Positions 1 through 64,000 of a DNA stretch of 64,000 nucleotides are shown piece by piece. Source of the DNA: Bacteroidales bacterium. Lineage in GTDB: Bacteria > Bacteroidota > Bacteroidia > Bacteroidales > WCHB1-69. Positions within the stretch are counted from its first letter, which is position 1; each line of letters begins with the position of its first letter. Both the position numbers and the translations under genes were made by a program. The notes under the pieces are model-generated. The model ran no database searches and was not told where the DNA came from. It saw nothing but the letters and a program-made list of their open reading frames with translations. The stretch lies in assembly GCA_017615795.1 (NCBI GenBank), contig JAFZZK010000029.1, forward strand, positions 25,646-89,645. Direction: 5' to 3'.

Positions 1-1387
1 AATTGAGAATGGTCCAATAGGCGCCCAACTTCATGGTGTTTTCTTTGTGCCACTCCGAGTACCACATGTTGTGGTTGCCGATGTAGTACGAGTAGAAGTA
101 GTCGGGCGAGACGCGATAAAAATCTGCTGTAAGACCAATGTAGTGCTGCATTTTTCGGCTGATGGCAAATGTGGCTCCAACGTGGGCGATGGCGTCGCCG
201 CGGTTGTAGTTGTTGAAGGAATAGGCAATGTCGCCGAAAATGTCCCAAACGGAGAAAAGACGGATGCGAGTGCGGGCGAAGAGCGTGTAGTTGTTTCCCA
301 CATAAAAGGGCATGTGGGAATGCACGTATTCGTGGCGTATCCCGCCTGCGATGCGGAAGAAATAGTTCTGGTCACTCACCCGGCTCAACGGCGAGAAGTT
401 GGACCACTGCAGCGAGTTGACAATGCTGTAGTAGTTCAGCGTGTCGCGCGTGGTGTCCGTGTTCAGATAATATTGGTTTTGGTAGAAATCGTTGTTGAGG
501 TCGTGGTCGAAGAAAATGCTCTTCAGCTTTTTGAACTGGAAAGTGTGGGTTATGGTGCCGAGATTGCGCCCACCCTTGCTTTTGATGTTGACATATTGCA
601 GCAGTTGGGCGTCATGGGTGTTAATGGTGCTCAGGGCATTGCTGAAATAGACGGCGAATGACACAGGGTCGGTGGAGACATTCTGGTCTTCGATGATAGT
701 GGGACGGGTGAGGAAAGTGAGGTAATCGGACAGCCCTCCATTCTCCTGGTATTTGCCGTGGTTGAAGATGTAGGAAACGATGAAACCGTAGATGTCTTTG
801 GGGATGGAATAGTGTGCTACAGCATTGATGTCGAACAGGTTGCATGCCTGGTTCAGGAATTTTCCCGCGTTGTTGTAGCCCTCTAACGACGCATTGAACT
901 CGAAGCGTTTGATCTTTTGGGCATGCGTGACGTGGATACGCTGGCCCTTTGCGATTTCGAATGCTGCTGAAATATCTGTGAAAGAGCCTTTCACGTCGTA
1001 ATATCGCAAGTCGTTTTGGGTCTTGAAATAGGCTGGGTAGGGGAGGGAGATCATCGAGAATCCGACATCATGCGTATAGTCGAACACTATGGATTTGTGC
1101 GCTTGTGAATAGATGCCCAGCGTTTGGTACATGTCGGAGGTCAGGTTCAGCGGGTCAAACTCGGAGGAGTAGAAGGAGGAGGTGTCGATGGGCTTGAAGA
1201 CCAGCGGCATGAAAAACGCGCCGGAGAGGTCGGCCACGCCCACGGGCATGTAGTCGGGCGAGATGGCCATGGCAGAGTCGATTTTGTGTTCCTCAGGCCT
1301 GTCGCCACTTTGTGCGTTACCCGTTTTCAATCCAATGATAAGGGTGATGCACAGAAGCAGTAAAAACATGTGTTTTCGACAGGTCAT
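1..1387 (-). CDS. putative porin (Bacteroidota outer-membrane barrel), 3' end outside the window
   Basis: I translated this by eye from the ATG at 1387; the frame stays open for 462 codons to the window edge, so the C-terminus is missing. The product starts with a basic-hydrophobic signal peptide (MTCRKHMFLLLLC...) ending near an Asn-Ala-Gln site. The rest is rich in Tyr, Asn and alternating hydrophobic residues, as in beta-barrels, with strand-like stretches such as the region around TFAISRKMQHYIGLTADFY. Composition and layout match the family annotated as putative porin in Bacteroidota, expected in the outer membrane. A second Met seven codons in could be the true start. It is divergent from clpB and has its own promoter. 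The family call is by resemblance; the transported substrate is unknown. Confidence 0.7.
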   Translation of the reverse strand, partial: MTCRKHMFLLLLCITLIIGLKTGNAQSGDRPEEHKIDSAMAISPDYMPVGVADLSGAFFMPLVFKPIDTSSFYSSEFDPLNLTSDMYQTLGIYSQAHKSIVFDYTHDVGFSMISLPYPAYFKTQNDLRYYDVKGSFTDISAAFEIAKGQRIHVTHAQKIKRFEFNASLEGYNNAGKFLNQACNLFDINAVAHYSIPKDIYGFIVSYIFNHGKYQENGGLSDYLTFLTRPTIIEDQNVSTDPVSFAVYFSNALSTINTHDAQLLQYVNIKSKGGRNLGTITHTFQFKKLKSIFFDHDLNNDFYQNQYYLNTDTTRDTLNYYSIVNSLQWSNFSPLSRVSDQNYFFRIAGGIRHEYVHSHMPFYVGNNYTLFARTRIRLFSVWDIFGDIAYSFNNYNRGDAIAHVGATFAISRKMQHYIGLTADFYRVSPDYFYSYYIGNHNMWYSEWHKENTMKLGAYWTILN

Positions 1388-1409
1388 GAAGGCTATCTCT
1401 TTAAAACGG

Positions 1410-1443
1410 CAAAAATACAAAAAAAGTGGCTTGGGTTGGCAAA
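1410..1443 (-). promoter_or_regulatory. promoter of the porin gene
   Basis: Read on the minus strand, TTTG (1440-1443) is followed after 22 nt by TATTTTTG (1410-1417), about 22 nt before the ATG. This is the Bacteroidota -33/-7 arrangement. Confidence 0.6.
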
Positions 1444-1527
1444 CCTGCCATTCTGTCAGTATTGTTGTCTTTGGCAATATTCTTGCTCAAAAGCGATGTT
1501 ATTTGAAAAAGAAAGGAGAAAAACATA

Positions 1528-4125
1528 ATGAACCCTAACAATTTGACAATCAAAACACAAGAGGTTATTTCCAACGCCCAGATGATTGCCATGCGCAATC
1601 AGAACCAGCAACTGGAACCCCTCCATATCCTCAAGTCTATGCTTGAGGTGGACGACAATGTGATCCCTTTTTTGCTGAAAAAGCAAGATTGTAACCCCAA
1701 GACTGTCGCCGCTGTGGTGGACCGCGAAATCGCGCGGCTGCCCAAAGTGACGGGTGGGGACCCCTACTTGGCCGGCAACACGCAAACAGCTTTGCAGAAG
1801 GCCATTATTTTCTGTCAGGACTCCGGTGACGAGTTCGTCTCTTTGGAGCATTTGCTCTATGGTGTTTTTTGCGCCAATGGCTCCGCATCCCAAATTCTCA
1901 AGGATGCAGGCATGACCGAAAAGGGCTTGAAGAATGCCATCCAGGAGTTGCACAAAGGCAGTAAAGTCACCTCTGCCTCCAATGAGGAGACCTACAACGC
2001 CCTCAACAAGTACGCCAAGAACCTCAATGAGATGGCACGTCAGGGCAAACTCGACCCCGTGATCGGGCGTGACGAGGAGATTCGCCGTGTGCTGCAAATT
2101 CTGTCGCGCCGTACCAAGAACAACCCCATCCTGATTGGCGAGGCCGGTGTCGGCAAGACAGCCATTGCCGAAGGCTTGGCCCAAAGATTGGTCAGTGGCG
2201 ACATTCCCGAGAACCTCAAGAGCAAGAAGCTTTACTCTCTTGACATGGGCGCACTTATCGCTGGTGCCAAATACAAAGGCGAGTTCGAGGAGCGTCTCAA
2301 GAGTGTCATCAACGAGGTGATTCACTCCAATGGTGAAATTATCCTGTTCATCGACGAGATTCACACGCTTGTGGGGGCGGGCGCGTCCGGCGAGGGCGCG
2401 ATGGATGCCGCAAACATCCTCAAGCCTGCTTTGGCGCGTGGCGAACTCCGGTCCATTGGCGCCACCACCCTTGACGAATATCAAAAGTATTTCGAGAAAG
2501 ACAAGGCCCTCGAACGTCGTTTCCAACCCGTCAAGATCGAGGAGCCCGACAAATATGCCGCCATTTCCATCCTTCGTGGCTTGAAGGAGCGTTACGAAAG
2601 CCACCATCAGGTCAAGATTCTCGACGAGGCCATTATCGCCGCCGTCGAGTTGTCGCAGCGTTACATCGGCGACCGCTTCTTGCCCGACAAGGCCATAGAC
2701 CTCATCGACGAGGCTGCCGCCAAACTCAAGCTCGAAATCAACTCCGTGCCGGAGGAACTGGATGAGGTGGAACACAAAATCAGCCAACTGGAGATCGAAC
2801 GCGAGGCCCTCAAACGCGAGAACGACACGGCCAAGGTGGAAGACCTTAGCCAGAAGATCGCCGAGTTGCAGGAAAAACGCAATGTTATTTCCACCAAATG
2901 GCGCAGCGAGAAGGAAATCATGGACAAGATCCAGCATTGCAAGGATGAAATCGAGGCTTACAAATTGGAAGCCACCAATGAGGAACGCCAGGGCAATTAC
3001 GGTCGTGTGGCGGAATTGCGCTACGGCCTCATCAAGAATGATGAGGATGAAATGGCCAAACTCCAGAAAGAACTGGAGGCGTTGCAGGGCGACGCGGCTA
3101 TGATCGACGAAAAGGTCGGCGCCGACGATGTCGCCGAGGTCGTGGCGCGTTGGACTGGCATTCCCGTGACCAAGATGATGCAGAGTGAGAAATCCAAGTT
3201 GCTGCACCTGGAAGAGGAACTCCACAAGCGTGTGGTGGGCCAGGACGAGGCCATAGGAGCCGTGTCCGACGCCATCCGCCGCAGTCGTGCCGGACTTCAG
3301 GATGCCAAGCGTCCCATTGGCTCGTTCATCTTTATGGGCACCACAGGTGTCGGCAAGACAGAACTTGCCAAGGCACTCGCCGAGTATTTGTTCAATACTG
3401 AAGATGCCATGATACGCTTCGATATGAGCGAGTTTCAGGAATCGTACTCCGTTTCCCGGCTCATTGGATCGCCTCCCGGCTATGTGGGCTATGACGAGGG
3501 CGGACAACTCACCGAAAAGGTGCGCCGCAAACCCTATTCCGTCATTCTCTTTGACGAAATTGAAAAAGCGCATCCCGACGTGTTCAATGTCTTGCTCCAA
3601 GTGCTCGACGACGGTCGGTTGACCGACAACAAGGGCAGAGTGGCCGACTTCAAAAACACCATCATCATCATGACCTCAAACCTCGGCTCCAACATTATCC
3701 AGGATAACTATTCCGACCGTGCCAACTACTCCGACCTTGAGGTGTTTGAACGTACCAAAACTGAAGTCACCGACTTGTTGAAGAAGACCTTGAAGCCTGA
3801 GTTCCTCAACCGTATCGATGAGATTGTGATGTTCCAGCCTCTCTCCAAACGTGAGATCAAGGAGATCATCAAGTTGCAACTCGGACAGCTCGAAACCCTG
3901 CTGGGCCAACGCAACATCAAGCTTGAGTTCAGTCGCTACGCCATGGACCTGCTGTTGGATCTGGGCTATGACCCGCTTTACGGAGCCCGACCGCTCAAGC
4001 GCGTGATACAGAAGATGATACTCAATGAACTCTCCAAGATCATCCTCGCCGAGGATATCGACCACGACTGCACCATCATGGTGGATTCCGTGGAGGACGG
4101 GAAGTTTGTGTTCTACAAGAAATAA
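1528..4125 (+). CDS. clpB: ATP-dependent disaggregase ClpB
   Basis: This 865-residue protein is a full-length Hsp100 chaperone that, with DnaK, threads aggregated proteins through its ring in the cytoplasm. Visible in order are the N-terminal Clp repeat domain (about 1-145), the first AAA module with Walker A GEAGVGKT (about 205-212) and pore loop [11 protein letters not shown], the long coiled-coil middle domain (about 400-530) that separates ClpB from ClpA/ClpC, the second AAA module with GTTGVGKT (about 604-611) and pore-loop region [13 protein letters not shown], and the C-terminal small domain. AGGAG lies about 10 nt before the ATG. It stands alone, with a terminator hairpin behind it. 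No heat-shock operator was recognised upstream. Confidence 0.97.
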
Positions 4126-4153
4126 TGGAAATATTTTATGTTAATTGATAATG

Positions 4154-4183
4154 GCGGCGGGACTTGACTCCTGCCGCTTTTTT
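4154..4183 (+). terminator. intrinsic terminator after clpB
   Basis: The arms GCGGCGGG (4154-4161) and CCTGCCGC (4170-4177) pair with one G-U, followed directly by a T run. Confidence 0.7.
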
Positions 4184-4185
4184 GT

Positions 4186-4236
4186 TATCTTTGCGGTCTG
4201 AAAATATTACTCATCTCCACTTTTTTTTTATTTTTG
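4186..4236 (+). promoter_or_regulatory. two candidate -7 boxes upstream of pcm
   Basis: TATCTTTG at 4186-4193 and TATTTTTG at 4229-4236 both match TAnnTTTG. The second lies 17 nt before the pcm ATG, giving a very short leader; the first would give a leader of about 50 nt. Confidence 0.5.
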
Positions 4237-4253
4237 CACCCTAATACTGAAAT

Positions 4254-4901
4254 ATGACTGATGATTATCTGTTGCTTGGCGCAAAGAAAAGACTGATAGA
4301 GGAACTCCGCAGGAAGGGCATTGACGATGAGAATGTCTTGGAGGCATTCGACAAGGTGGAACGCCATCGTTTTTTGGAGTCTTTTCTGTGGAACAGGGCG
4401 TATGACGATGTGGCTCTTAAGCTTCTGACTGGACAAACCATATCGCATCCATCCACCGTGGCTTTCCAGTCGCAGCTGCTGAAGATCACGAAGGGCTTGT
4501 CGGTGCTTGAGATCGGTACGGGATCCGGTTTTCAGGCGGCCATCCTCAGCGCGATGGGAGCGCATGTCTATACCGTGGAACGTCAGGAATTACTGTATAA
4601 ACGCACTTCCAAATTGCTGGCAGAACTCGACAGCCGCATCGTCACGTGCTTTGGCGACGGCTACAAGGGCCTTCCCCGCTTTGCCCCCTATGACCGAATT
4701 ATTGTCACATGTGGTGCGCCGAATGTGCCGGAAGCTCTTGTGCTGCAACTGAAGGTGGGCGGTATCATGGTTATCCCCGTCGGCGATGAGTCGCAAACCA
4801 TGAAAAGATTTACTAAAATAGACGAAAATAACCTCCAGGAGGAGGTCTTTGGCGACTTCCTTTTCGTTCCAATGCTGAAAAACGAAGCCAAAAGGAACTG
4901 A
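4254..4901 (+). CDS. pcm: protein-L-isoaspartate O-methyltransferase
   Basis: The 215-residue product has the usual length for this enzyme, which transfers methyl from SAM to isoaspartyl residues in damaged proteins in the cytoplasm. The family motif TISHPSTVAFQ (about 60-70) forms the substrate pocket. The SAM-binding motif I VLEIGTGSGFQAAIL follows at about residues 84-98, then the acidic VYTVER strand, the GDGYKGLP motif and the RIIVTCGAP motif. It is followed after 15 nt by a nucleotidyltransferase gene, so the two are probably co-transcribed; no functional link between them is obvious. Confidence 0.93.
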   Translation: MTDDYLLLGAKKRLIEELRRKGIDDENVLEAFDKVERHRFLESFLWNRAYDDVALKLLTGQTISHPSTVAFQSQLLKITKGLSVLEIGTGSGFQAAILSAMGAHVYTVERQELLYKRTSKLLAELDSRIVTCFGDGYKGLPRFAPYDRIIVTCGAPNVPEALVLQLKVGGIMVIPVGDESQTMKRFTKIDENNLQEEVFGDFLFVPMLKNEAKRN

Positions 4902-4916
4902 TTATACAATTGAATT

Positions 4917-5639
4917 GTGGATGTGAATAACATTACTGCTGTCATATTTGCCGCCGGATTAGGGACGCGGCTGTATCCTTTGACGGCCGACCGCCCCAAG
5001 GCGATGGTCTGTTACGAGGGGAAACCCTTGTTGCAGCATGCGCTGGAGAAAATGTCGGCTGCCGGAATCCGCAATGTTGTCGTGAATGTGCACCATTTTC
5101 CCGATAAGATTGTCGACTTTGTCCGCACGTACCCTTTTGCAGGATGCGTCCGTGTTTCCGACGAGAGGGCCTATCTGCGCGACACGGCCGGAGGGCTCAA
5201 GTTCGCGGAGCCGTTGTTGGGCGATAGTGACATACTATTATTATATAATGTGGACATCCTGTCGTCCATCGACTTGCGCGCCATGGTGGCATATCATCTG
5301 GCCTCCGGTGCAGATGCCACCCTTGCCGTGCGCGACCGGCAAACCGCCCGCTATTTCGTGTTTGAACGGGACAATATGCAACTCTGCGGCTGGAAAAACG
5401 TCAAGACGGGCGAGGAAATCATGCCGGTCTCCCCACAACATCCCGTGATGATGGCTTTTAGCGGTATCCATGTGGTCAACCGCAGTTTTCTGGATAACAT
5501 CCCCTCTGTCGAGAAAGCCTCCCTGACCCCTGTTTATCTCCGACTTATAAACAAGTGTCGGATATGTGGTTATCAACATCAGTCCGATATGTGGATGGAT
5601 GTTGGCAAATATGATGAATTTCGTAACATATTGACATAG
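4917..5639 (+). CDS. sugar nucleotidyltransferase (mannose-1-P guanylyltransferase / MurNAc-1-P uridylyltransferase type)
   Basis: The 240-residue protein carries the nucleotidyltransferase signature AAGLGTRLYPLT...RPKAM at residues 12-30, the DTAGG motif and the metal-binding YNVD, all typical of enzymes that join a sugar-1-phosphate to an NTP. Length and sequence look most like the short GlmU/HddC/MurU-like group. The sugar cannot be read from sequence. An in-frame TGA at 4911 forces a start at GTG 4917 or GTG 4923; no ATG is available. It follows pcm by 15 nt. If it were MurU it would serve cell-wall recycling, but no AmgK-type kinase gene lies in the window. Confidence 0.8.
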   Translation: MDVNNITAVIFAAGLGTRLYPLTADRPKAMVCYEGKPLLQHALEKMSAAGIRNVVVNVHHFPDKIVDFVRTYPFAGCVRVSDERAYLRDTAGGLKFAEPLLGDSDILLLYNVDILSSIDLRAMVAYHLASGADATLAVRDRQTARYFVFERDNMQLCGWKNVKTGEEIMPVSPQHPVMMAFSGIHVVNRSFLDNIPSVEKASLTPVYLRLINKCRICGYQHQSDMWMDVGKYDEFRNILT

Positions 5640-5741
5640 ATAGTTATAATATGGTTTTCAACAGATTTTGAGCTAAAGTCTATACACTAATTTTTTTAAA
5701 AATCAAGTTGAAAACATTTTTTTTGTAAACTTTTTTTTGTT

Positions 5742-5749
5742 TATTTTTG
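5742..5749 (+). promoter_or_regulatory. -7 box upstream of dnaA
   Basis: TATTTTTG stands in an AT-rich spacer 75 nt before the dnaA ATG. No well-spaced -33 box was found; the nearest TTTG lies only 16 nt upstream. Confidence 0.5.
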
Positions 5750-5824
5750 CCATCTGGAAAAACGAATGGCTGCAAGGCCATAATTCGTTGAGAATGAGAA
5801 AAAATAAAAATTGTTACGAGTAAG

Positions 5825-7276
5825 ATGAGCGAAATTACGAAAGACTACACCAAAGTTTGGAACAAGTGCTTGGGGATGATACATGACATTGTGGAGGAGG
5901 ATGCGTACGAGACCTGGTTCCTCCCCATTGTGCCGGTTTCCTTGGAAGAGGATACGCTTGTGCTCCAGTTGCCGAGCCATCTTTTCTATGAGTTTTTGGA
6001 AGAACACTACGTCAATGTGCTGAAGAGTGTCATCAAGAAGGAGATCGGCCCCATGGCGAAGCTGAAATACAAGGTGATTATGGAACAACAGCCTGATCCT
6101 GCCCAGTCGCAGACCATCACGCTGCCGTCGCACAACCGCCCTGCCGTGAGCAACCCGCCATCCTTGGCCCCCATTGACGTGTACCAGACACCCAACCGCG
6201 ACATTCCCGACCCGTTTGTGCTGCCCGGCATCCAAAAGCATAAGATCCCCTCCAACCTGGTGGAAACGCTGACTTTCGACAACTACATCGAAGGCGATTG
6301 CAACCGCTTGGCGCGTTCCGCGGGCTGGGCCATCGCCAAGGCACCCGGACAGACGTCGTTCAACCCGCTTTTCATCTATTCCGACGTGGGGCTTGGAAAG
6401 ACGCACCTGGCAAACGCCATCGGTATCCAGACCAAGATCAACCATCCGGACAAGACGGTCGTCTATGTGAGCTGCGATACTTTCTACCAGCAATACGTGG
6501 AGGCGCTTCGCAACAAGAACATCAACGATTTTATATGGTTCTACCAGCAGTCTGTGGATATGCTGATTATCGACGATATTCAGTTTATCGCGGGCGGCAA
6601 GGGAAAGACCCAGGAGGCGTTTTTCCATATTTTCAACTCGTTGCACCAGCACAACAAGCAGATTATCATCACATCCGACAAGTCGCCGGTTGAGATCACG
6701 GGCTTCGAGCCGCGCCTGCTCAACCGTTTCAAATGGGGGCTTACGGCTGATTTGCAGGTGCCCGACCTGGAGACGCGCATCGCCATCATCAACAAGAAGC
6801 TGGAAAACAACGGCATCACCTTCCCCAAGGAGGTGGTGGAATACTTGGCCCTGCGCATCACATCCAACACCCGCGAGCTGGAAGGCGCCATGATCGCCAT
6901 CCTCGCGCAGGCCTCCCTCAACCATCGTGCTATCACGGTGGACTTGGCCAAGGAGATGGTCGACAAATATGTCAAGACCAATGCCAAGGAGATCTCCATC
7001 GAGTACATACAGAAGATCGTGTGCGACTATTTCAAGATCTCCGCAGAGGCCATCAATGCGCGGACTCGTCGCCGCGACATCGTGCAGGCACGTCAACTCA
7101 GCATGTATTTTGCCAAGAAATACACCAAGTTGCCCCTTACCATCATTGGCGCCTATTGCGGCAACAAGGACCATGCAACCGTGCTGCACGCCTGCCGGAC
7201 CATCAGCAACTTGTATGAAACCGACAAAAAAATGAAACTTTATGTGGATGATATCGACAAGAAGATGAAAATTTAG
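5825..7276 (+). CDS. dnaA: chromosomal replication initiator protein DnaA
   Basis: The 483-residue protein has all four DnaA domains: the N-terminal DnaB/self-interaction domain (about 1-85, with VWNKCL...YETWFLP), a variable linker, the AAA+ domain with Walker A GLGKTH (about 189-194) and Walker B MLIIDDIQF (about 245-253), and the C-terminal DNA-binding domain with TRRRDIVQARQ and GNKDHATVLHA, which reads DnaA boxes. It opens the replication origin and binds ATP. The stop is followed within 75 nt by the recJ promoter and gene. The AT-rich upstream spacer has no cluster of DnaA boxes, so this is not evidently the origin. Confidence 0.97.
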   Translation: MSEITKDYTKVWNKCLGMIHDIVEEDAYETWFLPIVPVSLEEDTLVLQLPSHLFYEFLEEHYVNVLKSVIKKEIGPMAKLKYKVIMEQQPDPAQSQTITLPSHNRPAVSNPPSLAPIDVYQTPNRDIPDPFVLPGIQKHKIPSNLVETLTFDNYIEGDCNRLARSAGWAIAKAPGQTSFNPLFIYSDVGLGKTHLANAIGIQTKINHPDKTVVYVSCDTFYQQYVEALRNKNINDFIWFYQQSVDMLIIDDIQFIAGGKGKTQEAFFHIFNSLHQHNKQIIITSDKSPVEITGFEPRLLNRFKWGLTADLQVPDLETRIAIINKKLENNGITFPKEVVEYLALRITSNTRELEGAMIAILAQASLNHRAITVDLAKEMVDKYVKTNAKEISIEYIQKIVCDYFKISAEAINARTRRRDIVQARQLSMYFAKKYTKLPLTIIGAYCGNKDHATVLHACRTISNLYETDKKMKLYVDDIDKKMKI

Positions 7277-7293
7277 AAAAACGCTCCCTGCTC

Positions 7294-7324
7294 TTGACTT
7301 TGTGAAAAATAAAGTTTATTTTTG
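7294..7324 (+). promoter_or_regulatory. promoter of recJ
   Basis: TTG at 7294-7296 and TATTTTTG at 7317-7324 are separated by 20 nt; the ATG follows 23 nt later. Confidence 0.6.
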
Positions 7325-7347
7325 CAGGTTGATAAAAATGTGAAATT

Positions 7348-9120
7348 ATGAATAAAAAGTGGATATGCCAGCAACTTCCGGATGACGCGGCCACGGCACG
7401 GCTCGCGAGCCAACTCTCCATAGAAAAACCGCTTGCAGCCCTTTTGATTCAAAGAGGCATCTCCACTCCTGAGGCGGCGGCCGAGTTCTTCAACCCCGAT
7501 ATCACCAAACTTCACAACCCCTTTTTGATGAAAGACATGGACAAGGCCGTCAAACGCCTTTCCAATGCCATCATCAACAATGAGAAAATCCTCGTCTACG
7601 GCGACTATGACGTCGACGGCACTTCCGCCGTCGCACTCCTGTACTCTTTCCTCTGCGAAATTATCGGTTCCGAATCCAAAGATCTCGTGGAATACTATAT
7701 TCCTGACCGCTACACCGAAGGCTACGGCATCTCCGACCAGGGCGTGGAATATTGTCATGAGAACAATATCAGCCTGCTGATTTCCCTGGACTGCGGCATC
7801 AAGGCCAACGATAAAGTGGAAATGGCCAACAAGCTGGGTGTCGATGTCATCATCTGCGACCATCACCTCGAGGGCGACGAACTGCCCCAGGCTGTCGCAA
7901 TCCTCGACCCTAAACGCAAGGACTGCGCCTACCCGTACAAGGAGCTCTCCGGCTGCGGCGTCGGCTTTAAACTTATACAGGGATACTGCCAGCAATATAA
8001 GCTGCCTGACCAGCTCTGGCTCTCCCGCATGGACCTCGTCGCCATCAGCATCGCGTCGGACATCGTGGCTATCACCGGTGAGAACCGCATCCTCGCGCAC
8101 TTTGGCCTCGAAATCATCAACAAGTTCCCCAGAATGGGCATCAAATCCATTCTCGACCAGTCCGGCATCAAGATCCATTATCCTTTCAAGGAGGAGACCA
8201 TCTTCTCCCGCGTGATCTCCATCTCCGACCTCGTCTTTTATGTCGGTCCCCGCATCAATGCGGCCGGGCGCATGAAAAGCGGACGCGAGTCGGTGCGACT
8301 GTTCATCGTCGAGGATGAGGACAAGTCCGCCGATATCGGCAAACGGATCAATACCCAGAACGAACAGCGCAAGGAACAAGACCGGAATGCCACAGAGGAG
8401 GCCATCCACATGATCAAAGGCTCCCACGAATATATCGGACGCAAGAGCATCGTCATCTATAACCCCAATTGGTTCAAGGGTATCATCGGTATCGTGGCTT
8501 CCCGCCTTGTGGAGGTGTTCTACAAGCCCACCATCGTCCTGACCAAGTCCTCCGACGGACTCATCACCGGCTCTGCCCGTTCCGTCAAGGAATTCAATAT
8601 CTACGACGGTATCGACTCCTGCTCCGACCTGCTCGAACATTTCGGAGGCCATAAGTTCGCGGCCGGACTCTCCATGAAAGAAGAGAATCTTGAGGAATTT
8701 ATCGAAAAGTTCGAAGCCTACGTGAACGAGAACCTCGACGAGACCTCCACGATTCCGGAAATTTCCGTTGATATGCCTCTTGACCTCTCGGAGGTTACCC
8801 ACAGTTTCATGAACCACCTCAAACAATTCGCCCCCTTCGGCCCGGGCAATATGGAACCCGTTTTCCAGTCCAATGGCCTCGTGGATGAAGGCATGGGACG
8901 CATCGTCGGCGACAAGCACCTCAAATGCCGCGTCCTTTATCCCGACCGTGTTGTGCAGCCTATTGATGTCATTGCATTCAACATGAAGGACAAGTTGCCT
9001 CTCATCAGGGATAACAAGTCCTTTGACATGCTCTATCACGTTGAGGAGAATGTTTGGAACAACGTGGTGAATATCCAGCTTAATGCCAAGGATATTCGTC
9101 CAAGCAACGGCAATCAGTAA
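7348..9120 (+). CDS. recJ: single-stranded-DNA-specific exonuclease RecJ
   Basis: The 590-residue protein is a 5'-3' ssDNA exonuclease of the DHH phosphoesterase family used in recombination and mismatch repair. Metal-binding motifs are visible: YGDYDVDG (about 84-91), the DHH triad at about 171-173 in ICDHHLEG, and the DHHA1 motif GGHKFAAGLSM (about 433-443). The C-terminal OB-fold region follows. The length is normal for the family. The glycosyltransferase gene starts 11 nt downstream, so they probably share a transcript although the functions are unrelated. Confidence 0.95.
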   Translation: MNKKWICQQLPDDAATARLASQLSIEKPLAALLIQRGISTPEAAAEFFNPDITKLHNPFLMKDMDKAVKRLSNAIINNEKILVYGDYDVDGTSAVALLYSFLCEIIGSESKDLVEYYIPDRYTEGYGISDQGVEYCHENNISLLISLDCGIKANDKVEMANKLGVDVIICDHHLEGDELPQAVAILDPKRKDCAYPYKELSGCGVGFKLIQGYCQQYKLPDQLWLSRMDLVAISIASDIVAITGENRILAHFGLEIINKFPRMGIKSILDQSGIKIHYPFKEETIFSRVISISDLVFYVGPRINAAGRMKSGRESVRLFIVEDEDKSADIGKRINTQNEQRKEQDRNATEEAIHMIKGSHEYIGRKSIVIYNPNWFKGIIGIVASRLVEVFYKPTIVLTKSSDGLITGSARSVKEFNIYDGIDSCSDLLEHFGGHKFAAGLSMKEENLEEFIEKFEAYVNENLDETSTIPEISVDMPLDLSEVTHSFMNHLKQFAPFGPGNMEPVFQSNGLVDEGMGRIVGDKHLKCRVLYPDRVVQPIDVIAFNMKDKLPLIRDNKSFDMLYHVEENVWNNVVNIQLNAKDIRPSNGNQ

Positions 9121-9131
9121 ATCCCCTTGCG

Positions 9132-10256
9132 ATGAAAATCGCTGTCAATACGCGACTTCTTCTGAAAGACAGGCTCGAAGGAATCGGATGGTTCACGCAT
9201 GAGAGCCTTCGCCGAATCGTTGCACAGCATCCTGAACATCATTTCTATTTCCTGTTCGACCGTCCATACGACGAGCAATTTGTCTATGCCTCCAATGTGA
9301 CGCCGGTGGTGGCTCACCCGCAGGCGCGCCATCCCTATTTGTGGTATCTCTTTTTCGAGTGTGGCATACCCTCCAAGCTCCGTTCTATCCGGCCGGATTT
9401 GTTCCTCTCAACCGATGGCTGGATTCCGTTGCACGTGCATGACACCAAGTGCGTCAACGTGATACACGACCTTAACTTTGCCCATCATCGCGATTTTATC
9501 AAGCCTGTCGTCTTGCGCTACTACGACCGCTTCTTCCCGCGGTTCGCCCAGTCGGCAGACCGAATCGCCACCGTCTCGGAATACACACGCCAAGACATTC
9601 ACCAGACGTACAATGTCCCTCTGGAAAAAATAGAGGTCGTTTACAATGGCTGTAACGAGTTGTTCAGGCCTTTTACGCCTGAGGAACAGCAGCAGGTGCG
9701 GGAACGGTACGCCCGCGGCTGTCCGTATTTCTTGTTTGTGGGGCTGATTCATAAACGGAAAAATCTTGCCAACATCTTTAGGGCTTTCGACGATTTCAAG
9801 TCTCGTGAGCAGTCCAACGCGAAACTGTTGGTGGTGGGTGATAAGAAATGGTGGCAGGGAGAGATTGAGGACACCTACGAGGCGATGGGTTTCAAGAATG
9901 ATGTTGTGATGTTGGGCCGACAGCCGATGGAAACATTGTGCCTGCTGTACTCTTCTGCGCGTGCGTTGGTGTATGCGTCTCTGTTTGAGGGTTTTGGAAT
10001 ACCCATTGTGGAGGCTTTCCATGCCGAGACGGCCGTGATCACCTCCGATGTCACCTCCATGCCGGAGGTGGCGGGCGATGCCGCAATGCTCGTCGACCCT
10101 CACAGTGTGTCGCAAATTTCCGATGCAATGCTTGCGCTTTGGAAAGATGACCTGCTGCGCGATGGACTCATCGCCAAGGGACGCACTCGCCGTGAACTTT
10201 TCAGTTGGCAGCAAACCGCAGACCGGCTTTGGCATTGTGTGGAAAATGTCTTGTAA
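9132..10256 (+). CDS. glycosyltransferase family 4 (GT-B fold)
   Basis: The 374-residue protein has the two-domain GT-B layout: an N-terminal acceptor domain beginning MKIAVNTRLLLKDRLEGIG and a C-terminal nucleotide-sugar domain with the family motif FEGFGIPIVEAF (about 287-298), in which the E-x7-E glutamates are present. GLIHKRKNL marks the domain hinge. No transmembrane segment is seen, so it is cytoplasmic or peripheral. Donor and acceptor cannot be told. It sits between recJ and a secreted peptidase rather than in a polysaccharide cluster, so a conserved housekeeping glycan role is possible but unproven. Confidence 0.85.
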   Translation: MKIAVNTRLLLKDRLEGIGWFTHESLRRIVAQHPEHHFYFLFDRPYDEQFVYASNVTPVVAHPQARHPYLWYLFFECGIPSKLRSIRPDLFLSTDGWIPLHVHDTKCVNVIHDLNFAHHRDFIKPVVLRYYDRFFPRFAQSADRIATVSEYTRQDIHQTYNVPLEKIEVVYNGCNELFRPFTPEEQQQVRERYARGCPYFLFVGLIHKRKNLANIFRAFDDFKSREQSNAKLLVVGDKKWWQGEIEDTYEAMGFKNDVVMLGRQPMETLCLLYSSARALVYASLFEGFGIPIVEAFHAETAVITSDVTSMPEVAGDAAMLVDPHSVSQISDAMLALWKDDLLRDGLIAKGRTRRELFSWQQTADRLWHCVENVL

Positions 10257-10279
10257 CGTATATCATAACACCTCCTTTC

Positions 10280-11581
10280 ATGAAAAAGAGTCTTCTTACT
10301 TTGGTGATGGCTTTGTCCCTGCTGGCGGCATTCTGCCAGGACAGCAATCAAGTGCGCCAATACATTTGCGCCCTCGCGTCGCCTGCTTTCCATGGGCGCG
10401 GTTATGCCTACAACGGTGACAGTATTGCGGCGGAATACCTGCGTGCGCAACTCCGTCAGATTGGCGTGGAACCCTTTGTGCAGGAGTATTACCACCGATA
10501 CGGGTTCAATGTCTATGCTATGGAAGGAACCGTGAAGGCCGCACTCGACGGCAAGTCGCTGCGCCCGTGGGAGGATTTTGCCATGGCACCCTTTTCTCAT
10601 CCTGCGGACGGGACGTTCCAGTTGTTGCCCATCAACCCGTCGGATATCTTGGATCCCGACAAGTTGCTGGATTTTTGTCAGAAGAACAGCGCGGTCCTGT
10701 CGAAAAGTCTGGTTTTCGTCGACATGTCGCTCTGCACGGATGCGGAAGATGCGAAGAAGCTCAACTCGATATTCCGTCAGCTGGCTTGGTATAACGGCCA
10801 GCTGCCGTTCAGGGGCTTCTTGGTGGCTGTGAAGGACATTCCAGTGTGGTCGTTTGCGTCGGCGCAAAGCTCGTGTGACTACGTGATGGCGTACATCCAC
10901 CCCCGCAAGATGAAGAAACACTCGAAGTTGACCTTGTCCTATAGCAATGTGCTGGCTTATCATCCTACCCAGAATGTGTGTGGCATGTTGCGCGGCACAG
11001 GCGAGCCCGACAGTTTGGTGCTGATTTGCGGGCATTACGACCATCTTGGCCAGATGGGGGAGAGCGTCATTTTTCCCGGCGCGCATGACAATGCCTCTGG
11101 TGCCTCGTCTGTACTCGACATGGCTCATTATTACAAAAAAAATCCTCCTTATTATACCACCTTGTTTCTGTTTTTCAGCGGGGAGGAGGCAGGCTTGATG
11201 GGATCCACGGCTTTCGTGAAGGACTCGTTGTTCGACTTTTCCAAAGTGAAGATGGTTCTCAATATAGATTTGATGTGCGGCGGTGATGACGGCATCATGA
11301 TGGTGAATTCGCAGAGTGACAACACCAAGGATTTTTATCAGGCGATGGTTGACTATAACGACGAGGCACACCTCGTCAAGGAGGTGCGTTCGCGTGCCAA
11401 TGCCGCCAACAGCGACCATTATCCTTTCACGGCCAAGGGCATGCCTGCTGTGTTCATTTACACCCTGGGCGGGCGTGTCGGCGGGTATCATAACCCCGAT
11501 GACATGTGCGACAAGTGCGGGTTGGAATCGTACGAGGGCATCGTCACACTGCTGCTCAAGTCACTGGAAAAGGTGAGGTGA
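10280..11581 (+). CDS. secreted M28-family zinc aminopeptidase
   Basis: I start at ATG 10280, because translation from it gives a clean signal peptide (MKKSLLTLVMALSLLAAFCQ); the frame is open further upstream but that part overlaps the glycosyltransferase. The 433-residue product carries the five M28 zinc ligands in order: GHYDHLGQ (about 250), AHDNASG (about 270), FFSGEEAG (about 301), NIDLMCG (about 330) and NSDHYPF (about 380). These co-catalytic zinc peptidases remove N-terminal residues from peptides. The Cys after AAF does not form a good lipobox, so I expect cleavage by signal peptidase I and a periplasmic or surface product. Substrate preference is unknown. Confidence 0.9.
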   Translation: MKKSLLTLVMALSLLAAFCQDSNQVRQYICALASPAFHGRGYAYNGDSIAAEYLRAQLRQIGVEPFVQEYYHRYGFNVYAMEGTVKAALDGKSLRPWEDFAMAPFSHPADGTFQLLPINPSDILDPDKLLDFCQKNSAVLSKSLVFVDMSLCTDAEDAKKLNSIFRQLAWYNGQLPFRGFLVAVKDIPVWSFASAQSSCDYVMAYIHPRKMKKHSKLTLSYSNVLAYHPTQNVCGMLRGTGEPDSLVLICGHYDHLGQMGESVIFPGAHDNASGASSVLDMAHYYKKNPPYYTTLFLFFSGEEAGLMGSTAFVKDSLFDFSKVKMVLNIDLMCGGDDGIMMVNSQSDNTKDFYQAMVDYNDEAHLVKEVRSRANAANSDHYPFTAKGMPAVFIYTLGGRVGGYHNPDDMCDKCGLESYEGIVTLLLKSLEKVR

Positions 11582-11597
11582 CGCAAGAATAGGGGAT

Positions 11598-11628
11598 AAA
11601 AAAACGGAAGCATTACAAATGCTTCCGT
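11598..11628 (-). terminator. terminator of the tRNA-Met transcript
   Basis: A perfect 11-bp stem (11604-11614 with 11618-11628, 3-nt loop) is followed, on the minus strand, by six Ts. The orientation fits the tRNA, not the peptidase gene. Confidence 0.8.
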
Positions 11629-11633
11629 TGGCT

Positions 11634-11708
<75 letters not shown>

Positions 11709-11721
11709 ATGTTTACGGCTG

Positions 11722-11729
11722 CAAAAATA
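11722..11729 (-). promoter_or_regulatory. -7 box of the tRNA gene
   Basis: TATTTTTG on the minus strand lies 13 nt upstream of the mature tRNA 5' end. Confidence 0.5.
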
Positions 11730-11789
11730 CAATTTTTTTCGATATGTCTTTTGAATGAAAAAAATATTTTTTTCGTATTGATTTTTTTG

Positions 11790-11797
11790 TATTTTTG
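11790..11797 (+). promoter_or_regulatory. -7 box upstream of rpsA
   Basis: TATTTTTG lies 74 nt before the first rpsA ATG, leaving a leader long enough for control of translation. Confidence 0.5.
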
Positions 11798-11871
11798 CAC
11801 ACTTCTTTCGTAAGAGGCTCTGCGACTGAGTATCAATAAATTAACCTCATAGTTTAATCTTTAAAAACCTA

Positions 11872-13905
11872 ATGTCCGAGGTAAAACAGGACAAAATTTT
11901 TATGTCAGAAGAAATCATCAACAACCCCGAAGAGCAAGCCGCACAGGTTGAGAATCAGGTTGAGAACGTGGTCGATGCCGCAAATGAGGCCGTTGAAACT
12001 GCCGCAGAAGCTGCTGAAACTGTTGCTGAGGTTGCCGAAGTTGCAACAGAAGCTGTTGAAAACGTCGCCGAGGCTCCCGCAGAAGAGCCCAAGGCCCCGA
12101 GACCCCGCAAGATGAGAGAATTTGAAAACGCCTACGGCTCTCTTGAGAATTTCGATTGGAATAAGATCGACACGGAGGAATCCAGATATTCTGCCGATGA
12201 GAAAGCTCGCCTGGAGGATCTTTACACCAAGTCCTTCAAGTCCATCGACGAGAACGCCGTTATCATGGGTAAAGTCGTTTCCATCAACTCCCGCGAAGTG
12301 GTCGTCAACATTGGCTTCAAGTCCGACGGCGTCATCAATGCTTCCGAACTTCGCTACAACCCCGACCTTAAGATCGGCGACGAAATCGAAGTCTATGTGG
12401 AAAGCCAGGAAGATGCCAACGGCCAACTTCAACTTTCCCACAAACGCGCCCTCATCCTCAAGTCTTGGCAGCGCGTCAACGAAGCCTACGACAACCAGGA
12501 GATCATCACCGGTTACGTCAAGGGCAAGACCAAAGGCGGTCTCATCGTCGACATCTTCGGCATCGAGGCTTTCTTGCCGGGTTCCCAGATCGACGTCAAA
12601 CCCATTCGCGACTACGACGTGTATGTTGACAAGACCATGGAATTCAAGGTTGTCAAGATCAACCACGAGTACAAGAATGTCGTGGTCTCCCACAAGGCTC
12701 TCATCGAAGCTGAGCTCGAAGCCCAAAAGGACGAGATTATCAGCAAGCTCGAAAAGGGTCAGATCATCGAAGGTACCGTCAAGAACATCGTTTCTTACGG
12801 CGCATTTGTCGACTTGGGCGGTGTGGACGGACTTATCCACATCACCGACCTGTCTTGGGGTCGTATCACCAACCCCGAAGAGGTCGTCCAACTCGACCAG
12901 AAAATCAACGTCGTCATCTTGGGATTCGACGAGGGCAAAAAGCGCATCGCGTTGGGTCTCAAACAACTCACCCCGCATCCTTGGGACAAGCTCGACCCGA
13001 ATTTGCAGGTTGGCGACAAGGTGAAGGGCAAAGTTGTTGTGGTCAACGACTACGGCGCTTTCGTGGAAATCATCCCGGGCGTGGAAGGTCTTATCCACGT
13101 TTCAGAAATGTCTTGGTCCCAGCACTTACGCACTGCCAAGTATTTCTACAAGGAAGGCGACGAAGTCGAAGCCGTCATCCTTACCCTCAACCGCGAAGAG
13201 CGTAAGATGTCCCTCGGCGTCAAGCAACTCAAACCGGATCCTTGGATTGACATTCTCACCAAGTATCCTGTTGGCTCCAAGCACACGGCTATCGTTCGTA
13301 ATTTCACCAACTTCGGTATTTTCGTTGAACTCGAAGAGGGCGTGGATGGCTTGATTCACATCTCTGACCTCTCTTGGTCCAAGAAAATCAAACATCCGTC
13401 TGAATTCACCAAGACTGATGCTGAAATCGAAGTGGTGGTCCTGGAAGTCGACATCGAGAACCGTCGTCTCAGTTTGGGTCACAAGCAACTCGAGGAGAAT
13501 CCCTGGGATGTATACGAAACCGTCTTCACCGTCGGTTCTGTTCACCAAGGTACTATCACCTCTATCAACGACAAGGGCGCGGTTGTTGCCCTGCCGTACA
13601 ACATCGAGGGCTTTGCTTTCAACCGCAACTTGCTGAAGGAAGACAAATCCACCGCTAAGGTTGGTGAAACATTGGATTTCATGGTAGTCGATTTTTCCAA
13701 GGAAGCCAAGAAGATCCACCTTTCCCACACCAAGACCTGGCAGATGACCAAGGAAGACGAAGAGCGCATGAAAGAAGAGAGCGCCCGCAAGCAAGCCAAG
13801 GAAATCGCCAAGGTTAACGAAAGCAATGTGGAAAAAGCCACCCTGGGTGACCTTGACGTTCTTCAATCCCTCAAGGAAAACCTCGAAAAGGAAGAGCTTA
13901 ATTAA
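11872..13905 (+). CDS. rpsA: 30S ribosomal protein S1
   Basis: The 677-residue protein holds six S1 RNA-binding domains, each opening with a G-x-V/I strand: about residues 130 (GKVVSINS), 216 (GYVKGKTKGG), 301 (GTVKNIVSYGAF), 387 (GKVVVVNDYGAF), 470 (AIVRNFTNFGIF) and 556 (GTITSINDKGAV). S1 brings mRNA to the 30S subunit, which matters in a phylum that rarely uses Shine-Dalgarno pairing. The first ~95 residues are an Ala/Glu/Val-rich low-complexity segment, longer than in enterobacterial S1. A second ATG at 11902 is an alternative start. The gene is monocistronic with a strong terminator. Confidence 0.96.
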   Translation: MSEVKQDKIFMSEEIINNPEEQAAQVENQVENVVDAANEAVETAAEAAETVAEVAEVATEAVENVAEAPAEEPKAPRPRKMREFENAYGSLENFDWNKIDTEESRYSADEKARLEDLYTKSFKSIDENAVIMGKVVSINSREVVVNIGFKSDGVINASELRYNPDLKIGDEIEVYVESQEDANGQLQLSHKRALILKSWQRVNEAYDNQEIITGYVKGKTKGGLIVDIFGIEAFLPGSQIDVKPIRDYDVYVDKTMEFKVVKINHEYKNVVVSHKALIEAELEAQKDEIISKLEKGQIIEGTVKNIVSYGAFVDLGGVDGLIHITDLSWGRITNPEEVVQLDQKINVVILGFDEGKKRIALGLKQLTPHPWDKLDPNLQVGDKVKGKVVVVNDYGAFVEIIPGVEGLIHVSEMSWSQHLRTAKYFYKEGDEVEAVILTLNREERKMSLGVKQLKPDPWIDILTKYPVGSKHTAIVRNFTNFGIFVELEEGVDGLIHISDLSWSKKIKHPSEFTKTDAEIEVVVLEVDIENRRLSLGHKQLEENPWDVYETVFTVGSVHQGTITSINDKGAVVALPYNIEGFAFNRNLLKEDKSTAKVGETLDFMVVDFSKEAKKIHLSHTKTWQMTKEDEERMKEESARKQAKEIAKVNESNVEKATLGDLDVLQSLKENLEKEELN

Positions 13906-13928
13906 TCCAAATGCTAAATAAGTATGAA

Positions 13929-13958
13929 AGGTCGACCGAATGGTCGGCCTTTTTTTTT
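13929..13958 (+). terminator. intrinsic terminator of rpsA
   Basis: Arms 13929-13937 and 13942-13950 pair (one G-U) around a GAAT loop and run into nine Ts. Confidence 0.85.
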
Positions 13959-13984
13959 ATTTTCGCGCCGCAAAAAAAATGGAG

Positions 13985-14767
13985 ATGAAAAAACTCTTTT
14001 TGATATATATATCGTTGATAATAAGTTGTATGGCCTTTATGGTCCCTGCATCGGCCCAGCGTTTTATAGGCTATGTCGCGGCAGGAGCCAACTTCGCTCA
14101 AGTGGAAGGCGACGACCAACATGGCTTCACCAAAGTGGGTGTCAACGCAGGATTGGGGCTGAAACTTCCCTTGAACCGCAAGCAGAATATGTCCTTGCTG
14201 CTGGAACTGCTTTATTCCCAAAAAGGTTCCTACCATAAGGCGGTACCCAACAATTTCTTCGATACCATTGTCGGTGCGCAAATAGACCCCACGGTGCCAT
14301 TCAAGAGAATTTTCTACCGCATCACGTTGGACTATGTCGAGGTGCCGCTGATGTTCCGCTATGAAGATTTCCGGTCGGGCTTGTCCATCAGTGCAGGCAT
14401 TGCCTGGAGCCGCCTCGTCCGTGCCCGCGAGATATACAAGGGATATACCTATACGACGAACCTCAGGTCGGGCACCTACAAAAAAAACGACTGGTCAGGG
14501 TTGATAGATGTCGATATTCGTCTCTATAAGAACCTTTCACTTGGAATCCGTTGGGAGATGTCGTTAGTGCCCATTCGGGAAATGCAAGTCGGGTTCTATC
14601 ATAATGGCTCGTATACGGAATGGGAATGGCGAAGGATGCGCAATCATGTTCTGTCGGCGCGCCTTTGCTATTATATCAATGAAAAATACGTGAAAAACAC
14701 CAAGACCAACAACAAAGGGGAACGTATTGGCACCCCGTGGATAAGAGAAATTCCAGACTATGACTAA
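13985..14767 (+). CDS. outer-membrane beta-barrel protein (PorT-like)
   Basis: From ATG 13985 (preceded by GGAG; ATG 13979 is an alternative) the 260-residue product has a signal peptide ending PASAQ. Strand-like segments with periodic aromatic residues follow, starting RFIGYVAAGANFAQVEGDD and including KLPLNRKQNMSLLLELLYS. This matches the Bacteroidota outer-membrane beta-barrel domain family that includes PorT. It overlaps the following lipoprotein gene by 8 nt, so the two are translationally coupled and may form an outer-membrane pair. Whether it serves secretion, as PorT does, cannot be judged. Confidence 0.7.
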   Translation: MKKLFLIYISLIISCMAFMVPASAQRFIGYVAAGANFAQVEGDDQHGFTKVGVNAGLGLKLPLNRKQNMSLLLELLYSQKGSYHKAVPNNFFDTIVGAQIDPTVPFKRIFYRITLDYVEVPLMFRYEDFRSGLSISAGIAWSRLVRAREIYKGYTYTTNLRSGTYKKNDWSGLIDVDIRLYKNLSLGIRWEMSLVPIREMQVGFYHNGSYTEWEWRRMRNHVLSARLCYYINEKYVKNTKTNNKGERIGTPWIREIPDYD

Positions 14768-15878
14768 ACATACCTATATGGGTCGCATAATGGCGGCCTT
14801 GATGCCGTTGGCACTGCTCTTCAGCGCTTGCAACGATACTCCAGACCTTACAGCCGACTACAAGGATATCTCCATTGCGTATGGCATCCTCAATATCAAT
14901 GATCCCATACACTATTTCAAGGTCTACAAAGGCTTCTTGACAGATGAGAATACCATAGTGCAGGCATCCCAGTGGGAAAATATCTATTACCCTATCGATT
15001 CGATAGAGGTTAGGTTTGAAGAATATAATGCACAGGGCATTCGTCAACGCAGTGCGGTGCTCGATACGACTACCGCGATAAACAAGGAGTCCGGCTATTT
15101 CGCCAACCCGCGCCAGCTCCTTTATTACTCGACATGGACACTTAATCCTCAGTGCAAGTATCGCTTGGTGATTAAAAACAAGCGGAGCGGCAAGGAAGTC
15201 TATGCGGAGACGAATGTGGTGGATAATTGCAAGTTTACGCGTCCGTTGAGCCAAAATCCCTTCAGCTCGGATTCCCCCACCGATGTCGCCCCTACGTTCC
15301 TGGTGGAGGGTGGCGGCGGTTTGTCCACGCGCGACCGCAATGTCGCCATTAGCGACTTCTATATCACATTCCATTATATAGAAGTGAACAACAATACACA
15401 GCAAGTTGAGCATAAAACCATCAAAAAGAAGATGAATTCAGGTTTTATGATGCCCCAGTCCAACGGAAATATAACGTTTGACAAGTTCAAGCCTTCCGAT
15501 TTGTTGAGCATGATTGCTCAGGGCATGTCTCCCGATAACAGCTTAACACGCTACGTGGATACGGTGGACGGCCGCCCCTATTTCTGCTTGGAGGTGGATG
15601 CATGGCTGGCAAATTCCGAGTTCAACAATTACTACAATATCTCCAACCCCCATGGCGACATCGTGCAGCAGCGGATGGAGTATACGAACTTTGTTTCCGA
15701 AGGAGGCGATGCGTATGGTTTGCTCGCGTCTCGCAATAAATGCAGGATAATCCTGAAATTTGACAATACAACGGGTCACAACGAGGATTCGCTCGTGAGG
15801 GGACACTTCACCAAGAACTTGAATTTCGATTATTATCGAAACTCGCCGGAATTTTTTGAAGTAGTGAATTATAAATAA
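14760..15878 (+). CDS. outer-membrane lipoprotein, DUF4249-like
   Basis: The 372-residue product has a signal sequence with a lipobox-like LLFSAC at about residues 20-25, so a lipid-anchored protein is likely; an internal ATG at 14778 is an alternative start. The N-terminal part looks like a beta-sandwich, followed by a long C-terminal domain. The arrangement recalls DUF4249 lipoproteins, but I could not confirm the family. It starts inside the preceding barrel gene, so both are made together, and a strong bidirectional terminator follows. No catalytic motif was seen. Confidence 0.6.
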   Translation: MTKHTYMGRIMAALMPLALLFSACNDTPDLTADYKDISIAYGILNINDPIHYFKVYKGFLTDENTIVQASQWENIYYPIDSIEVRFEEYNAQGIRQRSAVLDTTTAINKESGYFANPRQLLYYSTWTLNPQCKYRLVIKNKRSGKEVYAETNVVDNCKFTRPLSQNPFSSDSPTDVAPTFLVEGGGGLSTRDRNVAISDFYITFHYIEVNNNTQQVEHKTIKKKMNSGFMMPQSNGNITFDKFKPSDLLSMIAQGMSPDNSLTRYVDTVDGRPYFCLEVDAWLANSEFNNYYNISNPHGDIVQQRMEYTNFVSEGGDAYGLLASRNKCRIILKFDNTTGHNEDSLVRGHFTKNLNFDYYRNSPEFFEVVNYK

Positions 15879-15882
15879 AAAA

Positions 15883-15909
15883 AAGCACCAGTTGGTGCTT
15901 TTTTTTTAT
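15883..15909. terminator. bidirectional terminator between convergent genes
   Basis: AAGCACCA (15883-15890) pairs with TGGTGCTT (15893-15900), flanked by A and T runs on the two sides, so it can end both the plus-strand lipoprotein gene and the minus-strand hexosaminidase gene. Confidence 0.85.
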
Positions 15910-17501
15910 CTCTTGCGGAAAGCAGTGTGCATTTCCACTTTGTTTTGGAACTTCTTCCAATCTTTATGCGAAGGGTCTGTCCAGACGCATTCAGCCAATG
16001 CGCAGATGCGCGGGTAGATCATGTAGTCGGCTTGTTCGGGCGTGTTGATGAACTCCGTCCATAGGTTGCACTGGCCGCCGAGGATGTGTTGCTTTGCCTT
16101 GTCGCTCAGCCCGGCTGGCATGGGGTCGAAGGAATAGGCCTTCTCCAGGGTGATGAGCCCGGTCATGGCAAGCGGTTCCTTTTCAGGGTCGTCTTGGTAG
16201 AAATTGAAGTAGCAGTGCGAGGTGGGACAGCGGATGATGTCGTTGCCATGGTTGGCCGCGATGACAGCGGCCTTGGGGTCTTGCCAACTCATGATGGTCG
16301 ACATGTTGACCATGTCCTCAGATACGATGTCATCCCAGATGATGGCTTTCTTGTCGAGTTTTTTCAAGTATTTTTCGATTTCGTTCATCAACCATTGCTG
16401 CAGGGCCATTTCGTCCTTGAGTTGCTTGTCGGCGATGCGTTGCTGGCATTTGGGGCAGACTTGCCAGTTGTCGTTGAAGGCTTCGTCGCCACCAATGTGG
16501 ATGTAAGGGTAGGGGAAGAGTTCTGCGACTTCCTGTAGGACATCCTTGTAGAACTCGAGCACGCCGTCGTTGCCGGCGCACATGATGGCCTTGGGCGGCC
16601 AATAGGGGCCGACGGCCACGGTGTAGGGATAATTGTCGCAGGCGAACTGCGGGTAGGCGGCGAGGATGGCGCTGCAATGGCCTGGGATTTCGATTTCGGG
16701 GATGACATCGATGTTGCGGGCGGCAGCGTATGCGATGATTTCACGGACTTGGTCTTTGGTGTAGAATCCGCCATACGTCATGGGCTCGTCTGGAAGGACA
16801 GGGTGCAGGGTGTCCCATTTGCTGCGCTCTGGACGCCAGGCCCCCTTTTGGGTCAGAGCCGGGTATTTGTCGATCTGGATGCGCCAGCCATGGTCGTCTG
16901 TCAAGTGCCAATGGAACTTGTTGAGCTTGTAGACGGCCATGCGGTCGAGGTATTTCTTGATATAGTCTGTGTCAAAAAAGTGGCGCGACACGTCAAGATG
17001 TGCTCCGCGGTAAGCGAAGCGCGGACGGTCCTTGATCTTGGCGCACGGGATGGTGGGCTTGCCGCCGTCCGCGAGAAGAGATCCATAGCTCATCTGCTTG
17101 AGCGTCTGGAAGGCATAGAACAGACCTGCGGCACTGTTGGCGCGAGCAACGATGCGCCTGCCCGTAATGGTCAGTTCGTAGCCCTCATCTCCCAAAGACT
17201 TGTCGTTTTTCTGGTTGACCTCGAAGAGGATGCTGTTCTTGCCGGCACTCTCCGCGTCTCCCAAGTTCGGGCGGAGCTTGAAAAACTTCGTGTACTGCTC
17301 TCTGATCGTGTTCTGGATGTCACGTTTATCTTCAGGAAAGTTGCTGAAGCAGAGAAATGTTTCTTCATCTAATGAAAAATGTCCCTTCTTGGGCGAGCAT
17401 TCCAAAGGCTCCGGAATGACTGCAATCGGCTCCATTTTTTGGCAACTGTCTGCAAAAATAAGCGTTAAGAATAAGATAATGAGTAGGTTAATATGTTTCA
17501 T
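15906..17501 (-). CDS. beta-N-acetylhexosaminidase, GH20, lipoprotein
   Basis: The 531-residue protein has a lipoprotein-type signal peptide (ADSC at about 17-20), a GH20 N-terminal alpha/beta domain (about 25-155) and a TIM-barrel catalytic domain. HIGGDEAF carries the Asp339-Glu340 pair of the substrate-assisted mechanism; YRGAHLDVSRHFF and FHWHLTDDHGWR are further family motifs. It removes terminal beta-linked GlcNAc or GalNAc from glycans, chitin or wall fragments, probably in the periplasm or at the surface. No SusCD pair is adjacent, so it does not belong to an obvious polysaccharide utilization locus here. Confidence 0.93.
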   Translation of the reverse strand: MKHINLLIILFLTLIFADSCQKMEPIAVIPEPLECSPKKGHFSLDEETFLCFSNFPEDKRDIQNTIREQYTKFFKLRPNLGDAESAGKNSILFEVNQKNDKSLGDEGYELTITGRRIVARANSAAGLFYAFQTLKQMSYGSLLADGGKPTIPCAKIKDRPRFAYRGAHLDVSRHFFDTDYIKKYLDRMAVYKLNKFHWHLTDDHGWRIQIDKYPALTQKGAWRPERSKWDTLHPVLPDEPMTYGGFYTKDQVREIIAYAAARNIDVIPEIEIPGHCSAILAAYPQFACDNYPYTVAVGPYWPPKAIMCAGNDGVLEFYKDVLQEVAELFPYPYIHIGGDEAFNDNWQVCPKCQQRIADKQLKDEMALQQWLMNEIEKYLKKLDKKAIIWDDIVSEDMVNMSTIMSWQDPKAAVIAANHGNDIIRCPTSHCYFNFYQDDPEKEPLAMTGLITLEKAYSFDPMPAGLSDKAKQHILGGQCNLWTEFINTPEQADYMIYPRICALAECVWTDPSHKDWKKFQNKVEMHTAFRKR

Positions 17502-17521
17502 AGCAAAGGTGTTTTGAACGG

Positions 17522-17529
17522 CGAAGATA
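17522..17529 (-). promoter_or_regulatory. -7 box of the GH20 gene
   Basis: TATCTTCG on the minus strand lies 20 nt before the ATG; the last position of the TTTG half deviates from consensus. Confidence 0.4.
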
Positions 17530-17598
17530 CGAAAAGATATTCAGATACAACGGTTAGCAATTTTTTTTAAAAAGCGGAAATTCAGCTTTTTTATTGGA

Positions 17599-17606
17599 TA
17601 TCTTTG
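17599..17606 (+). promoter_or_regulatory. -7 box of the VWA/barrel gene
   Basis: TATCTTTG lies 67 nt before the chosen ATG at 17674; no clear -33 box was found. Confidence 0.5.
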
Positions 17607-17673
17607 CTTCGCTTTTTGGTGTATTATGCAATAAAAGCAGGTTATTAGAGTTTAGAAATAAATTTTTGTGATT

Positions 17674-19467
17674 ATGAAAAGAATATTGTTATTGTTAGCA
17701 AGTGTTTTGTTTGTCGTGGCCTCGTTTGCGCAGGCTGACAAGGCTAAGTACTACATTGAGGGCGATTATTCCATCAGCCGTAGTGCCGGCGGGAAATTCG
17801 TCTATAATCTTTCCAATATCTCCTCCAAAGGCATCTATTTTTCGGTCCCTGACACGCTGCGCGGTGTGGTTGAGCCGGATGAGTCCATCTCGTTCACTTT
17901 CGAGAAGGCCACCACAGATTGCCCGGACGGGTTCAAGGATGGCTTGAAGTTCTGGAAATGGCAGAATAACGGCAAGAACTACTCCTGGCAGCGCGACAGC
18001 GAGGTTAAGGACGCCCAGCAGAACTTCGAGACGGACAAAATCATGGTCGCCATGCTGATATTGGACTGCAGCAACTCATTGGGTGATGCCAACTTCGCCA
18101 AGCTCAAGAGCAGCGCCATCAAGTTCCTTGATATCTTGTACAACGCCTCGCCCGACGGCAGCGTCCGCATCGGTATCATTGGTTTCAACACCATGAGCAA
18201 CACAGACGAGATGGTGCGCGACATCGAGCCGCTCACTTCATCCTCCAAGGACCGTATGATCAAGTTTATCCAGGGCCTTACCCTCTATAACAACACCTCC
18301 CTCTATTATGCCATGCGCAAAGGCTCCGACATGATTTCCGACTATGTATCCTCCCTTTCTGCAGTGGATCGCGACAAGTTTGACCATGCCTGCATGGTCT
18401 CCTTCACAGACGGCTACGACAACCACTCCAAGGACGAACGCCTTGGCGTTCCTCAACGTGGCCTTGACAACCCCTATTTCCAATACATTCGCGACAATGT
18501 CGTGAATCGTTCTGTCGGCGGCAAGTTCCTCAAAAGCCATGTGATTGCCGTGAAGGGCAACGACGTGTCTGAAGACAACAAGCTCTATAAGGAGGTGTTC
18601 CAAGGCATCTCCTCAGAAGACCCCGTCTTGTTGGATGATTTCTCCCAAGTGGAGGCCCAATTCGAGAAGATGGCCAACGATCTTATCAAGCGTTGGCAGA
18701 ACCTGACCTGTTACGTGCCCAGTGCCCACCAAGGTCGTGTGCGCTGGACTATCGGTGACTATACCGATAACAGCACCGTTACCCAGACTGTGGTGGAAAA
18801 GACAAAGGAAATCAAGGAAAAGACGGTCTCTTACACGAAAAAAGCCTTCTTGGGCGTGAATGCCGGCCTCGACTTCGAAATTGCCTCCATGAGAAGGTCC
18901 TTCACATATGTTGGACTTTGCGCAGGCTTCGACTTTGCCGTTCCTTTGAAAACCAACGATAATGTGGCTGTGGGCGGCATGCTCTCCCTGAAATGGCCGT
19001 TTATCGTGCGTGGACCGTTCCACCTCGGTGCTGGACCGTTGTTCCTCGTGGGTGACTATGAGAACAAAGCCTCTTTTATGCTCGGCACAGGTGTTGATCT
19101 GCGCTTTGGCAACAGGGTGGAGAGACCCAAGAAATTTGATTGGACTGCCCAAAACAAAATGGGAGCCGGTGGCACGCTACGACTGGGCTTCACCACCATC
19201 AAACATAAACTCTATTTCTTCACTGACCTGACATTAGGTGGATTCGGTACGAAATATACCGATATCAGAGATATCCCCACCACACCTGTTTATGATGAAA
19301 ACGGTGCTGAGGTCCCGATGGATGTTTTAAGACCGCGTTGGGGACATAACGAACATTTCTATTCAGAACCAGGTGCATCTCCGTCAAATGAGATTCAACA
19401 ATTCAAATACGAGGATGCTCACCACCTTTATTTCAATTTCTCCTTGAATATAGGTTATCGTTTCTAA
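17674..19467 (+). CDS. secreted VWA-domain protein with C-terminal barrel-like domain
   Basis: I start at ATG 17674 rather than the GTG six bases earlier, since it begins a typical signal peptide (MKRILLLLASVLFVVASFAQ). The 597-residue product contains a von Willebrand A domain (about 115-340) with the MIDAS start LDCSNS. A linker rich in Thr/Lys follows, then a C-terminal region (about 385-597) of amphipathic strands such as LGVNAGLDFEIA, ending in YRF, as in outer-membrane barrels. VWA domains bind proteins through a metal. The fusion suggests a surface or periplasmic adhesion/assembly protein; its partner is unknown. Its stop codon overlaps the stop of hemW on the other strand. Confidence 0.7.
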   Translation: MKRILLLLASVLFVVASFAQADKAKYYIEGDYSISRSAGGKFVYNLSNISSKGIYFSVPDTLRGVVEPDESISFTFEKATTDCPDGFKDGLKFWKWQNNGKNYSWQRDSEVKDAQQNFETDKIMVAMLILDCSNSLGDANFAKLKSSAIKFLDILYNASPDGSVRIGIIGFNTMSNTDEMVRDIEPLTSSSKDRMIKFIQGLTLYNNTSLYYAMRKGSDMISDYVSSLSAVDRDKFDHACMVSFTDGYDNHSKDERLGVPQRGLDNPYFQYIRDNVVNRSVGGKFLKSHVIAVKGNDVSEDNKLYKEVFQGISSEDPVLLDDFSQVEAQFEKMANDLIKRWQNLTCYVPSAHQGRVRWTIGDYTDNSTVTQTVVEKTKEIKEKTVSYTKKAFLGVNAGLDFEIASMRRSFTYVGLCAGFDFAVPLKTNDNVAVGGMLSLKWPFIVRGPFHLGAGPLFLVGDYENKASFMLGTGVDLRFGNRVERPKKFDWTAQNKMGAGGTLRLGFTTIKHKLYFFTDLTLGGFGTKYTDIRDIPTTPVYDENGAEVPMDVLRPRWGHNEHFYSEPGASPSNEIQQFKYEDAHHLYFNFSLNIGYRF

Positions 19468-20612
19468 TCCACGATAAAGAGATTTTCGGCAATGCCGTCG
19501 GCGAACCAGAGACCTTTTGCGGTGAGTCTCAGTCTGCCGGCGGCATTTTCGTACCATATAGTCGGCACGTTCGACTCAAAATGGCGAATGATGTCCTGGA
19601 CTCGTTTTTCGCCATAGTGCGAGGCGATTTCATCCAGCAGGAGTCCTTTGTGGGTGCGCAGCGACAGCAGGATTGTTTCGTTGTAGATGTCGGTGGGGGA
19701 GAGCTCTTCACGCTCCTCGCACATCCTGCCGCACTGGATATTTTCTGCGTAATGTTTCAGGTTTGCCGGGTTCCATTGCCGGGAGTGCCCGTCGAAGGAG
19801 TGTGCGGCGGGGCCCAATCCCAAGTATGGCGTGTGGCTCCAGTAGGCGGAGTTGTGGCGCGACTCGAAGTCGGGCTGGCAGAGGTTGGAGATTTCGTACT
19901 GCTCAAACCCTGGGCGTTCGGGTGTTCCGCTTGCGGTTATTTTCTCAATCAGCAAGTCATATTGCCGTGCCGCCTGTTCATCGTCCACGGGCGCGTGCTT
20001 GCCTCCTTGGATTTGCTTGTAGAGCCGGCTGTTCTCTTCCGCCGTGAGGGCATAGCACGAAAGGTGCCGGATGGGGAGGCTGAAAGCGGTGTCAAGGTCT
20101 TGCTCCCATTCGGTGTCGGTGCGTTCCGCGACCCCATAGATGAGGTCTATGGAGATGTTGTCGAAACCGGCCTGCCGTGCATTGCCTACGGCATCGAGGG
20201 CTTGCTGTGCTGTGTGCCGACGTCCCATGAACCGCAATACGTGCTCCTGGAACGACTGTACCCCGATGCTGAGGCGGTTGATGCCAAGCTCCCGCAGTGT
20301 GCTGCAATAATCTTGCGTGAGTTGCTCGGGGTTGGCTTCCAAAGTTATTTCCGTCAGATTGCTTGTGTCGTAATAATGTTCCACTTGTCGCAATATTTGC
20401 GACAACTCGTCGGCAGTGAGCAGGCTCGGGGTGCCGCCGCCAAAATAGAGAGTTTGTAGGGGGGCATGCGGCAGATAGTCGCGCCGAATTCTGATTTCAT
20501 CCAACAGGGTCTTGACATATAATTCCTTGTCGCGGGTGCTCGCCACAGAGTAGAAACCGCAGTAGATGCACTTGCTCAGGCAAAATGGAACGTGTATATA
20601 TATGCCGGCCAT
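19464..20612 (-). CDS. hemW: radical SAM heme chaperone HemW
   Basis: The 382-residue protein shows the HemW-type iron-sulfur motif CLSKCIYCGFYS, with Cys11, Cys15 and Cys18 binding a 4Fe-4S cluster, then GGGTPS (SAM binding) and a C-terminal HemN_C-like domain. HemW inserts heme into respiratory proteins and lacks the coproporphyrinogen oxidase function of HemN, with which it is often confused. Length is typical. The alpha-oxoamine synthase gene upstream ends in a terminator, so hemW must have its own promoter or depend on read-through; none was clear in the 62-nt gap. Confidence 0.9.
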   Translation of the reverse strand: MAGIYIHVPFCLSKCIYCGFYSVASTRDKELYVKTLLDEIRIRRDYLPHAPLQTLYFGGGTPSLLTADELSQILRQVEHYYDTSNLTEITLEANPEQLTQDYCSTLRELGINRLSIGVQSFQEHVLRFMGRRHTAQQALDAVGNARQAGFDNISIDLIYGVAERTDTEWEQDLDTAFSLPIRHLSCYALTAEENSRLYKQIQGGKHAPVDDEQAARQYDLLIEKITASGTPERPGFEQYEISNLCQPDFESRHNSAYWSHTPYLGLGPAAHSFDGHSRQWNPANLKHYAENIQCGRMCEEREELSPTDIYNETILLSLRTHKGLLLDEIASHYGEKRVQDIIRHFESNVPTIWYENAAGRLRLTAKGLWFADGIAENLFIVD

Positions 20613-20625
20613 ATTGGATCAGGGT

Positions 20626-20655
20626 AAAAAAAAGCACCTATGTGGATAGGTGCTT
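20626..20655 (-). terminator. terminator after the alpha-oxoamine synthase gene
   Basis: AAGCACCTAT (20632-20641) pairs perfectly with ATAGGTGCTT (20646-20655); on the minus strand a run of eight Ts follows. Confidence 0.85.
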
Positions 20656-20674
20656 TGCTATCGGGAGGGTTGGA

Positions 20675-21940
20675 TTACATCTTGATTAAGGCCATGTCGG
20701 GAATGGGCAGGTCATACTCGCCCTTGGCCAAACGGCTCTTGATGTCGCGGAAGGCTTCCAAGGTGCGGTTGACGTCTTCTATGCTGTGCGCGGCAGTGGG
20801 GATGATGCGGAAAATGAGCATGCCGGCCGGAATGACGGGGTAGGTGACGATAGAACAGAAAATGTTGTAGTTCTCGCGCAGGTCAACGGCGATGTTGGCG
20901 GCCTCGTTAATCTTGCAGGGCAGGAACACGGGGGTAACACAGGCCTCGGCGGGTCCGATGTCATAGCCTAACTCGCGGAAGCCTTTTTGCAGGCTGCGGG
21001 TGATCTCCCAGAGGTGGGCTCTGAGTCTGTCGCCCTCTTCGCTGCGGATGATTTCGAGACGTTTCAGGCAGCCGACCACGATGGGCATGGGCAGAGACTT
21101 GGCATACATTTGGGAGCGCATGTTGTAGCGCAGGAAATTGACGATGGCTTTTTCGGAAGCGACGAAGCCGCCGATGGTGGCCATGGACTTGGCGTAGGCG
21201 CCGATGTAGATGTCAATGTCGTCCATTACGCCGAAATGCTCGGAGGTGCCTCTGCCGTGCGGGCCCATGCAGCCGAAGCCGTGGGCATCGTCAATGAGTA
21301 TGCGGAATTGGTATTTCTTCTTGAGGGCTGCAATTTGGTCAAGTATACCGAGCGCGCCGGTCATGCCGAACACACCTTCGGTGATGAGCAGGACACCGCC
21401 GCCTTGCTTGTCTGCAAGTTCGCAGGCGCTGGCAAGGATTTTGTCGCAATCTTCGATGTCGTTGTGGCGGAATTTGAAACTTTTACCTATATGAAGACGG
21501 ATGCCGTCGCGCAGGCATGCGTGGGCCTCGGCATCGTAAACGATGACATCGCGGCGGGTTACCAGGGAGTCGATGGTGGACATGATGCCTTGATAGCCGA
21601 AATTGAATTCGAAGGCCGCCTCCTTATGCTCGAATTCGGCCAGTTCTCTTTCTAATTGCTCGTGCAGCGCGGTTTGTCCGGTCATCATGCGGCTGCCCAT
21701 GGGGTACGCCATGCCCCAGCGCGCGGCGCCTTCCGCATCAGCCTTGCGCACCTCGGGATGGTTGGCCAATCCCAGGTAGTTGTTGATGCTCCAGCACAAC
21801 ACGTCTTTGCCGTTGAAACGCATGTGGGGGCCGAGCTCGCCCTCTAATTTTGGAAATGCGAAATATCCGTCGATTTTTTCACGATATTGTCCAATGGGAC
21901 CGCCGGATGATTCTTTGACTCTTTCAAAAATGTCCTTCAT
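20675..21940 (-). CDS. PLP-dependent alpha-oxoamine synthase (serine palmitoyltransferase / cysteate acyltransferase / KBL type)
   Basis: The 421-residue protein is a fold-type I PLP enzyme of the family that condenses an amino acid with an acyl thioester and releases CO2. Visible are NNYLGLANHPEV (about 53-64), the PLP-contacting DDAHGFG (about 216-222) and the Schiff-base Lys251 in AYAKSMATIGG. It belongs to the subgroup beginning MKDIFERVK with GYFAFPKLEGELGPHMRF, which I recall as widespread in Bacteroidota and different from the Sphingobacterium-type serine palmitoyltransferase. Members of this branch have been linked to sphingolipid or sulfonolipid (cysteate-using) synthesis; which one applies here is inference. 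It follows two thioredoxin-like genes by 31 nt. Confidence 0.8.
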   Translation of the reverse strand: MKDIFERVKESSGGPIGQYREKIDGYFAFPKLEGELGPHMRFNGKDVLCWSINNYLGLANHPEVRKADAEGAARWGMAYPMGSRMMTGQTALHEQLERELAEFEHKEAAFEFNFGYQGIMSTIDSLVTRRDVIVYDAEAHACLRDGIRLHIGKSFKFRHNDIEDCDKILASACELADKQGGGVLLITEGVFGMTGALGILDQIAALKKKYQFRILIDDAHGFGCMGPHGRGTSEHFGVMDDIDIYIGAYAKSMATIGGFVASEKAIVNFLRYNMRSQMYAKSLPMPIVVGCLKRLEIIRSEEGDRLRAHLWEITRSLQKGFRELGYDIGPAEACVTPVFLPCKINEAANIAVDLRENYNIFCSIVTYPVIPAGMLIFRIIPTAAHSIEDVNRTLEAFRDIKSRLAKGEYDLPIPDMALIKM

Positions 21941-21971
21941 AGTAGTATTGTTGGGTTAAGTATTTTCGGAT

Positions 21972-23459
21972 TTATTGCTTGTTCTTTTTCAACTCTATTT
22001 TTTCATACTCTTCAAGGAATTGAGGCAGATTGAACATGTCAATTCGCTTGTTGAGGATGATGCGGTGGTCGGAATTGTCGATGATGAACATGGCCGGATT
22101 GCCCGTTTCGTATATGCCAAAGTAGTCAAGGTAATCTATGTTGCCCTTGTTGCCGCCGACTTGTGTCCATGGGTATTTGTTGTCCTTCACATACTTCTTC
22201 CACGCCTCGATGGTGTCGTCGTTGCCAATGGCGTAGACATCGAAATTACGTGTGCCTGCAGCCTCCAAGGAGTCGTATACTTGGCACAGTTTTTTGGATT
22301 CTTTCTTACAGGTAGGGCAGTTGGGATCGTAGAACCAGAGGATGGTATAGGGTTTTGTGGTGTGATATGACGATTTCCAAAGGCGGGCATCCTCGTACAA
22401 GTTGGTGTCAGGGATGATGAGCTCAGGGGCGATTTTCCCGATCAGGATGGGCTCGATGCGCTTGACGCGCTTTTGATATTTGCCCAGAAGGTCTTCGTCA
22501 AGCCAGTAACACTTGCCGGCCAATTGGTTGGTCTTCGCAATATGATAGAACACGGCATCATGTCCGATGATCTTGCTGGTCTCGAATTCGTATGTGAGCC
22601 AACTGACACAATAGTGGTACATGAACGTGTCCTTTTCTGTCTTTGCCAAGAACATGTCAATATATTGGTTGATGGTGTCGGATTTCTGGTAATAGAGTAT
22701 TTTGGTGAAATACTCTTTCAATTTGGGCTCGAAAGAGGGAATATAAATGAAACGGTGGTCGCCGAGGTCGACATTGTCCCAATAATGTTTGCGATAATAG
22801 TACACCTGGGCTTCTTTGTCGACAGAGCCATCCTCTTTCGTGATCGTGGGCACTTCGATTTCTTGGTAGGATTTCTGCATCTTGGAGAACAGATAATCGG
22901 GATGGGCAGCGATGAGGTCATTGATGAAATCTTGCATCTCCGTGTTGAGATTCTTGAGTTTTTCCTTGTAGACATCTGCACTGTCCTTGTTGCCTGCGCC
23001 CTCAAATTCTTTCACTTTCTTGCCCCATTCCGTCGCTCTCTTCTGAGCGTCTGCAGTTTTGCGCTGGAACTTCAGCATCTCCACATTCTCGGGCGAATTT
23101 TGGACGTTGAAATTTTCAACGTTGCCTGTCGTGTCAAGGTTGTAGGTAAAGAATTGGTTGTTGTCGATAATGAAGTTCAGGTAGAGTTTCTTGTCACCGG
23201 ACACGAGCGAATACATGCCGTCGTCATACTTCTTGGTCCCCTTGAATACGAATTTTCCAGGTGCAACGGGTGTCGCGGAGTCTTTAAGAATCAGCTTCTC
23301 ATTGTAATGAATCACCAAGTACATCAATTTGTCCTTGGAGTTCTTGATGTTGAAAGTGATTTCGTGGCCTTGCTTGGGCGTGCTTTTGCCTTTTTGTGCG
23401 GAAAGGCCGCCTATGATGAAAACACAGATAAGAAAGAGTAATAAATAATGTTTTTTCAT
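21972..23459 (-). CDS. secreted thioredoxin-fold (TlpA/AhpC-TSA-like) protein
   Basis: The 495-residue protein starts with a signal peptide (MKKHYLLLFLICVFIIGGLSAQ). Residues about 30-130 resemble the beta-rich N-terminal domain common in Bacteroidota TlpA-like proteins, a helical middle part with charged repeats follows, and the last ~150 residues form a thioredoxin domain with the redox site CPTC in LWFYDPNCPTCKKES. It should act as a thiol-disulfide oxidoreductase outside the cytoplasm. It lies 9 nt behind a paralogue that has CDHC instead, so the two probably arose by duplication and are co-expressed. Confidence 0.8.
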   Translation of the reverse strand: MKKHYLLLFLICVFIIGGLSAQKGKSTPKQGHEITFNIKNSKDKLMYLVIHYNEKLILKDSATPVAPGKFVFKGTKKYDDGMYSLVSGDKKLYLNFIIDNNQFFTYNLDTTGNVENFNVQNSPENVEMLKFQRKTADAQKRATEWGKKVKEFEGAGNKDSADVYKEKLKNLNTEMQDFINDLIAAHPDYLFSKMQKSYQEIEVPTITKEDGSVDKEAQVYYYRKHYWDNVDLGDHRFIYIPSFEPKLKEYFTKILYYQKSDTINQYIDMFLAKTEKDTFMYHYCVSWLTYEFETSKIIGHDAVFYHIAKTNQLAGKCYWLDEDLLGKYQKRVKRIEPILIGKIAPELIIPDTNLYEDARLWKSSYHTTKPYTILWFYDPNCPTCKKESKKLCQVYDSLEAAGTRNFDVYAIGNDDTIEAWKKYVKDNKYPWTQVGGNKGNIDYLDYFGIYETGNPAMFIIDNSDHRIILNKRIDMFNLPQFLEEYEKIELKKNKQ

Positions 23460-23468
23460 AACTGGTTT

Positions 23469-24788
23469 TTATTCTTTTGTGGTTCTGTTTTTGAAAAATA
23501 AGCGTAATTCGTCTAACGTGATTTGACGTGCAATTATTGTGTGATCCTGTGTGTTGTCTATCAAGAACATCACAGGGGTGGTCATGATGTCGAAATACTC
23601 GATAAAGTCGATGTTCTGCTCTCCACGCGAGGTGCTCAGGTTGGTCCAGTCCCAAAGCTGATGCTTGTAGGAGAAGGCCTTCCAGCGCTCGTAGTCGTCG
23701 TTAACCTCAACGGCAAATACCTCAAAGTCGTAGTCGTTGCCATGCTCTTGGTAGAGTTGATGCAACGGCGGTGTCATCTCTTGGCAGTGGTCGCAGTCGG
23801 GGTCCCAGAACCAAAGGACGGTGTAATGGGCCTTGATGTCCAGGGTGGAATGTGCTTTGCCTTCGATGTCATGCGAGATGAGTTCGGGAATCCGGGCTCC
23901 AGGGATAATCTTGCGCAGATTGTTGATTTTTCGTTCTATACGGCGCTCGGAGCCCTCTTCAATCCAACTATGATCGTAATGGTCGTAGAGATGCACCAGC
24001 ACGGGGTCGTAGTCGGGATTGTGGACATCCAACAGGGAAAAGAGGCTACGGATGTAGTAGTCGCGCACGATGGGGTTGGTGCAGCGTGACAGCAGCTGGT
24101 CAACCTTGGCGATGCAGTCGGCGGCATTTTGGTCTTCCGGCTCCAAGATGTATTCCAGCATGGCACGGATGTAGTGGCCGGGCACATGCAGGAGACGAGG
24201 ATCTGAAAAGTCGATGAGGTCGAGCAGGTGTTGGTAGGCTGTGTTGTTGTTGAGAGCTTCTCCGTAGAGAGAGAAGTTGTCTATGCGGATATATTGGGTG
24301 ACGAAAGCGTCAGGAGCGGTTTCGGCGAGGTTGTCCAGCATGGTGCGCACAAGTTCGCGCTTTTGGGACATCTGGGTGTGATAGCGGAGAAGTATGTTGT
24401 TCTCTTCGTTGTCCGACGATGCGTTGTCCGTAAGGTTGATGCTGAAATGATTCCCTTGGTTGATGATGACGGGGAAACTTCGGAGACTCAAAGCATCGAG
24501 ATCCGAGGCGTTGGGGATGGGAGAAACCGTGTAGACTCCACAGGGGATCTCTTTCTTCTTGTTTTTGAAAGAGTTTGTGTTCTTAATCACGATTGAGCTG
24601 TCCAAGCAGTAGATATCAATGCCGTTGTGTCCATACAGATATAGTTTGGAGGGGATCTCCTTTTCTCCTTTGATGGTGATGTCATATCCTTTCCGGACGG
24701 GTGTGCCGTTGTCGGTGGATACTTGTCCTTGGGTGGCGCAACCCCAGACGCAGCAGCAGAGTGAAAGAAGCAACAATCGTGGTTTCAT
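23469..24788 (-). CDS. secreted thioredoxin-fold protein, probable lipoprotein
   Basis: I start at ATG 24788; an in-frame TTG two codons upstream is less likely. The 439-residue product has a short signal peptide ending CVWGC, which may be a lipobox although the Trp is unusual. The domain order matches its downstream neighbour: beta-rich N-terminus, helical middle, C-terminal thioredoxin fold with the site CDHC in LWFWDPDCDHCQEMTP. It belongs to the family of periplasmic redox proteins seen in tandem in Bacteroidota. It sits 21 nt behind the phosphohexomutase gene in the same transcription unit. Confidence 0.78.
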   Translation of the reverse strand: MKPRLLLLSLCCCVWGCATQGQVSTDNGTPVRKGYDITIKGEKEIPSKLYLYGHNGIDIYCLDSSIVIKNTNSFKNKKKEIPCGVYTVSPIPNASDLDALSLRSFPVIINQGNHFSINLTDNASSDNEENNILLRYHTQMSQKRELVRTMLDNLAETAPDAFVTQYIRIDNFSLYGEALNNNTAYQHLLDLIDFSDPRLLHVPGHYIRAMLEYILEPEDQNAADCIAKVDQLLSRCTNPIVRDYYIRSLFSLLDVHNPDYDPVLVHLYDHYDHSWIEEGSERRIERKINNLRKIIPGARIPELISHDIEGKAHSTLDIKAHYTVLWFWDPDCDHCQEMTPPLHQLYQEHGNDYDFEVFAVEVNDDYERWKAFSYKHQLWDWTNLSTSRGEQNIDFIEYFDIMTTPVMFLIDNTQDHTIIARQITLDELRLFFKNRTTKE

Positions 24789-24809
24789 GAGCAAACGCGG
24801 TATGCTTTG

Positions 24810-26198
24810 TTATTGGATGATTTCGCGGACGTCTTGGAGGATTTTGCGGGCGATGTTGTCGGCGGTGGACTCGGAGAGGGCTTCTGCATAGACGCGCAGG
24901 ATGGGCTCGGTGTTGGAGCCGCGCACGTGTACCCAACTGTCCTCGAAGTCGATTTTGACGCCGTCGGTGCGATTGACCTCGTGGTTGGCATACTTTTCGG
25001 CGATGCTGTCGAGTATCTTGGCGGTGTCCATCTCGCCGCGCAGCTCGATTTTGTTCTTGGAGATCTTGTAGTCGGGATACAGGGAGCGGAGTTCAACGCA
25101 GGATTTGCCGGAGGTGGCCATGTAGGAGAGAATAAGGGCGATGCCCACGAGGGCGTCGCGGCCATAGTGCAGCTCGGGGTATATGACACCGCCGTTGCCT
25201 TCGCCGCCGATGACGGCGTTGGTGGCCTTCATCTTTTCCACCACGTTCACCTCGCCCACGGCAGAGGCATTGTATTCCACGCCGTACTGGCGGCTCACGT
25301 CGCGCAGTGCGCGGGTGGAGGAGAGGTTCGAGACGGTGTTGCCCGGCGTGTGCTGCAACACGTAGTCGGCCACGGAGACCAGCGTGTATTCTTCACCAAA
25401 CATCTCCCCGTTGGGCTTGATGAAGGCGAGGCGGTCCACGTCGGGATCGACCACGAAGCCGATATCGTAGCGCTCCTTGTTCATCGCCTCAGAGATGCCA
25501 TACAGGTTCTCTGGTATAGGTTCGGGATTGTGTGCAAATAGTCCGTTCGGCTCGTCGTTGAGCAGGGTGACTCGCTTGACGCCAAGTTGCTTCAACAGCG
25601 GCGGCAGGGCGATGGCACCCGTGGAGTTGATGGTGTCGATGATGACAGAGAAGTCGGCCTTGGCAATGGCATCGCGATTCACCAAGGGCAGACGCAGGAT
25701 GGCATCAATATGGTCTTGGATCGAGTTTTCGTAGAGAGTGTATGTGCCGAGATTTTTGGCATCGGCATACTGGAATTCGTGCGCGGTGGCGATTTCTTGC
25801 AGCTTGCGCCCGTCCTCACTCGAGAGGAACTCGCCCTTGTCGTTGAGCAGTTTCAAGGCGTTCCATTGTCCGGGGTTGTGGGAAGCGGTGACGATGACGC
25901 CGCCATCGGCATGGTGGTGCAGCACCGCCATCTCTGTGGTGGGCGTGGTGGACAGCCCCGTGTCGATAACGTCGGCACCCATGCCTTGCAAGGTGCCGCA
26001 GACCAAACGGCTCACCATTTCGCCGGAGACGCGTGCGTCGCGACCCACCACGATGGTGATTTTTTTATCGCCGCAACTTCCCTGTATAAAGGCTGCGAAG
26101 GCTGAGGTGAGTTCAATGATGTCTATGGGGGTGAGGTTCTCGCCGGCGTTTCCGCCGATAGTGCCCCTGATGCCGGAAATGGACTTTATTAGTGTCAT
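24810..26198 (-). CDS. glmM: phosphoglucosamine mutase / phosphomannomutase
   Basis: The 462-residue protein, from ATG 26198, contains all marks of the alpha-D-phosphohexomutase family: the phosphoserine loop TASHNP with Ser106, the Mg-binding DPDVDRLA (about 251-258), the sugar-binding GEGNGG loop (about 333-338) and the phosphate-binding RGSNTEPILR near the C-terminus. GlmM makes glucosamine-1-phosphate for peptidoglycan and LPS. Bacteroidota members annotated as phosphoglucosamine mutase look like this one, but a phosphomannomutase role is possible. It leads an operon with two thioredoxin-like genes and the alpha-oxoamine synthase gene. The frame is open upstream of this start, but it is GC-rich repeat sequence and not coding. 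Confidence 0.85.
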   Translation of the reverse strand: MTLIKSISGIRGTIGGNAGENLTPIDIIELTSAFAAFIQGSCGDKKITIVVGRDARVSGEMVSRLVCGTLQGMGADVIDTGLSTTPTTEMAVLHHHADGGVIVTASHNPGQWNALKLLNDKGEFLSSEDGRKLQEIATAHEFQYADAKNLGTYTLYENSIQDHIDAILRLPLVNRDAIAKADFSVIIDTINSTGAIALPPLLKQLGVKRVTLLNDEPNGLFAHNPEPIPENLYGISEAMNKERYDIGFVVDPDVDRLAFIKPNGEMFGEEYTLVSVADYVLQHTPGNTVSNLSSTRALRDVSRQYGVEYNASAVGEVNVVEKMKATNAVIGGEGNGGVIYPELHYGRDALVGIALILSYMATSGKSCVELRSLYPDYKISKNKIELRGEMDTAKILDSIAEKYANHEVNRTDGVKIDFEDSWVHVRGSNTEPILRVYAEALSESTADNIARKILQDVREIIQ

Positions 26199-26231
26199 GA
26201 ATCTCTTTGCTGTAGATTGGTTGTGAGGCCG

Positions 26232-26263
26232 CAAAAGTACAAAAAAAGCGGCGGAAATACAAA
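26232..26263 (-). promoter_or_regulatory. promoter of the glmM operon
   Basis: On the minus strand TTTG (26260-26263) and TACTTTTG (26232-26239) are spaced by 20 nt, the canonical Bacteroidota arrangement, 33 nt before the ATG. Confidence 0.75.
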
Positions 26264-26436
26264 CATTTTCTACTGCTATTTTTGGGACGTGAAAAGATGC
26301 CTTGAATTCACTTTTTCTGCAAAAACAGAACAAAATGTAAACTGTTTTCTTTCTGGATGAAAAGAGGGAATTGTTTGTCCGATGGCACAAAGTCTGCATT
26401 GTCGAGTCTCCAAACAATGCTTTTTCTCCAACTTCC

Positions 26437-26600
26437 TTTCGCGGCGCGGTGGAGCGTTGAGACGAGAAAGATCGTTGTTCGCCGCGAAACGGATGTGCCG
26501 TCAGGCGAGTGTGCGTGAGGGATTGCAGTGGAAATGGCTGGCTTGCCAGCCATTGCAACGGAAAGCCCGACGGCGCGGCGGCGGGAGCCACGCCGCGCCG
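26437..26600. repeat. hairpin-rich GC island, diverged copy of the 112-bp repeat
   Basis: In the 498-bp gap between two minus-strand genes there are three perfect inverted repeats: TTTCGCGGCG (26437-26446) with 26480-26489; AATGGCTGGC (26533-26542) with 26545-26554; CGGCGCGGCG (26571-26580) with 26591-26600. The first hairpin and the bases inside it align with the core of the repeats at 55647 and 57275 on the same strand. I see no gene in the gap. Confidence 0.6.
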
Positions 26601-26696
26601 GCACGCCCAAATAAAAAAAGTAAGAAACCCTGACGTCTTTGTGTCATTGGGTATATTATTCCCCGAAAAGTTACAACCTCCGATAATTGAGGCACA

Positions 26697-28109
26697 TTAC
26701 CGATATTGTAATTTGTTCAGGAAAAAAACGGGATTCCGATTCCGGCTGCTTGTATTACGGAAACGGTAGCCTGACAGCAGATAATAGTCGCTGTACCAGT
26801 GATATAATGCTGTTGTGTATACCATGGGCGCGTTGCGGTTCTCTTGGGGGAAGAGTGTGGAGGACCGGATGGGGTCGATGACGTTCAACTGCTTGTCGGT
26901 GAGCATGGTTGTCAAGGTCTGGCCGATGATATGGTAGAACAGGATTTGCTCTGGGGAGAAAGTGACCCGGAGGTGCGTGGTGAGGTTCGTGAGCAACATG
27001 TTGTCGAAGGGGAAATCGTAGTTTCCTATCTGATGGCCTTTGAAGTCGAAAATCCGAACATCGGCATCGATGAAGCGGTATCCCATGAAGATGGGCTCCG
27101 TGGTGGGCACTCCATAAGAGTAGGTGGTCGAATAGCGGTATTCGGGGTAGAAAGACTCCGTGACAAAAGCCACCAGTGAACTGTCGCGGAACAGGCGCCC
27201 GGGCAGGTAGAGGACTTCTGTCTTCCCGGCGGCTGGCGGATCGTATGTGCTTAGTTCAATGTTCGAAAATTCGCCGTTGTCGTAGATGAGCGTGTAGATT
27301 CCGGTGGCGGTGTTGTCGTAGGAGCTTTTTCGCAGTTGGTAGGTGCCGGCAATCATTAGCCGTCCGGAATCCAACAGGGCTATGCGGGCGTTCTGAAAGC
27401 GATAGGATCCGGTGTCAGGCAGGTCAATCATGCGTGTGACATCGCCTTCCAGGGTGCTTTCGCAAAGCCAGATGACGTTGTTCCGACTGTTTGAGCCGAT
27501 GTTGGCGCATACTACCACACGTTTTCCTTCAGGGTCGATCGCATAATCGTCAATCGTGTAATCTGGTGCATCTTTGAGATAGAGCCCATGTACGTATGGC
27601 CGGTTGGAGGGTAACACAAACAAATTGCTGCTCGATTTTCCGGTAGGGCAGGTAAAAAAAATTGTATGTGCATAATTCCTGATGTGGGCAATATCCTCTG
27701 TGGGCAGATTGTGGATGTGCAGGGTGTCCATCCCGTCGAAGCCGGGTCGCAGGTGCAGCAATATGCCTCTCGGACCCTTTTTCTTCTTGATCTTTTCTTG
27801 ATAGAGCACATACAGGTCGCCGTCGTGGTAGGTGGATGCAATGTATATATATTGTAAAGGCAAGCGTAGCAACGTTTCCTTTTGTTTTTGCAAATTGACG
27901 TCGTAGTGGACGATGTGTGCGACGGGTGTGTCGGTGTCGTAGGTTGGATAAAGGATATAAAGACCTGACGTGTCGCATAGGACGTACTGCAGTTCGGAGG
28001 AAAACTGGCTGGCGGGAAATTCCAGACGTATGGGATTGTCGCCCTGGGCATGCAAATGTCCAAGGACAAGGCAAAAAAGTATGCCGATAAGGGCAATCCG
28101 TGTTTTCAT
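26697..28109 (-). CDS. secreted protein of unknown function
   Basis: I do not recognise this family. From ATG 28109 the 470-residue product begins with a signal peptide (MKTRIALIGILFCLVLGHLHAQ). The rest is rich in short beta-strand-like stretches separated by turns (for instance RMIDLPDTGSYRF and GVYTLIYD-like segments), compatible with a beta-propeller or another all-beta fold, but no repeat unit could be aligned with confidence. No catalytic motif or lipobox is seen. It follows fabG by 11 nt and is probably the last gene of the glyA-to-fabG transcription unit. Upstream in-frame sequence overlaps fabG and is not part of the gene. Confidence 0.7.
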   Translation of the reverse strand: MKTRIALIGILFCLVLGHLHAQGDNPIRLEFPASQFSSELQYVLCDTSGLYILYPTYDTDTPVAHIVHYDVNLQKQKETLLRLPLQYIYIASTYHDGDLYVLYQEKIKKKKGPRGILLHLRPGFDGMDTLHIHNLPTEDIAHIRNYAHTIFFTCPTGKSSSNLFVLPSNRPYVHGLYLKDAPDYTIDDYAIDPEGKRVVVCANIGSNSRNNVIWLCESTLEGDVTRMIDLPDTGSYRFQNARIALLDSGRLMIAGTYQLRKSSYDNTATGIYTLIYDNGEFSNIELSTYDPPAAGKTEVLYLPGRLFRDSSLVAFVTESFYPEYRYSTTYSYGVPTTEPIFMGYRFIDADVRIFDFKGHQIGNYDFPFDNMLLTNLTTHLRVTFSPEQILFYHIIGQTLTTMLTDKQLNVIDPIRSSTLFPQENRNAPMVYTTALYHWYSDYYLLSGYRFRNTSSRNRNPVFFLNKLQYR

Positions 28110-28120
28110 GGGAAAAGGGA

Positions 28121-28870
28121 TTAGGACATGCCGCCGTCGCAAACGAGGGTCTGCCCCGTGACGTATGTGGCGAGGTCGGAGGCCAAGAAGAGGGCGCATC
28201 GGGCCACGTCTTTTGGGGTGCCTTGGCGGCGGAGGGCGATGCGTTGGAGGATGCTCTCTTTTTGTTCGGGTGACAAGGAGAGGGTCATCTCGGTGTCGAT
28301 GAAGCCCGGGGCGATGGCGTTGACGCGGATGTTGCGGCTTCCCAATTCGCGGGCCAGCGACTTGGTGAAGGCGATAATGCCGGCTTTGGAAGCGGCATAG
28401 TTGGCCTGTCCTGCATTGCCGGAGATGCCGACCACGCTGGCCATGTTGATGATGACACCTTGGCGCTGGCGCATCATGATAGGCGTGCAGGCGTGGGCAT
28501 AGTTGAACACCGACTTGAGGTTGGTGTTGATGACATCATCCCACTGCTGCTCGCTCATGCGCATCAGCAGGGTGTCGTGGGTGATGCCGGCGTTGTTGAC
28601 GAGAATGTCGATGTGGCCAAACCGTTCGTGGATGGCGGCCACCTGTTGCTGGACTTCGTCAAAACAAGAGACATCGCCCACGAATGCTTCCGCATCGCAG
28701 CCGATGTCTCTGAGTTCTTTAAGGGTTTGTTCGGCCTGTTCGCTGGCATGGCGGTATACCAAGGCGATGGAGGCCCCGTTTTGGGCCATGGCCAACGCAA
28801 TGGCCTTGCCGATGCCTCGGGAACCACCGGTGACGATGGCGACTTTGCCAGTGAGGTCGATGGTTGTCAT
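28121..28870 (-). CDS. fabG: 3-oxoacyl-[ACP] reductase FabG (SDR)
   Basis: The 249-residue product is a classical short-chain dehydrogenase with TGGSRGIG (about 14-21, NADPH binding), NNAG (about 91-94), the catalytic Ser in NMASVVG and Tyr158-x3-Lys162 in YAASKAG. Sequence and length match FabG, which reduces 3-ketoacyl-ACP in fatty-acid elongation. Its ATG directly abuts the stop codon of the CoA-transferase gene upstream. Because no fab or acp gene is adjacent, a 3-hydroxyacyl-CoA dehydrogenase role (PhaB-like, pairing with the CoA transferase) cannot be excluded. Confidence 0.88.
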   Translation of the reverse strand: MTTIDLTGKVAIVTGGSRGIGKAIALAMAQNGASIALVYRHASEQAEQTLKELRDIGCDAEAFVGDVSCFDEVQQQVAAIHERFGHIDILVNNAGITHDTLLMRMSEQQWDDVINTNLKSVFNYAHACTPIMMRQRQGVIINMASVVGISGNAGQANYAASKAGIIAFTKSLARELGSRNIRVNAIAPGFIDTEMTLSLSPEQKESILQRIALRRQGTPKDVARCALFLASDLATYVTGQTLVCDGGMS

Positions 28871-29515
28871 TTACTTGACGATGTAGTTGACATAGATACC
28901 CGGGGTGTGGACGCTCTCCATGGGGATTTGGCCCACTTCGACCAGCTCCTTCGTCTCCACGATGACGATGTCAGCGGCGGCGGCCATCATCGGGTTGAAG
29001 TTCTGGGTCGTGCCCTTGTAGATGCAGTTGCCCATGGTGTCGCAGATGCTGGCGCCAATGAGGGCGACGTCGGCGTGGAGGGGTTTTTCTAGCAGATACT
29101 CTTCGCCGTCCACCATGACTTTTTGCTTGCCTTCCTCAACGATGGTGCCGAGGCCGGTCTTGGTGAGTACGCCGCCGAGGCCTGCGCCACCGCAACGGAT
29201 ACGCTCGGCCAGTGTGCCCTGCGGGCAGAACTCGATGTCAAGGGTCTTCTCGTTGAACTGTTGGATGGTGTCGGCATTGGTGCCGATGTGGGAAGCGTAG
29301 AGCTTCTTGACCTGCTTGTTGGCAATCAGCATGCCGATGGCCTTGTTGGGATAGGCGGTGTCGTTTCCGATGAGGGTGAGGTCTTTAACACCTCTCTTGG
29401 CAATAGCCTCGATGACTTTCACGGCAGAGCCGCAGCCGAGAAATCCGCCGTACATGATGGTCATGCCGTCTTTTACGTAGGAGGCGGCTTCTTCTATGGT
29501 GATTAATTTACTCAT
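28871..29515 (-). CDS. 3-oxoacid / acetate CoA-transferase subunit A (AtoD-like), orphan
   Basis: The 214-residue product has the full length of the A subunit of heterodimeric CoA transferases: MYGGFLGCGSAVKVIEAI (about 21-38) is the family glycine-rich segment and GNDTAYPNKAIG follows. The catalytic Glu resides in the B subunit in this family, and no B-subunit gene is next to it: glyA lies upstream and fabG directly downstream with no gap. Substrates of the family include acetoacetyl-, butyryl- and succinyl-CoA. Either the partner is encoded elsewhere or this subunit has another job. Confidence 0.85.
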   Translation of the reverse strand: MSKLITIEEAASYVKDGMTIMYGGFLGCGSAVKVIEAIAKRGVKDLTLIGNDTAYPNKAIGMLIANKQVKKLYASHIGTNADTIQQFNEKTLDIEFCPQGTLAERIRCGGAGLGGVLTKTGLGTIVEEGKQKVMVDGEEYLLEKPLHADVALIGASICDTMGNCIYKGTTQNFNPMMAAAADIVIVETKELVEVGQIPMESVHTPGIYVNYIVK

Positions 29516-29543
29516 TGTGTTAATTTTATAGGGTTGGACAAAG

Positions 29544-29568
29544 GCCCTGCGCTTCAGGGGCGCAGGGC
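29544..29568. other. GC-rich hairpin between glyA and the CoA-transferase gene
   Basis: A perfect 9-bp stem (29544-29552 with 29560-29568). The long T run lies on the plus-strand side, inside the glyA stop region, where no gene would use it; on the minus strand only three Ts follow, so at most partial termination is expected within the operon. Confidence 0.5.
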
Positions 29569-29575
29569 TTGTTTT

Positions 29576-30856
29576 TTACCAGGCGAAGAGAGGTCTGTCG
29601 TGCATCATGTCGTTGACCTGCTTGCGGGTCTTGGCGATGAGCTCTTCGTTTTCGACATCGCAGAGGATGTTGTCGATCATTTCGACGATGCCGTCCATAT
29701 CGTTCTCCTTGAGGCCGCGGGTGGTGATGGCGGGGGTGCCGACACGCAGGCCGGAGGTCTGGAAGGCGGAGCGGGTGTCAAACGGGACCATGTTCTTGTT
29801 GATGGTGATGTCGGCCTTGACGAGCGTGTTCTCGGCGACCTTGCCGGTCATGTCGGGGAACTTGGTGCGGAGGTCGATGAGCATGAGGTGGTTGTCGGTG
29901 CCGCCGGAGATGATCTTGTAGCCTCTCTTGTTGAAGGCCTCGGCCATGGCTGCGGCGTTGAGCTTCACCTGTTTCACGTATTGTGCGTAGTCGTCGGTCA
30001 GAGCCTCGCCGAAAGCGACGGCCTTGGCGGCGATGACGTGTTCCAGCGGACCGCCCTGCACGCCCGGGAAGACGGCGGAGTCGAGCAGCTGGGACATCAT
30101 CTTGACGACGCCCTTCGGGGTGGTCTTGCCCCAGGGGTTCTCAAAGTCCTTGCCCATCATGATGAGGCCGCCGCGCGGTCCGCGCAGGGTCTTGTGGGTC
30201 GTGGTGGTCACGATGTGGCAGTGTGCCACGGCGTTGTTGAGCAATCCTTTGGCGATGAGGCCGGCGGGGTGGGAGATGTCGGCCATCAGGATGGCGCCGA
30301 TCTTGTCGGCAATCTCGCGCATGCGTTTCCAGTCCCAGTCGCGGCTGTAGGCGGAGGCGCCGCCGATGATCAGCTTCGGGCGCTCCTGGAGGGCTACTTG
30401 CTCCATCTTGTCATAGTTGATGCAGCCGGTCTCTTCCTCCACTTGGTAGGCCACTTGGTGGTAAAGGATGCCGGAGGAGTTGACGGGGGAACCATGGGAG
30501 AGGTGTCCGCCGTGGTTGAGGTCGAGGCCCATGAAGGTGTCGCCCGGTTGCAGGCAGGCCAGCAGCACAGCCATGTTGGCTTGTGCGCCGGAGTGCGGTT
30601 GCACGTTGGCCCATTCGGCGCCGAAGAGCTCCTTGACACGGTCAATGGCGATTTGCTCGCTCTGGTCCACGATCTGGCAGCCGCCATAGTAACGCTTCGT
30701 GGGAAGACCTTCCGCGTATTTGTTGGTCATGACGGAACCCATGGCCTCCATCACTTGGGGGCTTACAAAGTTCTCGGAAGCGATCAGCTCAATGCCGTTG
30801 GTCTGGCGTTGACGCTCTTGCTCGATAAGGTTGAAGATTTGCTCGTCTCTTTTCAT
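29576..30856 (-). CDS. glyA: serine hydroxymethyltransferase
   Basis: The 426-residue protein is a complete SHMT, which interconverts serine and glycine while charging tetrahydrofolate with a one-carbon unit. Visible are [11 protein letters not shown] (about 23-33), [21 protein letters not shown], the PLP-binding Lys222 in [14 protein letters not shown] and [14 protein letters not shown] near the C-terminus. It is cytoplasmic and dimeric. It has a good promoter and leads the transcription unit that continues into the CoA-transferase subunit, fabG and a secreted protein. Confidence 0.96.
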
Positions 30857-30913
30857 GTCTTATTTTTATAAGTTATTGATTAATATATATATTGACTTTT
30901 TATAACAAGGTTG

Positions 30914-30921
30914 CAAATATA
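30914..30921 (-). promoter_or_regulatory. -7 box upstream of glyA
   Basis: TATATTTG on the minus strand, 57 nt before the glyA ATG, within a very AT-rich leader. Confidence 0.5.
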
Positions 30922-31016
30922 TAAAAAAAAAGTGTACGATGGGAGAAGAGTGTGAAAATAGGGTGGCGCTCCATGGTCATGTCGTCCATGCTAGAATGGC
31001 ATTGGCCGTTTTTTTG

Positions 31017-31024
31017 TATTTTTG
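31017..31024 (+). promoter_or_regulatory. -7 box of the hemerythrin/regulator operon
   Basis: TATTTTTG lies 47 nt before the ATG at 31072. Confidence 0.5.
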
Positions 31025-31071
31025 CCCCGTCTTATCCGATCCTAAACAAAACCAAATCCAAGTAACACTCT

Positions 31072-31785
31072 ATGAAGAACATCGACTCTAAGATTCCTGT
31101 AGTGTTCGCCCGCAAAAAAATGGCCGACCTGCTAACGGAACGCAGCAACCTCATCTCTTTGCTCCCTCGGTTGGGTGTTTCCCTCGGCTTCGGAGAAAAG
31201 ACCGTTGCACAGGTTTGCGCCGATGACAAGATATCCCTGCCGCTGTTCCTGCTTATCAGCAATGTCTACACGATGGACGACTACCTGCCTTCCATTGAAG
31301 AGCTGCGCCAGTGTCCCATAGAGGAAATTGTCGTTTATTTGACTAATTCGCACAAGGAGTACCTTGAATATAAGTTTCCCCATATCGAAGAACATTTAAA
31401 AGAAGTCGTTGCGGATTGGAGCGAGAAGTACAAACGACTGATAACTAATTTCTTCTTTGACTACAAGAACGAAGTGGTGGATCATTTCAAGTATGAAGAG
31501 GATGTTGTTTTCCCCTTTATAAAAAAACTATTTGAAAAAAAATCACCCAAGAAAAACCGTCCGCGTCGCAGTGCCTTCGACAAGCAGCACACCAATATTG
31601 AGGATAAATTGCGCGACTTCACCAATCTGCTCATCAAGTATATACCCGCCGATGTGTCGCAGCGCGAGCGCATAGACATGCTGGAGGACATCTGCTCTTT
31701 GTCGGATGACATCGAGAAGCACGCCCTTATCGAGGAGAAGATATTGTTTCCGTATATCAATCTTTTAGAAGATGAAAGCAAATAA
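31072..31785 (+). CDS. hemerythrin-domain protein (RIC/ScdA/YtfE-like)
   Basis: The 237-residue protein starts with a short helical segment around GEKTVAQVCADD, which resembles the ScdA N-terminal helical domain, followed by a four-helix hemerythrin-like domain. Candidate diiron ligands are His in NSHKEYL and EEHLKE, His and Glu in VVDHFKYEEDVVFP, His in FDKQHTN, and His and Glu in EKHALIEEKILFP. Such proteins repair iron-sulfur clusters after nitrosative or oxidative damage, or sense oxygen or NO. Its last codons overlap a NarL-type regulator gene by 14 nt, implying that the two proteins act together. Confidence 0.8.
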   Translation: MKNIDSKIPVVFARKKMADLLTERSNLISLLPRLGVSLGFGEKTVAQVCADDKISLPLFLLISNVYTMDDYLPSIEELRQCPIEEIVVYLTNSHKEYLEYKFPHIEEHLKEVVADWSEKYKRLITNFFFDYKNEVVDHFKYEEDVVFPFIKKLFEKKSPKKNRPRRSAFDKQHTNIEDKLRDFTNLLIKYIPADVSQRERIDMLEDICSLSDDIEKHALIEEKILFPYINLLEDESK

Positions 31786-32365
31786 GATAGCCATTGCCGA
31801 TCCGTCTCCCATCGTTATCGCAGGGCTGTCTGCCTTGTTGCGGGAGCTGTCCGACTGTGAGGTGGTTTTGCAGTCGGACGACATGCACACGGTGGAGACA
31901 CGCCTGCGCATCCTCCGCCCCGATGTGCTCATCATCAACCCTTTGATGATCGATTTTTCCAAGCGTCGCATGGTGCGGTCGCAATTCGAGGATCTGCCCG
32001 ACATGCACTTGGTGGCACTGATCTCCTCATACGTTGAATCGCAGATTCTCAAGCAGTTCCATGGCGTTATAGAGCTCAATGACGACATGCAGCGCATCAA
32101 GTCCACATTGCAGCAGGTAAGTGTTAAGCAGACTGGTGATGCAGAGATGGATTCTTCTATGTTGTCCGACCGTGAAAAAGATGTGCTGATCTGCCTTGCC
32201 AAGGGCCAAAAGAACAACGAGATTGCGGAAAATCTCCACATATCCACCCATACGGTTATCACGCATCGCAAGAATATTGTCCGGAAGACGGGCATCAAGT
32301 CCGTGTCAGCCCTTACCGTGTATGCGATTCTTAACAACCTTCTGGAACAGAAGGATATTATTTAG
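31772..32365 (+). CDS. NarL/LuxR-family regulator with degenerate receiver domain
   Basis: The 197-residue protein has an N-terminal receiver-like domain (about 1-115) and a C-terminal LuxR helix-turn-helix (about 133-190: LSDREKDVLICLAKGQKNNE and STHTVITHRKNIVRKTG). In the receiver the position where the phosphorylated Asp should sit reads IINPL, so Asn replaces Asp, and the N-terminal acidic pair is reduced to ADPS. It is therefore unlikely to be switched by phosphorylation. Overlap with the hemerythrin gene suggests that the diiron protein provides the signal or is controlled by it. No histidine kinase is nearby. Confidence 0.85.
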   Translation: MKANKIAIADPSPIVIAGLSALLRELSDCEVVLQSDDMHTVETRLRILRPDVLIINPLMIDFSKRRMVRSQFEDLPDMHLVALISSYVESQILKQFHGVIELNDDMQRIKSTLQQVSVKQTGDAEMDSSMLSDREKDVLICLAKGQKNNEIAENLHISTHTVITHRKNIVRKTGIKSVSALTVYAILNNLLEQKDII

Positions 32366-32390
32366 AAATAACTTTTTAAGGCAAAAAAAA

Positions 32391-32414
32391 GGTGTCCAAA
32401 CGGACACCCCTTTT
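32391..32414 (+). terminator. terminator after the regulator gene
   Basis: GGTGTCC (32391-32397) pairs with GGACACC (32402-32408), preceded by eight As and followed by CC and four Ts; it may also serve the convergent DUF2147 gene. Confidence 0.75.
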
Positions 32415-32419
32415 GTGTG

Positions 32420-32839
32420 TTACTTCTGTGGCCGAAGTTTGGACTCGCGGGTCCAGTCAACGGTCATTCCGAACAGCGACACGCCCAAATAACCGCGCAT
32501 TTTGAGGGTCTTGCCGTAGTTTACCAACCGGATGTAGGTCTTGTAGGTGCCCTTTTTGCCGGGATATTTCAGCTTGCCGTTCTGGTATTCGTTGTCTTTG
32601 GCGTTGTAGGTCAGGCCGGTCATGAAGACGAGCCCGAGTTGGTTTTTCTTTTTGGGGTTCTCCACCCAAACCACCTTGGCCTCGTAAGTGCCGTCGGCGG
32701 CCTTGTAGATTTCGCATTGGGAACCCTCTTTGGAGAAGGGGTCCACGGAGTGGAAAATGCCGCAAATATCATCCGCATTTTGAGCGGACAAAGAGAAGCC
32801 CAGCAGGGCGATGAACAGGGTGATCAAAGTCTTTTTCAT
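32420..32839 (-). CDS. secreted DUF2147 protein
   Basis: The 139-residue product has a signal peptide ending LSAQ and then a single compact domain of about 115 residues with ICGIFHSVD, the YKAADGTYEAKVVWVENP segment and a C-terminal MRGYLGVSLFGMTVDWTR strand pair. This pattern fits DUF2147, a small beta-sandwich family whose function is unsettled. It is expected in the periplasm. The gene stands 32 nt behind the C1 peptidase gene on the same strand, so they may be co-transcribed. Confidence 0.8.
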   Translation of the reverse strand: MKKTLITLFIALLGFSLSAQNADDICGIFHSVDPFSKEGSQCEIYKAADGTYEAKVVWVENPKKKNQLGLVFMTGLTYNAKDNEYQNGKLKYPGKKGTYKTYIRLVNYGKTLKMRGYLGVSLFGMTVDWTRESKLRPQK

Positions 32840-32871
32840 AGTGGTATTTTTCTATGTCAACAGATTATGGT

Positions 32872-34278
32872 TTATTCCTCGGGGGCGAACAATGGGTCCC
32901 AAGGCGGGAGATAGATGGGCGTTTGGTCGAAAAGTTTAAGGGTGGCGGCGGGGATGTATTTGGACTCCACCACCAAACGGAACATGTATTCGTTGAACCA
33001 CTCGTTGGTCATGATGAGGAAGCCGTTGTGGCCGTATTTGCTGCCCCAGCTGTTCTCGACCATCCACTTGAGCGGTCTGCCATCCTTGTCGAGATCGACG
33101 GCGCAGAGCGTCATAGCGTGTGTGGAGCCGCTGGCGTACGTGGCGATGCGCTGGCGCTTGTCCATGTTGAACGAGGTGCCGAAAAGGGAACCGTAGTCGT
33201 AGTTGTTGATGTCCATGTAGCCGGTCTCGCGGTCGAGGAACTTGCCCACGTCGCAGGAGAAATACATGTTGGTGCTGTCCTTGATGGAGGCGATGGCCAT
33301 GTCGGCGATGTCGCTCATCGGCAGGTTGAGGTAGCGCCAGTTCTGGCCGTCATAGACGTGCCGGTCGTACTGGATCTCATATACGCGGTAGTACTCGCGG
33401 GTGGGGTCGTTCATCACCATGTAGTACTTGCTGAAATCCTCGTTGGCGAACTTGGCGGCGAACGACTTCGGGGTATACTTGTCGGTGCTGACGATTTCGC
33501 CCTTGGCGTTGCGCTGTGTCCAGGTAAATTCGGTGGGAGGCTCGCCCAAGGAGAACACTAACATCTTGTAGATGACCTTCAGCATCTCCATCTTCTTGTC
33601 CTGCAGCATTTTTTCGGTGGTGCTTTTGTTGTTGGCCATTTCCCGCAAAATCAGTCCGTCTTCGCGTAGACGAAGCTTGATGAGCGACGACATCTGCGAG
33701 GTGTGGTTGCTGCTGTAGGTCTCTGGCATAGCCTCTTTGGGCATAATGCCGTACTTGGTGACCAAGTTGGCCACACCTGTAAACTGGCCGCCGTCGCCAA
33801 TCGGGTTTTGGAAGAGCCATTTCACGGTCTCGTCTTCCATCGATTTGGCGCGGTTGTCGAGGATGGACTGCAGGAAGAGGTTCGCCTTCTCCAGTTGGTC
33901 CCAGAAAAAGGTATAGCACTGCGAGAACTGGAAGTCGGAGGGCAGGTCATATTGGGCGATGGCCTTGGCGCGGAGCACGTTCATGCCCGTGAACATCCAG
34001 CATCGGCCGGACGAGGCCTGGTCTGTAATGGCCTTGGAGGGCACTTGGTTGGAGAAATGGGCGTCGAATGCGGTGTTGTTGTCGTAGTTTTTGGCCAACT
34101 TGTTGATGTCGTTGGCCACCACTGCGTTGCGGAGAGCCTTTTCAACACCAGTGCCCTTGTAGGAGTTCTGCAAGGTGGCGATTTGGTCGGAGGACAATCC
34201 GCCATTTTGGCTGATGTTCTGTCCGAAGACAAAGGACAGGCAGCCGACGGCTAAGGTTAGGAGGAATAATTTTTTCAT
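32872..34278 (-). CDS. secreted C1-family peptidase, bleomycin hydrolase / PepC type
   Basis: The 468-residue protein resembles bleomycin hydrolase and PepC aminopeptidases, papain-fold enzymes that form hexameric barrels. The catalytic Cys93 lies in QASSGRCWMFTGMN with the oxyanion Gln nearby, His387 in SGSTHAMTLC and the Asn in MVENSWG. Unlike cytosolic family members it begins with a clear signal peptide (MKKLFLLTLAVGCLSFVFGQ), so it acts outside the cytoplasm. The C-terminal end after the catalytic domain, which in this family reaches into the active site, is present (ending APEE). Confidence 0.9.
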   Translation of the reverse strand: MKKLFLLTLAVGCLSFVFGQNISQNGGLSSDQIATLQNSYKGTGVEKALRNAVVANDINKLAKNYDNNTAFDAHFSNQVPSKAITDQASSGRCWMFTGMNVLRAKAIAQYDLPSDFQFSQCYTFFWDQLEKANLFLQSILDNRAKSMEDETVKWLFQNPIGDGGQFTGVANLVTKYGIMPKEAMPETYSSNHTSQMSSLIKLRLREDGLILREMANNKSTTEKMLQDKKMEMLKVIYKMLVFSLGEPPTEFTWTQRNAKGEIVSTDKYTPKSFAAKFANEDFSKYYMVMNDPTREYYRVYEIQYDRHVYDGQNWRYLNLPMSDIADMAIASIKDSTNMYFSCDVGKFLDRETGYMDINNYDYGSLFGTSFNMDKRQRIATYASGSTHAMTLCAVDLDKDGRPLKWMVENSWGSKYGHNGFLIMTNEWFNEYMFRLVVESKYIPAATLKLFDQTPIYLPPWDPLFAPEE

Positions 34279-34329
34279 TGGATATTAAGTGTTTAAATTA
34301 TGCTTGTTATGGTTTGAGGATGTGTTGCC

Positions 34330-35130
34330 TTACATGGGTTTGATTTTGCGGGCGAGTTTGGCGCAGAGGTTGGGGAAGAAGCGTTTGATGTGGGCCATGA
34401 TCAGTTCGGAGCTGCCCACCAGTTGTTCGCGTTTCTCCTTGGCGATGGCCTTGAAGATGATGTGCGATGCCTTCTCGGGCGTGATGCCGCCGGCCTGTCC
34501 CGCGTCCATCTTGCCGTGCTTGCGTCCGTCCTTCTCCAGCGAGTTGACGGAGATGTTGGTCTGCACGCGCCCGGGGGTGAGGATGGTCACCCGGATGTTG
34601 TCCTTGTGGTTCTCTGCCGCCACGGTCTCGAAGAAGCCGTAGAGGGCGTGCTTCGCCGACGAGTAGGCGCAGCGCAACGGGAACCCGAAGAGTCCGGCGA
34701 TGCTGGTGGTGACGGCCAGCTGTCCGCCGCCCTGCGCGATCATCTTGGGCAGGATAGCCTTGGTGAGGATGACAGGCGCATAGAAGTCGATGTCCATCAC
34801 CTTGCGGATGACCGCCATGTCAGTTTCCACGGTGGTGCCGCGCTGGCTGATGCCGGCATTGTTGTAAAAGAGATCGATGCGTCCGTAGGTGTTCCAGGCA
34901 TCCTCTGCGAGTTGCGGCAGCGCATCGGTTCGCGAGAGGTCGAAGGGGAGGTTGGTTACCGCCTCGGCGCCACGCCGCAGACACTCCTCGCGGACCTGCT
35001 CCAAGAGATCAGGCTCCAGCGCTGTGAGAACCAGCCGCGCACCTGCTTCCGCGAAACGGAAGGCGGTCTCCTTGCCGATGCCGGAGGAGGTGCCCGTGAT
35101 CCATATCACTTTTTTCGTATAGTCATTCAT
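34330..35130 (-). CDS. short-chain dehydrogenase/reductase
   Basis: From ATG 35130 the 266-residue product is a classical SDR with the cofactor loop TGTSSGIG (about 12-19), NNAG (about 92-95), the catalytic Ser in TSIAGLFGFP and Tyr-x3-Lys in YSSAKHALYG. The C-terminal basic segment (HIKRFFPNLCAKLARKIKPM) could be membrane-associating. This shape (DltE/YqjQ-like, or 3-ketosphinganine-reductase-like) does not reveal the substrate. It has its own promoter and stands apart from other genes. If the organism makes sphingo- or sulfonolipids, it is one candidate for the keto-reduction step, but that is inference. Confidence 0.83.
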   Translation of the reverse strand: MNDYTKKVIWITGTSSGIGKETAFRFAEAGARLVLTALEPDLLEQVREECLRRGAEAVTNLPFDLSRTDALPQLAEDAWNTYGRIDLFYNNAGISQRGTTVETDMAVIRKVMDIDFYAPVILTKAILPKMIAQGGGQLAVTTSIAGLFGFPLRCAYSSAKHALYGFFETVAAENHKDNIRVTILTPGRVQTNISVNSLEKDGRKHGKMDAGQAGGITPEKASHIIFKAIAKEKREQLVGSSELIMAHIKRFFPNLCAKLARKIKPM

Positions 35131-35175
35131 AATCAATTCTTCTCCCTTGTTTGGGACAATTTGTGTTATCGGCGG

Positions 35176-35208
35176 CAAAGGTACATAAATTATGAATACA
35201 TGGACAAA
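35176..35208 (-). promoter_or_regulatory. promoter of the SDR gene
   Basis: On the minus strand TTTG (35205-35208) and TACCTTTG (35176-35183) are spaced 21 nt, 45 nt before the ATG. Confidence 0.7.
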
Positions 35209-35408
35209 TGTTTTCGGAGCGGCAGCAGGCCAACGACCTCTTCCAGGGGATGCTCATCCGTCTGTGGAAAGGCTTTGGCAGCTTCGAGGGCCGCAGCTCG
35301 GAGAAGACATTCTTTATCTGGCTTCTTTTGCGTCTCTTTGATCTACTCTTTTGGTATATCCTTCTCTTAGCCATAGGCATTCCTGTCCGTCGTATCGCTA
35401 AGAGGTAA
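35196..35408 (+). pseudogene. remnant of an ECF sigma factor (region 2)
   Basis: An open stretch reads ERQQANDLFQGMLIRLWKG, then GFGSFEGRSSEKTFFIW, which closely fits the region 2 segment of Bacteroidota ECF sigma factors (DLFQE-ILIRLWK-FEGRSS-KT). Upstream an in-frame TGA at 35193 removes the start, and after about 35 codons the reading becomes unrelated hydrophobic residues ending at a TAA. Regions 2.1 and 4 are missing. The remnant overlaps the promoter of the divergent SDR gene. I judge it a decayed fragment, not a working small protein. Confidence 0.45.
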
Positions 35409-35462
35409 TGGTTTCATGATAATTCACCCTGCCATGTGGTGGGGCGAACTTGAAGAAACGCC

Positions 35463-36011
35463 TTATTGGAAGGTGTAGCGCACCCCGAGGTTTACCAATC
35501 CCCAGTCGAAGGTGTGGTTGACGGTGATCTCATGGTTGAATTGGAAACGGTAGCCCGGACGGAAGTCTATCTGTAGGGCGAGGGGGATGCCGAATTTGTA
35601 TTCCAAGCCGATGATGCCGTGGGCTCCGCTTTTGCCCATGATGTTCTTGATCTGCATCTCTGGTGAGGATGGGATGTAATATGACACTGACGGATGCCAG
35701 CTGAACCCGAGGCTGACGCCCCCTCCCACAAAGCCGTACAGGCCTTTTACAAAGTGCCCCTCATACACGAGGCTTGCGGCGAGTTCGGTTGTCCACAGCG
35801 TGGAGCCGTAGCCTGCGATGATGCTGTAGTTGTACTTGGTGCCCAAGTCGAGCTGGATGGCGAAGTGGTCGGTGGGAAAGGTCTTGTAGGAGAGTGCCTG
35901 CATGGATCCGACCGTCGCGCCGATGCCGTGCCTGTAGGGGGACTGAGCGTTGGCTTTAAACACTATGGCAGCCATAATGGCAAGAAGTGCAATAAAACTG
36001 TGTTTCGTCAT
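35463..36011 (-). CDS. small outer-membrane beta-barrel protein
   Basis: The 182-residue product carries a signal peptide ending KANAQ, followed by about 155 residues of alternating polar/hydrophobic strands with Gly-rich turns (GIGATVGSMQAL, GLYGFVGGGVSLGFSWH, GIIGLEYKFGIPLALQIDF) and a C-terminal Phe-Gln. This fits a small 8-stranded barrel such as the outer-membrane beta-barrel families of Bacteroidota. No enzyme motif is visible. It stands alone, separated from the PLP enzyme gene upstream by a terminator. Function unknown. Confidence 0.7.
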   Translation of the reverse strand: MTKHSFIALLAIMAAIVFKANAQSPYRHGIGATVGSMQALSYKTFPTDHFAIQLDLGTKYNYSIIAGYGSTLWTTELAASLVYEGHFVKGLYGFVGGGVSLGFSWHPSVSYYIPSSPEMQIKNIMGKSGAHGIIGLEYKFGIPLALQIDFRPGYRFQFNHEITVNHTFDWGLVNLGVRYTFQ

Positions 36012-36060
36012 GTTGTTTTTTATGTTTTCTTGAAATTGTATAACCTAAATGTGTCCCATG

Positions 36061-36099
36061 AAAAACAAGCGGCTTGCCGAATAGCAGCCCGCTTTGTTG
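36061..36099 (-). terminator. probable terminator of the zinc-ribbon PLP synthase gene
   Basis: On the minus strand an imperfect stem (ACAAAGCGGGCT with AAGCCGCTTGT, one bulge) ends in five Ts, 40 nt after the stop at 36139. Confidence 0.55.
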
Positions 36100-36138
36100 G
36101 AAATGGAATGACAGTTGCCGTGGCTTGTGGACGTGCAA

Positions 36139-37368
36139 CTAAATTTCGTCTATCATTTTCTTGAAAAACGTGGCCCTTGCGGCGCCTTCGCCCGTGTTGA
36201 GAAGGACGGTCTCGCCGTTGTGGATCTGCCCCTCTTCCAGTGCTTTGTAGAATCCGGCGAAGCAGACGATGGAGGCGGGTCCGAGATAGATGCCGCGCTC
36301 GTTCTTGACGATCTTGCCGTATTGGGCCAGTTCGCTCTCTTTCACCTGCAGAAAGGTGCCGCCGCTCTTGCGCACGATGGGCGCCACGATGGGATACATG
36401 CCCGGGTTGCCGGCGGAGAGGATGGACACCATGGTCTGGGGGTTCGGAATGACGGGGTAGTCCTTCTCATAACCCTCCGGGAATCCGGCGGCCACAGCTT
36501 TGTTCCAGCCCTGCACCATCGGGTCGCAAGTGTCCTGCTGGATCAGCAACATGCGGGGCAGCTTTGTGTCGGGGAAGGTGGTCTGCATATCGCGCACGCC
36601 CTTGTCGAGGGCGATGGGGCCTGTGCCGCCCGCGACGGCCTGCACATATACGTCGGGCATCTTGCCCAATTGGCGCAGGTACTCGAATACCATTGTCTTC
36701 TTGGCCTCCACGCGGATGGGGTCGATGTTGCCGGCGGAGATGAGCACGTGGTTCTTCTGGTGGAAGTCGGAGGCCTCCTTCTTGGCGTCACCATAGTTGC
36801 CCTCGCATACGACCACGTTCTGGCCGTAGGAGCGGATGGCCTTGACGGTGTCCTCACACGCGTCGTGAGGCATGAAGACCGTGAACTTGATGCCAGCTTC
36901 GGCAAGATAGCGGGCGTAGGCCGTGGCCGTGTTGCCCGTGGAGGCAACACAGAACTCCTTCACGCCGTTCTCCTTGAAGAGGGAGGCAGCCAACGATGCG
37001 GCAATGTCCTTGAATGTGTTGCTGCCGCCGTTCAGGTCGTTGCGGTAGACCATCACCCGACAGTCGATGCCATATTTTTCTTTTGCCAACTTCTCTAGGA
37101 AATCCCACTCCTCGATTGGAATGGCACCCTCTCCGAAGGAGACGATGTTCTTCTCGTCCATCACAGGCAGGAAGTCAAAATAATGGTAGAAATTGGCCGG
37201 TTTGTGCTCGGGCTTGGTCAGCTCGGTGATTTTGTGATAGTCGGCGGAATAGACCACTTCGGCGCGTTTGCAGCCGCAGGGACACTCCTGGTTCATCTCA
37301 AACCAAGTGGCAAAGTCATCAATGACCTTGCCGCATTTCGTGCATACGAGTTTATATTTATTATTCAT
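36139..37368 (-). CDS. threonine synthase-like PLP enzyme with N-terminal zinc ribbon (possible cysteate synthase)
   Basis: From ATG 37368 the 409-residue product has an N-terminal zinc ribbon (LVCTKCGK...CPCGC, four Cys within the first ~33 residues), then FYHYFDFLPV and a fold-type II PLP domain with the Lys loop GGSNTFKDIAASLAAS and the phosphate loop VASTGNTATAYARYL. Zinc-ribbon threonine synthases occur in archaea and some bacteria; the methanogen cysteate synthase (phosphoserine plus sulfite) comes from the same group and shares the F-Y-x-W/F-LPV segment as I remember it. Ordinary Bacteroidales ThrC lacks the ribbon. The exact reaction is therefore open: threonine synthase or cysteate synthase. 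It is monocistronic with its own promoter. Confidence 0.7.
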   Translation of the reverse strand: MNNKYKLVCTKCGKVIDDFATWFEMNQECPCGCKRAEVVYSADYHKITELTKPEHKPANFYHYFDFLPVMDEKNIVSFGEGAIPIEEWDFLEKLAKEKYGIDCRVMVYRNDLNGGSNTFKDIAASLAASLFKENGVKEFCVASTGNTATAYARYLAEAGIKFTVFMPHDACEDTVKAIRSYGQNVVVCEGNYGDAKKEASDFHQKNHVLISAGNIDPIRVEAKKTMVFEYLRQLGKMPDVYVQAVAGGTGPIALDKGVRDMQTTFPDTKLPRMLLIQQDTCDPMVQGWNKAVAAGFPEGYEKDYPVIPNPQTMVSILSAGNPGMYPIVAPIVRKSGGTFLQVKESELAQYGKIVKNERGIYLGPASIVCFAGFYKALEEGQIHNGETVLLNTGEGAARATFFKKMIDEI

Positions 37369-37413
37369 TTTAAGAATGGTTTTGTCATTAGAAAAATCGG
37401 GTGGCCGATATAG

Positions 37414-37438
37414 CCCGCAAAGATACATTTTTTGCGGG
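37414..37438 (-). promoter_or_regulatory. promoter inside an inverted repeat, PLP synthase gene
   Basis: TATCTTTG on the minus strand (37418-37425) lies inside the perfect 8-bp inverted repeat CCCGCAAA (37414-37421) / TTTGCGGG (37431-37438). This could be an operator, or a hairpin behind mfd; no T run follows it. Confidence 0.45.
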
Positions 37439-37443
37439 AAACA

Positions 37444-40400
37444 TTATGGGTTGTTTGTACAGAAGGCCTCCATTTTTTGCATCCAGTGCAGAGCGGCCTT
37501 GATGGTAGGGATGTGGTGGATGATGAGGAGAAGTTTATGGTTGACCTCTTTGAGCTGGATGGCGGGGTGGTTGGCTTGCAGGAAGGCCAATACGCGTCCG
37601 AACTCGTCGGATTGGAAATAGCGGGAGGCAGCGCTGCCCGAGAAATAGCCGGTGAGGGTCTGTTTTTTGAGCAGGATTTTTTCAAAATGGAGTCTCGCCG
37701 CCGTCAGACGTAGCGGAATGGTCTGCATCAGCTCCACGGTCTGGGCGGGCATGGGGCCGAAGATGTCGGTGACTTTCTTGCGGAACTTGTCGAGCTGGAT
37801 GAGGTCGCGGATGGCTTGTAATTCCTTATAGAGACTCATGCGTTCGCTGACGTTGCTGACGTAGTCGGTGGGGAAGAGGGCCTCGATGTCGGTCTCCAAG
37901 ATGCACTCGCGGGTAAGGATGGCCGAGTTGTCAGCCATCTCGACCTCGTCGTAGTCGGCATACTGCATCTCCTGGATGGCTTCGGAGAGGATTTTCTGGT
38001 ACATCTCGTAGCCGATCTCGTTGATGAAGCCGCTCTGGTCGGCGCCGAGGATGTTGCCGGCACCGCGGATGTCGAGGTCGCGGAGGGCGATCTGGAGGCC
38101 GCTGCCGATGTCGGAGAAGTCCTCGATGGCTTGCAGACGGCGCCGCGCCTGGTCGTTGAGCACTTCGAAGGGCTTGGTGAAGAGATAGCAGAAGGCCTTT
38201 TGGTTGTTGCGTCCCACGCGCCCGCGTAGCTGGTGCAGTACGTTGAGTGCGAAATTCTGGGCGTCGTTGATGACCATCGTGTTGGCGTTCACGATGTCGA
38301 GACCGGATTCGACGATGGTGGTGGAGACCAGCACGTCGGTCTGGTGGTCGATGAAGTCGGTCATGATGCGCTCTAACTCCGCGCCCTCCATTTGCCCATG
38401 TCCCACGGCGATGCGTGCTTGCGGCACAAGGCGCTGGATGAGGCCCGCCAGCTCTGCGATGTTCTGGATTTTGTTGTGGACCACGAACACTTGTCCCCCG
38501 CGGTTCAACTCAAACTGAACGGCTTGCCGGAGGATGTCCTCGTCGAACACGTGGACCTCGGTCTGGATGGGTTGCCGGTTGGGCGGCGGGGTGGTGATGA
38601 CGGAGATGTCGCGCGCCCCCATCAGGGAGAACTGCAGGGTGCGCGGAATGGGTGTGGCCGACATGGTCAGTGTGTCCACACTGACGCGCAACTCACGCAA
38701 CTTCTCTTTGGCCGCCACGCCGAACTTTTGTTCCTCATCGATGATGAGAAGTCCCAAATCTTTGAAGACCACATCTTTGCTTAGCAGTCGGTGGGTGCCA
38801 ATGAGAATGTCGATGCGACCGTCCTTGAGCCGCTTCAGGATTTCGCGAATTTGCTTGGATGTCTTGAAACGGTTGACGTACTCGACGGTGCAGGGCATTT
38901 CGGCCAAACGGTCGGTGAAGGTGGTGTAGTGCTGCAGGGCCAAGACCGTGGTGGGTACCAGCACGGCGACCTGCTTGTTGTCGCAGACAGCCTTGAAGGC
39001 GGCGCGGATGGCGATTTCGGTCTTGCCGAAACCCACGTCGCCGCAGATGAGGCGGTCCATGGGATGCTCGCTCTCCATGTCGGCTTTTACGTCAGCGAGG
39101 GTCTTCACCTGGTCGGGGGTGTCCTCGTAGATGAAGGAGGCTTCCAACTCGGCTTGCATGAAGTTGTCGGGCGAGAAGGCGAAGCCCTTGCGGGCTTTGC
39201 GTTGCGAATATAGCTTGATGAGGTCGATGGCCAGCTCCTTGACGCGCTTCTTGGTGCGCTCCTTGAGCTTGTCCCAAGAGCCGGAACCGATGCTGTGCAG
39301 AGTGGGAGGGGTGCCCTCCTTGCCGACATACTTGCTGATTTTATAGAGCGAATGGATGCTCATGTCGAGTATGGCCCCGTCCTTGTACATCAATCGGATG
39401 GCCTCTTGCGTGGCACCGTTCATCTCGGTCTTGACCAGTCCTTGGTATATGCCCACGCCGTGGTCGATATGAACCACGTAGTCGCCGGGTTGCAGGTCGT
39501 AGATCTCTTTCAGGGTGAAAGCCTCGCTCTTCTTGTAACGGTCGCGGATGACCACGCGCTCGTTTTTTTCGAAGAACTGATGGTCGGTGTAGAGTGCCCA
39601 TTTGCGCTGCTCGTCGCGGAAACCCTCGTGCAGGATGCCCCGCACGGGCGTGTAAAGCTGCTCTAATGTCAGGGATGCCTCGTTGTGACGGTTGTACTTG
39701 CCTACCAGGTCGACCATCACCTTTTCCATACGTTCCAGCTGCGATTGGTTCTCGGAGAGGAACAGCGAGTGGATTCCCTTCTCAAAGTTGTCGATCCACT
39801 CAAGCAGAAGGTAGTCGAAACTGCGTCCGAAATGGTTCTGTGGCTTGATGTTGAAGTCGAGGATTAGGTCAGGGTTGGCCACATCGCCGGTCTCAATCAG
39901 GCATCGGGTGCGTTGGGCCGCCTCCTTGTCGAAGTCGCGGCGTCGGATGAAAAGGTCGTCAACTTGCAAGGTGCTGTCGGAAGCGGGCGTGGATTGGTAT
40001 TCCTCATCCACCTTGCGGTAGAGAGCTGCGATTTGCGAGCCGATGTCGCGTGGATGCTCTAACCACAGCACAGTGTCGGCCGGCAGGAACTCTAACAGCG
40101 GTATGCGCTTCTCCTCGATTTGATGGGAGACGATTTTGGGCATGATGTGAATGCTCTCCTCGTCGCGGATGGAAAGCTGCGACTCGGGGTCGAAGAAGCG
40201 GATGGACTCGATGCGGTCGCCATCCAGTTCGATGCGATAGGGGTATTCTTCCGAAAAGGAGAAAATATCGAAGATGCTGCCGCGCCAGGCGAACTGGCCA
40301 GGCTCAAAGACAAAGTCTTCTTGTAGATACTCAAATTGATAGAGGTAGTCGAGAAAGGTGTCGGCGGAAATCTCCTCTCCACATCGGATGGTGAAGGAGT

Positions 40401-40848
40401 GCTGGCTGATGAATTGTTGTGTGAGCACCTTCTCGGCCACGGCTTCGGGGTAGCTGACGATGCAGTAGGGAGTGTCGGGGTGGTTGGCGAGTTTGTTTAC
40501 GATTTCGGAACGTAGCTTGACGTTGGAGTTGTCAATCTCATCGGTGGAATGGGCGCGCTTGTAGGAGGCGGGCAGATAGTGAACCCGCTTGTTGGGCAAC
40601 GGCACTTTCTGGTCATGTAACAACTTCTCGAGGTCATTGTAGAAAAATGCGGCCTTTTCACGGTCGGAGAGCACGAAAAGTTGTGTGGATGGGGCACTGT
40701 CCGCAAGTTTGGAGGCCAATAAAGCATACGAGGAGCCTGTCAGACCATCGAGTTTGAGGGTCCTGACATCTCCTTTCCCGCTCAGCAGCGGTGCGATTTG
40801 CGCCACTTCCGCCTTGTAGAAGCGCGCTTGGATTTCTTCAATCGTCAT
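37444..40848 (-). CDS. mfd: transcription-repair coupling factor Mfd
   Basis: The 1134-residue protein is full length. N-terminal UvrB-homology modules (about 1-430) are followed by the RNA-polymerase-interacting CarD-like domain (QPGDYVVHIDHGVGIYQGL, about 462-480), the SF2 translocase with Walker A GDVGFGKTE (about 600-608) and DEEQ in LLIIDEEQKFG, the second RecA-like domain with QLRGRVGR, and the C-terminal TRCF domain. Mfd pushes stalled RNA polymerase off DNA damage and recruits UvrA. The gene is divergent from mpl. Confidence 0.97.
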   Translation of the reverse strand: MTIEEIQARFYKAEVAQIAPLLSGKGDVRTLKLDGLTGSSYALLASKLADSAPSTQLFVLSDREKAAFFYNDLEKLLHDQKVPLPNKRVHYLPASYKRAHSTDEIDNSNVKLRSEIVNKLANHPDTPYCIVSYPEAVAEKVLTQQFISQHSFTIRCGEEISADTFLDYLYQFEYLQEDFVFEPGQFAWRGSIFDIFSFSEEYPYRIELDGDRIESIRFFDPESQLSIRDEESIHIMPKIVSHQIEEKRIPLLEFLPADTVLWLEHPRDIGSQIAALYRKVDEEYQSTPASDSTLQVDDLFIRRRDFDKEAAQRTRCLIETGDVANPDLILDFNIKPQNHFGRSFDYLLLEWIDNFEKGIHSLFLSENQSQLERMEKVMVDLVGKYNRHNEASLTLEQLYTPVRGILHEGFRDEQRKWALYTDHQFFEKNERVVIRDRYKKSEAFTLKEIYDLQPGDYVVHIDHGVGIYQGLVKTEMNGATQEAIRLMYKDGAILDMSIHSLYKISKYVGKEGTPPTLHSIGSGSWDKLKERTKKRVKELAIDLIKLYSQRKARKGFAFSPDNFMQAELEASFIYEDTPDQVKTLADVKADMESEHPMDRLICGDVGFGKTEIAIRAAFKAVCDNKQVAVLVPTTVLALQHYTTFTDRLAEMPCTVEYVNRFKTSKQIREILKRLKDGRIDILIGTHRLLSKDVVFKDLGLLIIDEEQKFGVAAKEKLRELRVSVDTLTMSATPIPRTLQFSLMGARDISVITTPPPNRQPIQTEVHVFDEDILRQAVQFELNRGGQVFVVHNKIQNIAELAGLIQRLVPQARIAVGHGQMEGAELERIMTDFIDHQTDVLVSTTIVESGLDIVNANTMVINDAQNFALNVLHQLRGRVGRNNQKAFCYLFTKPFEVLNDQARRRLQAIEDFSDIGSGLQIALRDLDIRGAGNILGADQSGFINEIGYEMYQKILSEAIQEMQYADYDEVEMADNSAILTRECILETDIEALFPTDYVSNVSERMSLYKELQAIRDLIQLDKFRKKVTDIFGPMPAQTVELMQTIPLRLTAARLHFEKILLKKQTLTGYFSGSAASRYFQSDEFGRVLAFLQANHPAIQLKEVNHKLLLIIHHIPTIKAALHWMQKMEAFCTNNP

Positions 40849-40865
40849 GGCAAAAAATGAGGGCG

Positions 40866-40873
40866 CAAAGATA
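40866..40873 (-). promoter_or_regulatory. -7 box of mfd
   Basis: TATCTTTG on the minus strand only 17 nt before the mfd ATG, giving a very short leader. Confidence 0.5.
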
Positions 40874-40943
40874 CTATTTTTTGGCCGTCAGTTTGTGGTG
40901 GTATGTCTTCTGCAAGTAAAAAAAAGATGGTGGAAATCCTCTG

Positions 40944-40972
40944 TTGACCAATGTCTTTTTTTACTATTTTTG
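40944..40972 (+). promoter_or_regulatory. promoter of mpl
   Basis: TTG (40944-40946) and TATTTTTG (40965-40972) are spaced 18 nt; the ATG follows 21 nt later. Confidence 0.6.
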
Positions 40973-40993
40973 CCGCTCAAATCATCAATCGCT

Positions 40994-42358
40994 ATGAAGG
41001 TACATTTTATCGCAATTGGAGGAAGCGCCATGCACAATCTGGCTATTGCCCTCCGTCTGAAAGGCTACGAGGTTACAGGTTCCGATGATGAAATCTTCGA
41101 TCCCGCCAAGGGACGCTTGGCAAAGTACGGCATCCTGCCCGAAACTGTCGGCTGGCATCCGGAACGCATCACCCCCGATATTGACGCCATTATCCTCGGC
41201 ATGCACGCCCGCATCGACAACCCCGAATTGCTGAAGGCTAAAGAGCTGGGACTTAGGATTTACTCATATCCGGAATATCTCTATGAGCAGAGCAAGGATA
41301 AGACCCGCATCGTGGTGGGCGGCAGCCACGGCAAGACCACCATCACCTCCATGATTATCCACGTGCTGCAGCAAAACCATATCGACTGCGACTATATGGT
41401 GGGGGCGCAGCTCGAAGGCTTTGAGGTTATGGTCAAGCTCTCCTCGGAGGCGCGCATCATGGTCATCGAGGGCGACGAATACCTCACCTCGCCCATCGAC
41501 CGTCGGCCCAAGTTCCACGTCTATCAGCCCAATGTCGGTATTGTCAGCGGTATTGCGTGGGATCACGTGAACGTGTTCCCGACATTTGACATATATGTCG
41601 AGCAGTTCGAGAAATTCGCCAACATGATTCCGTCTGACGGTACCTTTATATATTATGATAATGACGAGGTGTTACATGCGCTTGGCGAGCGGGTTGTTGG
41701 CCCGCGGAAACAGCCCTACAGTGTGCATCCGCATCATATCAAGGATGGTGTCACCTATTTGGAGACCTCGGTCGGCGACGTGCCGTTGCAGATTTTCGGG
41801 CGTCACAACTTGGCCAACCTGAATGCCGCGCGGCTCGCCTGTGGCGCCGTGGACGTTTCCGACGCTGACTTTTATCGCGCTATTTCCACTTTTAAGGGCG
41901 CATCCAAACGCTTGGAATTGGTGGCTAAGAATGACAACAGTCTTGTGTACAAAGACTTTGCCCATTCCCCATCTAAGCTCAAGGCTACCATCGCGGCTGT
42001 GCGGGAGCAATATCCCGACAAGCATCTCGTGGCCTGCATGGAACTGCACACTTTCAGCAGCCTGACCGAGTCATTTCTCGCCCAATATGCTGGTGCGATG
42101 GACGATGCCGACGAGGCTATCGTCTATTTCTCGCCAGAGGCCATTGCTTTGAAAAAATTGCCGCCCATCCAGCCGCAGATGATCATGAAGGCGTTTGCCC
42201 GTCCCGACCTGTCCGTTTTCGATGATTCTGAAGATTTAAAAAAGAGGCTTTTAAACCTTCCCATGCAAGATGCAGTCTTGCTCATGATGTCCTCCGGTAA
42301 TTTTAATGGAATTGATGTGAACGAGTTAGGAGAAAAAATTATATCTTTGCGGCCTTAA
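40994..42358 (+). CDS. mpl: UDP-MurNAc:L-Ala-gamma-D-Glu-mDAP ligase Mpl
   Basis: I start at ATG 40994, right after the promoter; the frame is open further upstream but runs over the mfd promoter. The 454-residue protein is a Mur ligase: N-terminal Rossmann domain (MKVHFIAIGGSAMHNLAIAL), ATP loop GGSHGKTTITSM (about 107-118), the central motif VIEGDEYLTSP and the C-terminal DFAHSPSKLKATI motif. This set, with EGDEY in place of the MurC version, is typical of Mpl, which recycles the released murein tripeptide by joining it to UDP-MurNAc in the cytoplasm. DUF1573 follows 37 nt later. Confidence 0.9.
   Translation: MKVHFIAIGGSAMHNLAIALRLKGYEVTGSDDEIFDPAKGRLAKYGILPETVGWHPERITPDIDAIILGMHARIDNPELLKAKELGLRIYSYPEYLYEQSKDKTRIVVGGSHGKTTITSMIIHVLQQNHIDCDYMVGAQLEGFEVMVKLSSEARIMVIEGDEYLTSPIDRRPKFHVYQPNVGIVSGIAWDHVNVFPTFDIYVEQFEKFANMIPSDGTFIYYDNDEVLHALGERVVGPRKQPYSVHPHHIKDGVTYLETSVGDVPLQIFGRHNLANLNAARLACGAVDVSDADFYRAISTFKGASKRLELVAKNDNSLVYKDFAHSPSKLKATIAAVREQYPDKHLVACMELHTFSSLTESFLAQYAGAMDDADEAIVYFSPEAIALKKLPPIQPQMIMKAFARPDLSVFDDSEDLKKRLLNLPMQDAVLLMMSSGNFNGIDVNELGEKIISLRP
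42342..42349 (+). promoter_or_regulatory. -7 box inside the end of mpl, for the DUF1573 gene
   Basis: TATCTTTG lies within the last codons of mpl, 46 nt before the next ATG. Confidence 0.5.
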
Positions 42359-42395
42359 ATTTTGTAAGGAATAAACGTTAAAATATTGTAATACA

Positions 42396-43493
42396 ATGAA
42401 AAAACTTAGTTTATCAATTTTGATGGTTGTCGCTTTTGTGTTTTGTTATGCGCAACCGAAGATTCAATTTGACCAGACTACGTATGATTTTGGCCAAGTT
42501 CGCGAGGAGGGTGGCAAGGTCACTGGAAAATTCGAGTTTACCAATGTCGGTAACGAGCCGTTGGAATTGACACAAGTGCGTCCGGGTTGTGGATGCACCG
42601 CCGCCAATTATTCCAAGGGCCAGATCGCCCCGGGAGAAAAAGGCTATATCGAGGCTACATACAACCCCTATAACCGTCCCGGTCATTTCAATAAAAACAT
42701 TCGGGTGACGACCAATGAACCGCAGTTCCTCGAAGACAGCAAGGCGGCTCCTCACATGATTTTCATCAAGGGAGAAGTTCTGAAACGCCCGGCTACTGAG
42801 TTTGAAAAAGCCGGTTATACCAAGACCGCTGGAATGGCCCGCTTCTTTGAACCTAACGTTTCCCATAATCTGCTGAATACGGAAAGCGTGCTGGACACTT
42901 TCAAGGTTCGTAACTTCTGGACCAAGCCCGTCAATTTCCGTCTTGAAAGCACCGCCCCCTATATCACGGAACAGTACCGTAGCTTCGGCGGCGACCTGCA
43001 ACCGAACGAAGAGGGCATCATTGTCCTGAAATATGATGCGGGCAAGCGTGCCGCGTTCGGCCAAATGAAAGATGCCGTCACCTACATGACCACGGATTCC
43101 ATCGAAGTCAAGAAGCAACTTCATTTCGCCGTCAACATCAAGGAGGATTTTTCCACGCTTACGCCGAAACAACTGAAAAAGGCTCCGATATCTTCTTATA
43201 GCATTGAACAGTACGATTTCGGTCAAGTCCAGAAAAACAGTCAGCATGAAATGGAATTTCAGGTTACTAATAATGGAAAAAATCCGTTGATCATCCGAAA
43301 TTTGGCTTCTTCTTCCATCATGTTCAAGGCCGCCGCCACATTGACCGAGATTCCTGGCGGCGCCACCTCCACCATTAAGGTGACTTTTAAGTCCAATAAT
43401 CGTGCTGGTATGCAAAAAGCCACGATTGAGGTCATCACGAATGATCCTGCCAACCCCATCAAGGTTATTACCTTGAATGCACAAATTATGTAG
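42396..43493 (+). CDS. secreted DUF1573 protein
   Basis: The 365-residue product has a signal peptide ending FCYAQ and at least two Ig-like repeats of the DUF1573 type. The first (about 22-115) has TYDFGQVREEGGKVTGKFEF and the family mark RPGCGCTAA; the last (about 268-365) has QYDFGQVQKNSQHEMEFQV but has lost the Cys-x-Cys. The middle ~150 residues may hold another degenerate repeat. DUF1573 proteins are abundant in Bacteroidota envelopes, with no established function. A strong terminator follows. Confidence 0.88.
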   Translation: MKKLSLSILMVVAFVFCYAQPKIQFDQTTYDFGQVREEGGKVTGKFEFTNVGNEPLELTQVRPGCGCTAANYSKGQIAPGEKGYIEATYNPYNRPGHFNKNIRVTTNEPQFLEDSKAAPHMIFIKGEVLKRPATEFEKAGYTKTAGMARFFEPNVSHNLLNTESVLDTFKVRNFWTKPVNFRLESTAPYITEQYRSFGGDLQPNEEGIIVLKYDAGKRAAFGQMKDAVTYMTTDSIEVKKQLHFAVNIKEDFSTLTPKQLKKAPISSYSIEQYDFGQVQKNSQHEMEFQVTNNGKNPLIIRNLASSSIMFKAAATLTEIPGGATSTIKVTFKSNNRAGMQKATIEVITNDPANPIKVITLNAQIM

Positions 43494-43516
43494 ACAAAAT
43501 TCAATATCTGAATATG

Positions 43517-43543
43517 AAGGCGTGGGCATTCCACGCCTTTTTT
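43517..43543 (+). terminator. terminator after the DUF1573 gene
   Basis: AAGGCGTGG and CCACGCCTT pair around GCATT, and the stem runs directly into Ts at 43538-43543. Confidence 0.85.
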
Positions 43544-43625
43544 GTTTGTATCCATCAATGGTTCTGAGAGGTAAATCATTTTATGGATGCCTAAAACCAT
43601 TTTGAAAAATCTGCCATTTTTTTTG

Positions 43626-43633
43626 TATTTTTG
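43626..43633 (+). promoter_or_regulatory. -7 box of the DUF4878 gene
   Basis: TATTTTTG, 19 nt before the ATG at 43653. Confidence 0.5.
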
Positions 43634-43652
43634 CAGTTCCTAAAACGACCTT

Positions 43653-44057
43653 ATGAGAAAGATGAAAACATTGATGTTAGCAATGTTGGCGGCCTTGTCG
43701 CTCTCGTTCGCTTCTTGCGCGTCCAAGGGGGGTGACACCCAGACTCCGGAGTCTGCCGCCAAGACTTTTGTGACAGCCTTCTATACGGCTGATTTCGACG
43801 AGTTGTACAAAAGTACAGCGAAAAGCAACCGCCCCATTATCCAACAACTGCAAAAACACATGAACGACCATCCGGATAAGCTTCAGCAAATGCGCAAGAA
43901 CGAGATCGTCATCAACGATGTGAAGTGCGAGATGCAGAATGATTCTGTGGCGGAATGCAAGTGCCAGTTCCTGTATAACCAGAAGAAACAGACCGCCACT
44001 TATAACATGCGCAAGGAGGATGGTACTTGGCGTGTGGACCTGACCATTAAGTATTAA
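43653..44057 (+). CDS. small lipoprotein, DUF4878-like
   Basis: The 134-residue product has a lipoprotein signal peptide with lipobox FASC at about residues 19-22 (an ATG three codons in is an alternative start). The mature part is one NTF2/cystatin-like domain with [20 protein letters not shown] and a C-terminal [12 protein letters not shown] strand, the pattern of DUF4878 proteins. Such domains bind small ligands or proteins; no function is assigned. It lies 40 nt before tyrS and may be co-transcribed with it. The Cys residues in the mature region (KCEMQ, ECKCQ) could form disulfides. Confidence 0.75.
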
Positions 44058-44097
44058 TGACTTTTTAGAACCCAAACATAAAACCCCAAATATAACG

Positions 44098-45384
44098 ATG
44101 AATTTTGTAGAAGAACTCAAGTGGCGTGGAATGCTCCACGACATCATGCCCGGTACTGAAGAATTGTTGAACAAAGAGGTCGTCAGCGCCTATCTCGGCA
44201 TTGATCCGACCGCGGATTCCTTGCATATCGGACACCTCGTGGGTATCATGATGCTCTCGCACCTGCAACGCTGCGGCCACCAACCTATAGCCTTGCTCGG
44301 CGGTGCCACCGGCATGATCGGAGACCCGTCAGGCAAATCCCAGGAACGCAATTTGTTGGACGAAGAGACCCTGCTCCATAACCAAGAATGTATCAAGAAG
44401 CAGCTCTCGAAATTCCTGAAGTTCGACTCCAACGAACCCAACCGTGCCCTTCTTGTCAACAACTACGACTGGATGAGCAAGTTCACATTCCTCGAATTTA
44501 TCCGTGACATCGGCAAGCATATCACTGTCAACTACATGATGGCCAAGGACTCCGTCAAGAAGCGCTTCAACGGCGAGGGTGACGGCATGTCTTTCACGGA
44601 ATTCTCTTACCAGTTGGTGCAAGGCTACGATTTCTTGTACCTCAATCAAAACTACAACTGCAAGCTCCAAATGGGTGGTTCCGACCAATGGGGCAACATC
44701 ACCACAGGCACCGAGCTTATCCGTCGTAAGACTGGCGGCGAGGCCTACGCCCTCACCTGCCCGCTGATCACCAAGGCTGACGGCGGCAAGTTCGGCAAAA
44801 CCGAGAAGGGCAACGTCTGGCTTGACCCGGAACGCACCTCCCCGTATGCCTTTTACCAGTTCTGGCTCAACTGTTCCGACGAAGATTCCAAGCGATATAT
44901 CCGTATCTTCACCCATTTCACCAAAGAGGCCATCGAGGCCATGGAGAAGGACCACGATGCAGAACCGCACAATCGCATTCTGCAAAAGGCCTTGGCCAAG
45001 GACTTGACCGTGCGCGTCCACTCCAAGGAAGATTATGAGGCTGCGGTCAATGCTTCCGAGATTCTCTTCGGCAAGGGCACTGCACAGAGCCTCGCCGCCC
45101 TGCCCGAAAAACTCTTCCTCTCCATCTTCGAGGGGGTGCCGCAGTTCGACCTGCCCCTTTCCACGATTGAGAACGGCTGCGGTGTCGTGGACTTTCTCGC
45201 TGAACATACCCAAATCTTTGCTTCCAAAGGTGAAGCCCGCCGCATGCTCAAGGATAACGGCGTCTCCATCAACAAGTCCAAAGTGAAGGAAGATGCGATA
45301 GTGACAAAAGACAGTCTCTTGAATCAACGCTATATATTAGTCCAGAAGGGGAAGAAAAATTATTTCATTGTCAAAGTACAGTAG
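44098..45384 (+). CDS. tyrS: tyrosyl-tRNA synthetase
   Basis: The 428-residue protein is a complete class I synthetase. [10 protein letters not shown] (about 42-51) holds the HIGH motif, [13 protein letters not shown] follows, the Tyr-recognition segment QLVQGYDFL and GGSDQWGN are present, and KFGKTEKG (about 231-238) is the KMSKS equivalent. A C-terminal S4 RNA-binding domain (about 345-428) binds the tRNA. It charges tRNA-Tyr in the cytoplasm. Spacing of 40-45 nt to both neighbours leaves it open whether it has its own promoter. Confidence 0.97.
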
Positions 45385-45428
45385 CTGTTGGCCATTAGCC
45401 ATTAGCTTTAAACTATAAACTATTATAC

Positions 45429-45899
45429 ATGGCTTGGGGTAGCATCATTTTTATCATCCTGGTCGGCATTTTGCTGATGATATTGGATTTTTTGGTCATC
45501 CCGGGAGGGGTGGTGGCCATCTTCGGCGTGCTCTGCATGATAGGTGGGGTAGTGGCCTCTTTCGTTCAGTACGGTGCCACGGCTGGGGTTGTCTGCCTGC
45601 TCGTCACCGCAGTTGTGACCATCGGTTCATTTGTGCTGATGATGCGAACCAGGACATGGCGTCGCTTGCAACTTAAGACCGAGATTGACGGCAAGATGAA
45701 CGATGTTGACCCGGAGAAAGTCAAGGTGGGCATGACGGGTGTTGCCCTTTCGCGCCTGGCCCCCATGGGTACGGGACAGTTCGGCGATGAAATCGTTGAG
45801 GTCTCCTCCACCCAGGAATTCATTGAGGTGGACACCGAAATCGAAATCGTGAAGATTGATGGAGGCAAAGTCATTGTGAAACCTAAAAATAACAACTGA
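45429..45899 (+). CDS. NfeD-family membrane protein
   Basis: The 156-residue product has two to three hydrophobic segments (about 5-25, 30-48 and 55-72) and a cytoplasmic or periplasmic OB-fold C-terminal domain (about 95-150, with VGMTGVALSRLAPMGTG). This is the short NfeD type without protease domain. NfeD genes are typically next to flotillin or stomatin genes, and here floA follows after 28 nt; the pair organises membrane microdomains. No Shine-Dalgarno sequence is seen, as is usual here. Confidence 0.88.
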   Translation: MAWGSIIFIILVGILLMILDFLVIPGGVVAIFGVLCMIGGVVASFVQYGATAGVVCLLVTAVVTIGSFVLMMRTRTWRRLQLKTEIDGKMNDVDPEKVKVGMTGVALSRLAPMGTGQFGDEIVEVSSTQEFIEVDTEIEIVKIDGGKVIVKPKNNN

Positions 45900-45927
45900 A
45901 TAAACTAATGTAATTAATTTTAATGCT

Positions 45928-46911
45928 ATGACATCCACTATTTTAATCGTAATTGGCGTACTGGCGTTAATCATCCTGTTTTTCTGGATGGTGCCTTTGC
46001 GCTTGTGGTTCATTGCCATCTTGAATGGCGTCCACATTTCCCTTCTGCAGCTCATCCTGATGCGTTGGCGTCGTGTTCCACCCGATATGATTGTCAATTC
46101 AATGATTACAGCTACCAAGGCTGGCATCAAACTGAACCGTGACCAATTGGAGGCACACTACTTGGCTGGTGGTCATGTGAAGCCGGTGGTCAGTGCCCTG
46201 ATCTCTGCCGACAAAGCCAACATTCCTTTGGATTTCAAGGCGGCCACGGCCATTGACTTGGCGGGGCGTAACGTCTTGGAAGCCATTCAGACTTCTGTGA
46301 ACCCGAAGGTTATCAACACACCGCCGGTGGCTGCTGTTGCAAAAGACGGTATTCAGCTTATTGCCAAGGCACGTGTGACCGTGCGCACCAACATCCGCCA
46401 GCTGGTGGGTGGTGCTGGCGAGGAGACCATCATCGCTCGTGTGGGCGAGGGCATCGTTTCCGCCATCGGCTCCGCCGACACCCACAAGATGGTGCTTGAA
46501 AATCCCGATTCCATCTCCAAACTCGTGCTTTCCAAGGGCCTTGACTCCGGTACCGCGTTTGAGATTCTCTCCATTGACATCGCCGATGTTGACGTGGGCA
46601 AGAATATTGGTGCTTTGTTGCAGATGGACCAGGCCAATGCCGACAAGAACATCGCGCAGGCCAAGGCCGAGGAGCGTCGTGCCATGGCTGTGGCTCAGGA
46701 ACAGGAGATGAAGGCCAAGGCACAGGAAGCCCGTGCCAAGGTTATCCTTGCCGAAGCCGAAGTGCCTCTCGCCCTCGCCGATGCATTCCGCAATGGAAAC
46801 CTCGGTGTGATGGACTATTACAAATTAGAAAATATCAAAGCCGACACCTCGATGCGCGAAGGCATCAGCAAGGTCGGACAGACTACAACTCCTAAACCCA
46901 ACAAGCAATGA
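45928..46911 (+). CDS. floA: flotillin-like protein FloA
   Basis: The 327-residue protein has an N-terminal membrane anchor (about 5-25, and 30-45 re-entrant), an SPFH/PHB-like domain (about 60-230) and an Ala/Glu/Lys-rich coiled-coil tail ([20 protein letters not shown] onwards) typical of FloA (YqfA). It oligomerises at the membrane and scaffolds microdomains. It is co-transcribed with nfeD and its stop overlaps the start of the nitroreductase gene by 4 nt (ATGA), so translation of the three genes is coupled. Confidence 0.93.
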
Positions 46912-47576
46912 AAAAACTAATTGTCGCAGCATTGATGGCTGTATTAATTCTTCCCTGTATGGCACAAGTAACAAAATTAGAAGTCTCTGCCGTGAAAAAA
47001 GAAGGCCCATCCTCAATAGAGCTTCCTAAACCGAATATGAAGGGTGGCCTTCCCCTTTACGATGCACTGAGCAATCGCCAAACCCAACGCAAGTTCTCTC
47101 CCAAGCCTCTTGATGAGCAGCAACTTTCCGATATGTTGTGGTGTGCAGGCGGTGTCAATCGTCCTGATGGCAAGCTGACTTCGCCTACCGCGCGCAACGC
47201 CCAGGAAATTGATATCATAGTTTTTATGGAAAAAGGTGCTTATCTTTATCTTCCAAAGGAAAACATGCTCAAGATGCTTTTGCCGGAGGATCATCGTGCC
47301 GAGATGTCTCAATACAGCAAAATGCCTGTAGAAGCACCCGTGACCCTGTTGTTCTTCGCCAACTACGAGAAAATGGACGGTTTCGACGAACAGGCCCGTG
47401 ATTTCTATGGCGCCACCGATGCAGGCTTCGTGAGCCAGAATGTTTACCTCTATTGCGCCGCCAACAAACTGAGCACTGTCGTGATGGGCGCCATTGACCG
47501 CGAAAGACTCAGTGAACTCATTCCGATAAAGGGCAAACCCATTCTTGCACAACCTGTCGGTTATCCTGCCAAATAA
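46908..47576 (+). CDS. secreted nitroreductase-family (SagB-like) protein
   Basis: The 222-residue product resembles FMN nitroreductases of the SagB-type dehydrogenase group: [29 protein letters not shown] (about 50-78, only its first residues are the FMN-binding Arg-Ser/Arg region) and the C-terminal [12 protein letters not shown]. It starts with a signal peptide ([20 protein letters not shown]), unusual for a flavoenzyme of this kind, and is found in this form in Bacteroidota. It overlaps floA by 4 nt and the next gene by 1 nt. The substrate is unknown; periplasmic delivery of flavin or Tat-independent folding is unexplained. Confidence 0.78.
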
Positions 47577-48343
47577 TGATGAGAAAACTGTATATAGTCA
47601 TATTATTGATTTTGGGCATGACCGGCATGGGTTATGCCCAAAATTTTCAATATGGATATGAGATGATTCGTCTTACATCACAATATGACAAGAATATCGA
47701 TCCCAAATCGCAAAAATACGTGGATCGTATCCGGACGCGCCTCAATCAGGAGATGAATGTGGTCATCGGCCAATGCGATGCCACGATGTCTTCATACGAC
47801 CCCGCCAGTCCGCTCTCTAATTTTTTAACGGACATTCTGTTGGAAAAGGCTCCAGATTATGCAGGCGAATCTGATTTCCGTCAGTGCGACCTGTCACTGC
47901 TCAATTTCGGCGGCATTCGCAGCGAGTTGGCGGCTGGTGATGTCACCATCGGCGACATCTTTGCCATTTCCCCTTTTGAAAACTACCTCGTTTTCCTTGA
48001 CATCAAAGGCAGTGAGCTTCGAAAGGTGTTCAACCGGTTCGAGGAACGCAAGAAAAATGCACCATACGCTGGTGCCAAGATCACTTACCACTCCGGGCAT
48101 CCCATACAAGTACTGGTTCAGGGCAAGCCCATAGATGACGAGCGCATCTATCGTGTGGTTACCCTCAACTTTATAGCGGAGGGCGGTGACGACATCCTCC
48201 GCAACATAAAGTACGAGAGGACGCACTATACGCAAGTCGTGTTCCGCGATTTCCTCATCCAGGAAATTCGCAACATGACCCAAGAAGGCCGGCATATCGT
48301 TGGCAAATTGGATGACAGGGTTGTCATCAAGCCGATGCCATAA
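47576..48343 (+). CDS. 5'-nucleotidase C-terminal domain protein, stand-alone
   Basis: The 255-residue product has a signal peptide ending GYAQ (ATG 47579 is an alternative start) and then only the substrate-binding C-terminal domain of 5'-nucleotidases: LLNFGGIRSELAAGDVTIGD (about 105-124), ISPFENYLVFLDIKG and YRVVTLNFIAEGGDD. The metallophosphoesterase domain that does the chemistry is absent. In other Bacteroidota a separate metallophosphatase gene usually lies next to it; here the next gene is cstA behind a terminator. It may pair with an enzyme encoded elsewhere. Confidence 0.83.
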   Translation: MMRKLYIVILLILGMTGMGYAQNFQYGYEMIRLTSQYDKNIDPKSQKYVDRIRTRLNQEMNVVIGQCDATMSSYDPASPLSNFLTDILLEKAPDYAGESDFRQCDLSLLNFGGIRSELAAGDVTIGDIFAISPFENYLVFLDIKGSELRKVFNRFEERKKNAPYAGAKITYHSGHPIQVLVQGKPIDDERIYRVVTLNFIAEGGDDILRNIKYERTHYTQVVFRDFLIQEIRNMTQEGRHIVGKLDDRVVIKPMP

Positions 48344-48373
48344 GAAGAGTTTAACGTTCAAATAATAAAGTAG

Positions 48374-48400
48374 GGACAACGCACGCGTTGTCCATTTTTT
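48374..48400 (+). terminator. terminator of the nfeD-floA operon
   Basis: GGACAACGC (48374-48382) and GCGTTGTCC (48385-48393) pair perfectly, followed by A and six Ts. Confidence 0.8.
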
Positions 48401-48424
48401 AAATTCAAAATCCTAAAATCACCT

Positions 48425-49909
48425 ATGATCACTTTTCTCATAGCTCTTGTAGCATTAATGCTGGGGTATCTCATTTACGGAAAATTGGTGGAGCGCGTAT
48501 TTGGCGCCGACCCCAAGCGTGAAACCCCTGCCGTCACGATGGCGGATGGCGTGGACTATGTTCCCATGAAGCCGTGGCGCATTTTCTTGATACAGTTCTT
48601 GAATATCGCAGGCGTGGGGCCTATCTGCGGTGCCATCATGGGCGCACAGTTCGGCACGGCCTCTTTCCTGTGGATTGTGTTCGGCAGCATATTTGCCGGT
48701 GCCGTCCACGACTATTTGGGCGGCATGATATCCCTGCGCGAAAAGGGCTGTAGCCTGCCCGAAATCCACGGCAAGTACTTGGGCAATGGGATGAAACAGG
48801 TGATGCGCTTCTTTACTATCATTCTTATGATTCTTGTCGGCGCCGTTTTTGTCAACACCCCCGCTGTGTTGCTCAACAACAACTTCACCCCTGATTGGAA
48901 TATTTTTGTGTGGGTGGGCATTATTTTTGCCTATTACCTCATCGCCACGTTGTTGCCTATCGACAAGCTGATTGGCCGCATCTATCCCATCTTCGGCTTC
49001 CTATTGTTGGGCATGGCGGTGGCCATAGTGGTCGCCTTCTTCGTTTACCGTCCGGATATTCCGGAACTATGGAGTGGTTTGCAAAACCGCCATCCGGACG
49101 CGGCCCACAATCCCATTTTCCCGATGATGTTCATCAGTATTGCGTGCGGTGCCATCAGCGGGTTCCATGCCACGCAATCGCCGCTCATGGCGCGTTGCAT
49201 GGTCAACGAGAAGCAAGGCAGGCCCATCTTCTACGGTGCTATGATTACCGAGGGCGTCGTGGCCTTGATATGGGCCGCCGCCGCCACCGTCTTCTACCAT
49301 GACCCTGTCTTGGCTCAGAGCACTATCAGCCCTGACGGCCATCCTCTGGGCGGCAACGCCATGGTTGGGGTTATCGCCAACGAGTGGTTCCCCACGGTTA
49401 TTGCCGTTATTTGTATTCTGGGCGTGATCAGCGCGGCGGTCACCTCCGGCGACACGGCATTGCGCTCTGCACGTCTTATTGCGGCCGATTTTATGCACGT
49501 AGACCAGAAGCCTGTCAAGAACCGTTTGTTCGTGGCATTGCCCATATTCGTTGTGGCCGCTGGCCTGCTCATATACTCCCTCGTCGATGCGAAAGGCTTT
49601 GACGTGATTTGGCGCTATTTCGCATGGGCCAACCAACTGTTGGCTACTGTCACTTTGTGGGCCATCTCCGTCTTTTTGCGTAAAAACAGGGGCGGCTATT
49701 GGTTCCTGATGACTCTCCTGCCAGCTGTTTTTATGACGATGGTTACTGGAAGTTTCCTTTTTGTAGCTGAAAAAGAGGGCTTTGGCTCCTTCTTGTCGCG
49801 TCCTGTCGGCTACGGCATAGGCATTGTTATCACACTCTCCGTGCTGATTGTTTTTCTTCTTAAAACGAATGAGAAGGGTCGTGAAGGGGGCGAGGAGTTG
49901 AACAAATAG
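48425..49909 (+). CDS. cstA: CstA-family peptide/pyruvate transporter
   Basis: The 494-residue protein is polytopic with about 13 hydrophobic segments. Family marks are FLNIAGVGPICGAIMGAQFG (about 58-77), AGAVHDYLGGMISLREKG, GFHATQSPLMARCM and AAVTSGDTALRSARLI. CstA proteins import peptides or pyruvate during carbon limitation. This is the shorter form found in Bacteroidota, lacking the extra C-terminal segments of the ~700-residue E. coli protein. It has a terminator before it and a promoter region after it, so it is probably transcribed alone; I saw no regulator next to it. Confidence 0.92.
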   Translation: MITFLIALVALMLGYLIYGKLVERVFGADPKRETPAVTMADGVDYVPMKPWRIFLIQFLNIAGVGPICGAIMGAQFGTASFLWIVFGSIFAGAVHDYLGGMISLREKGCSLPEIHGKYLGNGMKQVMRFFTIILMILVGAVFVNTPAVLLNNNFTPDWNIFVWVGIIFAYYLIATLLPIDKLIGRIYPIFGFLLLGMAVAIVVAFFVYRPDIPELWSGLQNRHPDAAHNPIFPMMFISIACGAISGFHATQSPLMARCMVNEKQGRPIFYGAMITEGVVALIWAAAATVFYHDPVLAQSTISPDGHPLGGNAMVGVIANEWFPTVIAVICILGVISAAVTSGDTALRSARLIAADFMHVDQKPVKNRLFVALPIFVVAAGLLIYSLVDAKGFDVIWRYFAWANQLLATVTLWAISVFLRKNRGGYWFLMTLLPAVFMTMVTGSFLFVAEKEGFGSFLSRPVGYGIGIVITLSVLIVFLLKTNEKGREGGEELNK

Positions 49910-49956
49910 TCCTTGACAGCTCGGGCCTGCCTGCTTGCATCCAATCTCAAAAAAAA

Positions 49957-49988
49957 TTTGCGTTATTAAAAAGAAATATATACTTTTG
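49957..49988 (+). promoter_or_regulatory. promoter of pgi
   Basis: TTTG (49957-49960) and TACTTTTG (49981-49988) are spaced exactly 20 nt. This is one of the best promoter matches in the window. Confidence 0.8.
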
Positions 49989-50010
49989 CACCGTTATTTG
50001 CAAAAGTATA
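49979..50010. promoter_or_regulatory. perfect 12-bp inverted repeat on the pgi promoter
   Basis: TATACTTTTGCA (49979-49990) and TGCAAAAGTATA (49999-50010) are exact reverse complements around an 8-nt spacer. The left arm contains the -7 box and the start point should fall in or near the spacer, so the element looks like an operator. The right arm also creates a minus-strand TACTTTTG. Confidence 0.6.
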
Positions 50011-50052
50011 GGTTGCAAATTATGTATGTTGATTTCTTAAAATATTGATGAT

Positions 50053-51351
50053 ATGAAGATTACATTTAATGACGCATTGTTTGCGGTCTCCATGGATGAG
50101 TTGCGTGGACACGCAGCGTTGGGTGAGGCCGCCTTTCAGACCGCAGTCCAAAAAAGTGGACGTGGCAACGACTTTTTGGGTTGGATTGACCTTCCCGCAG
50201 AGATTTCAGATGACGACATGAAGTCTGTAGAGGCGTGTGCCTCCGCAATGGCGGCTCAGTCTGATGTGGTGGTGGTCATCGGCATCGGCGGCTCCTATCT
50301 GGGCGCGCGTGCCGTCATCGAGGCCCTGCAGCACAGCTTCCGCCCGATGCTGCCCGAACAGAAACCGATCATCTTGTATGCCGGTAACAGTATGAGTGAG
50401 GACTACCTCCACGACCTGCTTGACGTGTTGGATAAGAAGGATTACTCGTTGGTGGTGATTTCCAAGTCGGGCACGACAACGGAGCCGGCTTTGGCATTCC
50501 GCATCCTTAAACAGCATTGCGAGCAGAAATATGGCCTTGACAATGCCCGCAAGCGCATTGTGGCCGTCACAGACCGCGCGCGTGGTGCCCTCAAGACCTT
50601 AGCCACAGAGGAGGGGTATCCCACCTTCGTGATTCCTGACGATGTGGGTGGTCGTTACTCTGTGCTGACGCCCGTGGGACTGCTTCCTATCGCAGCAGCC
50701 GGCTTTTCCGTGCGCAAGCTCGTGGAGGGTGCCAAGTCCATGCGCAGCCAATTGCTCGCTGCTAAGTCCTTTGAGGAAAATCCTGCCATACAGTATGCCT
50801 TGATGCGCTATATGCTCTATAACCAAGGCCTTAAACTGGAGCTGATGACCTCCTTCGAACCCAAGCTTTTCTATTTCATCGAATGGTTCAAGCAACTTTT
50901 CGGCGAAAGTGAAGGCAAGGAACATAAGGGTATCTTCCCGACAGGTGCCATCTTCTCCACCGACCTGCATTCCCTCGGCCAATACATCCAAGAGGGCACA
51001 CGACAACTCTTTGAGACGGTGCTTACTGTGGAGAATGCCCACCATAGTGTAGCCATCCCTGCCGACGAGAAGAATACGGACGGCCTCAACTATTTGCAGC
51101 ATCGCTCCATCAACGAGATTAACCACATCGCCCAACAGGGCACTTGCATGGCTCATGTTGATGGTGGTGTGCCTAATATTCAAGTTGTCATCCCGGAAAT
51201 CAACGAATTCTATCTGGGTGAACTCATTTATTTCTTCGAGATGAGTTGTGCCGTCAGCGGCTATATGCTTGAGGTGAACCCCTTTGACCAGCCTGGTGTG
51301 GAGGCCTACAAGCGCAATATGTTCAAACTGCTCGGCAAGCCCGGCTTCTGA
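50053..51351 (+). CDS. pgi: glucose-6-phosphate isomerase
   Basis: The 432-residue protein interconverts glucose-6-phosphate and fructose-6-phosphate. VVVIGIGGSYLGARA (about 73-87), VISKSGTTTEPALAF (about 135-149, phosphate binding), GGRYSVLTPVGLLP and the C-terminal QPGVEAYKRNMFKLLG are the known family motifs. Length matches the shorter bacterial PGI type. It is preceded by a strong promoter with an inverted repeat and followed after 11 nt by a sodium/solute symporter gene, which suggests coupling of sugar uptake and glycolysis. Confidence 0.96.
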   Translation: MKITFNDALFAVSMDELRGHAALGEAAFQTAVQKSGRGNDFLGWIDLPAEISDDDMKSVEACASAMAAQSDVVVVIGIGGSYLGARAVIEALQHSFRPMLPEQKPIILYAGNSMSEDYLHDLLDVLDKKDYSLVVISKSGTTTEPALAFRILKQHCEQKYGLDNARKRIVAVTDRARGALKTLATEEGYPTFVIPDDVGGRYSVLTPVGLLPIAAAGFSVRKLVEGAKSMRSQLLAAKSFEENPAIQYALMRYMLYNQGLKLELMTSFEPKLFYFIEWFKQLFGESEGKEHKGIFPTGAIFSTDLHSLGQYIQEGTRQLFETVLTVENAHHSVAIPADEKNTDGLNYLQHRSINEINHIAQQGTCMAHVDGGVPNIQVVIPEINEFYLGELIYFFEMSCAVSGYMLEVNPFDQPGVEAYKRNMFKLLGKPGF

Positions 51352-51362
51352 TTTTCCTTTTG

Positions 51363-52856
51363 ATGTCCGGTTTTATATTTGCCTTCTTTGTATTCTATGT
51401 GGTGCTGCTGTTTGTGATTACCGGCATCACTTCCCGAAAGGCTGACAACCAGACCTATTTCACGGGCAATCGGAAGTCCCCGTGGTTTGTGGTGGCGTAC
51501 GGAATGATTGGCAGCTCGCTCTCGGGCGTGACCTTTATGTCCGTGCCCGGTGATGTCTATACCACGCAGTTTACCTACTTCGGCGTGGTGCTGGGTTATG
51601 TGCTGGGTTACTTGGTCATCGGCGGTTTACTGCTGCCGTTGTATTACAAGCAGAACGTCACCTCCATCTATGAGTACCTCGGCGGGCGCATCGGCAACGA
51701 GGCGCACAAGACCGGTTCGGTGCTATTCTTTATCTCCCGCCTCTTAGGTTCCGCATTGCGGATGTATCTTGTCATCTTCGTGCTGCAAGTGTTTGTCTTC
51801 GACGGTTGGAACATTCCCATCTGGCTCACCTCCATTGTGATGATCACCATCATCCTGCTCTACACGATGCGGGGCGGCATCAAGACGGTGGTGTGGACCG
51901 ACCTGCTGCAGACCACGTTCCTGATAGGGGCGCTGGTCATCACCATCATTGTGATAATGCGCAACTCGGGCGGCTCGTTCTCCGACCTGTGGCAGGGAAT
52001 GTCCACCGCGGGCAAGGGCGGTGCCGACTGCCGGACGGTGTGGAATCTGGACTGGCACGACAACAGCTTTTTCCTCAAGCAGATCATCGGCGGGATGTTC
52101 ATTACCATCGCGATGACGGGTCTTGATCAGGATATGATGCAGAAAAACCTCTCTTGCAAGTCGCTGCGCGATGCGCAACGCAATATGTTCTCGTTTACCT
52201 CCATTCTGGTGGTGGTGAACATCCTCTTCCTGATGCTGGGCGGTATGCTGCTGGTTTTCGCGCAGCGCAATGGCGTCGATGTCTCGCAGATGCCCACCGA
52301 CCGCATCTATCCCGAAATCGCCTTCAAGTATTTGGGCAAGGCGGGCGCGATGGTCTTCGTGTTCGGTCTCATCTCGGCGGGCTTCTCCTCCGCCGACGGC
52401 ACCTTTACGGCACTGACAACGACCGTGTGTTACGACATTCTCCGTATTGAGCGGCGTTATCCTTCCGAAGCCACGCAGTTGCGGGTGCGCCGCATCGTGC
52501 ACGTGCTGATTTCGTTGCTATTCTTGATGGTTATCATCATTGTCTCCAACCACCATAACGACGCGCTCATCCGCATTATCTTTATGGTGGCCTCCTACAC
52601 CTACGGACCGCTGCTTGGCCTCTTTATGTTCGGCATCTTCACCAAGCGGGAGGTGCCGGCCGGTCGCCGCTGGGCCATCCCTGTGATTGCAGTGCTGATA
52701 CCCACATTATGCTACATCCTCTCTTCGCACTCCCAGCAATGGCTGTGGGGCTACAAGTTCGGCTACGAGCTGCTCATCGTCAACGGCCTGCTCGTCTTCG
52801 CCTGCCTGATGGCCGTAAGCAAAAAGAAGGAAACCGTTGAGTTGTTAAATTATTAA
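51363..52856 (+). CDS. sodium/solute symporter (SSS family)
   Basis: From ATG 51363 (an in-frame TTG lies just before) the product has 497 residues and about 13 transmembrane segments of the LeuT-like SSS fold. SSLSGVTFMSVPGDVYTTQF and the GGIKTVVWTDLLQTTFL segment (about 169-186), which includes the Trp-Thr-Asp of SGLT-type transporters, are recognisable; SAGFSSADGTFTALTTT (about 340-356) matches the sodium-site region. The substrate could be a sugar, inositol or sialic acid; co-transcription with pgi favours a hexose-type sugar. The final codons and the stop fall inside an 8-bp tandem repeat, so the C-terminus may vary between strains. Confidence 0.88.
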   Translation: MSGFIFAFFVFYVVLLFVITGITSRKADNQTYFTGNRKSPWFVVAYGMIGSSLSGVTFMSVPGDVYTTQFTYFGVVLGYVLGYLVIGGLLLPLYYKQNVTSIYEYLGGRIGNEAHKTGSVLFFISRLLGSALRMYLVIFVLQVFVFDGWNIPIWLTSIVMITIILLYTMRGGIKTVVWTDLLQTTFLIGALVITIIVIMRNSGGSFSDLWQGMSTAGKGGADCRTVWNLDWHDNSFFLKQIIGGMFITIAMTGLDQDMMQKNLSCKSLRDAQRNMFSFTSILVVVNILFLMLGGMLLVFAQRNGVDVSQMPTDRIYPEIAFKYLGKAGAMVFVFGLISAGFSSADGTFTALTTTVCYDILRIERRYPSEATQLRVRRIVHVLISLLFLMVIIIVSNHHNDALIRIIFMVASYTYGPLLGLFMFGIFTKREVPAGRRWAIPVIAVLIPTLCYILSSHSQQWLWGYKFGYELLIVNGLLVFACLMAVSKKKETVELLNY

Positions 52857-52886
52857 ACTATTAAACTATTAAACTATTAAACTATT
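52852..52886. repeat. 8-bp tandem repeat
   Basis: Four exact copies of ATTAAACT plus a partial copy. The stop codon of the symporter gene (52854-52856) lies in the first copy. Confidence 0.9.
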
Positions 52887-52896
52887 ATTTCTAACC

Positions 52897-52948
52897 CCTG
52901 AAACCTGAAACTTGAAACCTGAACCCTGAACCCTGAAACCTGAACCCT
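52897..52948. repeat. 7-bp tandem repeat
   Basis: Seven copies of CCTGAAA/CCTGAAC (one CTTGAAA) plus a partial copy, in the spacer before the aquaporin gene. Confidence 0.9.
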
Positions 52949-53011
52949 CCCCTCCCCTCTGATCACCTTTATCACCAATAATCCCCAATTACAAACTTAA
53001 AATTAACGCTT

Positions 53012-53725
53012 ATGAAAAAGTATTTCGCTGAATTAGTCGGAACGTTTGTTCTGACGCTTCTTGGCTGCGGAACAGCCATGTTCATCGGTTGCGCCACTCC
53101 TGCTGGTGTGGTGGGCACCGCTATCGCATTCGGTCTCACCGTGGTGGCGATGGCTTACACCATTGGTGGCATCTCCGGCTGCCATATCAACCCGGCTATT
53201 ACCTTTGCCGTGGCACTCTCTAAACGCATGACCTGGAAGGATGCTTGTGGCTACTGGATTGGACAAGTCCTTGGCGGTATCCTTGCTGGCGCTGTGCTGT
53301 TGCTGCTTGCCAATGTGGTTACACCTGGCGCCGCGGAATGCACGTTTGGCGTTAACATCGCTGAAAACATGCAAGGTCTCGGCACCAATGGTGTCGCCAA
53401 CGCTGGCGGTGTCGGTGGCGCGTTCCTCGTGGAGGTCATTGCCACGTTCATCTTCGTCCTGGTGGTGCTCGGCACTACGGATGGCAAGGTGGGTGCCGGC
53501 AACCTCGCTGGTCTCGCCATCGGCCTGACGCTGATCCTTGTGCACCTCGTCTGCATCAACCTGACCGGAACCTCCGTCAACCCGGCTCGTTCCATTGGAC
53601 CGGCCCTGTTCGCAGGTGGTGAGGCTCTCTGCAATGTTTGGGTGTTCATTTGCGCCCCGCTCGTGGGTGCCGCATTGTCTGCACTCGTATGGAAGGGTTT
53701 CAGCTGCGACAAGTGCGCTGAATAG
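53012..53725 (+). CDS. aqpZ: aquaporin Z-type water channel
   Basis: The 237-residue protein has six transmembrane segments and both channel motifs, NPA in GCHINPAITF (about 60) and in TSVNPARSIGP (about 189), with the Arg of the selectivity filter following the second. The residues around the filter (His/Cys/Arg side of AqpZ, e.g. NPARSIGPALF) fit a water channel rather than a glycerol facilitator. Length is normal. It lies 155 nt behind the symporter gene, separated by tandem repeats, and ends in a strong terminator. Confidence 0.92.
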   Translation: MKKYFAELVGTFVLTLLGCGTAMFIGCATPAGVVGTAIAFGLTVVAMAYTIGGISGCHINPAITFAVALSKRMTWKDACGYWIGQVLGGILAGAVLLLLANVVTPGAAECTFGVNIAENMQGLGTNGVANAGGVGGAFLVEVIATFIFVLVVLGTTDGKVGAGNLAGLAIGLTLILVHLVCINLTGTSVNPARSIGPALFAGGEALCNVWVFICAPLVGAALSALVWKGFSCDKCAE

Positions 53726-53749
53726 TCTTCCCCTCCTCATTAGGTAATG

Positions 53750-53790
53750 AACCCGGAGATGGCATCCGCCGCCTCCGGGTTTGTTTTATT
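53750..53790 (+). terminator. terminator after aqpZ
   Basis: AACCCGGAG (53750-53758) pairs with CTCCGGGTT (53773-53781); TG and a T-rich tract follow. Confidence 0.8.
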
Positions 53791-53819
53791 TTTTATATTA
53801 CTACCCCGGCCTACGGCCA

Positions 53820-53871
53820 CCCCTTCTACAATAGAAGGGGATTTTTTGTGCGTCCGCACTTCATTGCGGAC
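53820..53871 (+). terminator. second terminator-like hairpin and a further hairpin
   Basis: CCCCTTCTA (53820-53828) pairs with TAGAAGGGG (53832-53840), then A and six Ts. Close behind, GTCCGC (53852-53857) pairs with GCGGAC (53866-53871). The first has perfect terminator form, but no gene ends just before it, so it may be a mobile palindrome. Confidence 0.5.
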
Positions 53872-53929
53872 AAAGGAAAGTAAATTGCGATCTATCCACA
53901 TCTAAATCATTGACTTTAATGATTTAATA

Positions 53930-54022
53930 GCTGAATAATTTAATAATTTAATAGCTTAATAACCCCCACTCTCAACTCTTAATTTTTAATTCTCAATCCT
54001 CAATTCTTAATTCTTAATTCTC
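53930..54022. repeat. AT-rich simple-sequence spacer
   Basis: Short motifs such as AATTTAATA, TTAATAGC, AATTCTTA and CTCAATT recur irregularly; the end of the minus-strand ATP-grasp-like gene lies in it. I see no gene in 53726-54006. Confidence 0.5.
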
Positions 54023-55140
54023 AACTCCACCGTCACGCAGTACTGCGTCTCCTCGGTTACGGGGGTGAGGGCGAGGAACCCCTCGCGCCAGCGCCCGTCC
54101 TCGCTGGCCATTGCCGGCTGCTGCTGCACATACTGCAGCATTTCGCCCCGCGCCGGACGGTACTCGATGCGCATCAGTCCCGTGGCGTTCGGGTGCACGT
54201 GGCGCTCGTAAAGCAGGTGCGCCGCCATCCCCATCGTCATCCGCAGGTTGATCTCCACCATCGGGTTCAGCTTGTACCCGTCCGCTTCGTACACGAACAT
54301 ATCCACACCCACGCAACCGTGATAATGGGGCTGGATGACCTCTTGGATGAATTCTTTCAGGGCAGTCTGGATGCTTTCCAACGTGTTGGTGTCAATCCAT
54401 TGCGAGAGGATGCGCACGATGTCGGGGTCGGGGCGCAGCTCGTTGCCGGCATAGCCGTAATGTTGGGTGCGGAAGAGCGAGTAACCGCAGAAACGTACCT
54501 CTTCGGGGATGGCGACGAACTCCATCGCGAAGTCCTGCACCACATTGTACAGCGGCTCTGCCAGCAGGGCGCCTTGCCGGCGCAGCACTCCCGCGCACTG
54601 CCGCCGCAGGGTGGAGGAGAACTCCCCGTGCGCATACAGGTTGCCCCGCCCGTTACCCGAGTATGGTGATTTGAAGATGCAATCTTTCCATTCAGCAATG
54701 TATCCCTCCACCTCGTCGATGCGGGTGAGCCGGCGGGCGGTGACGGGCAGCGGCAGGTCAGGACACCGCCGCCGCAGAAAGTCCATCGCCGGGATGGTGA
54801 TTTGCCGGTGGGCCAGGTCCCGCAGACTGTCCAGTTGGCTGTCGGTGGGGAGAAGGGACTCTGCCAATCCTGCCGCGCGCAACTGCCGCCGCATCAGCCG
54901 GTCCCATCCCCACGGACGGATGTCCACGTCCTCCAAAGTGGAGAGATCGTGCGGCTGCTTGTCGTACGGGTTGAAGAGCAACGCCTCCTCCGCGTCGGCC
55001 AGATAGCGCACAAAGGGGGCACAGTCCCTCGCGAACTGCACGGCCGACTGCAGCGGGACAAAATGCTCGCTGTTGTTCGCCAAGGCGTAATCGTGCTCGG
55101 GATTGAAGAGGTAGAGGGCGCGCGGCTTGGCAGTATGCAT
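54007..55140 (-). CDS. uncharacterised ATP-grasp-like protein
   Basis: I do not recognise a named family. The 377-residue cytoplasmic-looking protein begins ALYLFNPEHDYALANNS and later shows KSPYSGNGRGNLYA (about 153-166), which fits an ATP-grasp glycine loop after the binding Lys, and CVGVDMFVYEADG...NPMVEINLRMTMG (about 276-306), which fits the metal/ATP-binding Asp, Glu and Asn of that fold. ATP-grasp enzymes join a carboxylate to an amine or thiol. It is co-oriented with the ybjQ gene 14 nt upstream. The gene is visibly more GC-rich than the genes that follow. Confidence 0.6.
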   Translation of the reverse strand: MHTAKPRALYLFNPEHDYALANNSEHFVPLQSAVQFARDCAPFVRYLADAEEALLFNPYDKQPHDLSTLEDVDIRPWGWDRLMRRQLRAAGLAESLLPTDSQLDSLRDLAHRQITIPAMDFLRRRCPDLPLPVTARRLTRIDEVEGYIAEWKDCIFKSPYSGNGRGNLYAHGEFSSTLRRQCAGVLRRQGALLAEPLYNVVQDFAMEFVAIPEEVRFCGYSLFRTQHYGYAGNELRPDPDIVRILSQWIDTNTLESIQTALKEFIQEVIQPHYHGCVGVDMFVYEADGYKLNPMVEINLRMTMGMAAHLLYERHVHPNATGLMRIEYRPARGEMLQYVQQQPAMASEDGRWREGFLALTPVTEETQYCVTVELRIKN

Positions 55141-55154
55141 TGCCGGGCGGGGCG

Positions 55155-55475
55155 TTAAGCGAAGCGCACGGCCGTGCCCGATGCGGTGACCATCAGCATA
55201 CTGTTGTTTCCGCCGAGCACTTGATACTCGAAATCGATGCCTACAACGCCGTCAGCACCCAAGCTGGCTGCGCGTTCCTGGAGTTCCGCCAAGGCGTGCT
55301 GGCGTGCATCCATCAGCTCTTTCTCGTATGAACCGGAACGGCCCCCGAAGAAATCGCGGAGCCCCGCGGCAAAGTCCTTGATGAAGTTGATGCCGGTGAT
55401 AACTTCGCCGAATACAATGCCCTTGTATTCGTAAATCTGTTTTCCTTCAATGGTAGCAGTGGTGGTTAGAATCAT
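55155..55475 (-). CDS. YbjQ/UPF0145 family protein
   Basis: From ATG 55475 the 106-residue product matches the usual YbjQ length and pattern: [39 protein letters not shown] and a C-terminal half with [20 protein letters not shown] and [11 protein letters not shown]. These small pentameric proteins were called heavy-metal-binding from structure; a function is not established. An upstream in-frame extension would run over the promoter. The ATP-grasp-like gene follows after 14 nt. Confidence 0.9.
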
Positions 55476-55534
55476 TTTTTTAGGTTTTAGGTTATAGGGT
55501 TTAATCCTGCCGCCATAAGCGACAATCGCGACCG

Positions 55535-55542
55535 CAAAAATA
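55535..55542 (-). promoter_or_regulatory. -7 box of ybjQ
   Basis: TATTTTTG on the minus strand, 59 nt before the ATG. Confidence 0.5.
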
Positions 55543-55646
55543 AACAATTATCCGATATGTTTTTGGTGATTATATGCAGATTTGTCCCGAAGGGACTACA
55601 TCCCAGTAACCCCGCACAAGCGACCGGGATGGAGCGCAGTGTGGGG

Positions 55647-55759
55647 GAGAGGCGGCGTGCCACAAACCCACGCGGCGCGGGGAAGGCTTTCCACGATGCA
55701 GGGAGCGCCCTCGCCGCAAAAGGGAGACGCCGGATAAAAGCGATGAGTGACGACCTCAT
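55647..55759. repeat. 112-bp palindromic repeat, copy A
   Basis: About 113 bp aligning with 57275-57386 at roughly 85% identity by eye, ending in the identical GCGATGAGTGACGACCTCAT. The core contains CGCGGCG...CGCCGC arms. Frames open through it on both strands give peptides of similar sequence in both copies, but I regard these as non-coding. Confidence 0.8.
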
Positions 55760-55786
55760 AATGCGATGTAAGGTGTTTTTTTGGAT

Positions 55787-55822
55787 TATAATGGAAAAAT
55801 ATTATAATAATTTTCCATTATA
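55787..55822. promoter_or_regulatory. perfect 12-bp inverted repeat upstream of the DUF4143 gene
   Basis: TATAATGGAAAA (55787-55798) and TTTTCCATTATA (55811-55822) are exact reverse complements with a 12-nt spacer. The right arm ends 13 nt before the -7 box, so the element covers the -33 region and may be an operator. Confidence 0.55.
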
Positions 55823-55835
55823 TCATAAAAAATAG

Positions 55836-55843
55836 TATTTTTG
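55836..55843 (+). promoter_or_regulatory. -7 box of the DUF4143 ATPase gene
   Basis: TATTTTTG, 23 nt before the ATG. Confidence 0.55.
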
Positions 55844-55866
55844 CATTTTGAAAAAAAAGTAATAAT

Positions 55867-57000
55867 ATGATAGAACGCGCTTTAAAACAATTGGTCAGAC
55901 AGAGGATGTTTCGCGGAAAAATTGTAATACTCACGGGACCGCGACAAGTAGGTAAGACCACACTTCTTCGTATGTTGATGGACGAATCGGACACTAAAAC
56001 GCTTTTCTGGAATTGCGATGAACCCGATGTGAGGCAGAAACTTAACAGCCCAGCATCGACACAACTGAAAGCGGAGATTGGCGATGCAAAACTCATATTG
56101 ATAGACGAAGCACAGCGGGTTCTTAACATTGGCCTTACCTTGAAACTTTTGGTTGACAACTTTCCTGACAAACAGATCGTCGTTACGGGTTCCTCTGCAT
56201 TGGAACTTAACAACGCCACAAACGAACCATTGACAGGTAGAAAATTTGAATACAATATGCTGCCCTTGTCAGCTGAGGAACTTTTAGGTCATTATGGAAA
56301 AAACATTGAAGGGCGACTTTTGGGGCGGCGACTTGTTTATGGCTCATATCCCGATGTGGTGAATCTTGAGGGTGAGGAACGAGAGATTCTTACCAATCTG
56401 GCGGGAAGTTATTTATATAAGGATATTTTCGCATTTCAGGACGTTCGCAAACCCGAAATCATTGAACAACTCTTGCAGGCATTGGCCTTGCAATTGGGAA
56501 ACGAAGTCTCGTTCAACGAGCTGGGCAAACTTCTCGGACTGAACTCTCAAACAGTACAGCGATATATCGATTTGATGGAAAAAACATTTATCGTGTTTCA
56601 TTTGCGTTCATTCAGTCGGAATGTGCGCAACGAACTGAAAAAAAGCCGCAAGATATATTTTTGGGACAATGGCATACGCAATGCTATTCTCGGCGATTTC
56701 AAACCCTTGAATTTGCGGCAGGACACAGGTGCATTGTGGGAAAACTACCTTGTTGTGGAGCGGTTGAAGCACCATTCATATAGTCAGTTCTATGGAAAGA
56801 GTTATTTTTGGCGCACCCAGCAACAGCAGGAAATTGATTATTTAGAAGATGTTGACGGAATGCTACACACCTATGAGTTCAAATGGAGCAACACAAGGCA
56901 TCCGAAACTGACGGAGACATTTGCCAAAAATTACCCTGAACACACCTATGCTGTGATAAACCCAGACAACTATCAGGATTTTGTTGCTGGCAAGGTGTGA
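55867..57000 (+). CDS. AAA ATPase with DUF4143 domain
   Basis: The 377-residue protein has an AAA_14-type ATPase (Walker A GPRQVGKT, residues 24-31; Walker B LILIDEAQ, about 75-82; VVTGSSALEL sensor-like segment) and a C-terminal DUF4143 domain with SYLYKDIFAFQDVRK, a winged-helix part and a PD-(D/E)xK-like end (DYLEDVDGMLHTYEFKW). Such ATPases are frequent, variable accessory genes of anaerobes with unknown role. The gene is AT-richer than the genes before it, is bracketed by two copies of a 112-bp repeat, and is followed by a leftover C-terminus of a second family member. Confidence 0.85.
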   Translation: MIERALKQLVRQRMFRGKIVILTGPRQVGKTTLLRMLMDESDTKTLFWNCDEPDVRQKLNSPASTQLKAEIGDAKLILIDEAQRVLNIGLTLKLLVDNFPDKQIVVTGSSALELNNATNEPLTGRKFEYNMLPLSAEELLGHYGKNIEGRLLGRRLVYGSYPDVVNLEGEEREILTNLAGSYLYKDIFAFQDVRKPEIIEQLLQALALQLGNEVSFNELGKLLGLNSQTVQRYIDLMEKTFIVFHLRSFSRNVRNELKKSRKIYFWDNGIRNAILGDFKPLNLRQDTGALWENYLVVERLKHHSYSQFYGKSYFWRTQQQQEIDYLEDVDGMLHTYEFKWSNTRHPKLTETFAKNYPEHTYAVINPDNYQDFVAGKV

Positions 57001-57070
57001 GCTTGAGAATTATCCTGCAAAAGAGACAGTGGTTGTTACCCCCGAAAACTATTTAGACTGGTTGCACTGA
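56999..57070 (+). pseudogene. residual C-terminus of a second DUF4143 ATPase
   Basis: In the frame shifted against the intact gene the sequence reads ELENYPAKETVVVTPENYL then DWLH and a stop. It aligns with the end of the intact protein (KNYPEHTYAVINPDNYQDF) at N-Y-P, V, P, N-Y and D. It has no start of its own and only 23 codons, so it looks like what remains after recombination between, or replacement of, related genes. Confidence 0.55.
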
Positions 57071-57274
57071 TAGGAGTGTTTTTTTTGGAAAATACATTCC
57101 GAATACAGTTCGAATAGAGGCAGTATGGTCGTGTGCCAACAGATCACTTTCTTCTATGCTTGCATCACATCGAGCTCCTCCCTTTCGCACCGTGCAAACG
57201 CCGTGCTTCGGGGCAAGGTGCTCCCGCGGTGCGATGGTTGTCGGGCGCGCATTCCTCCCCCCAGACTGCACCGG

Positions 57275-57386
57275 GAGAGCGGCGCGCCACAAACCCTCGC
57301 GGCGCGGGGAAGACCTTCCACGATGCACAGAACGTGCTCGCCGCGAAAGGGAGACTACAAATAATAGCGATGAGTGACGACCTCAT
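57275..57386. repeat. 112-bp palindromic repeat, copy B
   Basis: Direct repeat of copy A in the same orientation. Arms TCGCGGCG (57297-57304) and CGCCGCGA (57339-57346) form a stem. It ends 5 bp before the stop codon of hsdR on the opposite strand. The remainder of the 57071-57390 gap is GC-rich non-coding sequence with no gene that I can support. Confidence 0.8.
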
Positions 57387-57390
57387 TGAC

Positions 57391-60300
57391 CTATAGTGTT
57401 TGCATATAATCCAAATTTCCTAACATTCGAGTGATGACGCTTCGGAAATCTGCTTTGAAGCCATCATTCTGCTGGTACTCCTTGTACAATGAATTGTCGC
57501 CCTTGCGTTTCTGTCGCATAATTCGGTCAATAATCTCATTCATTAGGGCATCCACAGCCTGTTGGTCGGGGTTGCCCACTACCAGCGACTTGTAGTCTTC
57601 GTCGTTTGCAACGGCTTGTGCTACGCTTACCAATTTCATCTTCTGGTCGTCAGGTGTGGCATTCCAACCATTAAACCAGCGGTTATTGAACTCCTTGAGA
57701 ATCTCATCCAACGGGTCTTTGGTCACACCCTCACCTCCAGCATTGACCATCTTCGCTTTCAGTGGGTCAATGGTGGCCTCCCCGGCATCCAGAGTGATAG
57801 GCTCGTTCAATGCGGTGCGACGAAGCCCGTAGGTGTTCAAATCCACCGAATCCAGCAGATCCTTCATACTGTCGATGTCCGGACCCGTGATGTGCAGGCT
57901 GGGAATGAGGTAACGCAGGAACCAGAACAGTTTCTCCCACTCTTTCACCTCAAAGGGCATGATGGCAGCCACTCGAGAATAGATTTTCACAAACTGCTTG
58001 CACTTCATCTTGAAATCTGCTTTGCCGTTCTCAGTCCACTCAATTTCCAAGTTGAACCGGTCGGCGGCAGCATCGATAATGGGTGCCCACTGGTCGGCCT
58101 CGGCACCGTGGATATATAAGTCAATGAAGCTGTTAACCTCTTCCATATCAAACACCCCAATTCCTATGATGGTGTTTTTCAGTTCGTGCAGGATGTTGAC
58201 ATCGGTGGCCTCCGACAGTGTGGTAGCCGTGTAGAAGGGGTCAAAGGAATCTTTAATATCCTCTTTCGTATTATAGAAATCAAGAATGAAGAGGTCTTCG
58301 CTCAGTTTGCCCAAATCGGGGGCGGAACGGTTCAGACGCGACAGGGCTTGGACCGCCAAAACGCCCGCCAGAGGCTTATCCACGTACATGGCACAGAGTT
58401 TGGGCTGGTCGAAGCCGGTCAGATACTTGTTAGCGACCACCAAGATGCGATAGTCATCAGTGTCGAACATCTCGGCCGTCTTGGAATCGGGGAAACCGTT
58501 CATGCCCGCTTCGGTGTATTGTATCCAGTAACCACTGCGTTCCTCAGCGGCTATGGCATACACTCCTCCCTGCTCGGTGGAATGGAGGGCGCAAGACTGA
58601 TGCTCAATCTTTTTCTCGCCGCTAAAGGCGATTAAAATCTTGTAGGGAAGATTCCGTTCCATGGCTAACTTGTTCAATGCCTGATAATAAAGGATGGCGC
58701 ATTCGATGTCTTTGGTCACCACCATGGCTTTGGCCTTGCCTTTCAGCTTATGACTGCGGAATATCTTCGCATCGAAATGAGTCAAAATCACGTCAGCCTT
58801 TGCGGCAATGGTTTTCGGATCACGCTCTACTGCGCCCCGAAGTTTCTTCTGTGCCCGCTCGTTGTTGTATTCGGGATTGTCTTCAATGCTCTTGGTGAGC
58901 TCGTAGTAACTCTTGTAAGTCGTGTAGTTGGTCAGCACATCAAGGATGAAACCCTCTTCGATGGCCTGTTTCATGCTGTAGAGATGAAACGGGTGGAACT
59001 TGCCTTCCGTATCCATGCTGCCGAAACGTTCCAATGTCTCTCTTTTCGGGGTGGCAGTGAAAGCGAAATAGGAGCAGTTGGTGCTCATCTTGCGGTCTTT
59101 CATCAACTTTTCCAACAGTGCATCAGTGTCAGCCCCGTCCGTATCATCATCTTTTTGCAATGATGCGTTCAGCTTGTCGGCAGCAATCCCGCTCTGACTG
59201 CTGTGAGCCTCGTCAATAATTACGGCGAAGTTACGGTCGCTCATATTATTGATGGTATCGCACATGAAGGGGAATTTCTGTATAGTCGTGATGATAATAC
59301 GTTTTCCATCTTCAATATGCTGTCTCAGCCCTGTCTTTGGAATCCTGTCTTTGCTGTCTGCACAATCGGCGTGAGCCACTATTTTTGAGGCCTTTCCGAA
59401 GGTCCGTATGTTGTCTGTTATCTGTTTGTCCAGCAACTGGCGGTCTGTCACCACGATGACGGAGTTGAAGAGGGGAGCGTCCATTGCCTTGGCTCTGACC
59501 GCATCCATCGAGTTGGGACAGGTCTTGATGAGTTTGTAAGCCAGCCAAGTGAGCGAGTTGGACTTTCCCGAACCTGCCGAATGTTCGATGAGATAGGTCT
59601 TTCCCACACCTGCTTCAGCCACATCGTGCACCAATTTATTTACCACATCCAGCTGGTGGTAACGCGGAAAGATTAATTTCTTGGCGTTCTTCATGATGTG
59701 CGGCACCTTTTTCTGTGTCTTGGCCTCGTCGTAGTCGAAGCAGACGTAGTTCATGATGATGTCGGCCACGGTGTCCTTTTGCAGGATATGCTCCCACATA
59801 TAGGAGGTCTTGTAGCCACCGTTGGTGTTTACGGGATTGCCCGCACCCTGCCCATTGGGCAGACCTTGGTTGAAGGGCATGAAATAGGTCTTGTTGAGGT
59901 TGAGGCGTGTGGTGAAAAACACCTCATCCTTGTCCATCGTGAAATGTGCCAGACAGCGACCGAAGTTCAGCAATGGCTCTTTTGGGTTGCGATCTGTTGA
60001 TTTGTATTGCTTCTGTCCGTCGTATTTGGCGGTTTGATGTGTCCAAGGGTTCTTCAGTTCGAAAGTGAAAAGCGGCAAACCGTTCACGAACAGTACCATG
60101 TCGATTTCCAAAGCGGGGTTGGCCACAGAGAAGGTTTGCTGGCGTGTGAGGGAGAACTGGTTTTGGGCATATTTCTGTTTCGAAGCCTCGCTATCGGCTG
60201 CTGACGGTTTGGGATAGAACAGCGAAATATGGATATTATCAACATCCACGCCTTCGCGCAGCACCTTGATGACGCCGAATGTCTCCACCTCTTTTGCAAT

Positions 60301-60591
60301 GCGCTTGGGCAGTTCGCTCTTGAGGTCTTTGCCCTTGTATTCATTGAGCGTTTCCTTTTGCGAAGTCTCAAGGAAAGCCCACAGCCGCCGCAGATCAATA
60401 GCCAATTTCTTGTCCATGTCCATGGGCAGGCCCCAATAGTATTGTTGCGCGTTGGGCGACTGGGCTTCCACATCGTTATGCCCGTTGGCCGTGCGTTCCT
60501 CATGGGTGTTGCCCACTAAAGCTCTTTCTATGAGGGCCTCAAAGGCTTGTTCGTTGGTTTGGGATACGTTCATCGTTACTTTTAAATTCAC
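57391..60591 (-). CDS. hsdR: type I restriction enzyme, R subunit
   Basis: The ~1066-residue protein is a full-length HsdR. The nuclease domain shows Asp164 in EIDMVLFVNG and Glu178-x-Lys180 in FTFELKNP, followed by a Gln-x3-Tyr-type segment. The SF2 translocase has Walker A HSAGSGKSNSL (about 338-348) and DEAH in IIDEAHSSQSG (about 456), and the C-terminal helical part binds the methylase core. It cuts DNA after ATP-driven translocation. GTG 60591 overlaps the preceding stop (GTGA), supporting coupled translation; ATG 60573 is the alternative. No hsdM or hsdS lies in the window; they may be beyond the right edge. Confidence 0.93.
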   Translation of the reverse strand: MNLKVTMNVSQTNEQAFEALIERALVGNTHEERTANGHNDVEAQSPNAQQYYWGLPMDMDKKLAIDLRRLWAFLETSQKETLNEYKGKDLKSELPKRIAKEVETFGVIKVLREGVDVDNIHISLFYPKPSAADSEASKQKYAQNQFSLTRQQTFSVANPALEIDMVLFVNGLPLFTFELKNPWTHQTAKYDGQKQYKSTDRNPKEPLLNFGRCLAHFTMDKDEVFFTTRLNLNKTYFMPFNQGLPNGQGAGNPVNTNGGYKTSYMWEHILQKDTVADIIMNYVCFDYDEAKTQKKVPHIMKNAKKLIFPRYHQLDVVNKLVHDVAEAGVGKTYLIEHSAGSGKSNSLTWLAYKLIKTCPNSMDAVRAKAMDAPLFNSVIVVTDRQLLDKQITDNIRTFGKASKIVAHADCADSKDRIPKTGLRQHIEDGKRIIITTIQKFPFMCDTINNMSDRNFAVIIDEAHSSQSGIAADKLNASLQKDDDTDGADTDALLEKLMKDRKMSTNCSYFAFTATPKRETLERFGSMDTEGKFHPFHLYSMKQAIEEGFILDVLTNYTTYKSYYELTKSIEDNPEYNNERAQKKLRGAVERDPKTIAAKADVILTHFDAKIFRSHKLKGKAKAMVVTKDIECAILYYQALNKLAMERNLPYKILIAFSGEKKIEHQSCALHSTEQGGVYAIAAEERSGYWIQYTEAGMNGFPDSKTAEMFDTDDYRILVVANKYLTGFDQPKLCAMYVDKPLAGVLAVQALSRLNRSAPDLGKLSEDLFILDFYNTKEDIKDSFDPFYTATTLSEATDVNILHELKNTIIGIGVFDMEEVNSFIDLYIHGAEADQWAPIIDAAADRFNLEIEWTENGKADFKMKCKQFVKIYSRVAAIMPFEVKEWEKLFWFLRYLIPSLHITGPDIDSMKDLLDSVDLNTYGLRRTALNEPITLDAGEATIDPLKAKMVNAGGEGVTKDPLDEILKEFNNRWFNGWNATPDDQKMKLVSVAQAVANDEDYKSLVVGNPDQQAVDALMNEIIDRIMRQKRKGDNSLYKEYQQNDGFKADFRSVITRMLGNLDYMQTL

Positions 60592-61172
60592 CTACAATAA
60601 GGGATGGGACGAAATTCTTTATAACACGCATGTGTATTAACGACGCTCAAATCAAGATTCTCGACATCTTTATCTTTTGTGATTCTTTTATTGCAACGAT
60701 CCTCCTTTATGATAAGTTTGCGGTATTTGATTTGACGAACATCGAATTCAGGAAAATCATTTTCTTCTTTTATCCTTTCTGCTGATTTCAAAATGAAATC
60801 AAAAAAGGTACATGATGCGTCTATCTGTTTCTCTGCTCCACTTGTAACACCGCGCTTCATTTCCAGAAAAAACACAAACAATCCATTAATGTGCTGTACC
60901 AACAAAATATAGTCACAAAAGCTGTTTAATCCTTCTGGTGCCGTAGGTTCATCTCTTCTCTGATTGAAAAAAGGGAACAGCTTGTTCACATTTTTGTCAG
61001 GGGTGTTGAAACAATATAGTTTCATATCCAAAATAGACCGAGTATCATTTTTAATGTCCACACGTTGTTCATCATGTAACAAATCGGAAGGCTCAACCAT
61101 TGTCAATGCTCTATCCCCCTCTTGCAAGAAGTCCGAATTAAGAATCCATTTTAAATAATCAATTTCTTGCAT
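60588..61172 (-). CDS. small protein with D...ExK nuclease-like signature
   Basis: I do not recognise a named family. The 194-residue protein has no signal or membrane segment. Around residues 85-108 it reads FCDYILLVQHINGLFVFFLEMK, here split as Asp87, then after a hydrophobic strand Glu104-x-Lys106, the spacing expected for the core of a PD-(D/E)xK nuclease fold; a polar helix with GAEKQIDASCTFFDFIL follows as in those folds. It lies 7 nt behind an SMC/ABC-like ATPase gene and overlaps hsdR by 4 nt, so it is made together with both. An effector role in a defence module is my inference. Confidence 0.6.
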   Translation of the reverse strand: MQEIDYLKWILNSDFLQEGDRALTMVEPSDLLHDEQRVDIKNDTRSILDMKLYCFNTPDKNVNKLFPFFNQRRDEPTAPEGLNSFCDYILLVQHINGLFVFFLEMKRGVTSGAEKQIDASCTFFDFILKSAERIKEENDFPEFDVRQIKYRKLIIKEDRCNKRITKDKDVENLDLSVVNTHACYKEFRPIPYCR

Positions 61173-61179
61173 AATTCAA

Positions 61180-62463
61180 TTATTCAATCGGGTGGTCGTA
61201 TTTTAAAACTTCATAGAAGGTGTTCGTCACATCATTTTGTTGGTTAATGGCATCATCAATGGACGGCATGTTGAACCCGTACCTATCTACGGCAAGAGGC
61301 TCCACGATTACTTTTCCTTTCGCATTTTTTTGGAACAAGAATGGTGCGAACTTGTCTTGGGAAAGGCAAAGACTTTTATCATACCCCATTTTAGCCATAA
61401 TCTCGTCACCAGCCTTGTTTAAGCCATCCGCCATGATCATATTGTTGATTTCACGAATGATGTAATCGCTATGGGTGCTGACGACGAGCCTGAGACCTGC
61501 ATTGATCATCTTGACGAAAATCTTAGCCAAAAGAATCTGATTCTTTGGGTGAAGGTTTAGTTCAGGCTCATCCACAAACAGAACATTATATTGTCCAGCA
61601 GTATGACGTAAATAAAACACTAACGGTGCCAACGTTTTGACCGCTGACGATGACTCATTGTAACCAAGTTCAGTATTATTGGAAACATGATACAAAACCT
61701 CTCCATCCTCTGAAACAGTGAGGTTGCCATGCAAAATCATCTGTTCTATTTCATCTGCGAATTCCGTATAATCCGATTCTTTTTTCCTTTGGTTCACCAC
61801 ATCTGCAGCATCCGCCAATCCATCCGCAATCGGTTTAGGATAACGGGCATTCAACCGTTCTTCCGGATTCCTAAGCCTGCCAACAGACAATTCTTTGTTG
61901 AAGGTATAAATACCACTGCGTTCGGCAGTAAACATTTGAGCCCCAATAATACCATCAAAATACAATGCGGTAACTAATAAAGCTTGCACAATAGGCTGGT
62001 GTTCTTCTTTTTTCCACCGCAATTGATATTCATACGAGTTGGCTTTTTTTACAATGTGATTGGATCCAACAATTACCGCTTTCTCATATAATTCTTTTTC
62101 CCATTCTTCTTTTGTGGTTGCAATTTCACATTTGAATGAATTTGTAGTAATATTCAAATTCATTGAATCAACCACCATTTTTTTACGATGTTTAAGAAAA
62201 TCTATCAACAGGTCATATAACTTAGCTGCATTAACTTCTCCATCAACGCCACTGTTAAGTCTTTTAGTAATATTCAATTCTGCTTTTTCAAAGTGAAAAT
62301 CTTTATTCAAAAGCACCTTACGCAATTCCAAAATCAGAGAATAAAGGAATGTTGCCGCGTATGTTTTTCCCGTCCCGTTGTCACCCGCAAAGAGGATGAA
62401 CGGTTGGGACATATCAATTTCCATTGAATCAATAACACCAAGATTGGAAATTCTCAATTTCAT
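61180..62463 (-). CDS. SMC/ABC-like AAA ATPase (OLD-type head), defence-associated
   Basis: The 427-residue protein has Walker A GDNGTGKT at residues 27-34 right after an N-terminal MKLRISNLGVIDSMEIDMSQ strand, a charged helical insertion (about 45-230), a signature-like ELGYNESSSAVKTLAPL (about 263-279), Walker B NVLFVDEPELNLHP (about 291-304) and the H-loop VVSTHSDYIIREIN. This is the pattern of AAA_15/AAA_21 ATPases that pair with nucleases in systems such as Septu, PARIS, Gabija-like or OLD. No TOPRIM domain follows in the same chain. The effector is presumably the next gene, 7 nt downstream. The gene is AT-rich relative to the core genome. Confidence 0.8.
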   Translation of the reverse strand: MKLRISNLGVIDSMEIDMSQPFILFAGDNGTGKTYAATFLYSLILELRKVLLNKDFHFEKAELNITKRLNSGVDGEVNAAKLYDLLIDFLKHRKKMVVDSMNLNITTNSFKCEIATTKEEWEKELYEKAVIVGSNHIVKKANSYEYQLRWKKEEHQPIVQALLVTALYFDGIIGAQMFTAERSGIYTFNKELSVGRLRNPEERLNARYPKPIADGLADAADVVNQRKKESDYTEFADEIEQMILHGNLTVSEDGEVLYHVSNNTELGYNESSSAVKTLAPLVFYLRHTAGQYNVLFVDEPELNLHPKNQILLAKIFVKMINAGLRLVVSTHSDYIIREINNMIMADGLNKAGDEIMAKMGYDKSLCLSQDKFAPFLFQKNAKGKVIVEPLAVDRYGFNMPSIDDAINQQNDVTNTFYEVLKYDHPIE

Positions 62464-62491
62464 AACTATTCTAGTTTATCATTTTAATTTG

Positions 62492-62499
62492 CAAAAATA
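62492..62499 (-). promoter_or_regulatory. -7 box of the ATPase gene
   Basis: TATTTTTG on the minus strand, 28 nt before the ATPase ATG and inside the 73-nt gap after the upstream gene; the ATPase/nuclease-like/hsdR genes may therefore form their own transcript. Confidence 0.5.
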
Positions 62500-62536
62500 C
62501 CATTTTTTTGTTTACGAACGCCATAAGGTTGCATCT

Positions 62537-64000
62537 TCAACTTTCCAAATCTGCAATTTTAGCTTCATCATCCAAATGATAAGCCTCATTTTTATACTCT
62601 TTTATTAAATCATCAAAAATCTTTGTCATTCTCGGATAAAGCAGTTTCGTCTTTTCTCTATACTTTTCAAATTTCGATACAATTGAGCGTTCCTGATTTC
62701 CGCCTTCGTTATAGGCACGACTGGTGATACCTCTACTATTGTAGATTCGAGTGCTGATATGCTGGTCAACGACATCATTGTCCAACTCTTTTACTAGTTC
62801 ACAAAGTGCTTGAGGCGGGTAGTTTTCATCACGAGGAATGTCACCTAATATGTCACCCACTACATAGTCGATTGCCCTGACTCTTTTTCTTTCTTTCGCC
62901 AAACGGTATAGAGATTCAATATACTGCCTCATTCTCTCGCCGTCAAATGCTCCATCTTCATTATTGAATAAGACAATAGGACGCCCAAAATACAATATAT
63001 GGAAAGCGTTTTCTGCCAGAAGCCTCTTATTATCTTTTGCACCACATTCCAATTGCTCCACTTCACCATCATCAGGACGATATGCTAATTCCACGAGCTG
63101 AATCATCAATTCCGGATCACGCGACAATTCTTTTGTAAACCGTAACAGGGACACATCCATCTGATATTCAAGGACTCTATACAATAGGAACTCCACAACT
63201 ATCAGTGTCTTGATTACTTCTGGATTTTCAGATTTATCCAACTCTTTCAACAAGGTTGATAGATAAAAGTGATCCATTTGCGAAATCATCTTGACGTCAT
63301 ATGTAATACACCCATAAATAACCTTAACTATTTCTACATCACTTATCTGAATGTTTGTTCTATGATGGTATATAACATGAATTGCATCATAATATCTCGC
63401 TACTTTTACCAACTCATGAATAACTTCAACAGCATCACTCATCTCAATATAACCAACCTCTACCGATTCCCAATATTTCTGTTTGATTGAATCTCCAAAA
63501 CTTGTCGCCACATCTGCCAACCCTTTTATATATCTTGGAGCACAAAGGAGTACCAATAAATCCTTGTCTTTTTCCAGGGTTCGCTTAGCTAGTTTTTGAT
63601 ATTCAATCGTGTCGCTATAACATAATACGCTAAAATATGACCTCGCAAAACTCTCGCTTATCTCTTTACTCTTATACTTTTGGCAAACATCATCATACAG
63701 TTCTCTTCCATAAATAGAGACTAAACTTTCTGCTAAACTCTCTGGACATTTCACCAAATCCACAAAGTTCCAAATGCCTTCCTTCCCCTGTGAAGCAATG
63801 ATTTCCCGAAGTGCGTTAGTTCTAATTTCCAACAGCTCTTTTCTATTCTTCTCAAAGTCGAATCCATTTTCCCAATCATGCGGCAACTGAACATAAATAG
63901 ACTCAAACAACCACGCATTCTTATGTAATACATCTTTAGGCTCAAGTTCATTAAGCAAGTTTTGATATGGCTCCAATTCTGCTTCAGACAAAGCCCACTG
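62537..64000 (-). CDS. large, probably helical protein of unknown function, 5' end outside the window
   Basis: The frame is open from the right edge for 487 codons to the stop at 62537, with no start codon needed inside; the N-terminus is missing. The visible part is rich in Leu, Glu, Lys and Tyr with helix-helix periodicity (for example KNRKELLEIRTNALREII and ALCELVKELDNDVVDQHI) and has no transmembrane segment or clear catalytic motif; a HEAT/TPR-like solenoid is plausible. It may be the C-terminal half of a large NTPase or scaffold. Base composition is AT-rich like the ATPase gene behind it, suggesting joint acquisition. I cannot name the family. Confidence 0.65.
   Translation of the reverse strand, partial: QWALSEAELEPYQNLLNELEPKDVLHKNAWLFESIYVQLPHDWENGFDFEKNRKELLEIRTNALREIIASQGKEGIWNFVDLVKCPESLAESLVSIYGRELYDDVCQKYKSKEISESFARSYFSVLCYSDTIEYQKLAKRTLEKDKDLLVLLCAPRYIKGLADVATSFGDSIKQKYWESVEVGYIEMSDAVEVIHELVKVARYYDAIHVIYHHRTNIQISDVEIVKVIYGCITYDVKMISQMDHFYLSTLLKELDKSENPEVIKTLIVVEFLLYRVLEYQMDVSLLRFTKELSRDPELMIQLVELAYRPDDGEVEQLECGAKDNKRLLAENAFHILYFGRPIVLFNNEDGAFDGERMRQYIESLYRLAKERKRVRAIDYVVGDILGDIPRDENYPPQALCELVKELDNDVVDQHISTRIYNSRGITSRAYNEGGNQERSIVSKFEKYREKTKLLYPRMTKIFDDLIKEYKNEAYHLDDEAKIADLES

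Follow-up and report, generated by a model that had tools for sequence, protein, structure and literature searches.

PD-T4-4 is a two-gene system in which an ATPase gene is followed by a gene for a small nuclease-type protein. In the accessible parts of the relevant reports, it is listed with the domain PF13175 (AAA_15) and a PD(D/E)XK nuclease domain (PMC10952713), and the E. coli system is reported from an ICE-like element, at a locus enriched in defence genes (Vassallo et al. 2022, PMC9519451). WonAB, from V. cholerae WASA-1, combines an OLD-ABC ATPase with a PD-(D/E)xK protein. According to the available sections of its description (PMC12137116), the WonA substitutions K34A, R182A, E300A and H333A each abolished defence, and the toxicity of overproduced WonB requires ATP-competent WonA, with genomic DNA left intact and translation halted; the authors propose rRNA or tRNA as the target and name insert regions and C-terminal extensions as the parts in which WonA and related ATPases vary. 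A 2026 survey of BREX, as far as its available text goes, regards OLD-ABC ATPases paired with PD-(D/E)XK or other nucleases as likely backup effectors (PMC12839542). Type I restriction operons are also known to house defence genes: portions of the respective papers put DarTG2, and likewise a pair without a name, in the hsdS–hsdR interval (PMC12255303), describe TgvAB as embedded in an hsd operon (PMC11411939) and link PrrC to type Ic hsd loci (PMC3874168).

A PD-T4-4-type pair adjoining hsdR

We analysed a 64,000-nucleotide stretch of a Bacteroidales genome (the window). The closest matches to this genome come from metagenome assemblies of Bacteroidales and Bacteroidia. On the reverse strand of the window, a gene for an ATPase and proposed sensor, A (61180..62463, 427 amino acids, ATG start), is followed after 7 nt by B (60588..61172, 194 amino acids, ATG start), which encodes a PD-(D/E)xK-type protein and proposed effector, and B in turn overlaps hsdR (57391..60591, 1,066 amino acids, GTG start) by 4 nt at a GTGA junction. 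A previous sequence-only reading of the window had given exactly this layout and had called the genes a two-gene ATPase/nuclease-type module of the defence kind adjoining hsdR, a description that our analysis upholds. By contrast, its proposal that the pair may be an undescribed combination is not supported, because both proteins match PADLOC models of one known system, PD-T4-4.

The assignment of A draws on Pfam (AAA_15, E = 2.3e-21; AAA_21, E = 1.4e-12), on motif conservation and on the PADLOC model PD-T4-4_A (PDLC04033, E = 5.7e-64), with A residues 1–417 of 427 aligned to model positions 1–455 of 460. B matched PD-T4-4_B (PDLC04037) with E = 2.2e-10 and 38.6 bits, residues 4–167 on model positions 6–157 of 190; the PADLOC library gives no cut-off, and this match was taken by its E-value and bit score, without PADLOC's own threshold. 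Its closest Pfam match, HSDR_N (E = 0.0099), is weak and falls under the cut-off. PD-T4-4 models also ranked first for both proteins at three related loci (L002, L006 and L012), for A at L011 and for five more pairs, from one plasmid each of E. coli and K. pneumoniae, a Vibrio phage and two viral contigs. The window pair differs from PD-T4-4 in its shorter A, its diverged B and its residence within a type I restriction operon, and the likeness rests on the PADLOC models rather than on the E. coli founder. Judged by these matches, A–B is a member of the known PD-T4-4 kind, probably within a wider group of OLD-ABC ATPases with PD-(D/E)xK-type nucleases that includes WonAB. Both proteins also match the PADLOC candidate PDC-M47, more weakly than PD-T4-4 (A, 154.5 bits; B, E = 3.8e-4), a name that was not found in the literature searched.

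Matches to AriA, PtuA, Old and GajA, together with the accessible parts of the WonAB paper (PMC12137116), sharpen the earlier label of SMC/ABC-like ATPase: an ABC-type ATPase it is, best narrowed to the OLD type. By motif and residue number, A residues K33, R182, E299 and H331 appear to be the counterparts of WonA K34, R182, E300 and H333. B, set beside WonB by the published description, differs in that WonB is a 16.1-kDa protein whose tested lysine is K71, whereas the lysine of B is K106. PARIS likewise joins an OLD-type ATPase to a separate effector, but A matches AriA only at E = 8.8e-24; Septu (PtuA/PtuB) and the PtuAB of retron Ec78 also pair an ATPase with a small nuclease, but the best E-value of A against PtuA among the matches listed is 2.6e-11. 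B has no Toprim, DUF4435, HNH, RloB, AriB or PtuB match among those listed for it in Pfam and PADLOC, nor does any appear in the tables compiled for its 23 relatives. The earlier view that the pair is not PARIS, RloAB or Septu is therefore borne out. PrrC, in which a single protein joins an ABC ATPase with an anticodon-nuclease domain, was considered and rejected, as A and B are separate proteins and PrrC is absent from A's Pfam and NCBIfam matches.

Conserved residues and selection

A carries the motifs GDNGTGKT (27–34), ESSS (270–273), DEPE (298–301) and STHSD (329–333). K33, R182, D298, E299, H305 and H331 are unchanged in 22 of 22 aligned A proteins, as are G27, N29, P300, E301, T330, S332 and D333, in line with the intact Walker A, signature-like and Walker B motifs described before. 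The dN/dS of the whole A gene is 0.09–0.19. Aligned A proteins outside the window's clade have about 450–490 residues, compared with 427 in the window. In the 22-row A tree, for which the tree program issued a long-branch warning, the window's clade comprises four rows on a stem of 2.32 and lies inside a seven-row group (support 100/98), the remaining rows of which belong to the same genus and order.

The features noted earlier in the small protein, D87 and Glu104-x-Lys106 within 194 residues, are all present. Their D-x16-E-x-K spacing is not above chance, being found in 10% of 2,000 shuffled B sequences, and D-x(14–18)-[ED]-x-K also occurs in 7 of the 44 window open reading frames of 150–260 amino acids. 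All 23 B relatives, however, keep D87 and K106; no fewer than 90% have C86 and Q116, and position 104 is acidic in 22 of 23 (alignment read by eye), with asparagine at L066. We accept the PD-(D/E)xK-like motif (D87, E104 and K106, with Q116) as real because of this conservation and not because of the spacing. The dN/dS of B is 0.10–0.23 in the 15 pairs, out of 21, that have a computable dS, indicating purifying selection. We searched the predicted structure of B for the PD-(D/E)xK core, that is, helix-strand-strand-strand-helix-strand with D on strand 2 and E-x-K on strand 3. The sequence-only reading had allowed that B might model as a non-nuclease fold; the predicted model, of medium confidence, instead appears to follow the strand order of a nuclease fold.

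Co-occurrence of A and B in other genomes

That reading had also raised the question of whether the two families co-occur elsewhere, and they do, in loci found through either gene. Each of the 13 loci found through B, the window itself not counted, has an A-type gene immediately upstream of B (six genome contigs, six further genomes among 100 relatives and one of 345 genomes in the phylum). Conversely, B is adjacent at all 13 additional loci found through A in which A exceeds 150 bits: five viral loci, five opened plasmid or phage places, and second copies in three genomes (G093, G068 and G074); a fourteenth A piece, L065, runs into the end of its contig and is excluded from the count. The viral sample comprised 21 loci; the five scoring above 150 bits with the A model all have B alongside, and the other 16 have A at no more than 52 bits or no match (L035), with no B below E = 0.02. 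The plasmid and phage sample consisted of five places opened out of 36 plasmid and three phage records that matched. E-values for the A and B models refer to the reading frames of a single locus each, and some of the scored sequences had served in model building. One genome (G094) has A at 115 bits without B, and among the 100 relatives B is found in seven genomes and A in eight, the window's genome included. Carriers include plasmids from Enterobacteriaceae, from a cyanobacterium and from a Bernardetia, as well as a Peduoviridae Vibrio phage in which A–B is flanked by the CI repressor on one side and by a DNA breaking-rejoining enzyme on the other. At L010 (G039), A is truncated at a contig end. 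At L009 (359–1488; G020), A is in two frames and lacks about 50 residues (roughly 243–290), with B and hsdR open, reflecting either a real loss or an assembly error.

The hsdS–hsdR interval

The window hsdR matches Pfam HSDR_N (1.8e-12) and SWI2_SNF2 (3.1e-25) and PADLOC REase_I (2.8e-42), and its nuclease residues D164, E178 and K180 are present in an N-terminal alignment. Upstream of A on the same strand lies a large protein of no recognised family (62537..64000), of which the C-terminal 487 residues precede the contig end. It is 53–54% identical to relatives at L002–L004 and 61% to one at L071; these are full-length, at 1,233 amino acids (L002:2925–6626, L003:2942–6643 and L004:2947–6648) and 1,256 amino acids (L071:6652–10422). 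Pfam gave nothing above the cut-off, with a best E-value of 0.038 for the part in the window and no match for the L002 and L003 copies; PADLOC gave no match either, and the L002 copy also has none in the PDB.

The gene order at L002–L005 and L007 is HsdM, HsdS, insert, A, B and HsdR; HsdM is visible whole at L007 and as an end at L002, L004 and L005, and L003 begins at HsdS. At each of these five loci the insert consists of two out of three genes, encoding ApeA with a HEPN domain, a PIN_8 protein and the 1,233-amino-acid large protein. L005 has two extra genes between HsdM and HsdS. At L071 (G020), a Fic protein is encoded between HsdM and HsdS, and a DUF2971 protein and the large-protein relative follow HsdS.

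To offset the bias of finding loci through B, we ran an hsdR-led search, which passed 13 of 100 relatives (E limit 1e-100), 3 of 40 genomes in the genus (1e-180), 4 of 104 in the family (1e-200) and 9 of 393 in the order (1e-250); these samples overlap and every count includes the window's genome. Four of the five hsdR genes with at least 78% identity follow A–B (the window, G020, G039 and G644, the last with identities equal to those of L007, so that the two are possibly one genome). Among hsdR loci of 35–68% identity, none of the 15 that were readable carries A–B. The interval is occupied by a GmrSD gene at L074, by a gene for one protein combining HATPase and DUF4062 domains at L046, by RmuC at L049 and by an ApeA-like gene at L051; at L055, L075, L077 and L078, hsdS directly precedes hsdR. 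Given these varied contents, we conclude that the hsdS–hsdR interval is a cassette slot. The same slot holds DarTG2, and TgvAB and PrrC resemble the window pair in being unrelated defence genes housed in a type I restriction operon, but the proteins are other than A–B (accessible parts of PMC12255303, PMC11411939 and PMC3874168). In our literature search on hsd-embedded systems, the matches listed, from sources available in part, held no account of A–B in this lineage. At G460:C53 (L070:5854–6876), the slot beside a close hsdR is filled by a gene for a 340-amino-acid protein without a Pfam family.

A–B has a promoter-like box of its own, TATTTTTG (62492..62499, reverse strand), 36 nt upstream of the A start. 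TAT[TC]TTTG stands at −36 or −37 of A in eight of eight loci (the window, L002–L007 and L009), compared with an expectation of 0.046 for each strand of 120 nt, given how frequent TANNTTTG is in the window; these eight are close relatives and hence not independent. The box is present even at L005, L006 and L007, whose more distal upstream DNA appears unrelated. The Bacteroidetes −7 consensus is TAnnTTTG. At L006, A–B is open between remnants of hsdS (3507–3716) and hsdR (5685–5947), so the pair is able to exist by itself, even if the hsd decay may be recent.

Apparent segment swapping in the ATPase

In the six pairs among L002–L005, fourfold-site differences are 8–21% in A residues 1–36 plus 351–427 and 55–68% in residues 37–300 (permutation p = 0.0002–0.0006), with segment borders (37, 300 and 351) chosen after inspecting the data and residues 301–350 excluded; hsdR differs by 18–24% in the same pairs. 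Raw synonymous values by segment show a matching step. In the scan, which covered four of these six pairs, nucleotide identity is 0.90–0.96 around the A start, 0.52–0.86 between roughly residues 36 and 320 and 0.92–0.96 beyond. At L007, A and B are diverged almost throughout and hsdR is close. Across 21 pairs, the permutation test gave p < 0.05 for nine, uncorrected for the 21 tests; the other 12 comprise 11 with L007 or the window, in which the gene ends are diverged too, and the pair of L003 with L006. The A, B and hsdR trees, each of six sequences, were mutually rejected by the AU test in six of six comparisons (p ≤ 0.0134); for the A alignment against the B tree, AU rejects (0.0134) but SH does not (0.099). 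High synonymous divergence in the middle of A indicates that DNA was replaced, and that relaxed or positive selection is not the whole explanation. Some relatives thus appear, from these sequence comparisons, to have swapped the middle of A, between Walker A and Walker B.

A tentative possibility, with the balance somewhat against it, is that A is an exchangeable specificity subunit like HsdS, in which recombination at the conserved ends would swap residues ~37–300 among strains and supply ever new infection sensors for a fixed effector and restriction backbone. A literature search on allele exchange in such ATPases gave no segment swapping among the matches listed, in sources available in part. 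The pair is of an ordinary kind and the observation is real; the lead worth testing is the swapped ATPase middle. Alleles of A that share their ends and genomic place and differ in a replaced middle amount to a ready-made experiment: if chimeras shift phage range, the sensor would be mapped with no need for phage escape mutants; the authors of the WonAB study report that they were unable to obtain such mutants (PMC12137116).

A model for A–B and its alternatives

Building on the observed family membership, pairing, conserved residues, location, promoter-like box and gene shuffling, we favour, with moderate confidence, a reading in which A–B is a PD-T4-4-type anti-phage module acting as a WonAB-like abortive passenger in the hsdS–hsdR slot. 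By analogy, A would be a dimeric ABC ATPase that holds or positions B. It may monitor a sign of infection, probably through the variable region between Walker A and the signature motif, and a trigger would cause an ATP-dependent change in A that frees B to cut cellular nucleic acid. Activation of B by A, the abortive outcome and the stop in translation are taken over from WonAB; the trigger, an RNA target, the variable region as sensor and read-through into hsdR are what we infer. The most likely target of B would be RNA required for translation, such that the infected cell halts before phage production. The pair would arrive with a promoter-like box of its own, and transcription from it may continue into hsdR, with restriction acting first and A–B as a second, suicidal line. 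Two of the insert companions are RNase-type by domain (ApeA HEPN and PIN), in keeping with a second, cell-arresting line; no such hint comes from the GmrSD and RmuC genes at other hsdR loci. A–B adds one more module kept within type I restriction operons, possibly as that second line.

The target could instead be phage DNA, cut directly by B as a DNA nuclease licensed by A. HSDR_N is the commonest Pfam echo in the B family (4 of 23 members at E ≤ 1, best 3.8e-05), and restriction enzymes are numerous among the structural neighbours of the predicted B model. However, the fold does not settle the substrate, and WonB, the best-studied relative, spares genomic DNA and halts translation (available sections of PMC12137116), and we regard direct cutting of phage DNA as unlikely, if worth keeping in view. 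Quite unlikely, in our estimate, is that A–B guards its own restriction enzyme, like PrrC, or PARIS with Ocr, with the Hsd complex or its anti-restriction inhibition as the switch. Such a role would suit the fixed position directly before hsdR with overlapping ends, the recovery of A–B through hsdR upstream of four of the five close hsdR genes, and the example of PrrC, which is silenced by the type Ic R-M protein and activated by an anti-restriction peptide (accessible part of PMC3874168). Yet 18 distinct distant A–B loci (2–11 kb) have no neighbour resembling the window hsdR at E ≤ 1e-5, L006 retains A–B beside mere hsd remnants, and the close hsdR of G460 is without A–B.

The long stem branch in the A tree, the weak B score and the shorter A might suggest a defence system apart from PD-T4-4 and WonAB, as the sequence-only reading supposed. 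This is very improbable, given a near full-length A match and a B match to one named system with the same gene order, and a window clade nested, with the long-branch warning noted above, among other pairs of the same order. The possibility that A and B serve the type I enzyme as accessory or regulatory subunits, with no separate system, draws on operon position and overlap only; small plasmids and a phage also carry the pair with no hsd genes among the neighbours listed, hsdS can directly precede hsdR, as at L055 and the three loci like it, and we consider this idea extremely improbable.

Neighbouring features

Convergent with hsdR on the forward strand is a gene for an AAA_14/DUF4143 ATPase (55867–57000) that matches the PADLOC candidate PDC-S01 (E = 4.9e-161). 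It is flanked by a 108-nt direct repeat (55652–55759 and 57279–57386, forward strand; 86% identical), with no third copy at E ≤ 0.001 in the genome assembly, which is 87% complete. These repeats are possible cassette borders.
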